Part shown: positions 1-64,000 of the stretch, in pieces
How positions within the stretch are numbered: the first letter of the stretch is position 1
Layout of the letters: the number at the start of each line of letters is the position of its first letter
From: Neocallimastix lanati (nom. inval.)
Taxonomy: Eukaryota; Neocallimastigomycota; Neocallimastigomycetes; Neocallimastigales; Neocallimastigaceae
Length of the DNA stretch: 64,000 nucleotides
Assembly: GCA_016946835.1 (NCBI GenBank)
Contig: JACVTC010000044.1
Location: 777,501 to 841,500, forward strand
Direction: 5' to 3'
Translations under genes and position numbers: made by a program
Notes under the pieces: model-generated
The model's database searches: none
The model's input: the letters and a program-made list of their open reading frames with translations, nothing else
What the model was told of the DNA's origin: nothing

Positions 1-37
1 TTATAATTAATTTTATAATTAAATTATTACACAGTTA

Positions 38-1006
38 TGTAAGAAATATTAATTATTTATTAATAATTATATTTCTTAGTCTTTATAATTATTGATAATA
101 ATTATAAATTTATTTAAATTATAGCTAATTCATACAGTGAATTATTATTATCAAATTTATTAATATTATAATTATTCATACACTTAAATAATATTAGAAG
201 ATTTAATTAAATAATTATTATTTATACACTTATTAATATTAACAATTTATTTAAATTATTCACTTAATTATTAATTTAATGTAAAACATTATTTTTATTT
301 ATTTTTACATTGTACATTTAAAGGAATAATTAATAAGTTTCTATATTTGTATAATTTTATATTTTAGTTTAAAAGATAGTATTATATTTATAAGCTTAGA
401 TTAGATTTTAATGATATTTAGAAAATTAGATAAATTTAGATCAGATTCGGTTATTATTTTTTTTTCCTTTTATTTGATGATCTAAATTAAAAAATAGAAA
501 ATTGGTATTTTAAGATTTTATCCTAATAATATAATATATTTGGTTTTACTTATAATATACTATGATCAATATGAATAGAATATTGATCGAAACTTATCTA
601 GTTTTTTCTTCTAGAAAAAAACTAGAAGAAAAAACTAGATAAGTTTCGATTAGAAAACCTTTTTTTATTTAACCTTAATTTCATAAAAAAATATAAATAA
701 GGCTCTTGAGTTCTCTTTAAGAAATCAAGAGTTATTATTATAAAAGACATAGTTATAATAATAACAATTTATATTTTTAACTTTAATAAATTAATAAAAG
801 AATTTTATTTTAAAAAACATATTTTAAAAAACCAGATTAAAATAATATATCTTCTTTTGGGTTTCCCGCTATTATTATAATTAATTTTATAATAAACTCT
901 AAAAGGTATAAACTTTATTTATTTTATATTTTACAACTTAATGAATTAGTCGTTAATTTGTAGTTAATAATTCTGTTTTGAGTTAGTTCTTAATAGAATT
1001 ATTACA
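38..1006 (+). repeat. Solo LTR, Ty3 B/D-like family
   Basis: Starts TGTAAGAAATATTAATT and ends AATAGAATTATTACA, the same termini and internal landmarks as the LTRs of elements B and D. It has TATAAATAAGG at 692 and AAGAGTTATTAT at 727, 35 bp apart. No gag-pol follows, so it is read as a solo LTR. The flanks agtta (33-37) and tgtta (1007-1011) match at 4 of 5 bases, a possible decayed target duplication. Bases 1-31 look like the tail of another LTR (ends AAATTATTACA). The internal hairpin at 586-650 is unusual and is listed separately. Confidence 0.8.
586..650. repeat. Perfect 29-bp palindrome in solo LTR
   Basis: Bases 586-614 and 622-650 are exact reverse complements around a 7-A loop (615-621). 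It sits where related LTRs have only a 9-10 bp stem with an 18-nt loop, so here the stem has grown through the loop. Confidence 0.95.
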
Positions 1007-1645
1007 TGTTACTGACAAACGATTCTATTATCTTAATTTGAAATTATTACTTCAAAAGTAATAATAGATGTATCAAGTTTTATTTAATATAAAATTTAAT
1101 ATAAATAAATTAGTTTTATTATTATTAATAATTAAGTTATTATTATTCTAGTTTAACACTGAATTGTTATTAATTTTCCAAATTATACATTTCTTTTGTG
1201 TTTATTATTAATTTTTATTATTATTTATTAATATAATATTTGGTTATTATTTTTTTATTACATTTCTAATAACAACGAGAAATTAATTTTATAAAATATT
1301 TACAAGTATTTATATTTTTACAATAATTTAAAGTATTTACAATTTTTAATAATAAAATAATTAAGAATAATTATATTTATAAAAATAAATAATAAAATAA
1401 ACAAATAAACAATTAATAAAAGAATTATTAAAAACAAAGAATTCAAAATAATAAAAAAAGAGAAAATTGTTTACAAACTATTTACTTTTAATTAAAAAGA
1501 GAAATTAATTAACATTAGTATTTTATTATTTTAAAAATTAAAATAGAATTAAAATATAATTTCGAGTTTTAGAATTTAATTAAAATAATTTTTTTTTATT
1601 ATGATTTTAATTTCAAATTTTAATTTATTAATTTGTTGCTGAATA
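1007..1645. other. AT-rich spacer, no gene seen
   Basis: Almost pure A/T with short A and T runs. I see no reading frame, RNA gene or clear repeat boundary here. Confidence 0.6.
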
Positions 1646-1941
1646 GGTTATGTAAAGATATCTTTATATCTTTAATAAATTTATGTAATTCATTATTACA
1701 TTAATTTATTTATGAAATTTTTTCCACGATATCTTGAATAAAATTATGTAATTTACATTAATTTATGAATTAAAGCATATTTCAATAAATTTATGTAAAC
1801 GAAAAATCATACATCAAATTTACGTACATGAATTAAATACTTTAAATAATTATTTCTCCTTAAATTAATAATTGAAATTTAAAATTATAAATTAGAACTT
1901 AAATTATTTAAATTTATATTTATTAAATATGAAATTAAATA

Positions 1942-2400
1942 AAAAAAAAACAAAAAAACATAGACTTGCACATATGGGTACCCATCTCCCATATGGCCAT
2001 ACAGTTATTAATTAACTGTAAGGTGATGAGTTATTGGCATACTGTATCAGCTTCGCCGCTCTCAATCGTCGTTACACACTGCCCGGAGATGCATTCCTAA
2101 CGTTCCTACATATATCTCTAATGACCACGAGCATCAGAACGGAACCATTAACTCCTCCCTAGTGGGTGTAATCATTGGCGATTGGAAATTTTACAATCAT
2201 CAAGGTCTATGCTTCAATTCAAAGCGTAGTATCAGGGTTGGGTGAAATAATCATCTGAGGGAAAGCCTTATGGACATCACGTGTGGTCTCATGATATCCC
2301 AGGATAGAAACCTCATCCGATTATTTGGTGCCATGCCGAGGATTCGAACCCCGCCCTCTACAGTGACCTGTATCGTCCTAACCGACTGGACCAACATGGC
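1942..2400 (-). mobile_element. tRNA-derived SINE nested in the 5' LTR
   Basis: A 459-bp insertion absent from the 3' LTR of the same element. Its 15-bp target duplication atatgaaattaaata is at 1927-1941 and 2401-2415. On the minus strand it starts with a tRNA-like head (2400 to 2326) holding a Pol III A box (TGGTCCAGTCGG) and B box (GGTTCGAATCC) and ending in CCA. A tRNA-unrelated body of clearly higher GC than its surroundings follows, then a T-rich 3' tail (two T runs broken by one G). The long duplication implies LINE-machinery insertion. The head is not a functional tRNA: the anticodon arm pairs poorly. Body hairpins lie at 1971-1996 and 2000-2019. Confidence 0.9.
2326..2400 (-). promoter_or_regulatory. 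Pol III internal promoter (tRNA-like SINE head)
   Basis: A box TGGTCCAGTCGG and B box GGTTCGAATCC at tRNA-like spacing. The acceptor ends GCCATG and CATGGC pair, followed by CCA. The anticodon arm has at best four pairs around a six-base loop, so it acts as a SINE promoter rather than a tRNA. Confidence 0.85.
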
Positions 2401-2720
2401 ATATGAAATTAAATAATTTAGTCACGAAAAATTCGCCAAATCTGTTATTGTTAAATTTTTATTTATTTAAATAGTATAGTTTAATATTATTAATAGTTTT
2501 TAGTTTAATTTTAAATTAGTTAAAATATTTAAATAGTTATAATAAAAAATAGTTATAATAAAAAATAGTTATAATAAAAAATAGTTAATTAGAAAATTAT
2601 ACTATAATTAGTTTTAGTTTAAATATTTTATTATTTTATAAAATTAATTATTATTAATATTTAAATTGAATATATGTAAATTAAATTAATTTAATATATT
2701 AGAATATAATTAAGAAAAAA

Positions 2721-2766
2721 TATAAATATTGTAAATTTTCTTTAATTGAAAAAATGTAATTGTTAT
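2721..2766 (+). promoter_or_regulatory. LTR promoter and inferred transcript start, element A
   Basis: TATAAATA at 2721-2728 and, 35 bp downstream, GTAATTGTTAT (2756-2766), the reverse complement of the 11 bases abutting the LTR at 2911-2921. The inferred 5' end of the RNA is at or near 2756. The same pair is in the 3' LTR at 8981 and 9016. Confidence 0.75.
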
Positions 2767-2910
2767 TTTTTTATTATTTGATAGTTCATAACATAATAAG
2801 AACTATTTAATAAAAGATTTTTAATAAACCAAATATTTTTAATAAAAAGAATTTATTTAATATAGTGTTTTTGTATTATTATAATCTGTTTTATCATAAA
2901 ACACTTTATA

Positions 2911-2921
2911 ATAACAATTAC
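2911..2921 (+). promoter_or_regulatory. Self-complementary primer-binding site, element A
   Basis: ATAACAATTAC directly follows the last base of the 5' LTR and is the exact reverse complement of LTR bases 2756-2766. No tRNA 3'-end (TGG...) site is seen here. This matches the Tf1/sushi type of self-primed minus-strand synthesis, where the first 11 nt of the RNA act as primer. Confidence 0.75.
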
Positions 2922-2960
2922 CCACTAAGGATTAATAAAACACGTTATAATAGTACAAGG

Positions 2961-3084
2961 AACTACCATTTAGGAGACTACTGCTTAGAATAACTACCAT
3001 TTAGGAGACTACTGCTTAGAATAACTACTATTTAGGAGACTACTGCTTAGAATAACTACTATTTAGGAGACTGCTATTTAGAAA
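2961..3084 (+). repeat. 31-bp tandem repeat, about four copies, in element A leader
   Basis: Copies start at 2961, 2992, 3023 and 3054, each with AACTACYATTTAGGAGACTA at the start. The last copy is diverged. It lies in the untranslated leader between the primer site and gag. Function unknown; packaging or translation signals are possible. Confidence 0.95.
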
Positions 3085-3466
3085 TATCTACCGTTGGAAT
3101 TAATTGTTTGTATAGTTTGGCTAATTATTTCGTATAATTAATTGAGTGGCTTGAAGAATTCGCTTCTGTTTATTTGAAGTGGCTAGTAGTATTCAAGTGT
3201 AGTAATAAAAGAGGCTTTCATTTTATTTTCACTTAACAGGTAGCTTTGAGAAATTTTATTTTTTTAAAGCAATTAAAAGAAATAAAAAAATTTTAATTAT
3301 AATATTTGTCAGCATATATCGAATAACACCCCTTCAATTGGATTGCGTTGTTTCGATTTTGCGATAATTATAATTAAAATAAATTGTTTTAAGTAATTAT
3401 TTTATTATATTTCTCAAAGTGGAAGAATTACAACGAATTTTTAATAACTTAAATTTAGAAGAAAAT

Positions 3467-6400
3467 ATGGAGCAAAACCAAGGTTCTCCATTAAAAGTGG
3501 TTAACGACCCACCAATTTTCTCGGGTCGAAGGAAGGAATTAGATGGGTTCTTAACGAGAGTGGACCTTGCAATCGAAGCCAATCCTAACAGATTCCAAAA
3601 TGATGATTCTAGAGTCCGTTTTCTAATGTCCTACCTCATTGGAAGACCTCTTGAATGGGCTTCTTGCCTCCGAAGGAATAATAACGAAGTTATCCATAAT
3701 TATGATAATTTCGTTCAAGAACTTAGAAACAACTATAGGGACCCAAACTTAGAGTCTATTGTTGCTAACGGAAAGTTATGCAACATCAAACAAAGAAGCT
3801 ACGGAAGAGTGTTGGAATACATTACTGAATTCCAACGAATAAGTCAGAACTCGGATTTCAATGAGCCTGCTAAGATTTATATGTTCATTAGGGGTTTACA
3901 TTTCAAACTTAGACAACAACTCGCTACTGTTAACCCAAATCCAAATAATTTAAATAGATTAATCAATGATGTAATAGCAATTGAAAACCTCTCCAAACGT
4001 CAGGATATTAATGAATTCTATATTAGAAATCGTAATCAGCCTAGTTCTTCCCATTCTGCTCCAAGAGATGATCCCATGGAAGTTGACTTGTATAGGATCA
4101 AACAAGGGTACAGAGATGTGAGATATTTCCCCTCTCACAAGTCACTGTATGTAGAAAATACAAAAAATTATGATGAAGAAAGAAGAAAAGGCTTGTGTTT
4201 TCTTTACAAACAGCCAGGCCACTTACAATTTAATTGTCCCAACAGAAAAAGGCCAAAAGGGTTGAAGATGATTAATAAAAAGAATGAAAATAATAACCAA
4301 TCTTCCGCTACTTTGAGAAGAATCAGAAGAATCTTGGATAATGAAATTGTTCATAAGGTTAGGGAGATTATTGAAGCTGAAAATTCTCTTATTAACCAGA
4401 AAAACAATATACTAACTTTTCATATAAAAACTAACAATATTGAAGAAGTTCCGGTTAGAGTTCTCATCGACTCTGGGTCTGATTTGAACTTTATCCACCC
4501 TAGTTTCGTCCGGGCATCTGGTATCGAATCTTCAAAAATTGAAAAATCTTTTAAAGTTACTGGCCTAGGTAACGGTATTCGTACAGTCTACAAAGAAACG
4601 GAGAAGTGCATTCTTCGTTTCAGGAATCATTTTGAAGTATTAAAATTTTACGTTTTAGAAATTCCTGATGTTGATGTAATTCTAGGTCTACCATGGATCG
4701 AAAAGCATTGTCCATTGAACTACCATGATGCAAGAAAGATCACCTTTGGTTCTAGCTATTGTGCTTCTCACTGTAACCATGGAAAGAGGAAAAGAAGAGG
4801 TAAGAAAAGAAATAATAGAAAAAACAAATACAAACTTATAACTACTGAAGACTTAATAAAGGAAGAAGAGATGCCTAAGGACACTCCTATTCCCTCTTTG
4901 AAAAGAAAGTATGCCTGGGAATCCGATGAAGAAAAAGATGATGCTGAATACGTTAGAGGCCGCCGTGTTAAAACAATTAACGAGTCCGATGATAGTGATT
5001 TAGAAGATAATTTTATGAATGAGTTTATTAGTGATAGTGAATTAAATTGTATTTTTAATAATAGTGATATTTCTAATTCATGTAAAAATGATAATTCATG
5101 TAATAAAAAATTTTCATGTAATAATATAAAAAGTTTAAATAAAAATAAAAAATTGGTCGCCGAACCAACAAACTATTTTAGTAAGTGTTTTGATAATTTT
5201 AATTATTCGTACCATAAATTGAAATCAAGTGAAATTGATTCTTTAGTTGATAGTTTTAATTGTTACATTGATGTTGATATTAAAAGATGTAATTGTATTA
5301 AGAAAATACGAAAGGACAAATTTAAAATTAAATTAAATAATAATAAATCTATTGTAATTCCTTCCCATTGTTTAGATTTTGCCGCAGTCTTTAATGAAAG
5401 AAATTGTGATGTGTTGCCACCACATCGTGAGTATGATTGTGAAATTAAATTAAAGGATAATTCTAATTTATTTTATGGTCCTATTTATCCTTTAACAGAA
5501 ACAGAAAGGGACGAATTAAAAAAGTATCTTAAAGAAAATTTAGAAAAAGGTTTCATTAGGAAATCTACGTCCCCAGCTGGTGCTCCTATTTTATTTGTTA
5601 GAAAAAAGGATGGCACCTTAAGATTATGTATTGATTATAGGAAGCTGAATGATATGACAATTAGAAATTCATATCCCCTCCCTTTAATCGGTGATTTATT
5701 AGATAGAGTTAAGGGTGCTAAGTATTTTACTAAGTTAGATTTAAAGTCGGCTTATAACTTAGTAAGAATTAAAGAAGGTGACGAGTACAAAACTGCCTTT
5801 CGAACTCGTTATGGGCATTTTGAATACCTCGTCATGCCTTTCGGGCTAAAGAATGCCCCTGCAACATTTCAACATTTTATTAATGATGTTCTCAGCGATT
5901 ATTTGGATGATTTTGTTATTTCCTATATTGATGATATTCTTATATATTCCAATAGTCTTGAAGAACACTATGAACATGTAAGGAAAGTTTTAAGAAAACT
6001 ACTTGATAATAAGTTATATGTTAATTTAGAAAAATGTGAATTTGATGTTACAAAAACCACATTTCTTGGTTTTGTTTTATCACAAGATGGACTCGAAATG
6101 GATAAAGAAAAAGTAAAAGCTATTCTTGATTGGCCAATCCCTACTACAGTAAAAGAAGTTCAATCTTTTATAGGTTTAAGTAATTATTACAGAATTTTCA
6201 TTAAAGATTTCGCTAAAATCGCTAATCCTCTACACAAGCTTACAAGAAAAAATGTTCCTTTTAATTGGGGTCCTGATCAACAGAAAGCTTTTGATAAACT
6301 TAAAGAACTTTTTACTTCTGCACCTATCCTCAGACATCCTGATAGTAATAAGCCTTTTATTGTAGAAACTGATGCTAGCAATTTTGCGGTTGGTGCTATT

Positions 6401-8374
6401 CTCTCTTAAGAATTTGAAGGACAACTTCATCCCATTGCTTTTATCTCTACGAGCTTAACTAAGTCTCAACATAACTATAAGATTTATGACAAAGAATTAC
6501 TTGCCATAAAAGTTGCTCTCGAAGAATGGCGTCATTATTTGGAAGGTGCTCGTCATCAATTCATTATCTATACTGATCATAAGAACCTTACTTTCCCTCG
6601 GAAACCTGAAATGCTTTCTCAACGTCAAATTAGATGGTATGAATTCTTATCAAGATTTGATTTTAAACTTGTTTATCGTGCTGGTAAAAAATCTTGTAAA
6701 CCTGATCTACTTTCAAGACGTAGTGATCATTTATTTGCTAATAACTCTCGCTCCATTTCTTGTTGTGTTATTAACTGTATTGATAGTAAGAAAGATTCTT
6801 TGATAAACTCTATATTAGCTTCCTTAAAGGATGATGATCTTTTTATTCGTATTTCTAAATTCATTAGTGATGATAATATTGATAATGCTCCAATTAAAAA
6901 TATTGATAAAGTTTCTTTTGATAAAAAAGGTTTTCTTCTATTTGATAATCTAATTTATGTTCCTAAATGCCTCCGTACTAGAGTTCTTGAATTGCATCAC
7001 GATTCTGTTTCAGCTGGTCATTTTGGCATCAATAAAACTGTTGAACTTATTTCTCGCAATTTCTGGTGGCCTAAATTACATAATGATGTAAAGAAATTCA
7101 TTAAGTCTTGTGAAACTTGTTGTAAATCCAAAATTCCAAGACATAAGCCTTATGGATTGTTATCTCCACTTTCTACTCCTAATAGAGCTTGGTCTGACAT
7201 CTCTATGGATTTTATTGTCGAATTACCAAAATCCAAAGATATGACCACTATTATGGTTGTGGTGGATCGTTTAACTAAAATGGCTCATTTTATTCCTTTT
7301 AGATGTTTACCTACTGCTGCTATTGCTGCCGATTCTTTTATTAATAATATTTTTAAGCTTCATGGTTTTCCGGATTCGATCATTTCTGACCGTGGTACTC
7401 AATTCACTTCTGATTTCTGGAATCGGTTATGTTCACTTCTTGATATCAATCACTCATTTTCCACTGCTAACCATCCCCAAACAGATGGTCAAACGGAGAG
7501 GGTGAACGCGATATTGGAACAATATCTACGTTGCTTTATTAATGATAGACAAAATAACTGGGTTGATCTCTTACCTTTTGCTGAATTCTCTTACAATAAT
7601 ACTTTGCAACAGTCTATAAATCAATCACCATTTTTTGCTAATTACGGTTTTAATCCAAAATTTAATCCAGAAATTCCTTCAAGTGATAGACCTCATAGAG
7701 CTGATAGAAGAATTTTAGATATAAGTAGAAATATAAAATTTTTAAAAGAAAATCTAAATAAGGCTAAAGTATCTTACAAAAAGTACGCCGATATGAAGAG
7801 AATTGAACCTCCTGAATTTAAAATTGGTAACAAAGTGTGGTTACTCAAAGGGAATATTATAAATAATAAAACTACTAAAAGAAAATTGTCTGACCAAATG
7901 ATAGGTCCTTTTCGAATTATTAGAAAAGTCAGCGATTTAGCCTACGAGTTAGAATTACCTAGTAATATTCGTTGTCATCCTGTCTTTCATGTTTCATTGC
8001 TTGAACCATATCATGAAAATATATATAAAGATAGAACTTTAACACGTAGAAAGAACATACAACTCACTACAGACAGTACTGATAGAATTCCTGAAAAAAT
8101 AATAAAGAAGAAGACTTACAATGGAAAAAATCATTATTTAATAAGATGGAAAGGTCTTGATTCTAATGATGATACTTGGATTGAAGAAGATCAAATCTTA
8201 GATCAACAACTGATTCAGGAATATTTCAGAAAACTTAGGAAAGACAAAAAGAAAATTAATAATGAAACTTATGTTAACAATGATGAATCAAATGAGTATA
8301 TTGTTCGCCATAGATTTCAACCATTCGTGATTAATCTTCCTTCAAGTAATAAATCTCGCAGGAGCTCGACTTAA
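3467..8374 (+). pseudogene. Element A gag-pol polyprotein, one internal stop
   Basis: One frame of 1635 codons interrupted only by TAA at 6407-6409. First ATG is at 3467; an in-frame GTG at 3419 is not a eukaryotic start. Order: gag; a zinc-knuckle-like segment near 4199-4240 in which the second Cys is Tyr (codon TAC at 4205); aspartic protease DSG near 4469; an Asn/Ser-rich linker; reverse transcriptase with YIDD near 5932; RNase H with ETDAS near 6366; integrase with an HHCC finger (about 7000-7130) and a D,D-35-E core (about 7200-7510); a GPF module; and a chromodomain (about 8080-8225) that would target integration to modified histones. The stop replaces the Gln found in the sister elements (CAA to TAA) inside RNase H, so integrase is untranslated without readthrough. 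Otherwise no frameshift. Confidence 0.95.
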
Positions 8375-8383
8375 AGGGCGAGA
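8373..8383 (+). other. Polypurine tract of element A
   Basis: AAAGGGCGAGA immediately before the 3' LTR, overlapping the gag-pol stop codon; expected primer for plus-strand DNA. Confidence 0.8.
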
Positions 8384-8384
8384 T

Positions 8385-9170
8385 TGTAAAGATATCTTTA
8401 TATCTTTAATAAATTTATGTAATTCATTATTACATTAATTTATTTATGAAATTTTTTCCACGATATCTTGAATAAAATTATGTAATTTACATTAATTTAT
8501 GAATTAAAGCATATTTCAATAAATTTATGTAAACGAAAAATCATACATCAAATTTACGTACATGAATTAAATACTTTAAATAATTATTTCTCCTTAAATT
8601 AATAATTGAAATTTAAAATTATAAATTAGAACTTAAATTATTTAAATTTATATTTATTAAATATGAAATTAAATAATTTAGTCACGAAAAATTCGCCAAA
8701 TCTGTTATTGTTAAATTTTTATTTATTTAAATAGTATAGTTTAATATTATTAATAGTTTTTAGTTTAATTTTAAATTAGTTAAAATATTTAAATAGTTAT
8801 AATAAAAAATAGTTATAATAAAAAATAGTTATAATAAAAAATAGTTAATTAGAAAATTATACTATAATTAGTTTTAGTTTAAATATTTTATTATTTTATA
8901 AAATTAATTATTATTAATATTTAAATTGAATATATGTAAATTAAATTAATTTAATATATTAGAATATAATTAAGAAAAAATATAAATATTGTAAATTTTC
9001 TTTAATTGAAAAAATGTAATTGTTATTTTTTTATTATTTGATAGTTCATAACATAATAAGAACTATTTAATAAAAGATTTTTAATAAACCAAATATTTTT
9101 AATAAAAAGAATTTATTTAATATAGTGTTTTTGTATTATTATAATCTGTTTTATCATAAAACACTTTATA
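8385..9170 (+). repeat. 3' LTR of element A
   Basis: 786 bp, uninterrupted, same termini as the 5' LTR, followed by the target duplication ggtta (9171-9175). It gives the pre-insertion state of the SINE target site at 8661-8675. Confidence 0.97.
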
Positions 9171-9175
9171 GGTTA

Positions 9176-9959
9176 GATATTATTCATGCTTTATAATAAT
9201 TTTATGTTTAAGAATTCCAATCTGTATCATTATGATACATATCTTTTATATTTAAAGGTGTATCTAAATAATTTTATTTATTTGGACATTGTCAGAAGTG
9301 AATTATTGACAAAATAATATATTCTAATAAATATAATAATAACACATAATATATAAATATAAATATATAATTTAAATGTAAAGATTTGTCTTTATTTATT
9401 TATTCTTATTTTTTTATTTATTTTTATTACATTATTCTCAATGTTTACAAAAATATAAAAAAAATACAATTTATATATTTATTATTATCTTTCTCACTAA
9501 CTATTCTAATTATACACTTAATAACTAATATTTAATACTCTCTCAACTATTATTTTTCTAATAATAAACCTGTTATTTTGAAGTATCTTTATTATATATT
9601 TCCTCTATTATAACAAAGAACTCCCCATTTAATTCTTAATGAATTATCAAAATATGTATCTAACTATTTAGTCTAATTTAATTATCTACCAATCATTATT
9701 TATTTTTAATTTATCTAACTAATTTCTAAAACTATTCCATAAGATGTAAAATAGTTCTTTCTTAAAAGTTAGAATTTAACTACAACTTTAGAATAATATT
9801 ATAATATTAATAAATAAATTATTCTGTTATCATGTTATAATTTCTATAAATTATAGAAATTATTATCTACAATTAATATTAACTAAACTATTAATATTAA
9901 ATAAAAGATTAAAATAAAAATAAGAATTTAATACTTATCTTTAAAATATAGTTTATTAT
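9176..9959. other. AT-rich intergenic sequence
   Basis: No gene seen. It contains the dispersed motif GACAAAATAATATATTCTAA (9308-9327), also found at 22685 and, shortened, near 39733. Confidence 0.5.
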
Positions 9960-10420
9960 AAGAAAATAAAATAGACTTTAAACATGAAAAGAGAAATAAA
10001 ATATGTTTTTATAAGAGCTTTATTAATCTATTTGATTATTAATTATTTTATTATTATTTTTTAAATATTTTTTTTATATTAATTGAAATTTTAATGTCTT
10101 TATTGTTATTATATTTTTCTTAAAATAATAATTCTTGATTTTCGAAAGGAAACTCAAGAGACCTTTTTATATTTTAAAATAAAGAAATAAAGAATTTTCT
10201 AATCTTAACAAAATACTTTCCAGGAAAAGATTAGTAGAAAAACCTAGAAAGATTTCAACCAATAATCTATACTTATTAGTTATCGTATTATTAAGTAAAA
10301 CCATTTTTATGAAAAAACCTTAATAGCCGATGTTCTAAATTACGTAAGTTAAACGGTTAAATTAATTCACACTTTAACAATTTAACCGAATTAACTTATG
10401 AATAAAATTAAGAAAAAAAC
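9960..10420 (-). repeat. Relic LTR, diverged, minus orientation (limits approximate)
   Basis: Read on the minus strand it keeps the landmarks of the B/C/D/E-type LTRs. There is a stem-loop (arms CTTTCTAGG and CCTGGAAAG around an 18-nt loop) at about 10216-10251, then TATAAAAAGG and a second hairpin ending AATCAAGAATTATTATT near 10130-10170. The ends cannot be fixed. Confidence 0.55.
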
Positions 10421-10578
10421 AAAAAATAGATACAGAAATGAATATAAAATACATACGAAATAAATACAAAATGTATTAAATAAAATTTAATATATAATTT
10501 AATAAAATTTGTTACATTATCAATAATTAATTAATTATAAAATTAAGTAAACTTAATAATTATTTTATAATTATTAAG

Positions 10579-10960
10579 TGTCAAGGTTTTTAGATAATTT
10601 GGTCTTAGCGATTAGGTCAAGATGCCAAATTATAGTAATTAATTAATAATTTAATTTTATTCTTATTTAAAACATATTGTTATTAGTAAATTTTATAATT
10701 AAGCTTTTATTTATAATATAAATTTTATTTAATCTTAATAATATTTTATTACATTAATATTTTATATAATTATTACTATAATTTAAATTACAATAATCCT
10801 ACAAAGGATTAATCAAAAGATTTAAACATGTATTTATATAAAATAATTAATTATTAAAATATTAATTATTAATATGAATATATAATAGTATTAATATAAG
10901 TTTGATATTGATAATATAAAGTAAGATAATAATATAAATATTTAATATAAATAAAATGTT
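10579..10960 (-). repeat. Partial LTR of family F, minus orientation
   Basis: Starts TGTCAAGGTTTTTAGATAA on the plus strand and matches the reverse complement of the solo LTR at 57354-58013 over roughly 380 bp, including the stretch around CTAATCGTTAAGACCAAG. Similarity fades near 10960, so the far end is lost or diverged. Confidence 0.7.
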
Positions 10961-11256
10961 AAACGACAATATTAATGTGTCGAACATAGTATCTACCAAT
11001 CATATTTTACATACAAACAAAATAAGATAAGAAAATTACAAATAGTTCATAAAAATGTAGTTAATCTTGTTTTTATATAATAAATAAAAATGCTATATTA
11101 ATATTACATACTTTATAAGTATACTTCTATAATTTTAGTGTTTAAAAGATTAAGAGTCTCATCTCACCTCAACTCATACAAAGCTAAGTATTAAAATATA
11201 TATAGTATAAAAATAAATAATAAAATATATTCTTACTAATTAATATCTTAAAATAC

Positions 11257-11299
<43 letters not shown>

Positions 11300-11404
11300 A
11301 ATTTTTTTTTAATCAAATTCAACATTATACATATATATTTAAAAGATGAAAAACAATTCATTTTTTAATTTATATACAAAAAAAAAAAAAAAAAAAGGCT
11401 TACA
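10961..11404. other. AT-rich spacer with poly(A) runs
   Basis: Contains a 40-base A run (11258-11297) and a shorter run near 11380-11396. No gene seen. The runs may be retrotransposon tails, but no flanking duplication was identified. Confidence 0.5.
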
Positions 11405-11645
11405 CAAATAAGAAATAAATAATGCTATGCTGAAATAGTCAGCAGCAAATAAGAAATAAATAATGCTATGATGAAATAGTCAGCAGCAGATAAGAAATAA
11501 ATAATGCTATGCCGAAATAGCCAGCAGCAAATAAGAAATAAATAATGCTATACTGAAATAGTCAGCAGCAAATAAGAAATAAATAATGCTATGCTGAATA
11601 GTCAGCAGCAAATAATAAACGTCACACTGAAAATAGTCAGTGACA
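11405..11645 (-). repeat. 41-bp minisatellite, nearly six copies
   Basis: Unit starts CAAATAAGAAATAAATAATG and ends AATAGTCAGCAG. Copies start at 11405, 11446, 11487, 11528, 11569 and about 11609, the last being diverged. It lies downstream of the copia polypurine tract, so it is probably part of that element's 3' LTR, although its outer end could not be defined. Confidence 0.9.
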
Positions 11646-11901
11646 AAACAAAATCTTATTAAAATTTTCAATTAAATAATAAGATTTAAAAGGAAATATA
11701 ATTCATGTTAAGAACAAATGAATAAACAAATAATTTATCGAATAGAATTTAAAATAAAAATATATATTAAATTAAAGGTGAATTTAATTATTCCTATATA
11801 GATATATAAAACAATGAAGAACCTTAATATCAAAATTTAAACCAATAATTTAAATATATTTAAATTACCATAATTATTACTTAACCAATTAAATTTAACG
11901 C

Positions 11902-14139
11902 AAAAAAAAAATTTATAAATTCCTTTAGACACATTAATGTTCATATAATTAAATAATAGTTTAATTTATTTATATTATAGATATTATATTATTTATTAAT
12001 ATATTTTTTATAAAAAAAATAGAACTAAAGAAAAACATATTCATTCAGAAAGCTTTTATACATGAATATTATTTATTAAACTAATTGATTGGTTAATATA
12101 AAATGAAATATAGTAAATATATTTTAACACTCCTCCTCAAATGTAACTTCGTTTCAATGTTACATTTGTTTAATTTTAACTATATTTTTAGAATTAAAAT
12201 TTTAAATCCTCAATTTTATATAACAAAGAATTTCTAAATTTTTCCATAAGGGTGTTGTTTAGATATTTAGTGAATCCATCGGCCAAATTATTTTGAGATT
12301 GAATATATTCTAATTTTATAAAATTTTTATTTATTATTTCTCTAATATAATGAATTCTTATATCAATATGCTTTGTCTTCGGATTAATGGATTGATTTTT
12401 GCTATTGAATATGGCAGCTTTGTTATCTATTTTTATTTTAATACATTTAATATTATAATATAATTCTTTCATTAAGTTTAAATACCAAATGCAGTGCTTG
12501 CCACATTCACTCAGACTATAATACTCCAATTCTGCAGTAGATGTTGACACACAGTGTTGTAGCTTGGAACACCAGCTAGTTGGTGCGTTGCCCATGGTTA
12601 CTAAAAAACCTGTTGTTGATCTTCTGGTTTCAGTGTCTCCTGCAAAGTCGGCATCAACAAAGGCTTCTATTCCTAGTTTCCTTGTATAGTTTATCCCGTA
12701 ACTCGTTGTTCCTTTAAGATATCTTAGTATTCTTACGACATTGTTCCAGTCTTCCATATTCGGATTATTTGATTTTCGTGCTGCTTTACTTACCGAAAAT
12801 AGAATATCAGGCCTGGTGCATATAGCAATGTAGAGTAAATTTCCTATTGCACTTCGGTAAGTAGTTTGATTAAACTTTATATTTCTAAGTTTGTCGTCCG
12901 TAATTGGTTTTGTATTCCTTAATGGTTTTTCATTATTCATATTGAATTTTTCTAAAACCTCTATAATGTATCTTCTTTGATGCATAAAATATCCATTTTT
13001 GTGTTTAACAAATTTGATTCCGATAACGAAATCCACGTCGCCAATTTCTTTTATTTTATATTTTCTTTTGAAATATTCTTTTATACATTTAATTTCGTTC
13101 TCTTTTCCAGCGATTAAAATATCGTCAACATAAATACCTATGATACATAAAATGTTTTTATTTTTATCGTTTTTTACATAAATACATGGTTCACTTACCA
13201 TTCTTCTAAGTCCTATTTTAGTTAAAAATTTATTGATTTCTTTATTCCATTCTCGTCCGCTTTGTTTCAGACCATATATAGCCTTGTTTAATTTCCAATA
13301 TTTTCTATTAAAATCTGGATGACCTTCTGGAGGTTTCATATAAATATTTTCACTTAACTTGCCATTAAGGTAAGCAGCGTTTATATCGATTTGTTCTATA
13401 TTAAAATTATTTTGGGCAGCAATTGAAGTTAAAATTCTGATAGAATCGTGTTTTAACGTTGGTGCAAAAGTATCATGAAAGTCTATTCCAAATTCTTGGG
13501 TAAAACCTCGTGCTACCAATCTTGCCTTTCTTTTTGTTATCTCGCCATTCGCATTTCTTTTATATTTGAAAATCCATCGTGAGGTAATTACATTGGCATT
13601 TTTGGGTATATATTTAATTGTATTAAATACATTTAAGTTTTTCATATTACTTAATTCTTCATTTACTGCGTTAATCCACTCTTTTCTATCAATTAAATTT
13701 TGAATGTCTTTATAATTTTCTGGTTCTCTTAAGGTATTTGTTGTCTTTCTTCTTTTGTTATTACTTTCATTTATAACATTCATAGTTCTTTTTTTATTAT
13801 TGGTCTCGATATTATTTAATTTAAATGAATTATTATTAGTCAATAAAGTATTTATAATTTCGTTTCCATTACGTTGAATATAATTTTTATTGATAATTGT
13901 GTTGTCATTTACTCTACTGTTTTCAATATTATTATTGTTATTGATTGTTTTATTGGCTGTATTATCATTTATTTTATTATTAGTATCTTCTCTATTTTGA
14001 TTATTAATATTATTTTCAATATTATTATTATTATTTTCAATATTATTATTATTAATTCTAATTTTATTATTACTATTATTTGTATTATTTTCATTACCGT
14101 TATTTGTGTTATTATTATTGATAAAATTATTATTGGTTA

Positions 14140-14173
<34 letters not shown>

Positions 14174-15190
14174 GTTTATATTATTTTTATTATTTGTATT
14201 ATTATTAATGAAATTATTGTTATGGTTATCATTATTGATATTTTCATTGTTATTGTTACTATTATTGTTACTGTGATTATTATTTCTTTGTTTTTTGTTA
14301 TATTTTCTTTTATTCTTAGAATTATTTTTATTGATTATATCTTCGTATATATTTTGTATATTGCTATTATTTAATATTGGTGAATTACTTAGGATGTTTT
14401 CTGAATTAAAAAATTCATTAGAACCTGGATAATCAATTTTATTTAATCCTTGTTGAATATTATGATTAATGTTATATGTATTGGTATCGTATGTATTTTT
14501 ATTATAATATGTATTATATGTATTATCTCCCCTGATTTCGTGATCCGGAATAAAATTGGAAAATTCAGGTGAGCATTCTTTAAGATAACTGTTTCCAGGA
14601 TTGGATTCGAAAAAGGCAACAGATCTAGATAGGATTATTTTATTAGTAGTAATATCTAAAATTTTGTAAGCTGATGGGTTTTCAGAGTATAGTAGAAAAA
14701 TACCTGGTTTAGTATTGTTATCGAATTTAGACCTAAAGACTTTAGGAATAAAGAAATAAACTTTGCATCCAAATACTTTAATATTTGAGTAGTTGACCTT
14801 TGTTTTATTAATTATTTCATATAGTATTTTCATATTTATTCCTTTGTGAGGAATGCGATTATGTATATAGTTAGCCGTAGAGGTAGCATCTTCCCAAAAT
14901 TGGTGACTAAGTTTAGAGTCATTCAGCATAGCTTTGGCGGAGTTAATTAGGGTGCCATTGAAGCGTTCCACCCTTCCATTTTGTTGTGGGTTATATGGTA
15001 CAGTTAGTTGATGTTTAATACAGTAAGATTTAAAGAATAAATTAAAATTATTATTGCAAAATTCTGTACCATTATCCGTTCGAATATATATAATTCTAGT
15101 ATTATACTTATTTTTAATACTTAAAAACCAATTGTAAAATGAGTTAAAGGTGTCACTTTTAGATTTTAAAAACAAAGTCCATCCATAGCG
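11902..15190. repeat. Left arm of a 3.29-kb inverted repeat
   Basis: Pairs with 17615-20903: position x maps to 32805 minus x with no indel at any landmark I compared (stop codon, LTR start, inner edge). The two arms encode identical protein. The outer edge falls in an A10 run, the inner edge inside the integrase coding region. Confidence 0.97.
12121..12167 (-). other. Copia 3' LTR start, polypurine tract and hairpin
   Basis: On the minus strand: a hairpin AAATGTAAC...GTTACATTT (12139-12167), then polypurine GAGGAGGAG (12130-12138), then the LTR start TGTTAAAAT (12129 downward). The mirror copy is at 20638-20684 on the plus strand. Confidence 0.85.
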
Positions 15191-17014
15191 TGAATAGTCA
15201 TCGAGGATTGTAAAAAGATATTTGTTACTATAAAGTGATTCAGGAAGAGGACCAACCAAGTCCATGTGAAGTAATTCAAATATATGTTTCGACTTATTTA
15301 TTGCTTGCTTATATGGTTTATTTTTAAGTTTTGAATTCATACAAATTGAGCATTGATTAACTGGTGTATTAAGTTTTAATAATATGTTTTTAATATGACT
15401 AATATCAAAATGACATAATCTTCTATGCCATAAATTTAATCTCTTTGCTGCATTTGGTGTAGTGAAATTTATTTCTAAATTATTATGTTGATTGTTATTA
15501 TTATTGAAATTTATTTTATTATTGGAAAACCAAATTTTAAATGTATTAGTCTTGGTAGCAGTGATGTTAACTATTCTTTTATTGTTGCTATTGTAAATGA
15601 TTGCATATGATTTATTATTTGAATTATTAAAAACAATTTTGTAATTTTCTTTTAGTAATTTGCATATGGATATTAAATTTTTATTGATTGCTGGAGAGTA
15701 GTATACCTCATTAAGTATTATTTCATTGTTGTTTACATACCCCTTAAATTTTCCTTTATGGACAGCTGTAATTATTTGTCCATTAGCTAGGTTAATTTCT
15801 TCATTACATTTTTTTATGTCTATTAGAAGATTAAGATTGCTTGTGATATTGATTGAAGCACCGGAGTCCAAAATCCAACATGAAAGAAAGTTTTTGTCAC
15901 TATCTTCATTTAAAAATTCTTTTTCAACGTTACAGTAATTTAATTCAATATTATTTTCTGTATTATAATCTTTAGTAAAGGCATCTGCGTATATTGTGTC
16001 ATAATTACTTGAAGAGGCATCATTAGTGTTCAGATAATTAATATCGTTTTGAAATTTTCTTTTGTTTTTAGTTCTTTTATTAAATTTATTTTTGTTTTGA
16101 TTTTTATATAAATTATTTTTTCTGAATTTACATTCATAGAAGTAATGTCCTCTTCTTCCACAATAGTTGCATCTTCCACTACTCCTTTTGAGGCTTTTTC
16201 TTTTACCTTTAGTTCTATTATTGTTTCGATAATTCTTACTCTTTCTTGTTTCAGTGTTGAAGAGAACATTATTGTTGTTTTCCTGAATGGAATTTTTTTC
16301 TTTTAAATTAGATAAAACGATATTAGGGATGATTTCCTTAACATAGGTGCAGCATGATTCCCAACTCTTATGTTGAAAGACGTTTATCCACCTTAGATCT
16401 TCGGGTAAGCATCTATTAAGAATGCCGATTTTTGTATTTATACTAAGGTCATTGTCAATTTTCTCAAGTTCGTCTATTAAATTTTGCAAATTGGCAATGA
16501 ATATATTTATATCGGTCTTGGTGTCAAACTTCATTGTTTCAATTTTGTTTTGGATTTCGATTTTTCTTCTTTCCTTGCTTTTGGTAAACGATTCTTGGAA
16601 GATGTTCCAAATTTGAAAAGCGGTCTTTTCATTTCCATTTATTAGTTTTTGTGTTTGTTCTCCAAGCCCATTTATGATAATCCATTTGGCCGTGATGTCG
16701 TTAGTTATATCAATGTTTTTAGTGTTCTTTTCATAAACTAACGAACTATCAAATTGATCTTCCGGGTAATCTGTTAATTCTTCTCTTATGTCTCTCTTTC
16801 TTAACTTCTTTACAATTGGATGAAGGACATATTTGGTTAATTTATTTATTGTTAGCAAATACAGAATTTTTCTTCTCCAACCAGGGTAGTTTTCTGTATT
16901 TAGTTCAGTAATTTGGTTGAAATTTTCGGAATAATTAAAGGTTATTCCGTTATGTGTAATATCTTCTCCGGTGAGGTTGATAACTTGTTCTTGGTTTCTT
17001 CTTCTTCCAGCCAT
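12194..17014 (-). CDS. Ty1/copia gag-pol polyprotein, intact frame
   Basis: 1606 codons from ATG at 17014, uninterrupted. Order: gag (UBN2-like) with a CCHC knuckle CNYCGRRGHYFYEC near residues 281-294; protease LDSGAS near 380; integrase HHCC finger about 525-560 and catalytic core with DNGTEF and NGRVERFN; a very Asn-rich linker about 885-1050; reverse transcriptase with YVDD near 1296; and copia RNase H with VDADFAG near 1456. The integrase-before-RT order is diagnostic of copia. The polyprotein would be packaged, cleaved and used for cDNA synthesis and integration. All hallmark motifs look present, so the protein could be functional. The element is abnormal: no matching 5' LTR is visible upstream, and its 3' portion is mirrored at 17615-20903. 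Confidence 0.95.
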
Positions 17015-17614
17015 TTCGAATACTTTTGAAATCTTAAATTTTTATTATTATTTTAAATTAATTATAACTATTTTTTAATATCTCAATTAATAAAAAAATA
17101 TTTTAGTAGTTTTTTTTTTTTAAAAAAATATTATAATATTTAATTCTGTTAATTTTTATTAATTTATTAGTATTAATTTGTTATATTAAAAATTCTCATT
17201 TTAATTTTTACTTAAATTTGATTTCATTAATTTGTTACTATTTTTATCTCATTTAGTATTGTAATACCAAACTTTAATAAATAAGGCATTTATATATTAA
17301 TTTATTATTAATTTTGATTAAATAAAAGGTGATTATTATTTGATTAGATTTTTTTATTTTTTTTATTCATTGATTAGTTTTATAATTTCATTTTAATATA
17401 TTTGATATATTACATAATGTGATTTATTCAAAATTTTATTTAATACATATAATTAATTTTTTTTATTATTTTAATTTATTTATATTTTTTATATTAATAA
17501 TATTTTAGTTTCAAATTTATCTAAATACCATCAGTTGACTATTTATTTCTCATCTTGATGATATTAGATTTAATTTAATTTAATGTCAGTATCATCAGTT
17601 GACTATTTAATTTT
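17015..17614. other. Copia 5' flank, spacer centre of the inverted repeat
   Basis: AT-rich sequence upstream of the copia start. I could not match it to the sequence downstream of the polypurine tract, so a 5' LTR is not demonstrated. The motif ATCAGTTGACTATTT occurs twice, near 17530 and 17594, the second just before the inverted-repeat junction at 17615. Confidence 0.6.
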
Positions 17615-18631
17615 CGCTATGGATGGACTTTGTTTTTAAAATCTAAAAGTGACACCTTTAACTCATTTTACAATTGGTTTTTAAGTATTAAAAATAAGTA
17701 TAATACTAGAATTATATATATTCGAACGGATAATGGTACAGAATTTTGCAATAATAATTTTAATTTATTCTTTAAATCTTACTGTATTAAACATCAACTA
17801 ACTGTACCATATAACCCACAACAAAATGGAAGGGTGGAACGCTTCAATGGCACCCTAATTAACTCCGCCAAAGCTATGCTGAATGACTCTAAACTTAGTC
17901 ACCAATTTTGGGAAGATGCTACCTCTACGGCTAACTATATACATAATCGCATTCCTCACAAAGGAATAAATATGAAAATACTATATGAAATAATTAATAA
18001 AACAAAGGTCAACTACTCAAATATTAAAGTATTTGGATGCAAAGTTTATTTCTTTATTCCTAAAGTCTTTAGGTCTAAATTCGATAACAATACTAAACCA
18101 GGTATTTTTCTACTATACTCTGAAAACCCATCAGCTTACAAAATTTTAGATATTACTACTAATAAAATAATCCTATCTAGATCTGTTGCCTTTTTCGAAT
18201 CCAATCCTGGAAACAGTTATCTTAAAGAATGCTCACCTGAATTTTCCAATTTTATTCCGGATCACGAAATCAGGGGAGATAATACATATAATACATATTA
18301 TAATAAAAATACATACGATACCAATACATATAACATTAATCATAATATTCAACAAGGATTAAATAAAATTGATTATCCAGGTTCTAATGAATTTTTTAAT
18401 TCAGAAAACATCCTAAGTAATTCACCAATATTAAATAATAGCAATATACAAAATATATACGAAGATATAATCAATAAAAATAATTCTAAGAATAAAAGAA
18501 AATATAACAAAAAACAAAGAAATAATAATCACAGTAACAATAATAGTAACAATAACAATGAAAATATCAATAATGATAACCATAACAATAATTTCATTAA
18601 TAATAATACAAATAATAAAAATAATATAAAC

Positions 18632-18665
<34 letters not shown>

Positions 18666-20611
18666 TAACCAATAATAATTTTATCAATAATAATAACACA
18701 AATAACGGTAATGAAAATAATACAAATAATAGTAATAATAAAATTAGAATTAATAATAATAATATTGAAAATAATAATAATAATATTGAAAATAATATTA
18801 ATAATCAAAATAGAGAAGATACTAATAATAAAATAAATGATAATACAGCCAATAAAACAATCAATAACAATAATAATATTGAAAACAGTAGAGTAAATGA
18901 CAACACAATTATCAATAAAAATTATATTCAACGTAATGGAAACGAAATTATAAATACTTTATTGACTAATAATAATTCATTTAAATTAAATAATATCGAG
19001 ACCAATAATAAAAAAAGAACTATGAATGTTATAAATGAAAGTAATAACAAAAGAAGAAAGACAACAAATACCTTAAGAGAACCAGAAAATTATAAAGACA
19101 TTCAAAATTTAATTGATAGAAAAGAGTGGATTAACGCAGTAAATGAAGAATTAAGTAATATGAAAAACTTAAATGTATTTAATACAATTAAATATATACC
19201 CAAAAATGCCAATGTAATTACCTCACGATGGATTTTCAAATATAAAAGAAATGCGAATGGCGAGATAACAAAAAGAAAGGCAAGATTGGTAGCACGAGGT
19301 TTTACCCAAGAATTTGGAATAGACTTTCATGATACTTTTGCACCAACGTTAAAACACGATTCTATCAGAATTTTAACTTCAATTGCTGCCCAAAATAATT
19401 TTAATATAGAACAAATCGATATAAACGCTGCTTACCTTAATGGCAAGTTAAGTGAAAATATTTATATGAAACCTCCAGAAGGTCATCCAGATTTTAATAG
19501 AAAATATTGGAAATTAAACAAGGCTATATATGGTCTGAAACAAAGCGGACGAGAATGGAATAAAGAAATCAATAAATTTTTAACTAAAATAGGACTTAGA
19601 AGAATGGTAAGTGAACCATGTATTTATGTAAAAAACGATAAAAATAAAAACATTTTATGTATCATAGGTATTTATGTTGACGATATTTTAATCGCTGGAA
19701 AAGAGAACGAAATTAAATGTATAAAAGAATATTTCAAAAGAAAATATAAAATAAAAGAAATTGGCGACGTGGATTTCGTTATCGGAATCAAATTTGTTAA
19801 ACACAAAAATGGATATTTTATGCATCAAAGAAGATACATTATAGAGGTTTTAGAAAAATTCAATATGAATAATGAAAAACCATTAAGGAATACAAAACCA
19901 ATTACGGACGACAAACTTAGAAATATAAAGTTTAATCAAACTACTTACCGAAGTGCAATAGGAAATTTACTCTACATTGCTATATGCACCAGGCCTGATA
20001 TTCTATTTTCGGTAAGTAAAGCAGCACGAAAATCAAATAATCCGAATATGGAAGACTGGAACAATGTCGTAAGAATACTAAGATATCTTAAAGGAACAAC
20101 GAGTTACGGGATAAACTATACAAGGAAACTAGGAATAGAAGCCTTTGTTGATGCCGACTTTGCAGGAGACACTGAAACCAGAAGATCAACAACAGGTTTT
20201 TTAGTAACCATGGGCAACGCACCAACTAGCTGGTGTTCCAAGCTACAACACTGTGTGTCAACATCTACTGCAGAATTGGAGTATTATAGTCTGAGTGAAT
20301 GTGGCAAGCACTGCATTTGGTATTTAAACTTAATGAAAGAATTATATTATAATATTAAATGTATTAAAATAAAAATAGATAACAAAGCTGCCATATTCAA
20401 TAGCAAAAATCAATCCATTAATCCGAAGACAAAGCATATTGATATAAGAATTCATTATATTAGAGAAATAATAAATAAAAATTTTATAAAATTAGAATAT
20501 ATTCAATCTCAAAATAATTTGGCCGATGGATTCACTAAATATCTAAACAACACCCTTATGGAAAAATTTAGAAATTCTTTGTTATATAAAATTGAGGATT
20601 TAAAATTTTAA
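17615..20611 (+). pseudogene. 5'-truncated copia pol (inverted copy)
   Basis: Encodes the C-terminal part of the copia polyprotein from about residue 608 (inside the integrase core) to the end, identical to the minus-strand copy: rest of integrase, Asn-rich linker, reverse transcriptase (YVDD) and RNase H. It lacks gag, protease, the integrase zinc finger and the first integrase Asp. There is no start context of its own, so it is a truncated copy. The identity extends through the unstable Asn-codon runs, so it is either extremely young, kept alike by gene conversion, or an assembly or library artefact. Confidence 0.93.
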
Positions 20612-20890
20612 TTCTAAAAATATAGTTAAAATTAAACAAATGTAACATTGAAACGAAGTTACATTTGAGGAGGAGTGTTAAAATATATTTACTATATTTC
20701 ATTTTATATTAACCAATCAATTAGTTTAATAAATAATATTCATGTATAAAAGCTTTCTGAATGAATATGTTTTTCTTTAGTTCTATTTTTTTTATAAAAA
20801 ATATATTAATAAATAATATAATATCTATAATATAAATAAATTAAACTATTATTTAATTATATGAACATTAATGTGTCTAAAGGAATTTAT

Positions 20891-20903
<13 letters not shown>
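17615..20903. repeat. Right arm of the 3.29-kb inverted repeat
   Basis: Mirror of 11902-15190, starting CGCTATGGATGGACTTTG and ending in a T run (20894-20924) longer than the A10 of the left arm. It includes the polypurine tract and the start of the copia 3' LTR (TGTTAAAAT at 20676). Confidence 0.97.
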
Positions 20904-20931
<28 letters not shown>

Positions 20932-21126
20932 ATTTAAATTTTTGAATTAATGATTATTATAATTTTTGAAATTCGAAATCTTGAAATTTCGAATTAATTT
21001 AATTTAAATTATTATTATATATATATAATTATTATAATTCATTTCGTTAATATTATTAACATTTTTATTTTCATTATTTGTATAATTATCATTGTTATTA
21101 GTATTGTTATTAAAATCCCTATTATT

Positions 21127-22391
21127 TCATACTGAATTTATGTTTCTGCTATATCCATTATTATTTTCATTTATATTATTTACAATTATATTATCTTGAG
21201 TATTATCTATATTTGAATTAAACGTATTTTCTACACAATTATTATTTAAATTATTGTTGAAATTAATTTCATTTCCATTATTAACATCTTTATTTCCTTG
21301 CACATTATAATTTATACCCTTATTATTGTTTATTCTATATTTTTTTGTATTCATATTCTCATTTAAATTATTATTATTGTTATTGGTACCAAAATTTTTA
21401 TTTAAATCATAATTACTTTTATTTTGATAATTATTTAAATTATTATAATTATTATTACCAAAATTATTATTTAAATTATAATTATTTCTATAAATTTCTC
21501 TATTTCCATTATAGTTTTTACCAAAACTAATCATATTATGATGATTTTCAGCAATATTACTATTTAAATTATAATTTCTATGATAATAATTATTATAGCT
21601 TTTATTTCTATCATATAAATTAAATTTATAATTATAATTATTATGGTTTCCAGGTATAAAATTTCTTCTTTTATTTATTTCCAAAATTCCAGTTCTTTCT
21701 AATTACGCTAATTCTTTAAATGAGTGTCTACAATTAATTGCTTTATGACCTAACTCATAGCATCTAAAGCACATAATTTTATTATTCTTATTGTTTATAA
21801 TACTATTTAATTTATTCATTTACAATTATTATTATTCCATTTTTGTTTATTATTCTTATAAATATTATTTAAATTTAAATTTAATTTCCTTTCAATTCTT
21901 TCAACTTTTTCTGCATATTTAAGAGCTTCGTTTATATATTCGATTTCTTCTTCTTATATTCTTAAACAAGGATATATTCTAGACTTAATTGAATTAACAT
22001 AATTATTAACAGTAATTAATTTCTTTATATTACTATCAATATCATTATATTTTCTAAGGTATTTATAATTAAAATTACTAATTGATTCATTTGAATTAAT
22101 TTTTAAATTAATTAAGTTCCAATATTTTACGCTTGATGTTATTTCTAGATATTCTTCTAAGGCTATTTTTATTTCTTTTAAGCTAGGAACCTAATTCTTT
22201 TCTTCCTTTAATTCATCAAGAACATACCTAATTTCTTTATTTACACATTCTTTACATAAAATAAATCTTCTTTCTTGTTCTTTTATATCCCATAATTCAA
22301 ATGACTCTGTTAATTCTTCTATCCATTCATTGATATCATTATTATAATTTTCTAATAATGGTAACGTACTTAATATCTTAAAAACATTCAT
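21127..22391 (-). pseudogene. Decayed retrotransposon gag gene with zinc knuckle and Asn-rich tail
   Basis: ATG at 22391 opens a gag-like helical segment containing NDINEWIEELTESFELWDIK. The frame has stops at 22191 (TAG) and 21954 (TAA), then shifts by one base near 21820. A CCHC knuckle CFRCYELGHKAINC follows (about 21730-21775). After a further TAA at 21703 comes a 185-residue tail made mostly of Asn, Tyr and Gly, closed by TGA at 21127. No protease or polymerase follows; the next sequence is a homopolymer and the copia arm. It is a truncated element on the minus strand, with a primer-site candidate upstream at 22601. The superfamily cannot be assigned from gag alone. Confidence 0.75.
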
Positions 22392-22600
22392 CTTTAAAAT
22401 TTTATTTATTCTTATATATTTTTTTTTTAATTACAATTTTCTAATTCAATTTAATATTATTATAACTATTACTATTATAATTATTAATAACTAATTTAAA
22501 CTAATTAAATTTTTTTTATATATATAATAAATAATAATTATTATATAGATGTATTATTTTATTAATATTATTTTCATATTATTTTGCTATTGTCACGCCC

Positions 22601-22613
22601 GGATTCTCCACCA
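22601..22613 (-). promoter_or_regulatory. Candidate tRNA-type primer-binding site
   Basis: Minus strand TGGTGGAGAATCC, upstream of the decayed gag gene, preceded on that strand by CGTATCAAATT, a plausible LTR end. The same 13-mer recurs at 28761-28773 in otherwise different sequence. The donor tRNA was not identified. Confidence 0.5.
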
Positions 22614-23297
22614 AATTTGATACGATATTTTATTTATGTATCTAAATTAATATTTGTTTATGGGCAATGACAATAAGGAATTATGACAAAATAATATATT
22701 CTAATATTAAATAGAAATAATACATACAATAATATAAAATAAAGTAATAAATATATCTTTTTAATGTTCTCTTTATTTATTATTAATTATTAATTATTAC
22801 ATCAATTATTATTATTACTCTTTAATATAAATATTATAATTAATTATCTCAAATATATATAATATCTCTTTTTACTATACTAAAATAATATATAAAAATA
22901 GCTATTTATGTGAATTAATTTATCATAAGTATAAACTTATAAATAAAAGAATTCTCCGTTTAATAATTATTATTCCAAAAATTATATATATTATTATAAA
23001 ATTATTATTGACCAATAATATTTAAGTATTTCTTTAATGTTGAAATTATAACTGAATTGAAATCTCAATTTCAGTTATTTACATTTCAATAATTAAAAAT
23101 ATTATTTATTTAATTATAAATAATATATATATTTAAATAATTAATAATTAATATAAATTCTTGTTTAATATTTAAAGGGTTATCTTAGGCCTAATAATCC
23201 TGAGAATATTAATAAATAAGGTTTATATTAATAATTAATTTCAATGATACATTTGACGTCACGTGTATTTTATTTATATTATGTTTTTATATATGTT
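22614..23297. repeat. LTR relics upstream of the decayed gag
   Basis: AT-rich sequence containing the dispersed motif GACAAAATAATATATTCTAA (22685-22704). From 23037 (TGTTGAAATTATAACTG) to about 23270 it resembles the start of the family-F solo LTR at 57354, sharing the CAATTTCAGTTATTT core and the CACGTG region. Boundaries are approximate. Confidence 0.5.
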
Positions 23298-23510
23298 TAC
23301 AACGAGGGTGGTGCGTTTCGGAATGTGGCTTTAAATATTTTTACATAAATTTTCATTTCGGAATGTGGCTTATATTATTTTTTTTATAAATTTTTATGAA
23401 TATAATATTTAAATATTAAAATAAAATGGCACATATAATTTCTTTGAAAAAATAATTATTAAAAATATTTAAAATGTGATATATTTCAAAAAAAATAATG
23501 ATTTACATTC
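23298..23510. repeat. Dispersed repeat with TTTCGGAATGTGGCTT motifs
   Basis: About 210 bp beginning GTTTACAACGAGGGTGG, with two copies of TTTCGGAATGTGGCTT. Closely similar to 50118-50332. No coding potential seen; probably part of a non-autonomous element or a satellite. Confidence 0.85.
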
Positions 23511-23825
23511 GCCATATTCTGAAAATTTTTATTTATTTATTAATTTATTCATTTAATTATTTAATAATAATATTTAATAATATTTCTTTTTATACTATTT
23601 TCTAATTATAAAGTTTGTTTATTATATGGAAATATAATAATTTACATTAATTTAAAATACTGTAAAAATTATAATAAAATTCATGTTAATATATATGAAT
23701 ATGCTATATCATTTATTTATTATATAATTTATTTGTTGCTAAATTCAGTTTTTATATTAATTTCATATCAATATCTTATTTATTTTATTTTATCATATTA
23801 TATATTATTATTTCACTGCATATTT

Positions 23826-25290
23826 ATTTTATTTTATTTTATTTTATTTTATTTCGATTGATACTTGCAATTTATTATAATTCACATATTTATTTTATTT
23901 TATTAGTACTTGTATTTTTATTATAATTCAAATATTTATTTTGTTTTATTTTATTTTATTTTTATTAATACTTGTATTTTTATTATAATTCAAATAATTT
24001 TTTTATTTTATTTTATTTTATTTTATTTTATTTTATTTTATTTTATTTTTATTAATACTTTATTCCTTTATATTACTTCACTATTTTATTTTATTTTATT
24101 TTATTTTACTTTATTTTATTTTATTTTATTTTATTTTATTTTATTTTATTTTATTTTATTTTATTTTATTTTATTTTATTTTATTTTATTTTATTTTTAT
24201 TAATACTTTATTCCTTTATATTACTTCACTATTTATTTTATTTTATTTCTTTTATTTTATTTTATTTTATTTTATTTTTATTAATACTTTATTCTTTAAT
24301 ATTACTTCACTATTTATTTTATTTTATTTTATTTTTATTAATACTTTATTCTTTAATATTACTTCACTATTTATTTTATTTTATTTCTTTTATTTTATTT
24401 TATTTTATTTTATTTTATTTCTTTTATTTTATTTTATTTTATTTTATTTTATTTTATTTTATTTTATTTTATTTTATTTTATTTTATTTTATTTTATTTT
24501 ATTTTATTTTATTTTATTTTATTTTATTTTATTCAATCTGTACTTCATATTTATATTTCAATATTTATTCATTTTATTTTATTTTATTTTATTTTATTTT
24601 ATTTTATTTTATTTTATTTTATTTTATTTTATTTTATTTTATTTTATTTTATTTTATTTTATTTTATTTTATTTTATTTTATTTTATTTTATTTTATTTT
24701 ATTTTATTTTATTTTATTTTATTTTATTTTATTTTATTTTATTTTATTTTATTCAATCTGTACTTCATATTTATATTTCAATATTTATTCATTTTATTTT
24801 ATTTTATTTTATTTTATTTTATTTTATTTTATTTTATTTTATTCAATCTGTACTTCATATTTATATTTCAACTATTTATTTTATTTTATTCATTCTGTAT
24901 TTCATATTTATATTTCAACTATTTATTTTATTTTATTCAATCTGTACTTTATATTTATATTTCAACTATTAATTTTATTTTATTCATCCTGTACTTTATA
25001 TTTATATTTCAACTATTTATTTTATTTCATTCAATCTGTACTTCATATTTTTATTTCAACTATTTATTTTATTTTATTTTATTCATTCTGTACTTCATAT
25101 TTATATTTCAACTATTTATTTTATTTTATTCAATCTGTACTTTATATTTATATTTCAACTATTTATTTTATTTTATTCATTCTGTACTTCATATTTATAT
25201 TTCAACTATTTATTTTATTTTATTCAATCTGTACTTTATATTTATATTTATATTTCAACTATTTATTTTATTTTATTTTATTTTATATAC
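23826..25290. repeat. Long (TTTTA)n microsatellite with embedded 50-bp minisatellite
   Basis: About 1.4 kb of TTTTA pentamers, broken by TTCTTTTA variants. From about 24535 it turns into a higher-order repeat carrying CAATCTGTACTTCATATTTA and CATTCTGTA variants. Reading frames across it are low-complexity Phe/Ile/Tyr artefacts. Confidence 0.97.
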
Positions 25291-26141
25291 TTATACTTCT
25301 ATATTATTACATTCTATATTTTTTTTCATTTTATTTTTAAATATTCTTTTTAAAATTCTTATTTCCTTTTTAATATTTTTTTATCTAATATTTTAAATAA
25401 ATTTTATATAATACGAAAATCTTTTTTACTCAGGAGCATTATATTTAACTTGATAAGGAAAGATTATTTGAAAATTTAATTATAAATATTAAATTAAAAC
25501 TTTTTTTTAGTAATAGTAATAATAACAATAACATTTTTAAACATAAATTTCTATTAAATAATAAATAAATTATTTTAGATATTTATATTATACAAATCTA
25601 ATAAACTAACAAAAAGAGCATTACTATTTTTACAAATAGTAAAGTTTTTTTAGAAAGCCTGATAGAAATAATTTAAAATATTAATTATTTTCTTTTATAA
25701 GTATTATAATACTTAAATATCATTATATATATTTAAAATGTATATTTGAATATTTATTAAAAATATGAAATATACATTAAATATATTTTTAAAAAATATA
25801 TTAATTTAATAATTGGTTTATTTTATAAAAATTATTTATTTATTTATTAATTTACTACAATATAAAATAAAAATAATGAGAAATGCAATACATTCATATT
25901 TTTAATATTTTATAATACTAATATATAATAATAAAGACATCTTTTAATTTTATTTAATAATATTTAATTAAGTAAAAAATATTTAAAATAAATTTATAAA
26001 AAAAATTTTTTTTTAATATTTTTAAGCTAACCCTATCAATAAATATTAAATAAATTTAAATATTGAATTTCTTATTAAATAAAAAAATTTAATTTTCAAT
26101 TAATTGTAATTATGATTTTGAAAGGATTTTAATAATTATTT
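25291..26141. other. AT-rich spacer downstream of the transposase
   Basis: No gene or clear repeat. If the transposase belongs to a terminal-inverted-repeat element, one end should be in or beyond this stretch, but I could not recognise it. Confidence 0.45.
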
Positions 26142-27591
26142 TTATTTTGTTTTATTAAAATTAATGATTTCATTATTCAATATAATTAAACAATTAAACC
26201 AATTTTCGATGATATCATTTTTACTACATCCAATATTTTTTAATTCGGCTTCCATATTTTTATAATATTCAACTAAAATATTAATGTCATCGACCCTTTC
26301 TGATATTCTGCTCTTTTTTCTCCAAATTCCTTTAATTCTCATATGGTAATCATAGTAAGATTTGGATTCTTCAAATTGTATTGTATATATTAATTTATAA
26401 AATGAAGGCTTTTTTACAAATAAATTTTTTAAATAACTGTTATAAGATTCTGAAGCATTATTTGTTATGTGGTCTATATTATTGTAATAATTCCAATATT
26501 TTATATTATAGATATTTAGAAATATTTTCTCAAAATAATCTAAAAAATTCAAAAAATTGGGAACAGGTAGATTTATATCTCATGCATGTATTTTTAATTT
26601 TATTAAAAATATCAGGTATGTATTCAATATTAATAAAACATAAATTAGAAATCGCTTTATAATAAGTATTTAAAATATTATGATCTTTCACTTCCTTGTA
26701 ACATAATTTATTTTTTTTTGTCATTAATAATCTTTTATAATGCCAAAAACAATATTTAATATTTATATTGGGAAAAATATTTTCCACTGCATTAGATATT
26801 CCTTTTTCAAAATCACAATGAAAAATTTTTTCTGAGAAATTAATATTTGCATTATATTTAATTATATTTTTTTTTATTTCATTAAATAATATTTCGTAAG
26901 TTGTTTGTTCTTTGTTTTTTAATATTGACATGGAAGTAGTGTAAAAACAATTTAATTCTGTAACATAAGTTCTGGTAATGAATACTTGATAACTATTAGT
27001 TGGAGCTATTAAAAATGTACCATCAGCAAATATATGTTTATTCTCCATAAATAATTTTGCTTGGAATGGTGATTGAAAAATTATTATATTAGAATTTTTG
27101 AATATCATAAAGTATTCACCTCTTATTGTTTTATAATATTCAGATACATTAGGAACTTCATCAAATGTTTTTACATTAGGAAATAATTGTTTGTTTTTAT
27201 ATCTTGTTATTTGGGATTTAATTGTTTTATATTCAGGGCATATATATCCTATTTCTTGAGAAATTTTATCAAATATGCGTTTTGATTTTATATCAGAAGG
27301 AATCAAACTTTTTTTTATTTCATCTTTAATTTTATGTTTTATTAATGATTTGGATGCATTAATTTCATTACCAGGATGATTATGTGAAGAATCATAATTT
27401 AAAACCTCTTTATTATCATTTAAAATAATAAAAGACTTACATTTATTTAATGTTTTATATTCTGTACATCTATATATTTTTGTATTATCTTTTTTTAATT
27501 TTGAAAAATTATATTTAAATTTTCGATCTATAATTATTTGCTCTTTTCCTCGATTTGTTTCACTTATATCAATTTTTAGATTTCCCTCCAT
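26142..27591 (-). pseudogene. FLYWCH zinc finger + MULE-type transposase, frameshifted
   Basis: ATG at 27591. The N-terminal segment has the FLYWCH pattern: FKYNF, then YRC, KCKS and HNH at about residues 26-73. A Mutator-like DDE transposase follows with first Asp in FADGTF (residue 191 of the first frame), second Asp in HCDFE (261), the CFWH motif near 282-285, and the Glu in NNASESYNSYL of the second frame. The two frames (27591-26530 and 26552-26142) are separated by one extra base in an A6 run at 26551-26556; removing the shift would keep the fold continuous. Such enzymes excise and reinsert DNA with terminal inverted repeats; none were recognised. It could be a recently dead transposase or a homopolymer sequencing error. 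Confidence 0.85.
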
Positions 27592-27676
27592 CAAAATTTT
27601 TAATATAAATATTAATAAATATGAAAATATTTATTTTTTATTTTTTATTTAATATGTATTTTCAATTTTTTTTAAA

Positions 27677-28275
27677 AATTACAATTATAAATATAAAAAT
27701 ATTTTATTTTATTTCAAGAAAATTATTAAAAAAATATTTATCTTTTTTTTTTTATTTTATTTTTTCATTATAAAATAAAATATTTATTTAATTATTATTT
27801 ATTTATATAATAAAAAATTACAGTTATAAATATAAATAAATATGAAAATATTTTATTTTATTTCAAGAAAATTACTAATAAAATATTTTATTTCAAGAAA
27901 ATTACTAAAAAAATATTTATCTTTTCTTTTTTTTATTTTATTTTTTCATTATAAAATAAAATATTTATTTAATTATTATTTATTTATATAATAAAAAATT
28001 ACAGTTATAAATATAAATAAATATGAAAATATTTTATTTTATTTCAAGAAAATTACTAATAAAATATTTTATTTCAAGAAAATTACTAATAAAATATTTT
28101 ATTTCAAGAAAATTACTAAAAAAATATTTATCTTTTCTTTTTTTATTTTATTTTTTTATTATAAAATAAAATATTTATTTAATTATTATTTATTTATTTA
28201 TTTATTTATATAATAAAAAATTACAGTTATAAATATAAATAAAAATGAAAATATTTTATTTTATTTTTTTTTTTT
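27677..28275. repeat. Imperfect tandem repeat, 180-220 bp unit, about three copies
   Basis: Copies share ATTACAGTTATAAATATAAA (starting near 27818, 27999 and 28222) and the internal block TTTCAAGAAAATTACTAATA, itself repeated two to three times. It lies directly upstream of the transposase gene and may be a subterminal repeat. Confidence 0.8.
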
Positions 28276-28760
28276 TTAATAAAAATTTTTTTTTATATTA
28301 AAATTTTTCTAATAAATTTTTTTTTTTTTTTTTTTTTTAAAATTTTACTAATAAATTTTATTATTATTATTTATTAATTATAATATATACTTTATTATTT
28401 AATTAAATTGAATAATATGAATACTATTTAATTATCTTTAAAAAAAAATATTTTTTTTTTTTTTTTTTTTTTTTATTTAATTATTAAAGATAAATTTAAT
28501 TTGCAGTTTATTTAACGTATATTATTTGTTGATTAATTTATATTATTAAACTTTAATTTATAATATTTCATTAATATAATATTTTATTTGCATAATATTT
28601 AAGGATAAATTTTATTAAGTCTATTACTATGAATAATTTAGAGTTATTCTAAAACTAGACTAATTTATTGTATAAATTATTGTTTAATATTACCATTGAA
28701 TAACTAGGCTTATTCTAATATTAAACTAAAAAAATTTTACTTACCACCGGGGCAACAAGA
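28276..28760. other. AT-rich spacer with T runs
   Basis: Several T runs of 15 or more between 28262 and 28475. No gene seen. Confidence 0.5.
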
Positions 28761-28773
28761 GGATTCTCCACCA
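28761..28773 (-). promoter_or_regulatory. Second copy of the candidate primer-binding site
   Basis: Minus strand TGGTGGAGAATCC, preceded on that strand by GTATAAATCAA and followed by CTCTTGTTGCCCCGG. Identical 13-mer to 22601-22613, which suggests a tRNA-primed LTR family now reduced to fragments. Confidence 0.45.
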
Positions 28774-29743
28774 TTGATTTATACCTAATATTCTTAATCT
28801 ACAAAAATTAAATTTTGTAGAAGTGAATAAAAGGATAAATACTGAATAAAATTGATTTAAGAAATTTAAAAAAAAATAAATATGTTTTATTATTAAACAC
28901 AAAAATGTTTTATTAAAAAATTTATTTTTATTTTAATATTAATCTTTATTTATTTAATAATTAATTTTGTTTAAATTAATAAAATAATTGTTAAAACTAA
29001 TAAAATAATAAAATGAAATATTTATTATTTATACTAATTTATTTTAAATTTTAATAATAAAATTGATTATTAATAACTAATAAAATATATAATAATTTAT
29101 CAAAATAATTAATAATCATAAAAATTGATTATTAAAAACTAATAAAATATCTATAATAATTTATTAAATAATTAATAATAAAGAATAATTTATAAGAAAT
29201 ATTTACATGTTTTTATATTTTTCTTTAATTTTAAACTATTTGCATTAAAAATAATGAAATTAATAAAAGAGAAATAAAGAATAATTTATTATTAAATTAA
29301 ACAATATTTACAATTAAAATATTAATAAAGATGAGTTTTAAAATGTTATTTTAATTACAATTTGTTTATAAAAGTTGAGTTATAAAATAAATAAAATAAT
29401 CATTATTTTAAATAAAAGTAACTTAAAAATTATTTAACTATTTAATTTTAATTTTGAGATGTTTATAAGTTTGTTTATTTGTTATTTATAATTTATTAAA
29501 TTTGTTTACTATTTTGTTTATTTGTAGTTTTAGAAAAATATTATTTATTAATTTATTTTAGTTTTTAATTAAAATTATTAATGATTAATTAATTATTATT
29601 TTATTTTAATTATTTTTATTTAATTAAATTTTCTTTAATATGGATTTAATTTTTTTATAGAATGGATTAATTTTTGGGTTAAGTTAGACAAGAATTTGTT
29701 CTTTATTATTTATTTTAATTTAATAATTTTGTTATTTATCAAA
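28774..29743. other. AT-rich spacer, possible LTR remnant
   Basis: No gene. On the minus strand this would hold the LTR preceding the primer site at 28761, but I found no second copy to define its ends. Confidence 0.4.
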
Positions 29744-30634
29744 TGTAAGAAACTCTAATAAAAAGAAATTTTTTATAAGAGTTTATTTTTTATATTGATT
29801 GAGTTTATTATTAAAAAAAAATAAAGAAAAATACTTATATTTAAATAGACGAAAATTAGAAAAAGTAGAAGACTCGTATATAAAAATAAGTTTTTAAAAC
29901 ACAAAATTTTATTAAAAAAAATTTTTAAACTTTAAATTTTAGGTTATTATTATTTTTAATATTTATCTTTATTAATATTTTTAATAATAATAACTCTTGA
30001 TTTCTGAAAAAACAGAAATCAATCGTAATTTTATACTTTTTATTTTTTAATTAATCTTATTTTATATTTATTTATTATTATTATTTTTTTATCATGTGTC
30101 TGTTTAATTAATTATTAATTATTATTATTATTTTTTTTTTCATGTGTTTATTTAATTAATAATTATTTAATATAATATATAAATTATTTCTTAATTAAGC
30201 TATTGTTTGCTAGTCAGCTGTTGTATCTTCAGGAAAAGACTAGCAGAAAAACCTGAAGATTTTCTTAATTGTATTAAATTAGAACGAATTATTTCAAAGA
30301 AATTTATTATTTAATTTAATTTAATTATTATTTAATATTATTGTGAAAATAATTTTAGAATAATAAATATTAATTTTAATTTATTTATTATTTAATATTA
30401 TTGTGGAAATATTTAGAAGAATTTTAAATTTTAAATATAATTGTATTTGTGAAAATTCTATTATTATTTTTTAATAATTAATATTATTATACTTACGTAT
30501 TTTAATTTTTTAATTAATAAAATTTATATTTAGATTAATTTGTAATTAATAAAATTTATATTTAGATTAATTCGTAATTAATAAAATTTATATTTAGACT
30601 AAGAAATATAGAAAATATTTCTATTTTTCTTACA
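29744..30634 (-). repeat. 3' LTR of element C
   Basis: 891 bp. On the minus strand TGTAAGAAAAATAG...GAGTTTCTTACA, with inverted ends TGTAAGAA/TTCTTACA. Internal landmarks: U3 stem-loop 30225-30260, TATA at 30035, inferred transcript start AAGAGTTATTAT at 29998. Confidence 0.93.
30225..30260 (-). promoter_or_regulatory. U3 stem-loop, element C version
   Basis: Nine perfect pairs (ATCTTCAGG with CCTGAAGAT) around an 18-nt loop, read on the minus strand as TTTTTCTGCTAGTCTTTT. The loop differs by one base from that of the E-type LTRs although the stem sequence is different. Confidence 0.85.
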
Positions 30635-30670
30635 TTGCTCCCTTTAGAAAAGATTTTTGTGAAAATCTCT

Positions 30671-33600
30671 TTAATTATTTATGTTATTATTAACTTCTAT
30701 TAATTCCTTCTTTCTTTCCGTATAGGGTTCCAATTGGGAGATATGAAATATCGGGTGGAGATGCATGTTTTCTGGTAATTCCAACCGATAATTCATTCTT
30801 CCCCGTTCTTCTAAAATTCTAAAAGGGCCAAGATATTGATTTGACAGCTTTTTAGCAGGCTCATTTGTGAAATAATAACGTTTGAGCCAGACTTTATCGT
30901 TGACCTTAAGAATTGGTCCAGAAGATTTTTTATTGTCTCCGAATCTTTTAAAATCTTCCTTAGCCTTAATTAAGTGTTTCTTTAATGAGTCAAAGTGGGT
31001 AGCCCAGTCACGAGTAAGAACGGAAGCATTATCTTTTAAGAGGATTGGAGGAGAATCAATGTTGCAGCATGGGTTGAATCCATAATTGGCGTAAAAGGGG
31101 GATTTACCAATTGATTTATGTAAGGAATTATTGTATGCGATTTCACACAAGGGAAGATAAAAACACCAGTCTGTTTGGGCAGAGGAGCAATAACAACGTA
31201 GATATTGTTCGATCACTGAGTTTGCTCGTTCGATTTGTCCATTACTCTGCTGATGGTGAGCTGTCGCAAGGCTCGGTTTAACACCTAAGGAGTGGCATAT
31301 GGAAGTCCAGAATTCGGATGAAAACTGGGATCCATGATCCGAAACAATAACTTTTGGGAACCCATGATAGCGAAAAACGTTAGCAAGAAGAAGTCTTGCA
31401 GTTAATTCAGCTGAAGGTACATCTGAACAAGGGATCAGATGAATCATCTTGGTAAGGTGATCCGAGACAACCATGATACACGTACAATTTTGTGAATTGG
31501 GGAGAGAAACAATGAAATCCACACCGATGATTTCCCAAGGTTTGCTGGGAACTGGTAATGGTTGGATTTTCCCGTACGGCTTATGGTGGCGTATTTTGTT
31601 CTTCCCACAAACTTCACAAGAGTATACATAATTTTGAACGTCATTACGCATATTTGGCCACCAATAATAGCGCTTTAATTTTTCAAGAGTCTTATTGACA
31701 CCTTGGTGACCATTAACTGGTGTGTCGTGGAACGACCTTAAGATGTTAGGTTTTAATGGAAAAGGTACAATGATCCTTTTCTGAAAGTGAAGGATTCCTT
31801 CAACTATGCTAAAAACAGAAGATTTTAATTGGGAGTCTTTATTTTTTAGTTTTGAGAAAATGTCTCTACAATATTTGTCTTTTTTCTGAGCTTCTATCAA
31901 TTTGTTAATATTTTCTATAGTAGTACAACAGAAATCTTCTACTTTTAAAAGAGTTGTCTTGATAGATTTTTTACCATCTTGCAATTCCTTGTAGTCTGGT
32001 CTCCTGGAAAGTGCATCTGGTCTGCTGTTTTTTTCTCCAGATCTATATGATATTCTGTAATCAAATTTTGAGAGAAATAAACCCCATCTTATTTGTCTTT
32101 GGTTTAAGTGATGAGGTTTTTTGAAATAGAGTAAGTTTTTATGATCTGTTATAATTTGAACTGGTAGCTTTGAACCTTCCAAGTGATGTCTCCACACTTC
32201 TAATGCGGTTATGACAGCTAAAAGCTCTTTATCATATATAGTATAATTAGATTCAGTTAGGGTCATGGATCTAGAATAAAATGCTACTGGGTGAAGCTGA
32301 TTATCTTCTTCACTTTTTTGAGACAAGATACATCCAACGGCGAAGTCACTTGCATCTGTTTCTACAATGAATTCTTTATCTGGGTCAGGATGAATAAGGA
32401 GTTTGTTACTTTTGAAGGATTCTTTTAACCTAGTAAATGCTTCATCGGCTTTCTCATTCCATATGTACTGATTATCCTTTTTTAATAATTTTCTGAGTGG
32501 CTCCATGATTTGAGCAAAGTCTTTTATAAACCTCCTATAGAAATTGCATAAGCCAAGAAAGCTTTGAAGTTCCTTGAGATTTTTTGGAACGGGCCACTCT
32601 AGAATAGATTTCAGCTTATCTTCATTCATAATAAGTCCTTTAGAAGAGATTCTGAATCCTAAGAAATTTGTTTCCTGGACATGGAAGTCGCACTTTTCTA
32701 ATTTTGCGTATAATCCATTTTCTATTAGCCTACTCAATATGAGGGAAACATGACTTGTATGTTCTTTACTACTTTTAGAATAAATAATAATATCATCCAA
32801 GTAGATTTGAACAAATCTTCCAATAACATCAGAGAATATATCCTGTACAAAGTGTTGGAAGACTGAAGGTGCATTTCTTAGCCCGAACGGCATTACTAAG
32901 TATTCGTAATGTCCTATGGGAGTCCTAAACGCCGTCAAATATTCATGTCCTTCTCGTATTCTTATTAAATTGTATGCTGATCTGAGATCCAGACGTGTAA
33001 AAATTACCGCACCCTGGAAGGACTCAATAAGATCATTTATCCTTGGTATAGGGTAACTATTTCTAATAGTAATTGAATTCAACTTGCGATAGTCAACACA
33101 AAGTCTTAACGTCCCATCATGTTTTCTTACAAAGAGAACTGGAGCACCAGCGGGTGAATTCGACTTCCGAATAAATCCCTTATTTAAATTTTCATTTATA
33201 TATTCCTTTAAGGCTTTCATTTCTGTGATAGATAAAGAATATATTGGACCGTAGTAAAGTTGACTTCCTGGGATTAAATCTATAGACATGTCATAATTTC
33301 TGTGGGGTGGCAATTTGTCGGCTTCTTTTTTCTCAAATGTTTTCTTTAAATTGAAGTAATATTTTTCAACAATTTCTTTTTTTGTTTCAATGCTTTGTTC
33401 TTTAGTACATTCAATAGGGATTTCTTGTAAAGCAGCACAAAGATCTACATCATTTTCTTCATTAAGAAGATTATCATAGACAATTGTATCGTCATGGACC
33501 ATAGAAGCAGCAAAATCTTTGGAATGGAAGATAAATTTATTCCCTTTTGCTGAATCACAATGTTTTGCACAGTACTTTTCTAAGAAGTAAATAGTATTTT

Positions 33601-34552
33601 TTTCAAAATTTATATAGGGCTTATGTTTGTTAAGCCAATCTCTTCCTAGAATTCCAGTAATTCCTTGGAGTTGTAAACTGGCAATATTAAATTCAAATGT
33701 TTCATGGTGATCCATAAGGCTGAGTTTAAGAGGTTTAGTCACATACTTAATATTCATAGATTTTCCATTTGGTAGTTGAATGTTAATAGGAGATGGTAGA
33801 CCAGAATACGGAATCTTATTTATTTTAACGAAATTTTGACAAATGAAACTTCTGGAAAAGCCAGAATCTATTAATAATTTAATTTTAATTTTATCATTGT
33901 TGACTACTAATAAAAAAGTGGAGGTCATCATATTTTTCTTGTTAGGAGTGAAATTTGCTGATAATAGATTATCAATTTTACTTTTCTTATATTTCTGATA
34001 ATTTTTATTTCTATATTCACTCCTTTTGGATTCGGAGAATTTCCTTTTGTGATAGGTATCCTTAGGACTTTTATCTTTAGACTTTAGGTTGGTTTCCAAA
34101 TAACATTTCTTATCCAATGTGATAATCAAATTAGTAGCTTCAAATAAGTTAGAAGGCCGTTCGGCTTTATCAAATTCTTTTTGAACTTCTTCTAGGAGTC
34201 CTCTTCTTATTAAGTCAATGTAGACTCCATCATTCCATCCAATTCTTTTGGCAAGCCTTCTAAATTCTATAGTATAAAAGGCTGCCTTTCCAAGGGTCCT
34301 TTGTCTTAAATTTAATAGTTTTTCAATAAGAGAATACCTCTGTTCTTTGCTATCACCAAAATTGTTGATTAGTAATTCTTTAAATTTCTCATATCCAAGT
34401 GTTTGAAGAATCCCTTCTTCCTTAAGAGATAAACCCCATTTTTTTGAAGGACCTTGTAATTTGTGAATTAAAAAAGAACATTTACTTTCTTCAGCAGTAA
34501 AAGAATTTGGGTGGTCATGGAAAAAGAGCTCACATTGGCTAATAATTTCTAT

Positions 34553-34555
<3 letters not shown>
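30671..34555 (-). pseudogene. Element C gag-pol, main part (5' end displaced by LINE)
   Basis: 1294 codons in one frame with no stop. Gag remainder without a CCHC knuckle but with a Lys/Arg-rich tail; protease LIDSG; reverse transcriptase with YLDD in QIYLDDIIIYS; RNase H with ETDAS; integrase HHCC finger followed by VDFIVSLP, VSDHGSQFSS and NGQIERAN as the D,D,E core; GPF module; short C-terminus with no chromodomain. The first 59 codons of gag lie at 38336-38160 on the other side of the LINE. The ATG at 34555 is an internal Met, not the original start. The integrase and RT residues look intact, so the LINE insertion is the obvious lesion. Confidence 0.93.
34542..34555. repeat. LINE target-site duplication, left copy
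   Basis: ATAATTTCTATCAT, identical to 38146-38159 on the far side of the LINE; both within gag codons of element C. Confidence 0.95.
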
Positions 34556-34591
<36 letters not shown>

Positions 34592-37500
34592 GGCAGCAAA
34601 CTTGTTTCATCTTTATTAATTAAATATTTGATAAAATACATGTAATAAAATAATAAAAAAAAAAAAAAAAGATAAAAAAATAAACAAAAAATAAAACACA
34701 AAATAAAAATAAAATAATGGTATAATATATTCTAGTTTCATTTAATTAATATTTGTAAGACTTCACAAGGGCATTATTATACTGAAGTATAATAATTAAC
34801 TTTGACTTCGCAATGTTAATCATAATTTTAAGATACAAAATTATGATCTTCATTGGTTGCGCTAGCCCTGCTGGCCTGTCTTACTGTTTCTTCAGCATTG
34901 ACGCTCTTGGTAGTAGTAGTACGATTCGATTTGAACCTATTGAACAAAGACCATTGCTGGCCAATAGCAATAGGTATAATCGATTGGAGAAGTGCCGCAG
35001 TAACCACTAAGAACGGAGTATCAGAATAAGCACCTGATTTCATCTGGCACTTAAATAGATCCTTCCATTCCCTTGTACTGTTATTAATACTTCGACCTCC
35101 AAGAAGGAAATTAAACACTTTTTCACACACACTAGAATCAATATACACATTATTTTCAATACTATTACTAACATTACTAAAAATACTATTACTAATATTA
35201 TTATTACTATTATAACTATTACTATTATTACTATTACTATTATCATTATTACTATTAACAATATCATTTGTTAGGTTGCCACGGTAAAAAGCATTATATA
35301 AAAATAAAATTTTATCATTAACTTTACTACGAGTATGATTGAAAAAGGGACAATCAATTAACCAATGACTTATCCATTGTTTATTACTTTTACAACAGGG
35401 ACAAAAATTAGGACACATTTGGTCCACTATTTTTGCAGCTTTAGCAATTCTAGCATCTAATCTATATCCGCTTCGTGCTCTCAATAGCCAATAGAAACCA
35501 TATGAAAGATCAGGATAGTCATAACAAAGTTTTATAAATTTTGATGTTTCTTCGAATTTGTTTTTGTCATAAAACTCAGCTTTAATAGAATTGATTTTCA
35601 TATCTCTTTTCCAATAAAAATCCTTGATTTTATTATCGTTATTACCTCTTTTCTCTAGTTTACGTTTAAGAGTTCTACTTTCTTTTGTCCATGTATATTT
35701 TCTAGATTTTGGAATATTATTAACTAAATAGGAAATAATACAATTTGAATTTTTCCATTTATCAAAACATTTGACCTGAGACAAAGCACACTTAGCTGAC
35801 AATGGAGGAATATGTAAATCTTTTGAAATAGAATATACATTAATAAATGATTTGGCTTTTTGTATACCTGCAATCCATCTTAATCCTTTATTAATTAATT
35901 TCTGAGTATTATTTGTTCTCGTTTTATTCGAACCAAGTAAAGGTGCAAAGTAAGAGACTTTACTAAGTACATAAGAGTTAATTATAATCTTCTTAAATGG
36001 AATAGGAATTTTGGAATTTGAAAGAAATTTACTAACAGAAAAGAGAGCTTTAGTTACTTTAGAGTTAAGTAATTTAATAATAGGTTTCAACGATAAGCTT
36101 TTATCAAATGGTATACCTAAATAGGTATAACATTTAGTTATTGGAATTGGTTGACCAGCAAGATAAAAAGTAGGATCTCTTTTATTTTGAAAAAGAGGTG
36201 CGTCTGGTCGAATCACCATCGTTGCACACTTATTAATTCCAAAATTCATCATATTAAATTTAGCCCATTCATTTACCTTCTTAAGCATTTTTTTCAACTT
36301 AGTTCTTGACGGTGCGCATAAAACAATATCATCTGCAAAGAGTCCACCACAACATCTAGATTCGCCTAAAGGAATTCCAAGTTCTGAAACATCATTAAAA
36401 ATGTCATTAATAAAAAGATTGAAAAGAATTGGTGATAGTGGGCAACCTTGTCTAACTCCTTTCATAATATTAAAAGATTCCGAATATTGATCATCAATTT
36501 TAACACTAGCTTTGGATGTCAAATATAGATTTTTTATAAATTGATAACATTTACCTCTAATACCTAAAGCATCTAATTTATATAAAATATTACCTATTGG
36601 AACAGAATCATATGCCTTTTTTAAATCTAGAAAAGCTAGGTAAGTTTCTTTATTATCATTTTTACGCCTTTGACAAATTTCTCGAATTGAAATAAATAAA
36701 CTAACACATTCTTCTTTAGTACGAAATCCAAATTGCTCTGGCCTAATAAAATTATTTTTAAGTCCATATTCTGAAATTCTTTTGGAGACTATTTTCGAAA
36801 TGAGTTTAATACCATTGTTAATCAGAGAGATACCTCGATAATTGTCACAATCAGATAGATCATCTCCTTTTTTAGGAATAGATATAATACTTGCTTCATT
36901 CCATGAGCTAGGAAATTCTCCATTCCAAATTCTTGAGTATATCTTCTGTAAACAATTTAAACCAGAAGAAGAATTATTTACTGAATTTTCGTCATCCGGA
37001 GGAATTAAAGCTTTATAAAATTCAATAGGAATTCCATCCGGGCCTGAAGCTTTAAAATTTGGAGTAGCCAAAATTGCTTCTCTAATTTCTTCTATACTGA
37101 TGTCTTGATTTATATCCCATTCATTGTGTCTCGTATACCTAATTGTTCCATTGGAAAATTTATTATACCATTCGATTAATGCACTATTGATATCAGAATG
37201 GCTTGAAGCAAGTTTTTTATAGTGATTGTGCCATACTTCTAACTGTTCTTTAGTAGAAGTAGCTAGTTTACCATTTTTGTCCTTTACTGGAGAATTTGAC
37301 ATATTTTTAAATTTATCTACTTTTGCTGTTGTTTTAAGCCATTTCCAAGCTTTTTTAGGGTTATGAGATTTCATATATTCACATCCTGTATTAATCCAAT
37401 GTTGGTATTCAGTTTTCCTATAAATATTACACATATGATGAATAATTTTGCACATTCTATTATATTTATCAATTAATTCTTCAAATTCATCTAAATTATG

Positions 37501-38145
37501 ATAAGAACCTCTTCTTTTAATGGATTTATATAATTTCATTTTGAGTTTTTGCAAATTAAATATTTTCTGCGACATATGAAAAAAAGATTTTCGAACTTCT
37601 GAAATTGACGTGATATTAAGTTCCTTAGCAATATTGAATGAAGTTGAAATAAATTTCTTTGAAATATCATCAATACTAATATTAGGATCTGGAATCACTT
37701 CCTCTAATACACTAAAATAGTTGTTGTCAAAAATTGATTCTTTTTCATTTATACATTTTAATCTATCCCATTTAACTGTCTTTTTAGGCAGAGAGAAAGA
37801 ATTATCTGAATTAACTGATGAAAAACATTTACCTTTTATTAATAAAGGTTTATGATCCGAAATGGGGGGAAAGTCAATAAAAGTACCATATGAAAGTAAA
37901 TCTAACATATGATCATTGACAATCGCATGATCTATATCAGATTCTCTATTACCTCTACTCCATGAAATTGGGGAGCCCCATAAGGGAAGAATTTTCCAAT
38001 TACTAAATTTAAAGAGCAAATTACTTAATTTCTCAGTAGGTAAATTAAAATCACCAACCAACATTGAAGGATGAGAAGAGTGACTATTTAACCAAGACAA
38101 TATTTCAATTCTAGCAGCTCTAGCATGAAGGCTATGGCCACTAAT
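34556..38145 (-). mobile_element. 5'-truncated LINE inserted in element C gag
   Basis: 3590 bp, minus strand. It ends in a 33-base poly(A) tail (T run 34556-34588), has a 3' UTR to 34827 and a coding frame open to the 5' junction. Flanked by 14-bp duplications (34542-34555 and 38146-38159). The frame starts in the middle of an apurinic endonuclease domain, so the 5' end was lost at insertion, as is typical for target-primed reverse transcription. Confidence 0.96.
34828..38145 (-). pseudogene. LINE ORF2-like protein, endonuclease N-terminus missing
   Basis: About 1105 codons, open from the junction with no stop. The start is the distal half of an APE-type endonuclease: GDFN, DIDHAIV and ISDHKPLL, the last carrying the catalytic Asp-His. 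Reverse transcriptase follows with DLKKAYDSV, GVRQGCPLSPILFN and FADDIVL. A C-terminal Cys/His finger (CPNFCPCCKSNKQW then HWLIDCPFF) and a Ser/Asn-rich stretch come next. Together these nick target DNA and copy the RNA in place. The truncated copy cannot retrotranspose. No RNase H was recognised. The clade is not certain; a fungal Tad-like or related LINE would fit. Confidence 0.92.
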
Positions 38146-38159
38146 ATAATTTCTATCAT
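38146..38159. repeat. LINE target-site duplication, right copy
   Basis: ATAATTTCTATCAT, pairing with 34542-34555. Confidence 0.95.
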
Positions 38160-38336
38160 ATTCAAGTTATTTTCATTTTCTTTTTCTTGTGTTAGTATGC
38201 CATTGGGTGAGAAGAAGGTTGGAATATACTCCGTAATAGTTGAAATTAACTTTGATGTTTCATCCGGCTTATTTTTTGAAATGGAAATGTCATTATTTCC
38301 ATTGTTTTCTGAAGTACCTGCAATATTAATATTCAT
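38160..38336 (-). pseudogene. Element C gag, first 59 codons
   Basis: ATG at 38336, then an Asn-rich start and KLISTITEYIPTFFSPNGIL, aligned with the gag N-termini of B, D (KLITAIADFIPAFFSPNGVL) and E (KLITALTEFIPTFFSANGVL). Codon 60 is the ATG at 34555 once the LINE is removed. Reading beyond 38160 into the LINE gives an unrelated tail. Confidence 0.92.
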
Positions 38337-38485
38337 TATGAAATAAAAATAAAGTGAATGTATAGAGTATAATATATTTTTTATAAAAATTAAAATTTTT
38401 TTTTTTTTTTTTTTTTTATTTTTATTTTATTTTATTTTATTTTTAACTATAATTATTATTATATATATAATTATTATATATAAAG

Positions 38486-38497
38486 AAGAGTTATTAT
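38486..38497 (-). promoter_or_regulatory. Self-complementary primer-binding site, element C
   Basis: On the minus strand ATAATAACTCTT abuts the 5' LTR end (TTCTTACA). It is the exact reverse complement of AAGAGTTATTAT in the 3' LTR (start at 29998), 37 bp downstream of that LTR's TATA. Confidence 0.75.
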
Positions 38498-38841
38498 TGT
38501 AAGAAACTCTAATAAAAAGAAATTTTTTATAAGAGTTTATTTTTTATATTGATTGAGTTTATTATTAAAAAAAAATAAAGAAAAATACTTATATTTAAAT
38601 AGACGAAAATTAGAAAAAGTAGAAGACTCGTATATAAAAATAAGTTTTTAAAACACAAAATTTTATTAAAAAAAAATTTTAAACTTTAAATTTTAGGTTA
38701 TTATTATTTGTAATATTTATCTTTATTAATATTTTTAATAACTCTTGATTTCTGAAAAAACAGTAATCAATCGTTATTTTATACTTTTTATTTATTAATT
38801 AATCTTATTTTATATTTATTTATTATTATTATTTTTTTATC
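38498..38841 (-). repeat. Partial 5' LTR of element C
   Basis: 344 bp matching the last part (R-U5 side) of the 3' LTR from 29744 to about 30093. It stops abruptly at 38841, where an LTR in the opposite orientation begins. Confidence 0.88.
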
Positions 38842-39696
38842 TGTAAGAAATATAGAAATATTTTCTATATTTCTTAGTCTAAATATAAATTTTATTAATT
38901 ACAAATTAATCTAAATATAAATTTTATTAATTAAAAAATTAAAATACGTAAGTATAATAATATTAATTATTAAAAAATAATAATAGAATTTTCACAAATA
39001 CAATTATATTTAAAATTTAAAATTCTTCTAAATATTTCCACAATAATATTAAATAATAAATAAATTAAAATTAATATTTAATATTCTAAAATTATTTTCA
39101 AAATAATATTAAATAATAATTAAATTAAATTAAATAATAAATTTCTTTGAAATAATTCGTTCTAATTTAATACAATTAAGAAAATCTTCAGGTTTTTCTG
39201 CTAGTCTTTTCCTGAAGATACAACAGCTGACTAGCAAACAATAGCTTAATTAAGAAATAATTAATATATTATATTAAATAATTATTAATTAAATAAACAC
39301 ATGAAAAAAAAATAATAATAATTAATAATTAATTAAACAGACACATGATAAAAAAATAATAATAATTAATAAATATAAAATAAGATTAATTAATAAATAA
39401 AAAGTATAAAATAACGATTGATTTCTGTTTTTTCAGAAATCAAGAGTTATTATTATTAAAAATATTAATAAAGATAAATATTAAAAATAATAATAACCTA
39501 AAATTTAAAGTTTAAAATTTTTTTTTAATAAAATTTTGTGTTTTAAAAACTTATTTTTATATACGAGTCTTCTACTTTTTCTAATTTTCGTCTATTTAAA
39601 TATAAGTATTTTTCTTTATTTTTTTTAATAATAAACTCAATCAATATAAAAAAATAAACTCTTATAAAAAATTTCTTTTTATTAGAGTTTCTTACA
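38842..39696 (+). repeat. Full LTR of C family in plus orientation
   Basis: 855 bp from TGTAAGAAATATAG to GAGTTTCTTACA, with the U3 stem-loop (AATCTTCAGG...CCTGAAGAT near 39182-39219), TATA and AATCAAGAGTTATTATT in plus orientation. It forms an inverted repeat with 38498-38841. No internal region follows at 39697. Confidence 0.88.
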
Positions 39697-40532
39697 TCAT
39701 ATTTGGTACAGAATTGAAGATTATTAAAAAAAAATAATATATTCTAATAATTAAAAATTTAATTTTTCACTAACAAAATAAATATTATTTTAACTATTCT
39801 AATATAAATAACTTAAATAAATATTTTAATAAAATTTATCTCTAAATTAAAACTAAATTACCTAACAAATTTAAATATTTAACTAACCAAAATTATTTTT
39901 ATCCTTAACTATAATAAAACACAAAAACAAAACTAATCAATTTAACTAGAGAACAATTTAATTTTATTTAATTATTTATTTAATTATTTATTTATACTAA
40001 TACTAAATATTTACTATTTCATTCTCGAAAAATTAAAAGAAAAATATAAAAATAAAGTTGAAAGAAGAGGAAGAACTAAAGTATTGTTTTACTTTGTTCT
40101 TTTTATATCTTTAAAACATTTATTTGATTGGAGTAAAAATAAAAATATAAAATATAATAAAAATATAATAACAAAAATATAATAATTTTATAATAATAAA
40201 ATATAATAAAATATAATTTTAATATAATATTTAATATAAGATAATAATAAAAATATAATAAAATATAATAAAAATTTAATAATAAAAATATAAAATAATA
40301 ATAAATATAATTTTAATTATTTATAATAAAATATCTAATTGTTTACTATTACAATATTAAATAAATACAATTAATATATTATTTTAAATAATTTAGTTAT
40401 TTATACATATTTAATTTCCTTATTATATATTTTAATACTTTAGTATTTTATTCTTTTTTATTTATTAATTAATCTTAATAGTTTATTTAATTATTTATTT
40501 ATTTTTTATTTATTATTTGTATCGTAACAAAT
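39697..40532. other. AT-rich spacer
   Basis: No gene seen. Begins TCATATTTGGTACAG, and near 39733 has AAAATAATATATTCTAATA, shared with 9308 and 22685. Confidence 0.5.
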
Positions 40533-41510
40533 TGTAAGAATCTATAATTATTTTTAACAAAATAATTATATTTCTTAGTTAGGTTATAATTAATATAACT
40601 TTTACTTAACTCATATTTTATTTATACACCTAATTATAATTAATAATTTATTTAATTATATATTAAAATTTTATTTAGTTTAATATTAAAAATTTATTTA
40701 ATTAAATAATTTTTATACATTTAAAATAATATTAAATTTATTTAATTATTCACTTAATTATTAAATTTATTAGTTTTAGTTTTCTCTCACTTATTAAATC
40801 ATAAACTAAAACACTATTCTGTATTCTATCATGTATTCCGTATTGTATTAATCATGTATTTTATTATTAATGTATTGTTTTATATTTTTTATGTAAAGTT
40901 CTATAAAATAGAACTAAATAGATTAAATTTTAAATTTTATGATCGAAATAATTTTCATTATTTTATTCTTTTATTTTCGATCATTATATTAGATTAAGTA
41001 ATCGGTTAATTAAGGTTTTTCCAATTACTTCTTAAAAGTAATCGGTTTTACTTAATTAACGCGATGATCGATATGGATAGAATATCGATCAAAAAACTTA
41101 TCTAGGTTTTTCTTCTAGTCTTTTCCTAGATAAGAGATTTGTTAAGATTAGAACCCCTTTTGATTTTTACCTTATTTTGACAAAAAAGTATAAATAAGGC
41201 TCTTGAGTTCTCTTTGAGAAATCAAGAGTTATTATTATAACAATTATAATATAATAATAATAACAATAGTTTTAACATTTAAAATTTCTAATAAAAAATA
41301 AAACAAATTATTTTAATAAAACAAATTTTATAATTAAAACTTTTCTTTATCAATTTTAGTGTTTCGTCTATTATAATTCGTTATAATAAACTCGATAATT
41401 AGAAAGAACCATAGGTAAGTATGATTCTTTTCTAAACCTTTAATATTAGCAGTTAGAGCTAATATTAATGATTAATAATTTAATTATAATTTTTTAATTA
41501 AATTATTACA
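40533..41510 (+). repeat. LTR of E family, apparently solo
   Basis: 978 bp, TGTAAGAATCTATAATT...AATTAAATTATTACA, nearly the same as the 5' LTR of element E. Stem-loop at 41097-41134, TATA at 41189, AAGAGTTATTAT at 41224. No gag-pol in plus orientation follows. The immediate flanks (caaat and tcaat) do not form a clean duplication. Confidence 0.88.
41097..41134 (+). promoter_or_regulatory. U3 stem-loop, E/B/D version
   Basis: Ten perfect pairs, CTTATCTAGG with CCTAGATAAG, around the loop TTTTTCTTCTAGTCTTTT. Equivalent stem-loops are at 51562-51599 (one mismatch), 42908-42947 (minus, one mismatch) and 58442-58480 (minus, perfect). Confidence 0.88.
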
Positions 41511-42534
41511 TCAATTTGGTAGACTCGGGGTTGACACTTAGATATTTAAAATCAAGCAGGGGGGACGGGTATTACCCTGCTTTGATTTTAAATAAAAAAT
41601 TAAATAATTTTTAATAAATAATTATTTTTTTTTATTAATATAAAAGTTTTTTTATTTAAAGTACACACATTTAATTTTTAAGAAATTGTTACAATATTTA
41701 TATTTTTTTATAAATTTAAAGTATAATTAATTGTTTATAATTTAAGTAATTTTATAGAATTATTGAATTAATTTTATATCAATAATTCATTTTTGTTTTA
41801 ATTTTTATAAATATAATAATATAATATTCAAATATAATTTAATTAAAAATAATTATAAAATAAATATATAGAAAATAGTTTTTACTATTTTCTTTGATAT
41901 TTTTAAGTTAAATAAATTGTTTTTAAAGATTAATATAATAAATTTAATAATCTTTAATTATTTTAAATAATACTTGTAATTATTTTCAAAATAAAATAAA
42001 ATTTTTATAATATTTAATTAATAAATTTGATAATATTTAAATAATAATTTTTATAATAAGTAAAAATTTTTAATAATAATTTTTAATAATAAATTTAATT
42101 AATAATCTTAATAATTTTATAATAATATTTAATAGTTATAATAAATAAATTTTTATAATAATATTTAATAATTTTAATAATTTTATAATATTAATAATTT
42201 ATAATAATTTTTAGAATAATATTTAATTAATAATTTTAATAATTTTATAATAATTTTTATAATAATATTTAATTAATAGTTTTAATAATTTAGTATCTTA
42301 AAAGTATAATTTTAATATTTACAATTGTATTTTAATATATACATATATTTAATAATATAACAATAAAGTAATTAATTAAAATTTATTTACATTATTTACA
42401 AGTTAAAATTAATTTATATCAAAATAAATTAAATTTTATTATTAAGTTTAGGTTATCAAGAATATAGGAAAGTACAATTTAGTAAAGAATTATTAATAAT
42501 AAAATAAAGGTTATTAATTCATTCTTTACCGAAT
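41511..42534. other. AT-rich spacer with one GC-richer hairpin
   Basis: No gene. At 41545-41592 TTTAAAATCAAGCAGGG pairs with CCCTGCTTTGATTTTAAA (one bulge) around GGGACGGGTATTA, preceded by GGTAGACTCGGGGTTGACAC. Origin unknown. Confidence 0.6.
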
Positions 42535-43493
42535 TGTAATAATTCTATTAAGAACTAACTCAAAATAGAATTATTAACTACAACTTAACGACTAATTCAT
42601 TAAGTTGAGAAAATAAAATAAAATAAATTTTTTTACCTTTAATGTAGAGTTTATTATAAAATTAATTATAATAATAACACAAAATGTAAGAGAAGAATTG
42701 TTTGTATAAATTGATCTTAAAAATATGTTTTTTAAATAAAATATTTTTATTAATTTATTAAAGTTAAAAATATAAAAATGTTACTATTATAACTATGTTT
42801 TTTATAATAATAACTCTTGATTTCTCAAAGAGAACTCAAGAGCCTTATTTATATTTTTTTATGAAAATAAGATTAAATAAGAAAGGGTTTTCTAATCTTA
42901 ACAAATCTCTTATCTAGGAAAAGATTAGATAGAAAAACTTAGATAAGTTTTCGATCGATATTCTATCCATATCGATCATCGCATTAATTAAGTAAAACCG
43001 ATTACTTCTAAAAAGTAATTGGAAAAAATCTTAATTAACCGATTTTCTAATCTAATCTAATGATCGAAAATAAAAGAATAAAATAATAAAAGATATTTCG
43101 ATCATATAATTTATCCTTATATTAAAAATATAAAATTAAATAGTTAATAAAATACAGAATACATTATAAAATACAGAATACATTATAAAATACAGAATAC
43201 ATTATAAAATACAGAATACATTATAAAATACAGAATACATTATAAAATACAGAATACATTATAAAATACAGAATAAAATACAATACAAAATACATTAGTT
43301 ACAGTAGAGAATTTAATATATTGTAAATATATTATTTAAAATTAATTAAATAAATTTTGTTAAATTAATGAATATTTAAAATTAAATTAAATAAATTTAA
43401 TAAATATTATATGTAATTAAATAAAGTTATAGTTATAATAACTTAACTAAGAAAATATAATTATTTGCTAACAAATAATTATAGATTCTTACA
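42535..43493 (-). repeat. 3' LTR of element B
   Basis: 959 bp; minus strand TGTAAGAATCTATAATTATT...AATAGAATTATTACA. Stem-loop 42908-42947, TATA at 42853, AAGAGTTATTAT at 42818. Contains six full copies of a 19-bp repeat (TACAGAATACATTATAAAA, about 43152-43275) against two in D. Confidence 0.93.
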
Positions 43494-43506
43494 TTGCTCT
43501 GTTTAA

Positions 43507-46500
43507 TTATGATGTTTCCATTAAGTCTTCATTTCTTTTAGTATATGGTTCCAATTGTGAGATATGAAATACCGGATGGAGATGTAAGTTCTCTGGAAGT
43601 TCCAAACGGTAATTCATTCTTTCCCTTTTCTCGATGATTTTAAAAGGTCCAAGATATTGAGTGGATAATTTTCTAGAGGGTTCATTCGTAAAGTAGTATC
43701 TTCTAAGCATAACCAAATCATTTACCTTAAAGTCAGGTCCTACAGATTTTTTATTGTCAGCATATTTCTTAAAATCTTCTTTGGCTTTAACTAGATGTTG
43801 ACGAAGGGCATTGAAATGTGAAGACCAATCCCTAGTAAGAACAGAAGCACTATCTTTTAGCAGAATCGGTGGTGAATCAATAACACAATTTGGGTCAAAT
43901 CCATAGTTAGCATGAAAAGGAGTTTGAGCTATTGATTTGTGAATGGAGTTGTTGTAGGACATTTCACATAAAGGGAGGTAGAAACACCATTCGTTTTGAG
44001 CAGAAGAACAATAGCAGCGAAGATATTGTTCTATTACAGCATTAGCCCGTTCAACCTGACCATTTGATTGTTGGTGGTGAGCAGTAGCAAGTCTTGGTTT
44101 AGCACGAATAGCATCGCACAACGAAGTCCAAAATTGAGAAGAGAATTGGGAGCCATGATCAGACACAATCACTTTAGGAAAACCATGATACTTAAAGACT
44201 TGGAAAAGTAAGAGCTTGGCAGTTAAGTCGGCAGAGGGAACATCGGAGCAGGGTACTAAATGAATCATTTTGGTTAAATGATCAGAAACAACCATGATAC
44301 AAGTGCAATCTTGTGAAGAAGGCAATGAAACAATAAAATCGACGCCAATAACTTCCCAGGGTTTTGTAGGAGTAGGAAGTGGTATTAGTTTACCATAAGG
44401 TTTATGACGACGGATTTTATTTCTACAACAAACATCACAAGAAGCCACATAATTTGAAATATCTTTTTTCATATTAGGCCACCAGTAGTTCCTTCTGAGT
44501 TTTTCAAAGGTCCTATCTACCCCCTGATGGCCACTAGTGGGTGCATCATGGAAAGACTTTAAAAGTCTAGCCCTGAGACTGGAAGGGATAATAATACGCT
44601 TCTGAAAGTGAAGTACGCCATCGACGAAGGAAAATAAAGAACTTTTGATGTTGTTTGACTTATCCCTTATTTTTAAGAGGATATTTTTACAATAATTATC
44701 AGCTTTCTGTGCTTCAATAAGACTACTAATATTGTCATTTATAGCACAACAGAAAGCATTATTGTTAATTACAGGTTGTGATTCAGATGAAGAGTCAGAT
44801 TTAAAATCTGGGCGTCTTGAAAGAGCATCTGGTTTGCCACTTTTAGCGCCTGATCTGAATGCAATCCTATAGTCAAACTTTGATAAAAAGAGACTCCAAC
44901 GAATTTGTCTTTGATTTAAATGTTGGGGTTTCTTAAAATACAATAAGTTCTTGTGGTCTGTTATTACTTGAACAGGAAATTTTGCGCCTTCTAAATGATG
45001 CCTCCAAGTTTTAAACGCTGTAATTATAGCAAGAAGTTCTTTATCATATATAGTATAATTGACTTCTGCTTTATTGAGGGATCTAGAATGGAAGGCTACG
45101 GGATGCAATAAGTTATCAGTGTCACTAACCTGAGAAAGTATGCAACCGACAGCAAAGTCGCTAGCATCTGTTTCAACGATGAATTCTTTCTCTGGATTAG
45201 GAAAAATGAGCACTTCATCAGCTTTAAGAGATTCTTTTAATTTATTAAAAGCTTCATTTGCTGATTCATCCCAATTAAATGTAGTATTTTTCCTTAAAAG
45301 TCGACGAAGAGGTTCCATATTTTTGGCATAATTATTGATAAACTTTCTATAGAAATTACATAAGCCTAGAAAACTTTGTAATTCCTTTTGATTCTTCGGA
45401 ATAGGCCAATCCAGAACAGATTTTACCTTATCCTTATCCATAGTAAGACCATCTACAGAAACAGTGAAGCCTAAGAAAGTGGTTTTAGTAACATGGAAGT
45501 CACATTTCTCTAATTTAGCATATAATCCATTGTTGATGAGAAGTTGAAGAACGATCCTAACATGTTTAATATGTTCTTCTTCGTTGTTAGAGTAAATAAT
45601 GATGTCGTCCAGATAGACTTGCATGAAAGAACCAATGATATCACTGAAGATATCTTGTACAAAACGTTGAAAAACCGAAGGGGCATTTCGAAGACCAAAA
45701 GGCATAACGAGATATTCGAAATGTCCTAATGGGGTTCTAAAAGCAGTAAGATATTCGTGACCTTCTTTAACTCTGATTAGGTTATAAGCAGATCTAAGGT
45801 CAAGACGAGTAAATATCTTAGCTCCTTGAAAGGATTCAATCAAGTCATTTATTCGTGGAATTGGGTAGCTATTACGGATTGTGATAGCATTTAATCGGCG
45901 ATAATCTACACAGAGTCTAAGGGTACCATCGCGTTTCATTACAAATAATATAGGAGCACCTGCTGGTGATTTTGACTTCCTAATGAATTTCTTTTTTAAG
46001 TTTTCCTTAATATAATCCTTTAAAGCTTTCAGTTCTTGTACAGTAAGAGAGTATATTGGACCAAAATAAAGTTGTCCACCAGGAATAAGCTCAATAGCAA
46101 TATCATAGTCACGATGGGGTGGTAAGTTCTCAGCTTGTTTCTTTTCAAATACTATTTTAAGATCCGAATAGTATTTATTAATAATCTCTTCTTTTCCCTG
46201 AACGTCAGTGTTTACTTCTTCTGAATCAATCATTGCGGCACATAAATCAGAATCTGAGATATCTGTATCAAAAGCCGAATTTGGTAATACTGAATCTTCT
46301 TCTGAATTCTCCAACATTGAAGCAGTAATATTTTTATTTTGATTAAAAAACTTATTACTTTTGGAGGATGGGCAATGTGAGCCACAGTATCTACCAAGGA
46401 AGTAGATTCTATTATTTTTATAATCGATGAAAGGATTGTGAACGGATAACCAATCCCTTCCAAGAATACCATTAATGCCCTGAAGAGATAGATTAGCAAT

Positions 46501-47550
46501 GCAGAATTCAAAAGTTTCCTTATGATCCATAAATTTTAATTTAAGGGGCTTAGTAGTTTGTCTAATATTCATACTTTTCCCATTAGGAAGTTGGATGTTG
46601 ATTTGGGAATTGAGTCCTAACACAGGTAATTTACTAGAATTTGCGAAGTTTTTACAAATAAAACTTCTGGCAGAACCCGAATCAATTAATAGATTTGCCT
46701 TAATATTTCTTCCATTAATATCAAGGTAGAAGGTAGTTGTGATTGTTGTTTTAATATTCGGTGTGTAATTTGCTGAAAGTATGTCGTTTTTAGACTTATT
46801 TTTTCTGAAATGAGAATGTTTAGAATTCTTTTCTGATTTTAATAAATCGTTTCTCTTCCTATGAAACGACATTTTTCCATTAAATTTATTTTTTTGATTG
46901 TGGCGTAGACGACTTTCCAAAAAACACTTCTTATCAATTCCAATAATAATGTTGGTAGCTTCAAAAAGAGTAGATGGCTTTTCGAGTTTATCAAACTCTT
47001 CGCGGACTTTGTCAAGTAGACCCTTACCGATTATATCGATTAAAACTTCGTCGGGCCATCCTAAACGTCCAGCCAATCTCCGAAATTCAATAGTATATTC
47101 AGCAACATTTCCTAATTAAAGTTGTTTCAATTTCCACAACTTTTCCATGATGACATATTTTTGCTTCCTTTCATTCCCAATATCAAAGTTATCCAGTAAG
47201 AGCTTCTTAAACTTACTAAATTCAAGGTTCTTTAGAGTACCATCAGTTAAAAGAGAAAGACCCCATTTTCTGGCGGTACCAGTAAGTTTATTAATAACAA
47301 AAGAACTTTTTAGTTCATCCTTTTGAAAAGAATTTGGATGCTCCTTAAAGAAATCTTCACTTTGAATTAAAATTTCTAATATATTTAGTTTATTGCTTTC
47401 ATTTTCCTTTTGGAGGACACCATTAGGAGAAAAGAAAGCAGGAATGAAGTCAGCAATTGCAGTAATAAGTTTGGATGCATTTTCATCATGGAGATAGGAA
47501 TTATTAACTTCACTTGAGGAAATTGCTTGTTTATTACTATTGAAATCCAT
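43507..47550 (-). pseudogene. Element B gag-pol, one nonsense codon in gag
   Basis: 1347 codons in one frame, same length as element D, with a single TAA at 47118-47116 where D has CAA (Gln) at the same place (KQLQLGN in D). Everything downstream is intact: protease LIDSGSARSF, RT with YLDD, RNase H ETDAS, integrase HHCC and D,D,E motifs, GPF module, no chromodomain. The stop falls 145 codons into gag, so neither Gag nor Pol is made without suppression. B has Lys where D and the other elements have Glu in RNase H (FKTWRH, base 45012), another C-to-T change. Confidence 0.95.
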
Positions 47551-48364
47551 TTTTATGCCTTTAGTATAGATAAAAATAGGATAGAGTTAACAAAATGGAC
47601 ATTTTTATTACACAAAATTAAGAATTATAATAAGGATTTTGATTAATAAATATTTTATAGAATACACTTTAATTTCTTCCTTCCCGTGTTACCGTCATTT
47701 GGTTTATCAACCAAAGGGCTGAGGTGTAGGTCTAATGTTACAGCCTACTAGTACCGGTCAACTACGTACTTGGAAATTAAATTAAAATGATTAACAAAAT
47801 ATTATTATAAACTTATCCTTTATTATAAACTTCTGCATAAATACAATATTTAGTATTATTTTAATTAAAATTCAATATCACTTTCTTATGCCTTACAACA
47901 TTCAAAAACCGGCAAAAGTGATCCATTAAAACATAAAAAAATATTTTATGTTTTCCATAGCAGTTTTATATAATCAAGCATAAAAAAACATAACTGCTAT
48001 AACCAATTTTGTTTGGGATAAACAAACTGTTAAAACCCATTATTAAAATTAAAACTATATAATTTTACTTCAATACATAATATTGAAGAACCTCGAGGCC
48101 TTCGGTGACCAAGAGTTCCTTATTCGCTAGAGCTACATTCGGATAACCTATACTTTCACGTGAAATACTGCATTTCCGTACAGTACAAACCGCTACGGTA
48201 TAGGAAAAGGAGACCTTTCCTTTATTACTACCTAAAAATGTACTCACCATCCCCAATTAGATGGCTAACTCTATATATGAAGGTATTATTACCTTCTCAG
48301 TTTGTTATTTTTAATTTATTTTTTAATGTTTTTCTTTATTTCTTTATTTATTTATTATTATTAT

Positions 48365-48400
<36 letters not shown>

Positions 48401-48420
48401 ATTTTAAATTATTCTTTCTA
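47551..48420 (-). other. Leader of element B (conserved with D)
   Basis: About 870 bp almost identical to 63015-63880. It contains a GC-richer block (48080-48290) with an open frame of about 60 codons in the gag sense whose first ATG is followed at once by GTGAGTAC, a consensus 5' splice site. A paired-looking segment (47690-47760, ACCAAAGGG region) also lies here. I cannot tell whether the leader is spliced, structured or both. Confidence 0.7.
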
Positions 48421-48733
48421 TTCTTAATTATATTATCTAAAATTATTTATTATTCTATACTATTAATTCTAAATTATTAAAATAATTCTAATCTATTATA
48501 TATTATTATATTTATTCTAAAATTATTTTAATTAAATTATTATAATCTAAAACTATTCTATAATATTAATTTATTATTCTATTATTAACTATTAAAAAAA
48601 ATTTTTTTTTTTTTTTTTTTTTTAATATAAATTTTTTTTTTTTTTTTAATATAATTTTTTTTTTTCAATCAAAATTGCTAATAAAAAAAATTTTTTTTTT
48701 TTTTTTTTTTTTTTGTGCCACTCTAGCTATATA
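48421..48733. other. AT-rich leader remnant and T-run cluster
   Basis: Up to about 48600 it still resembles the corresponding D leader. Between 48600 and 48715 lie four T runs separated by TAATATAA-like units. No gene. Confidence 0.6.
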
Positions 48734-49036
48734 TTAATATTGTATTCTAATATAATATAATAATAACAGTAGTAATAATGATAATATAATAATAACATTA
48801 ATAATAATAGTAATAATAAAAAAATGGATTCGATAATTTACTCTACTCTTCAAATCATTTGGACAATAATTACAATCCTTTTCAAGAACAATAATTCCAT
48901 CATCATTGGCAAAAACCATGGAACCTGTTTTTTTATTAACAATACTCTGAGTTCCACATTTTAACCATGAATTGATTTGTGTTCCAGGAAGAAAATATAT
49001 TCCCCCTAATGTTGGAAATGATTCTTCTACCTCCAT
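48734..49036 (-). CDS. Orphan ORF of unknown function, possible first exon
   Basis: ATG at 49036 opens about 65 residues of normal complexity with several Cys (segments GGIYFLPGTQINSWLKCG and EKDCNYCPNDLKS). It then runs into Ile/Leu low complexity encoded by AT-rich repeats. The composition change coincides with a potential 5' splice site, GTAAAT near 48840, so the real exon may end there. I do not recognise the family. It sits between the leader remnant of element B and microsatellite DNA, with no neighbour that explains it. It could be a fragment of a host gene or of another transposon. Confidence 0.35.
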   Translation of the reverse strand: MEVEESFPTLGGIYFLPGTQINSWLKCGTQSIVNKKTGSMVFANDDGIIVLEKDCNYCPNDLKSRVNYRIHFFIITIIINVIIILSLLLLLLLYYIRIQY

Positions 49037-49059
49037 TTATACTCTTGTTTCTTTTTTTT

Positions 49060-49433
49060 TTTTTTTTTTTTTAATTATTATTTCTTAATTTTTTTATCCC
49101 TCTTATTATTATTATTAATTAATAATTTTTATACAAAATAATTATTTGTTATATTTTACTGTAATTTTTTATGATATTATTCTATATATTAATATTTATA
49201 TATTTCAATATTATTGTATTATGAAAATATTTTTAATAAATTAATTTATTTAAACTAATAGAACTAGTAATAATAGGTATTAGAATGTAAGCCCATAAGC
49301 ATTATTAAAGTGTATCAAAATATTGAATGGATTCAATATATATTCGATAGCATAATTAAAATATTTAAAATGAAAAATGAAATATTTAAAAAATATCTTT
49401 AAGTCATATTAAATTATGTATTTTTCCTTTTCC

Positions 49434-49512
<79 letters not shown>

Positions 49513-50040
49513 ATTATTAATTATTAATTATTTATTATTTATTCATTTATGTAATTGAAATGGATTTTTATATAATGGTTTTATCTCGTTTCTATCCCCT
49601 TTTCTTTCTTTTATATATAATATTATTTCAATTATCAAATATATCAAGCAGTATTAACTATAAATATTTTCCAATAAAATAATGATTATAATTTTTATTT
49701 GTTGAGGATATTATTGTGGATATTATTGTGATAAATACTTGAATTGATTTCTAAAAATCCATATAAATATTTTTCAAAAATAAAAGAATATCATAGTTCC
49801 ACTAGAAATTATCTTTTTTATTTTTTTTATTTTTTTTTTATTTTTAATTTTTTTTATTTTTTTATTTTTTTTATTTTTTTATTTTTTTATTTTTTTTATT
49901 TTTTTATTTTTTTATTTTTTTTATTTTTTTATTTTTTTATATTTTTATTTTTTATTATCAAATATATATTAAATTATGAAATTATTATAAAATAAAATAT
50001 TTATTTAATTATTATTTAATTATTTATTTATATAAAAAAA
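49060..50040. repeat. Microsatellite-rich spacer
   Basis: (ATT)n at about 49438-49512 and (TTTTTTA)n-type repeats at about 49818-49955. No convincing gene; the Phe-rich frame across the second repeat is an artefact. Confidence 0.85.
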
Positions 50041-50477
50041 TTTATATATAATACGCCATCTCAAAAAGCATGTGGCTTATATCTATTCACGTGCGGTTCC
50101 GAAACGCGCTCTCCCCGTTTACAACGAGGGTGGCGCGTTTCGGAATGTGGCTTTAAATATTTTTACATAAATTTTCATTTCGGAATGTGGCTTATTTTAT
50201 TTTTTATAAATTTTTATTTATGAATATAATATTTAAAACATTAAAATAAAATGGCACATATAATTTCTTTGAAAAAATAATTATTAAAAATATTTAAAAT
50301 GTGATATATTTCAAAAAAAAAGATGATTTAAATTATTATAAAATAAAATATTTATTTAATTATTATTTAATTATTTATTTATATAAAAAAATTTATATAT
50401 AATACGCCATCTCAAAAAACATGTGGCTTATATCTATTCACGTGCGGTTCCGAAACGCGCTCTCCCCGTTTACAACA
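50041..50477. repeat. Duplicated unit with GC-rich near-palindrome
   Basis: TACGCCATCTCAAAAA, CATGTGGCTTATATCTATTC and CGGTTCCGAAACGCGCTCTC occur at about 50052-50118 and again at about 50405-50475, a tandem duplication of about 355 bp. In the first copy CCGAAACGCGC pairs with GCGCGTTTCGG (about 50098-50142). The part 50118-50332 is the repeat also found at 23298-23510. Confidence 0.85.
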
Positions 50478-50976
50478 TATCTATATTAAATTCAATTATT
50501 CAAATTAATTATATAATTAAATTTATCCTTATATTTTATTATTATTTATATTACTATATTATTACTATCTTATAATTAAATATTATTATTATGTAACTTA
50601 CAAAGTATAAAAGAAAGATGTAAAAATCTATCTTTTATATTCTTTGTAAGGTTATTGTAAAATTACCTTAATAGTAATATATTATAGATATTTTATTATT
50701 AAATAAAATCAATAAATTTTAAATCAAATTAATTTGATAATTCTAATTATCAAAGTTTATTATAAATAAATTTTTATTAAACTAAACATTTAAATATTTA
50801 TTATTATTATTATATATCTATTTAGTATATTATTATATAGACATATCGACTTAGTGAATATTTTTATTAAAACACATTATTTTATTTAAATTTTAATTAT
50901 AAATTATATCAAAATCTTAACATTTAACCTAAAGAATCTACCTAAATATCATATTTATAGTGGTCACGTATCAATT
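50478..50976. other. AT-rich spacer
   Basis: No gene. A hairpin at about 50596-50650 (CTTACAAAG...CTTTGTAAG, further paired inside) is the only structure noticed. Confidence 0.5.
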
Positions 50977-51976
50977 TGTAAGAATCTATAATTATTTTTA
51001 ACAAAATAATTATATTTTCTTAGTTAGGTTATAATTAATATAACTTTTATTTAACTCATATTTCATTTATACAATTAATTATAATTAATAATTTATTTAA
51101 TTATATATTAAAATTTTATTTAGTTTAATATTAAAAATTTATTTAATTAAATAATTTTTATACATTTAAAATAATATTAAATTTATTTAATTATTCACTT
51201 AATTATTAAATTTATTAGTTTTAATTTTCTCTCACTTATTAAATCATAAACTAAAACACTATTCTGTATTTTATCAATGTATTCTGTATTCTATCATGTA
51301 TTCTGTATTGTATTAATCATGTATTTTATTATTAATGTATTGTTTTATATTTTTTATATAAAGTTCTATAAAATAGAACTAAATAGATTAAATTTTAAAT
51401 TTTATGATCGAAATAATTTTCATTATTTTATTCTTTTATTTTCGATCATTATATTAGATTAAGTAATCGGTTAATTAAGGTTTTTCCAATTACTTCTTAA
51501 AAGTAATCGGTTTTACTTAATTAACGCGATGATCGATATGGATAGAATATCGATCAAAAAACTTATCTAGGTTTTTCTTCTAGTCTTTTCCTAGATATGA
51601 GATTTGTTAAGATTAGAACCCCTTTTGATTTTTACCTTATTTTGACAAAAAAGTATAAATAAGGCTCTTGAGTTCTCTTTGAGAAATCAAGAGTTATTAT
51701 TATAACAATTATAATATAATAATAATAACAATAAGTTTTAACATTTAAAATTTTTAATAAATAATAAAACAAATTATTTTAATAAAACAAATTTTATAAT
51801 TAAAACTTTTCCTTATCAATTTTAGTGTTTCGTCTATTATAATTCGTTATAATAAACTCGATAATTAGAAAGAACCATAGGTAAGTATGATTCTTTTCTA
51901 AACCTTTAATATTAGCAGTTAGAGCTAATATTAATGATTAATAATTTAATTATAATTTTTTAATTAAATTATTACA
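50977..51976 (+). repeat. 5' LTR of element E
   Basis: 1000 bp, TGTAAGAATCTATAATT...AATTAAATTATTACA. Landmarks: U3 stem-loop 51562-51599, TATA at 51654, hairpin CTCTTGA...TCAAGAG, AAGAGTTATTAT at 51689. Confidence 0.95.
51654..51700 (+). promoter_or_regulatory. LTR promoter and inferred transcript start, element E
   Basis: TATAAATAAGG at 51654, then a hairpin (CTCTTGA g TTCTC TTT GAGAA a TCAAGAG), then AAGAGTTATTAT at 51689-51700, which complements the primer site at 51977. TATA-to-start spacing is 35 bp, the same as in element A. Confidence 0.75.
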
Positions 51977-51988
51977 ATAATAACTCTT
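51977..51988 (+). promoter_or_regulatory. Self-complementary primer-binding site, element E
   Basis: ATAATAACTCTT directly after the 5' LTR, exact reverse complement of LTR bases 51689-51700; pairing extends one base into the LTR end. Confidence 0.78.
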
Positions 51989-53069
51989 CTTAGTATAGTT
52001 TAATAGAATAGTTAATTAATTTAATAATATAATTAATTTCTAGAATCAAGTAGTACAAAATAATTTAGTGTAGTACGATAAAAATTTTTATGATTAATAA
52101 TAAATAAAATAATATAAATTATATAGAATAATCTAGAAATTAAAAAAATAAATTAATATATAGTGAATAAATTAAATATTAAAATATAAGTAGATAATAT
52201 TAGTAAATCAGATCAAAAATCATTAATTAATAATTTAGTATAGAAATTATAAGAATAAATTAATATAAACCATAAATTAAATATTAAAAAATAAGTAAAT
52301 AATAATAAATAATAATAAATAATAATAAATAATAATAAATAATAATAAATAATAATAAATAATAATAAAATAATAATAAATAATAATAAATAATAATAAA
52401 TAATAATAAATAATACTAAATAATACTAAATAACAAATAATAATAAATAATAATAAATAATAATAAATAATAAATAATAATAAATAATTATAAATAATAA
52501 TAAATAATAATAAATAATGATAGTAAATAATAAATGATAAATGATAAATGATAAATGATAAATAATAAAAAAAATTAAACAACAATAAAGAGCAATAATA
52601 AAATAAATAATAATAATAATAAGAACACATAAATACACTAACATATGTTTACATGATTTTAGGGAAATAGAACTGGAAGAAGTAGGCCAAGGAAACAATA
52701 TAGAAGAACCAAGACTTAGTACAGACCTTAGAAGCAGAAGTGTGTTAGCATCTAGGTAACAGTTTCCGGATTAAGTTTATCTGTCACAGGCAGCGATCTG
52801 GGCAGCTCTGGACTGGCCTATCCGATGTGTGGTAGGTTGCAATCGTGGTGTATGCGGGAACATGACACCAGTAATAGGCAAGCTGCTCCCGTCATTAAGT
52901 ACATACTACTGTTTACTGCTAACGTGCTTCTGGAAAATCGTCTGGAAATGCTTGAGTATTTTCTTATTCAACTGTTTTCTTTCGCCAAAACTTCCTAACT
53001 ATGACCTTATAATCATAATAAACATATATATATATATCATAGTTAATATAATTTATAATTTAGGTAAAA
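51989..53069 (+). other. Leader of element E
   Basis: Contains a long AATAAT/AATAATA microsatellite (about 52300-52560) and then a 350-bp block of normal GC (52650-52990), unlike the leaders of A, B, C or D. A TTTAG/G acceptor-like site lies 8 bases before the gag ATG. No convincing protein; the frame at 52829 looks like chance. Confidence 0.6.
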
Positions 53070-56000
53070 ATGGAATCCAATAGTAATAACGCCCAAATTC
53101 CAAGTGAAGTTGAATCCTCAAAGCTTATAACAGCTTTAACAGAATTTATTCCTACTTTCTTTTCCGCCAACGGAGTATTATCCAAGGACTTAGCTGATAA
53201 CAACAAACTTAACGTTAATGAGCTCCTGGAACAGAGTGAATTGTTTTTTAAAAAACATCCCAACTCTTTTTCCACGGACGACTTAAAAATTTCTTATGTT
53301 ATCAGCATGTTACATGGACCTCCAAAGAAATGGGGACTTTCATTGAAGGCTGATGGGACTTTAAATTCGTTAAGCTATGACACCTTTAAAGATATTTTGA
53401 TAAGCAATTTTGGGGATACTAAAGAACAGAAGGATGTTCTTATTGAACAACTTCTAAACTTAAAACAACTTCATTTAGGAAGAGCCGCATTATATACTAT
53501 TGAATTTCGAAGGTTAGCTGGACGTATTGGATGGCCGGACGATGTATTCATTGACCTAATCAAAAGAGGTCTTCTTGAGGATGTTAAAACAGAGTTCAAT
53601 AAATTAGACAAACCTAAAAGTTTATTTGAGGCAACAAATTCTATTATCAATATTGATAGAAAATGTTTACTTAAGCAAAAAGTAAAGACCAATGACTACA
53701 AGCCAAAGAGTAGTAGATCTTTCAAACGAAAAAGAAACGAAACTAGCATGACCGAAAACAAATTTAAACGCAATAAGCACCATAAGGGACGAGACAATGG
53801 AAGTATTTTATCAGCAAATTACACCCCAAGTCATAATAATAAAATGACTACAACTTTCTTGTTAACCGTTAATAACAAAAAGATTAAAACCAGAATCCTT
53901 ATTGACTCGGGCTCTGCTAGAAGTTATCTCTGCAAAAGCTTCGTAACAGCAAACAAAATTCCTTATTCAAACCTCTCAAATACGATCAATGTAAAACTTC
54001 CTAATGAAAAGAATATGGCTATAAAACAAGTTACAAAACGTCTTAAGCTTACTTTCATGGACCATACGGAAACATTTGAATTCTTTATAGCCAATTTACA
54101 ACTTCAAGACGTATCTGCAATCCTTGGAAGAGATTGGTTAAGCCTTCATTCACCTTACATTGATTACAAAAATAATAAAATTTACTTCTTGGAAAGCTAC
54201 TGTAAAAACCATTGCCCTTCTGCTAAGGGTAATAGGTTTGTTTTCCGTTCACCGAATATTACTGCTTCTCTCTTACCCAATAATGAACAGAAGGAAGAAA
54301 TTCTTCTTGACTCAATAATTCCAGATTCCATACCTGAAGACGAACTTAGCGATATGAACATTTGTGCTGCTTTAGTTCACAATAGTGAAATTAAGAATAC
54401 CAAAAGAAATAAAAAAATAATTAAAAAATATTATTATGACCTTTGTATTGTATTTGAAAAGAAAGAAGCTGATAAACTCCCTCCACACCGTGTTTATGAT
54501 ATTTCCATTGATATAGTTCCCGGTGCCCAACTTTATTTTGGACCAATTTATTCGTTGACTGTTGAAGAAAAGAAGGCACTTCGTGAATACATTAAGGAAA
54601 ACTTTGCTAAAGGATTCATTAGAAAATCAAAATCTCCTGCTGGTGCCCCGGTGCTATTTGTTAGAAAACGTGACGGTTCTCTTAGACTTTGTGTTGACTA
54701 TAGAAAGCTCAATTCTATCACCATTAGAAACAGTTATCCAATTCCTAGGATATCTGATTTGATAGAATCATTTAAAGGTGCTATTATTTTCTCTCGGCTT
54801 GACTTAAGATCTGCCTATAACTTAGTTCTTGTCAAGAAAGGCCATGAATACCTTACTGCTTTTCGTACTCCTTTTGGTCATTTTGAATACCGTGTAATGC
54901 CTTTTGGTTTACGTAATGCACCTTCGGTTTTTCAACGCTTCATCCAAGACATTTTTTCTGATGATATTGGCTTGTTTCTCTTTGTCTACATAGATGACAT
55001 TATAATATATTCGAAAAACCTTACTGAACATATTAAACATGTTCATCATGTCCTTTCCTTGTTAGTCAAAAATGGTCTCTATGTAAAACTAGAAAAATGT
55101 GAATTTCACGTTCCTGAAACTACTTTTTTAGGATTTGTTGTATCAATAAATGGCCTTTCTATGGATAAAAACAAAGTAAAATCAATTCTTGAATGGCCTA
55201 CTCCAAAAAACATGAATGAACTTCAAAGTTTCCTCGGACTCTGTAACTACTATAGGAAATTCATAAAGAATTTCGCCATAATTATGGAACCCTTAAGAAT
55301 ACTCCTCAAGAAGAATAATGAGTTCAAATGGAATGATGATGCTGAGAATGCCTTCAAAAAATTAAAACTTGCTTTTACCACAGACGAAATCCTTATCTAC
55401 CCCGATCCAGATAAGGAATTCACTGTTGAAACTGATGCCAGTGATTTTGCTGTGGGTTGCATTCTTTCTCAAATCAGTGACAAGGATAACGAACTTCACC
55501 CTGTCGTTTTTCATTCTAGGTCTTTGTCATCTTCTGAATTAAATTATACAATATATGACAAGGAACTACTCGCTATTATCACCGCTTTTGAAACCTGGCG
55601 TCACCACCTTGAAGGGGCTAAGTTTCCTGTTCAAATCATTACCGATCACAGGAATTTATTATATTTTAAAAAGCCTCAACATTTAAACCAACGCCAGATG
55701 AGATGGAGCCTCTTTCTTTCTAAGTTTGACTTTAGGATTTCGTTCAGACCTGGATCAAGGTGTGGTAAACCAGATTCGTTGTCGAGACGTCCGGATTATA
55801 AATCCGTGGTTTCCCTCCACAACAAAGACCGTCCTTTATTGGATGATAATGCCTTTTGTTGTGCAAACACTATTATCAGTAGCTTAATTGATACCCAACC
55901 GACTGACAAATTTTGTGGATCAAGGAGTAGTGAACCAGATTCGTCGTCGAGACGTCCGGATTATAATTCCGTGGTTTCCCTCCACAACAAAGACCGTCCT

Positions 56001-56942
56001 TTATTGGATGATAATGCCTTATGTTGTGCAAACACTGATAATATTAGTAGTTTGATTGATGCCCAAACGGCTGACACATATTGCAAATCTATTTTAGAAA
56101 AGATTAAAACTAAGTCAAACACAGTTAAAAGTTCTTTATTTTCTTTAAATGAAGGGGTCTTACATTTCCAAAACAGAATCATCGTCCCATCCACTTTAAG
56201 AGCAAGAATTTTGAAATCTTTTCATGACTCACCCACCAACGGACACCAAGGTATTGACAAAACTCTTGATAAAATCAAGAGATACTACTGGTGGCCTAAT
56301 ATGAAGAAAGATATTCATAATTATGTACTTTCTTGTTCAACTTGTGCTAGGTGTAAAATTCGTAGACATAAACCCTACGGAAAAATTCAACCGTTCCCTG
56401 TTCCCAATAAACCATGGGAAATTATTGGGGTTGATTTTATAGTTTCGTTACCTAGTTCACAAGATTGCACATGTATTATGGTGGTTTCGGATCACTTAAC
56501 AAAGATGATCCATTTAGTTCCTTGCTCCGACGTCCCTTCCGCTGACCTGACCGCCAAGATGCTCCTTTACAACGTTTTTCGGTATCATGGATTCCCTAAA
56601 ATCATTGTCTCTGATCATGGCTCCCAGTTCTCTTCTGAATTTTGGACCTCACTCTGCTCAGCTCTAAATACTAAGCCAAGACTCGCTACTGCTCATCACC
56701 AACAAACAAATGGTCAAGTCGAAAGGGCTAATTCCGTAATCGAACAATATTTACGATGCTACTGTTCTACTGCCCAAAATGAATGGTGCTTTTATCTACC
56801 TCTTTGTGAAATGGCTTATAACAACTCATTTCACAAATCTATAAACATGTCGCCTTTCTGTGCAAATTATGGTTTTAATCCAGTATGCAATATTGATTCT
56901 CCTCCTGTTCTTTTAAAAGATAATGCCTCTGTACTTACTTAA
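53070..56942 (+). pseudogene. Element E gag-pol, C-terminus of integrase lost
   Basis: 1290 codons from ATG at 53070. Gag without a zinc knuckle; protease LIDSGSARSY; RT with YIDD in VYIDDIIIYS; RNase H ETDAS; integrase HHCC and D,D,E core (VDFIVSLP, VSDHGSQFSS, NGQVERAN). The frame ends after NASVLT, where B, C and D continue for about 110 further residues including the GPF module, because pol is fused to LTR sequence that supplies TAA at 56940. A 165-bp in-frame tandem duplication (55752-56081) lies between RNase H and integrase. The catalytic domains appear complete, but the integrase tail is missing. Confidence 0.94.
55752..56081 (+). repeat. 165-bp in-frame tandem duplication in pol
   Basis: Two copies, 55752-55916 and 55917-56081, both starting GGATCAAGG and sharing TCGAGACGTCCGGATTATAA and the SLHNKDRPLLDDNA coding stretch. 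It adds 55 residues to the RNase H-integrase linker. The copies have diverged by several substitutions and small indels. Confidence 0.93.
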
Positions 56943-58073
56943 TTAACGCGATGATTGATATGGATAGAATATCGATCAAAAAACTTATCTAGGTTTTTCT
57001 TCTAGTCTTTTCCTAGATATGAGATTTGTTAAGATTAGAACCCCTTTTGATTCTAACCTTATTGTGACAAAAAAGTATAAATAAGGCTCTTGAGTTCTCT
57101 TTGAGAAATCAAGAGTTATTATTATAACAATTATAATATAATAATAATAACAATAAGTTTTAACATTTAAAATTTTTAATAAATAATAAAACAAATTATT
57201 TTAATAAAACAAATTTTATAATTAAAACTTTTCCTTATCAATTTTAGTGTTTCGTCTATTATAATTCGTTATAATAAACTCGATAATTAGAAAGAACCAT
57301 AGGTAAGTATGATTCTTTTCTAAACCTTTAATATTAGCAGTTAGAGCTAATATTGTTAAGATAATAATAACTGAATTTCAATTCAATTTCAATTTCGATA
57401 ATTCAGTTATTTGAATTTCAATATTAAAAAATAATAATATAATAATTATTATTAAATTAACTTTATTAAAATATTTAGGAATTAGTCTAGGCCAACTAAT
57501 TACTAAATATTATTAACATATTGAATTTAATATATATTAAATAATGTAAACACGTGATTGTCATATTAAATTAATTTCTACATATTATATTTTAATTATA
57601 AATTATAATATTTAGCAATATTTGATTCTTATATTTTATTTATATTAAATATTTATATTATTATCTAACTTTATATTATCAATATCAAACTTATATTAAT
57701 ATTATTTACATATTCATATTAATAATTAATATTTTAATAATTAATTATTTTATATAAATACATGTTTAAATTCTTTTGATTAATCCTTTGTAGGATTATT
57801 GTAATTTAAATTATAGTAATAATTATATAAAATAATAATGTAATAAAATATTATTAAGATTAAATAAAATTTATATTTTAGATAAAAACTTAATTATAAA
57901 ATTTACTAATAACAATATGTTTTAAATAAGAATAAAATTTAATTATTAATTAATTACTATAATTTGGCATCTTGACCTAATCGTTAAGACCAAGTTATCT
58001 AAGAACTTTGACAAATATAAATGATTAATAATTTAATTATAATTTTTTAATTAAATTATTACAAATTTGTAAT
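56935..58073 (+). repeat. 3' LTR remnant of element E (interrupted)
   Basis: Corresponds to the LTR from TTACTTAATTAACGCG to the end (AATTAAATTATTACA at 58073). The first half of the LTR is missing. The family-F solo LTR 57354-58013 sits inside it. TATA, hairpin and AAGAGTTATTAT are retained near 57076-57123. Confidence 0.93.
57354..58013 (+). repeat. Solo LTR of family F nested in E's 3' LTR
   Basis: 660 bp beginning TGTTAAGATAATAATAACTG and ending AAGAACTTTGACA, flanked by AATAT (57349-57353 and 58014-58018). The intact E-family LTR gives the empty site. Relatives: 10579-10960 (inverted) and about 23037-23270. Confidence 0.92.
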
Positions 58074-58077
58074 AATT

Positions 58078-58957
58078 CTATTAAGAACTAACTCAAAATA
58101 GAATTATTAGCTACAACTTAACGACTAATTCATTAAGTTGAGAAAATAAAATAAAATAAATTTTTTTACCTTTAATGTAGAGTTTATTATAAAATTAATT
58201 ATAATAATAACACAAAATGTAAGAGAAGAATTGTTTGTATAAATTGATCTTAAAAATATGTTTTTGAATAAAATATTTTTATTAATTTATTAAAGTTAAA
58301 AATATAAAAATGTTACTATTATAACTATGTTTTTTTATAATAATAACTCTTGATTTCTCAAAGAGAACTCAAGAGCCTTATTTATATTTTTTTATGAAAA
58401 TAAGGTTAAATAAGAAAGGGTTTTCTAATCTTAACAAATCTCTTATCTAGGAAAAGATTAGATAGAAAAACCTAGATAAGTTTTCGATCGATATTCTATC
58501 CATATCGATCATCGCATTAATTAAGTAAAACCGATTACTTCTAAAAAGTAATTGGAAAAAATCTTAATTAACCGATTTTCCAATCTAATGATCGAAAATA
58601 AAAGAATAAAATAATAAAAGATATTTCGATCATATAATTTATCCTTATATTAAAAATATAAAATTAAACAGTTAATAAAATACATTATAAAATACAGAAT
58701 ACATTATAAAATACAGAATACATTATAAAATACAGAATAAAATACAATACAAAATACATTAGTTACAGTAGAGAATTTAGCATATTGTAAATATATTATT
58801 TAAAATTAATTAAATAAATTTTGTTAAATTAATGAATATTTAAAATTAAATTAAATAAATTTAATAAATATTATATGTAATTAAATAAAGTTATAGTTAT
58901 AATAACTTAACTAAGAAAATATAATTATTTGCTAACAAATAATTATAGATTCTTACA
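58078..58957 (-). repeat. 3' LTR of element D
   Basis: 880 bp, same termini as B's LTR, shorter mainly because the 19-bp repeat has two full copies (about 58680-58738). Stem-loop 58442-58480 with ten perfect pairs, TATA at 58386, AAGAGTTATTAT at 58351 (35 bp). Confidence 0.94.
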
Positions 58958-58970
58958 TTGCTCTGTTTAA

Positions 58971-61900
58971 TTATGATGTTTCCATTAAGTCTTCATTTCT
59001 TTTAGTATATGGTTCCAATTGTGAGATATGAAATACCGGATGGAGATGTAAGTTCTCTGGAAGTTCCAAACGGTAATTCATTCTTTCCCTTTTCTCGATG
59101 ATTTTAAAAGGTCCAAGATATTGGGTGGATAATTTTCTAGAGGGTTCATTCGTAAAGTAGTATCTTCTAAGCATAACCAAATCATTTACCTTAAAGTCAG
59201 GTCCTACAGATTTTTTATTGTCAGCATATTTCTTAAAATCTTCTTTGGCTTTAACTAAATGTTGACGAAGGGCATTGAAATGTGAAGACCAATCCCTTGT
59301 AAGAACAGAAGCACTATCTTTTAGCAGAATCGGTGGTGAATCAATAACACAATTTGGGTCAAATCCATAGTTAGCATGAAAAGGAGTTTGAGCTATTGAT
59401 TTGTGAATGGAGTTGTTGTAGGACATTTCACATAAAGGGAGGTAGAAACACCATTCGTTTTGAGCAGAAGAACAATAGCAGCGAAGATATTGCTCTATTA
59501 CAGCATTAGCCCGTTCAACCTGACCATTTGATTGTTGGTGGTGAGCAGTAGCAAGTCTTGGTTTAGCACGAATAGCATCGCACAACGAAGTCCAAAATTG
59601 AGAAGAGAATTGGGAGCCATGATCAGACACAATCACTTTAGGAAAACCATGATACTTAAAGACTTGGAAAAGTAAGAGCTTGGCAGTTAAGTCGGCAGAG
59701 GGAACATCGGAGCAGGGTACTAAATGAATCATTTTGGTTAAATGATCAGAAACAACCATGATACAAGTGCAATCTTGTGAAGAAGGCAATGAAACAATAA
59801 AATCGACGCCAATAACTTCCCAGGGTTTTGTAGGAGTAGGAAGTGGTATTAGTTTACCATAAGGTTTATGACGACGGATTTTATTTCTACAACAAACATC
59901 ACAAGAAGCCACATAATTTGAAATATCTTTTTTCATATTAGGCCACCAGTAGTTCCTTCTGAGTTTTTCAAAGGTCCTATCTACCCCCTGATGGCCACTA
60001 GTGGGTGCATCATGGAAAGACTTTAAAAGTCTAGCCCTGAGACTGGAAGGAATAATAATACGCTTTTGAAAGTGAAGTACGCCATCGACGAAGGAAAATA
60101 AAGAACTTTTGATGTTGTTTGACTTATCCCTTATTTTTAAGAGGATATTTTTACAATAATTATCAGCTTTCTGTGCTTCCATAAGACTACTAATATTGTC
60201 ATTTATAGCACAACAGAAAGCATTATTGTTAATTACAGGTTGTGATTCAGATGAAGAGTCAGATTTAAAATCTGGGCGTCTTGAAAGAGCATCTGGTTTG
60301 CCACTTTTAGCGCCTGATCTGAATGCAATCCTATAGTCAAACTTTGATAAAAAGAGACTCCAACGAATTTGTCTTTGATTTAAATGTTGGGGTTTCTTAA
60401 AATACAATAAGTTCTTGTGGTCTGTTATTACTTGAACAGGAAATTTTGCGCCTTCTAAATGATGCCTCCAAGTTTCAAACGCAGTAATTATAGCAAGAAG
60501 TTCTTTATCATATATAGTATAATTGACTTCTGCTTTATTGAGGGATCTAGAATGGAAGGCTACGGGATGCAATAAGTTATCAGTGTCACTAACCTGAGAA
60601 AGTATGCAACCGACAGCAAAGTCGCTAGCATCTGTTTTAACGATGAATTCTTTCTCTGGATTAGGAAAAATGAGCACTTCATCAGCTTTAAAAGATTCTT
60701 TCAATTTATTAAAAGCTTCATTTGCTGATTCATCCCAATTAAATGTAGTATTTTTCCTTAAAAGTCGACGAAGAGGTTCCATATTTTTGGCAAAATTATT
60801 GATAAACTTTCTATAGAAATTACATAAGCCTAGAAAACTTTGTAATTCCTTTTGATTCTTCGGAATAGGCCAATTCAGAACAGATTTTACCTTATCCTTA
60901 TCCATAGTGAGACCATCTACAGAAACAGTGAAGCCTAAGAAAGTGGTTTTAGTAACATGGAAGTCACATTTCTCTAATTTAGCATATAATCCATTGTTGA
61001 TGAGAAGTTGAAGAACGATCCTAACATGTTTAATATGTTCTTTTTCGTTGTTAGAGTAAATAATGATGTCGTCCAGATAGACTTGCACGAAAGAACCAAT
61101 GATATCACTGAAGATATCTTGTACAAAACGTTGAAAAACCGAGGGGGCATTTCGAAGTCCAAAAGGCATAACGAGATATTCGAAATGTCCTAAAGGGGTT
61201 CTAAAAGCAGTAAGATATTCGTGACCTTCTTTAACTCTGATTAGGTTATAAGCAGATCTAAGGTCAAGACGAGTAAATATCTTAGCTCCTTGAAAGGATT
61301 CAATCAAGTCATTTATTCGTGGAATTGGGTAGCTATTACGGATTGTGATAGCATTTAATCGGCGATAATCTACACAGAGTCTAAGGGTACCATCGCGTTT
61401 CATTACAAATAATATAGGAGCACCTGCTGGTGATTTTGACTTCCTAATGAATTTCTTTTTTAAGTTTTCCTTAATATAATCCTTTAAAGCTTTCAGTTCT
61501 TGTACAGTAAGAGAGTATATTGGACCAAAATAAAGTTGTCCACCAGGAATAAGCTCAATAGCAATATCATAGTCACGATGAGGTGGTAAGTTCTCAGCTT
61601 GTTTCTTTTCAAATACTATTTTAAGATCCGAATAGTATTTATTAATAATCTCTTCTTTTCCCTGAACGTCAGTGTTTACTTCTTCTGAATCAATCATTGC
61701 GGCACATAAATCAGAATCTGAGATATCTGTATCAAAAGCCGAATTTGGTAATACTGAATCTTCTTCTGAATTCTCCAACATTGAAGCAGTAATATTTTTA
61801 TTTTGATTAAAAAACTTATTACTTTTGGAGGATGGGCAATGTGAGCCACAGTATCTACCAAGGAAGTAGATTCTATTATTTTTATAATCGATGAAAGGAT

Positions 61901-63014
61901 TGTGAACGGATAACCAATCCCTTCCAAGAATACCATTAATGCCCTGAAGAGATAGATTAGCAATGCAGAATTCAAAAGTTTCCTTATGATCCATAAATTT
62001 TAATTTAAGGGGCTTAGTAGTTTGCCTGATATTCATACTTTTCCCATTAGGAAGTTGGATGTTGATTTGGGAATTGAGTCCTAACACAGGTAATTTATTA
62101 GAATTTGCGAAGTTTTTACAAATAAAACTTCTGGCAGAACCCGAATCAATTAATAGATTTGCCTTAATATTTCTTCCATTAATATCAAGGTAGAAGGTAG
62201 TTGTGATTGTTGTTTTAATATTCGGGGTGTAATTTGCTGAAAGTATGTCGTTTTTAGACTTATTTTTTCTGAAATGAGAATGTTTAGAATTCTTTTCTGA
62301 TTTTAATAAATCGTTTCTCTTCCTATGAAACGACATTTTTCCATTAAATTTATTTTTTTGATTGTGGCGTAGACGACTTTCCAAAAAACACTTCTTATCA
62401 ATTCCAATAATAATGTTGGTAGCTTCAAAAAGAGTAGATGGCTTTTCGAGTTTATCAAACTCTTCGCGGACTTTGTCAAGTAGACCCTTACCGATTATAT
62501 CGATTAAAACTTCGTCGGGCCATCCTAAACGTCCAGCCAATCTCCGAAATTCAATAGTATATTCAGCAACATTTCCTAATTGAAGTTGTTTCAATTTCCA
62601 CAACTTTTCCATGATGACATATTTTTGCTTCCTTTCATTCCCAATATCAAAGTTATCCAGTAAGAGCTTCTTAAACTTACTAAATTCAAGGTTCTTTAGA
62701 GTACCATCAGTTAAAAGAGAAAGACCCCATTTTCTGGCGGTACCAGTAAGTTTATTAATAACAAAAGAACTTTTTAGTTCATCCTTTTGAAAAGAATTTG
62801 GATGCTCCTTAAAGAAATCTTCACTTTGAATTAAAATTTCTAATATATTTAGTTTATTGCTTTCATTTTCCTTTTGGAGGACACCATTAGGAGAAAAGAA
62901 AGCAGGAATGAAGTCAGCAATTGCAGTAATAAGTTTGGATGCATTTTCATCATGGAGATAGGAATTATTAACTTCACTTGAGGAAATTGCTTGTTTATTA
63001 CTATTGAAATCCAT
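58971..63014 (-). CDS. Element D gag-pol polyprotein, intact
   Basis: 1347 codons from ATG at 63014 to TAA, with no stop or shift. Approximate order: gag (1-250; KLITAIADFIPAFFSPNGVL near the start; no CCHC knuckle, basic tail instead); protease DSG near 289; reverse transcriptase with YLDD near 646; RNase H near 793; integrase HHCC finger about 1000-1045 and D,D,E residues near 1070, 1130 and 1166; GPF module near 1300; no chromodomain. Gag and Pol are one frame, so a single polyprotein is expected, as in Tf1. One doubtful substitution: Lys replaces Glu next to the RNase H catalytic Asp (VKTDAS; base 60638), which may weaken RNase H. Best candidate for an active element here. Confidence 0.95.
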   Translation of the reverse strand: MDFNSNKQAISSSEVNNSYLHDENASKLITAIADFIPAFFSPNGVLQKENESNKLNILEILIQSEDFFKEHPNSFQKDELKSSFVINKLTGTARKWGLSLLTDGTLKNLEFSKFKKLLLDNFDIGNERKQKYVIMEKLWKLKQLQLGNVAEYTIEFRRLAGRLGWPDEVLIDIIGKGLLDKVREEFDKLEKPSTLFEATNIIIGIDKKCFLESRLRHNQKNKFNGKMSFHRKRNDLLKSEKNSKHSHFRKNKSKNDILSANYTPNIKTTITTTFYLDINGRNIKANLLIDSGSARSFICKNFANSNKLPVLGLNSQINIQLPNGKSMNIRQTTKPLKLKFMDHKETFEFCIANLSLQGINGILGRDWLSVHNPFIDYKNNRIYFLGRYCGSHCPSSKSNKFFNQNKNITASMLENSEEDSVLPNSAFDTDISDSDLCAAMIDSEEVNTDVQGKEEIINKYYSDLKIVFEKKQAENLPPHRDYDIAIELIPGGQLYFGPIYSLTVQELKALKDYIKENLKKKFIRKSKSPAGAPILFVMKRDGTLRLCVDYRRLNAITIRNSYPIPRINDLIESFQGAKIFTRLDLRSAYNLIRVKEGHEYLTAFRTPLGHFEYLVMPFGLRNAPSVFQRFVQDIFSDIIGSFVQVYLDDIIIYSNNEKEHIKHVRIVLQLLINNGLYAKLEKCDFHVTKTTFLGFTVSVDGLTMDKDKVKSVLNWPIPKNQKELQSFLGLCNFYRKFINNFAKNMEPLRRLLRKNTTFNWDESANEAFNKLKESFKADEVLIFPNPEKEFIVKTDASDFAVGCILSQVSDTDNLLHPVAFHSRSLNKAEVNYTIYDKELLAIITAFETWRHHLEGAKFPVQVITDHKNLLYFKKPQHLNQRQIRWSLFLSKFDYRIAFRSGAKSGKPDALSRRPDFKSDSSSESQPVINNNAFCCAINDNISSLMEAQKADNYCKNILLKIRDKSNNIKSSLFSFVDGVLHFQKRIIIPSSLRARLLKSFHDAPTSGHQGVDRTFEKLRRNYWWPNMKKDISNYVASCDVCCRNKIRRHKPYGKLIPLPTPTKPWEVIGVDFIVSLPSSQDCTCIMVVSDHLTKMIHLVPCSDVPSADLTAKLLLFQVFKYHGFPKVIVSDHGSQFSSQFWTSLCDAIRAKPRLATAHHQQSNGQVERANAVIEQYLRCYCSSAQNEWCFYLPLCEMSYNNSIHKSIAQTPFHANYGFDPNCVIDSPPILLKDSASVLTRDWSSHFNALRQHLVKAKEDFKKYADNKKSVGPDFKVNDLVMLRRYYFTNEPSRKLSTQYLGPFKIIEKRERMNYRLELPENLHLHPVFHISQLEPYTKRNEDLMETS

Positions 63015-63830
63015 TTTTATGCCTTTAATGTAGATAAAAATAGGATAGAGTTAACAAAATGGACATTTTTATTACACAAAATTAAGAATTATAATAAGGA
63101 TTTTGATTAATAAATATTTTATAGAATACACTTTAATTTCTTCCTTCCCGTGTTACCGTTCATTTGGTTTATCAACCAAAGGGCTGAGGTGTAGGTCTAA
63201 TGTTACAGCCTACCAGTAACGGTCAACTACGTACTTGGAAATTAAATTAAAATGATTAACAAAATATTATTATAAACTTATCCTTTATTATAAACTTCTG
63301 CATAAATACAATATTTAGTATTATTTTAATTAAAATTCAATATCACTTTCTTATGCCTTACAACATTCAAAAACCGGCAAAAGTGATCCATTAAAACATA
63401 AAAAAAATATTTTATGTTTTCCATAGCAGTTTTATATAATCAAGCATAAAAAAACATAACTGCTATAACCAATTTTGTTTGGGATAAACAAACTGTTAAA
63501 ACCCATTATTAAAATTAAAACTATATAATTTTACTTCAATACATAATATTGAAGAACCTCGAGGCCTTCGGTGACCAAGAGTTCCTTATTCGCTAGAGCT
63601 ACATTCGGATAACCTATACTTTCACGTGAAATACTGCATTTCCGTACAGTACAAACCGCTACGGTATAGGAAAAGGAGACCTTTCCTTTATTACTACCTA
63701 AAAATGTACTCACCATCCCCAATTAGATGGCTAACTCTATATATGAAGGTATTATTACCTTCTCAGTTTGTTATTTTTTATTTATTTTTTAATGTTTTTA
63801 TTTATTTCTTTATTTCTTTATTATTATTAT

Positions 63831-63874
<44 letters not shown>

Positions 63875-64000
63875 ATTTTAAATTATTATTTCTATTCTTA
63901 ATTATATTATCTAAAATTATTCTATATTATTAATTCTATATTATTAAAATAATTATAATCTATTCTATATTATTAAAATAATTATAATCTATTCTATTAT
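63015..64000 (-). other. Leader of element D
   Basis: Nearly identical to B's leader, including the GC-richer block (63545-63755) with the GTGAGTAC splice-like site and a T run at 63834-63870. Continues AT-rich to the window end; the LTR is not reached. Confidence 0.75.

Follow-up and report, generated by a model that had tools for sequence, protein, structure and literature searches.

A covarying, pseudoknotted domain in the U3 region of Ty3/gypsy LTRs of Neocallimastix lanati and its possible role in RNA protection

The stretch of Neocallimastix lanati DNA analyzed here, hereafter called the window, comprises 64,000 nucleotides with a GC content of 13-33% and carries LTR-flanked elements of families D, E, and C that encode protease, reverse transcriptase, RNase H, and integrase in the order of Ty3/gypsy retrotransposons. 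Gag domains are reported for families D and C but not for the frame of family E, and the closest organism-labelled relative in our protein search (P0020, 59% identity) bears the label Orpsp1_1, which we take to be Orpinomyces, an anaerobic gut fungus. The window further contains a 3,289-base inverted repeat of 100% identity with Copia pol sequence (11902-15190 and 17615-20903) that either arose very recently by inverted duplication or is an artefact of assembly, a block of many overlapping degenerate direct repeats (23716-25395), and a LINE-like open reading frame with a reverse transcriptase domain and a weak endonuclease match inside a family C element (34828-38100). The subject of this report is a group of hairpins in the U3 of the LTRs, named P0, P1, and P2 from 5' to 3', and a helix, S2, that ties the loop of P2 to a downstream strand (Table 1). 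P2 was described first, as a stem-loop in the LTR at 40533 (family D), in family C (30225-30260), and in a relic (10216-10251), and all three are present at these places with the letters reported for them.

Table 1. Positions of the U3 domain and neighbouring features in the window
Feature	Position	Strand	Basis
P0 lower stem, 5' strand GTTAATTAAG	41005..41014	+	RNAalifold on 17 U3
P0 5' U-rich strand GTTTTT	41015..41020	+	
P0 apical stem-loop, closed by CC/GG	41021..41045	+	
P0 3' U-rich strand TTTTA	41046..41050	+	
P0 lower stem, 3' strand CTTAATTAAC	41051..41060	+	
P1 hairpin, 10-bp stem, 7-nt loop GGATAGA	41065..41091	+	
P2 5' arm (original hairpin)	41097..41106	+	
18-nt loop: pyrimidine strand TTTTTC, S2 5' strand (41113-41122), two unpaired T	41107..41124	+	
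P2 3' arm	41125..41134	+	
S2 3' strand AAGATTAGAA, pairs with loop bases 41113-41122	41144..41153	+	
TATA-like box	41189..41196	+	
Post-TATA hairpin, probably at or in R (inferred)	41200..41228	+	
P2/S2, another family D LTR (5' LTR); P0 near 51486	51558..51632	+	
P2/S2, family D LTR after gag-pol ORF 53070-56942; shortened copy without P0	56980..57054	+	
P2/S2, family E LTR; P0 near 43022	42876..42951	-	
P2/S2, family E LTR; P0 near 58555	58409..58484	-	
P2/S2, family C 3' LTR; P0 not found	30191..30265	-	
P2/S2, second family C LTR, opposite orientation	39179..39253	+	
P2/S2, relic LTR	10183..10256	-	

Further copies were collected by way of the P2 loop. Allowing up to three mismatches, the pattern AGGTTTTTCTNCTANTCTTTTCCT occurs seven times in the window (six exact) and not at all in 100 shuffles, with copies beyond the three already mentioned at 39190, 51569, and 56991, all on the plus strand. 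Across the 199 Mb of genome searched, GGTTTTTCTNCTANTCTTTTCC with up to two mismatches yielded at least 570 + 570 matches (1,140) compared to 1 + 1 for a reversed-pattern control, all genome-wide loop counts being lower bounds; searches of other sources, i.e., viral contigs and prokaryotic genome contigs, returned no exact match. Loci were drawn by contig order from the first 100 of the 1,140 places, and the 106 occurrences in the window and in loci L002-L091, among the matches listed, form 15 clusters at less than 85% identity. A separate pattern, written for 19-nt loops so as not to match the usual one, hit 88 places (none in the control), of which nearly all that were listed belong to family F with the loop CCCAAATC. 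Since the copies were sampled by loop letters, the constancy of the loop is partly built in and other kinds of loops were missed. The 20 representatives underlying most counts were picked by hand and several are subfamilies (E, L108, and L025 cluster with D, L048 with L013, and L008 with L065, and L092 is a relative of L032); L001 was left out throughout.

In every representative, nine or all ten positions of the 10-nt P2 arms are paired, adding up to 159 of 170 positions in 17 distinct arm pairs. Swapping the 3' arms among these 17 pairs lowered the count to 132 on average and to 147 at most, and none of 10,000 permutations reached the observed value. The original prediction had staked the covariation of the arms on a larger alignment, and with these numbers that alignment has come out in favor of arm pairing. 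For this count and that of S2, we set aside a copy at 635 of the window (long inverted repeat), a second family F copy (L112), and L028 (longer loop). At the inner AGG/CCT pairs, exact-loop searches found no compensated change: with the loop otherwise held at its exact 18 nt, there was no match with a third pair other than A-T and none with a fourth pair of R-Y type. The exceptions at these pairs are uncompensated (an E copy at 42939 and L028, which has TAG instead of AGG), and a search for P2 loops without GG/CC gave 17 matches compared to three in the control, 11 of the 17 being a single low-complexity string.

The loop, originally described as an invariant 18-mer, is indeed commonly of this length, but it measures 19 nt in families E, L108, and F, the last of which also differs inside the loop. 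The hairpin and its arm covariation thus stand, while the picture of a simple hairpin does not, as the loop forms one half of a second helix: seven bases of its 3' half pair with a site 7-9 nt past the 3' arm, creating an H-type pseudoknot. The S2 strands are TCTAATC/GATTAGA in many families, TCTAGTC/GATTAGA with one G.U pair in D, L025, and L027, GCTAGTC/GACTAGC in family C, GCTAGTC/GACTAGT in L032, and CCAAATC/GATTTGG in family F, so that C and F bear matched changes at three positions relative to the rest. With the partner of each representative taken as the best site in a 35-nt stretch, this topology is present with six or seven of the seven pairs in 19 of 20 representatives. All seven form in 15 of them (G.U allowed) and six in L017, L013, and L048, which share an A.A at one pair, and in L098, where another pair is broken; L066 has no S2 in place and at best a displaced one of 5/7. 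Among the nine distinct strand pairs, 10 of 10,000 permutations match the observed value, and changes on both sides affect two of nine S2 pairs in alignment A1, in which C and L032 are misaligned, and one of nine in alignment A2, in which F is misaligned. Such support is weaker than for the stems because there are few strand types, yet the compensatory changes in F and C speak for the pseudoknot. A simple hairpin presenting a bare protein-binding loop was set aside because the loop covaries with the downstream strand.

When 185-nt U3 stretches from 17 copies are submitted with no structure imposed, RNAalifold returns P0, P1, and P2, and 17 of the 27 pairs of its fold show changes on both sides that preserve pairing. 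P0 ends 21-36 nt upstream of P2 in the 19 representatives counted, a number that leaves out L112 as well as C and C2, which do not have it. Its layout comprises a lower stem that covaries, U-rich strands to either side (4-7 T on the 5' side in all 19, 3-6 T on the 3' side), and an apical stem closed by CC/GG in all 19, with G-C pairs on the lower side of the U-rich strands in 11. Standard pairs make up 179 of the 183 in the lower stem (166 Watson-Crick and 13 G.U, besides four others), and seven of ten pairs have changed on both sides. The stem's own arms pair at 169 of 173 positions in 18 distinct pairs, compared to a mean fraction of 0.64 and a maximum of 0.82 when permuted (none of 10,000 reached the observed value); the helix ends were set by eye, which favors pairing, though the permutations keep the same ends. 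The layout persists despite very different lower stems, such as TTAAATAATAAT/ATTATTATTTAA in L032 and TTAGTTAATA/TATTAACTAA in L028. In family C, neither a relaxed scan of the LTR, which demands four unbroken apical pairs and misses a D copy too, nor reading of the sequence found a P0. Of the whole domain, family C has the pseudoknot module alone, and the P0 part, which resembles the ENE discussed below, is therefore not universal.

A scanner for ENE-like layouts designed on these same sequences reports five places in the window, all of them within such LTRs or a relic of one, compared to 0.1 per 64 kb in order-2 Markov sequence. The pattern TTTTTCC..GGTTTTTATT was rejected as a finder on its own: it is not specific (48 + 63 matches compared to 19 + 9 in the control), and none of the four matches inspected has a pseudoknot, three of them (L130-L132) being copies of one unrelated sequence that looks coding-like on the other strand and the fourth being L133. 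Between P0 and P2, most families have the third covarying hairpin, P1 (six of nine pairs covary in A2), which was observed in neither C nor L032. In D-like U3 sequences, the last letters of the P1 loop are often TAGA, and kissing between the P1 and P2 loops, which are complementary in L005 but not in D, was considered and dropped by eye. Another hairpin with the conserved flank ATCAAGAGTTATTATTAT directly follows the TATA-like box in this and other LTRs and is present even in family C, in which the upstream U3 otherwise differs from the rest.

At the level of the alignments, the P0 lower stem, P1, P2, and S2 all covary. Taken together, these four helices are paired in 93.5% of 617 cells and contain 62 cells changed on both sides compared to 18.0 in shuffles (0 of 500 reach this), while sliding the partners by 1-3 columns lowers pairing to at most 48% and such cells to at most 11. 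The numbers of further pair types do not rise above shuffles (33 compared to 31.3, reached by 141 of 500; 19 compared to 17.2, reached by 92 of 500). In principle, compensation could arise without function if template switching at hairpins copied one arm from the other, and such events do seem to occur. The hairpin region of an LTR relic at 572-669 has turned into an extended inverted repeat, judged by eye to have arms of ca. 27 nt around seven T, and the model matches it in both orientations; in L127, the hairpin next to the TATA box has its loop the other way round than further copies of family F, possibly a trace of strand switching; and L096, apparently a rearranged LTR, has two tandem P2 hairpins with exchanged flanks near 1440 and 1523. 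We nevertheless regard this explanation as highly improbable, as template switching would not preserve U-rich strands, spacing, G.U-bearing pairs, and the pseudoknot helix across 15 clusters of less than 85% identity. That the folds are real appears close to certain from the sequence comparison, and the original claim of a functional structure maintained by compensatory change is supported in this larger sample, although as a pseudoknot within a larger domain rather than a plain hairpin.

Whether the domain acts in RNA or in DNA can be judged from strand and substitution patterns. In the D, E, and C elements of the window, gag-pol is encoded on the T-rich strand of the domain, in line with the sense-strand placement originally proposed for the hairpin. 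Among 23 loci examined, six have coding matches, and the hairpin lies on the same strand in five of these (L005, with a Copia match on the other strand as well, L018, L026, L027, and L028); at L025, the only match is on the opposite strand and, at 45% identity, may belong to another element. Within families, single transitions convert Watson-Crick pairs to G.U in 27 cases and to A.C in 11 (122 copies in 12 families; p 0.007), or in 21 and 10 cases (p 0.035) without the loop pair whose variants had been searched for. The same copies, which remain from 133 distinct ones after leaving out three unassigned and eight sole family members, contain 28 other mismatches, 32 gapped pairs, and four changes to another Watson-Crick pair. 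The excess of G.U over A.C and the placement on the gag-pol strand favor a sense RNA without proving one, and we consider it probable that the domain acts as such.

A promoter element that works as DNA, with binding sites or cruciforms upstream of TATA and no role in RNA, would fit the position of the domain: the distance from the GG to the start of the TATA box is 56-87 nt in 17 of 20 representatives, the exceptions being C2 (114), L017 (135), and C (184). The recurrence of the motif GATTAG in loops and flanks and the opposite-strand coding match of L025 point the same way. However, a protein site needs no covariation of arms, and neither the preference for G.U over A.C on the sense strand nor the coincidence of T-rich and gag-pol strands in D, E, C, and five of the six loci with coding matches agrees with such an element, which we hold to be improbable. 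The hairpin had been placed 55-100 bp upstream of TATA, an interval that has to be widened, since the box begins between 26 and about 150 nt beyond it. The ends of the transcript are inferred here from this TATA-like box.

We propose that these Ty3/gypsy LTRs specify, within their U3, a structured domain of the sense transcript that would be located close to the 3' terminus of the full-length RNA. P0 would be an ENE that takes up the poly(A) tail between its two U-rich strands in the form of U.A-U triples, and P2/S2 would form a self-contained triplex pseudoknot with its own A-bearing strand, in which the loop segment UUCU lies parallel to AAGA in the major groove of S2 (U.A-U, U.A-U, C+.G-C, and U.A-U). 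The C+.G-C triple would explain the constant C in TTTTTCT, a base that was part of the search key. Together, P0 and P2/S2 might block deadenylation and 3' exonucleases, and more genomic RNA would be left for reverse transcription. As the candidate purine strand, S2 offers AAGA in D-like families and F, GAGA in L003, AGA in L032, and GA in C, so that the proposed triplex agrees with D-like families and F, to some extent with L032, and poorly with C, where AAGA is reduced to its G and A. The chances that the triplexes form at all seem evenly balanced to us, and we would give the same even chance to a 3'-terminal RNA-protection domain made of an ENE-type P0 and a triplex pseudoknot as the overall explanation, with slightly more doubt about protection being the main role. 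Still more tentative is a two-part RNA lock, i.e., a poly(A)-clamping ENE and a triplex pseudoknot one hairpin further on, that was kept while the stems diverged across 15 clusters; because family C keeps the pseudoknot alone, the built-in strand may have taken the place of the poly(A) tail in an ENE-type role.

The same folds could instead serve another step of replication, such as Gag binding and packaging, dimerization, or minus-strand transfer at the U3/R border. The domain adjoins the presumed R and its hairpin, P1 covaries in six of nine pairs yet has no place in the ENE model, and one paper on packaging of Ty1/Ty3 RNA (PMC4974528) is listed with nine uses of the word pseudoknot. Such roles leave the U-rich strands of P0 with their closing G-C pairs unexplained, and we view them as a serious but rather unlikely alternative. 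If RNA protection is indeed the function, triple-helix protection would extend to the LTRs of an AT-rich gut-fungal genome with more than 1,000 loop matches, and natural sets of compensated variants would be at hand to test which pairs and triples matter. Its location in U3 would also mean that host transcripts ending in any of these LTRs, even a solo LTR, might acquire the domain.

Rfam yielded no match at gathering score for the whole window and, for positions 40900-41400, five matches with E values of 2.5-8.2 that are all far below gathering and none of them ENE-like. Our literature search, to which the contents of a 2016 survey (PMC4864102) did not belong, found no LTR triplex or pseudoknot in Neocallimastigomycota. 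Whatever its mechanism, the pseudoknotted U3 domain is itself new to the literature searched, while triple-helix elements of retrotransposon RNA are already known. Ty1 has a pseudoknot in its genomic RNA, at the 5' end; both structures reside in the genomic RNA of LTR retrotransposons, but the one described here is found in U3, at the 3' end.

The pseudoknot of telomerase RNA (PMC3603654, PMC5855555) is likewise of H-type and has a U-rich first loop facing an A-bearing strand of the second stem, an arrangement that P2/S2 may share, but our domain has no template or telomerase context, its purine strand is AAGA instead of a run of A, and family C is without most of AAGA. The 3' triple helix of MALAT1, which contains nine U.A-U triples and one C+.G-C (PMC11411715), shares with P2/S2 two pyrimidine strands and a purine strand, the possibility of a C+.G-C among U.A-U triples, and a Hoogsteen strand joined directly to the basal stem. 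Unlike MALAT1, P2/S2 lacks an apical duplex between the U-rich strands, its intervening bases pairing downstream, as S2, with the stretch that continues the purine strand, and it allows only about four triples and is not the 3' end of the RNA itself. No role had been known for the element in the original prediction, but its anatomy is that of a described class, the ENE and related triple-helix elements, which is tied to LTR retrotransposons (PMC12501189). An earlier survey counted around 200 such motifs, most of them in plants and fungi and with a strong link to LTR retrotransposons (Tycowski et al. 2016, cited in PMC12501189). Near the 3' end of the Arabidopsis Evade RNA, an ENE forms a triple helix with the poly(A) tail, prolongs the life of the RNA, and increases transposition, and the G-C pairs beside its U-rich parts are essential (Li et al. 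2025, PMC12501189). Like the ENE and double-domain ENE of Evade/Copia93, P0 is a stem-loop near the RNA 3' end with flanking U-rich strands, adjoining G-C pairs, and an LTR retrotransposon as carrier. The Evade ENE, however, is situated in the spacer between open reading frame and LTR, while the domain described here lies inside the U3 of the LTR of a Ty3/gypsy carrier, is followed by a covarying hairpin and a pseudoknot, and has its four U-rich strands split over two hairpins.
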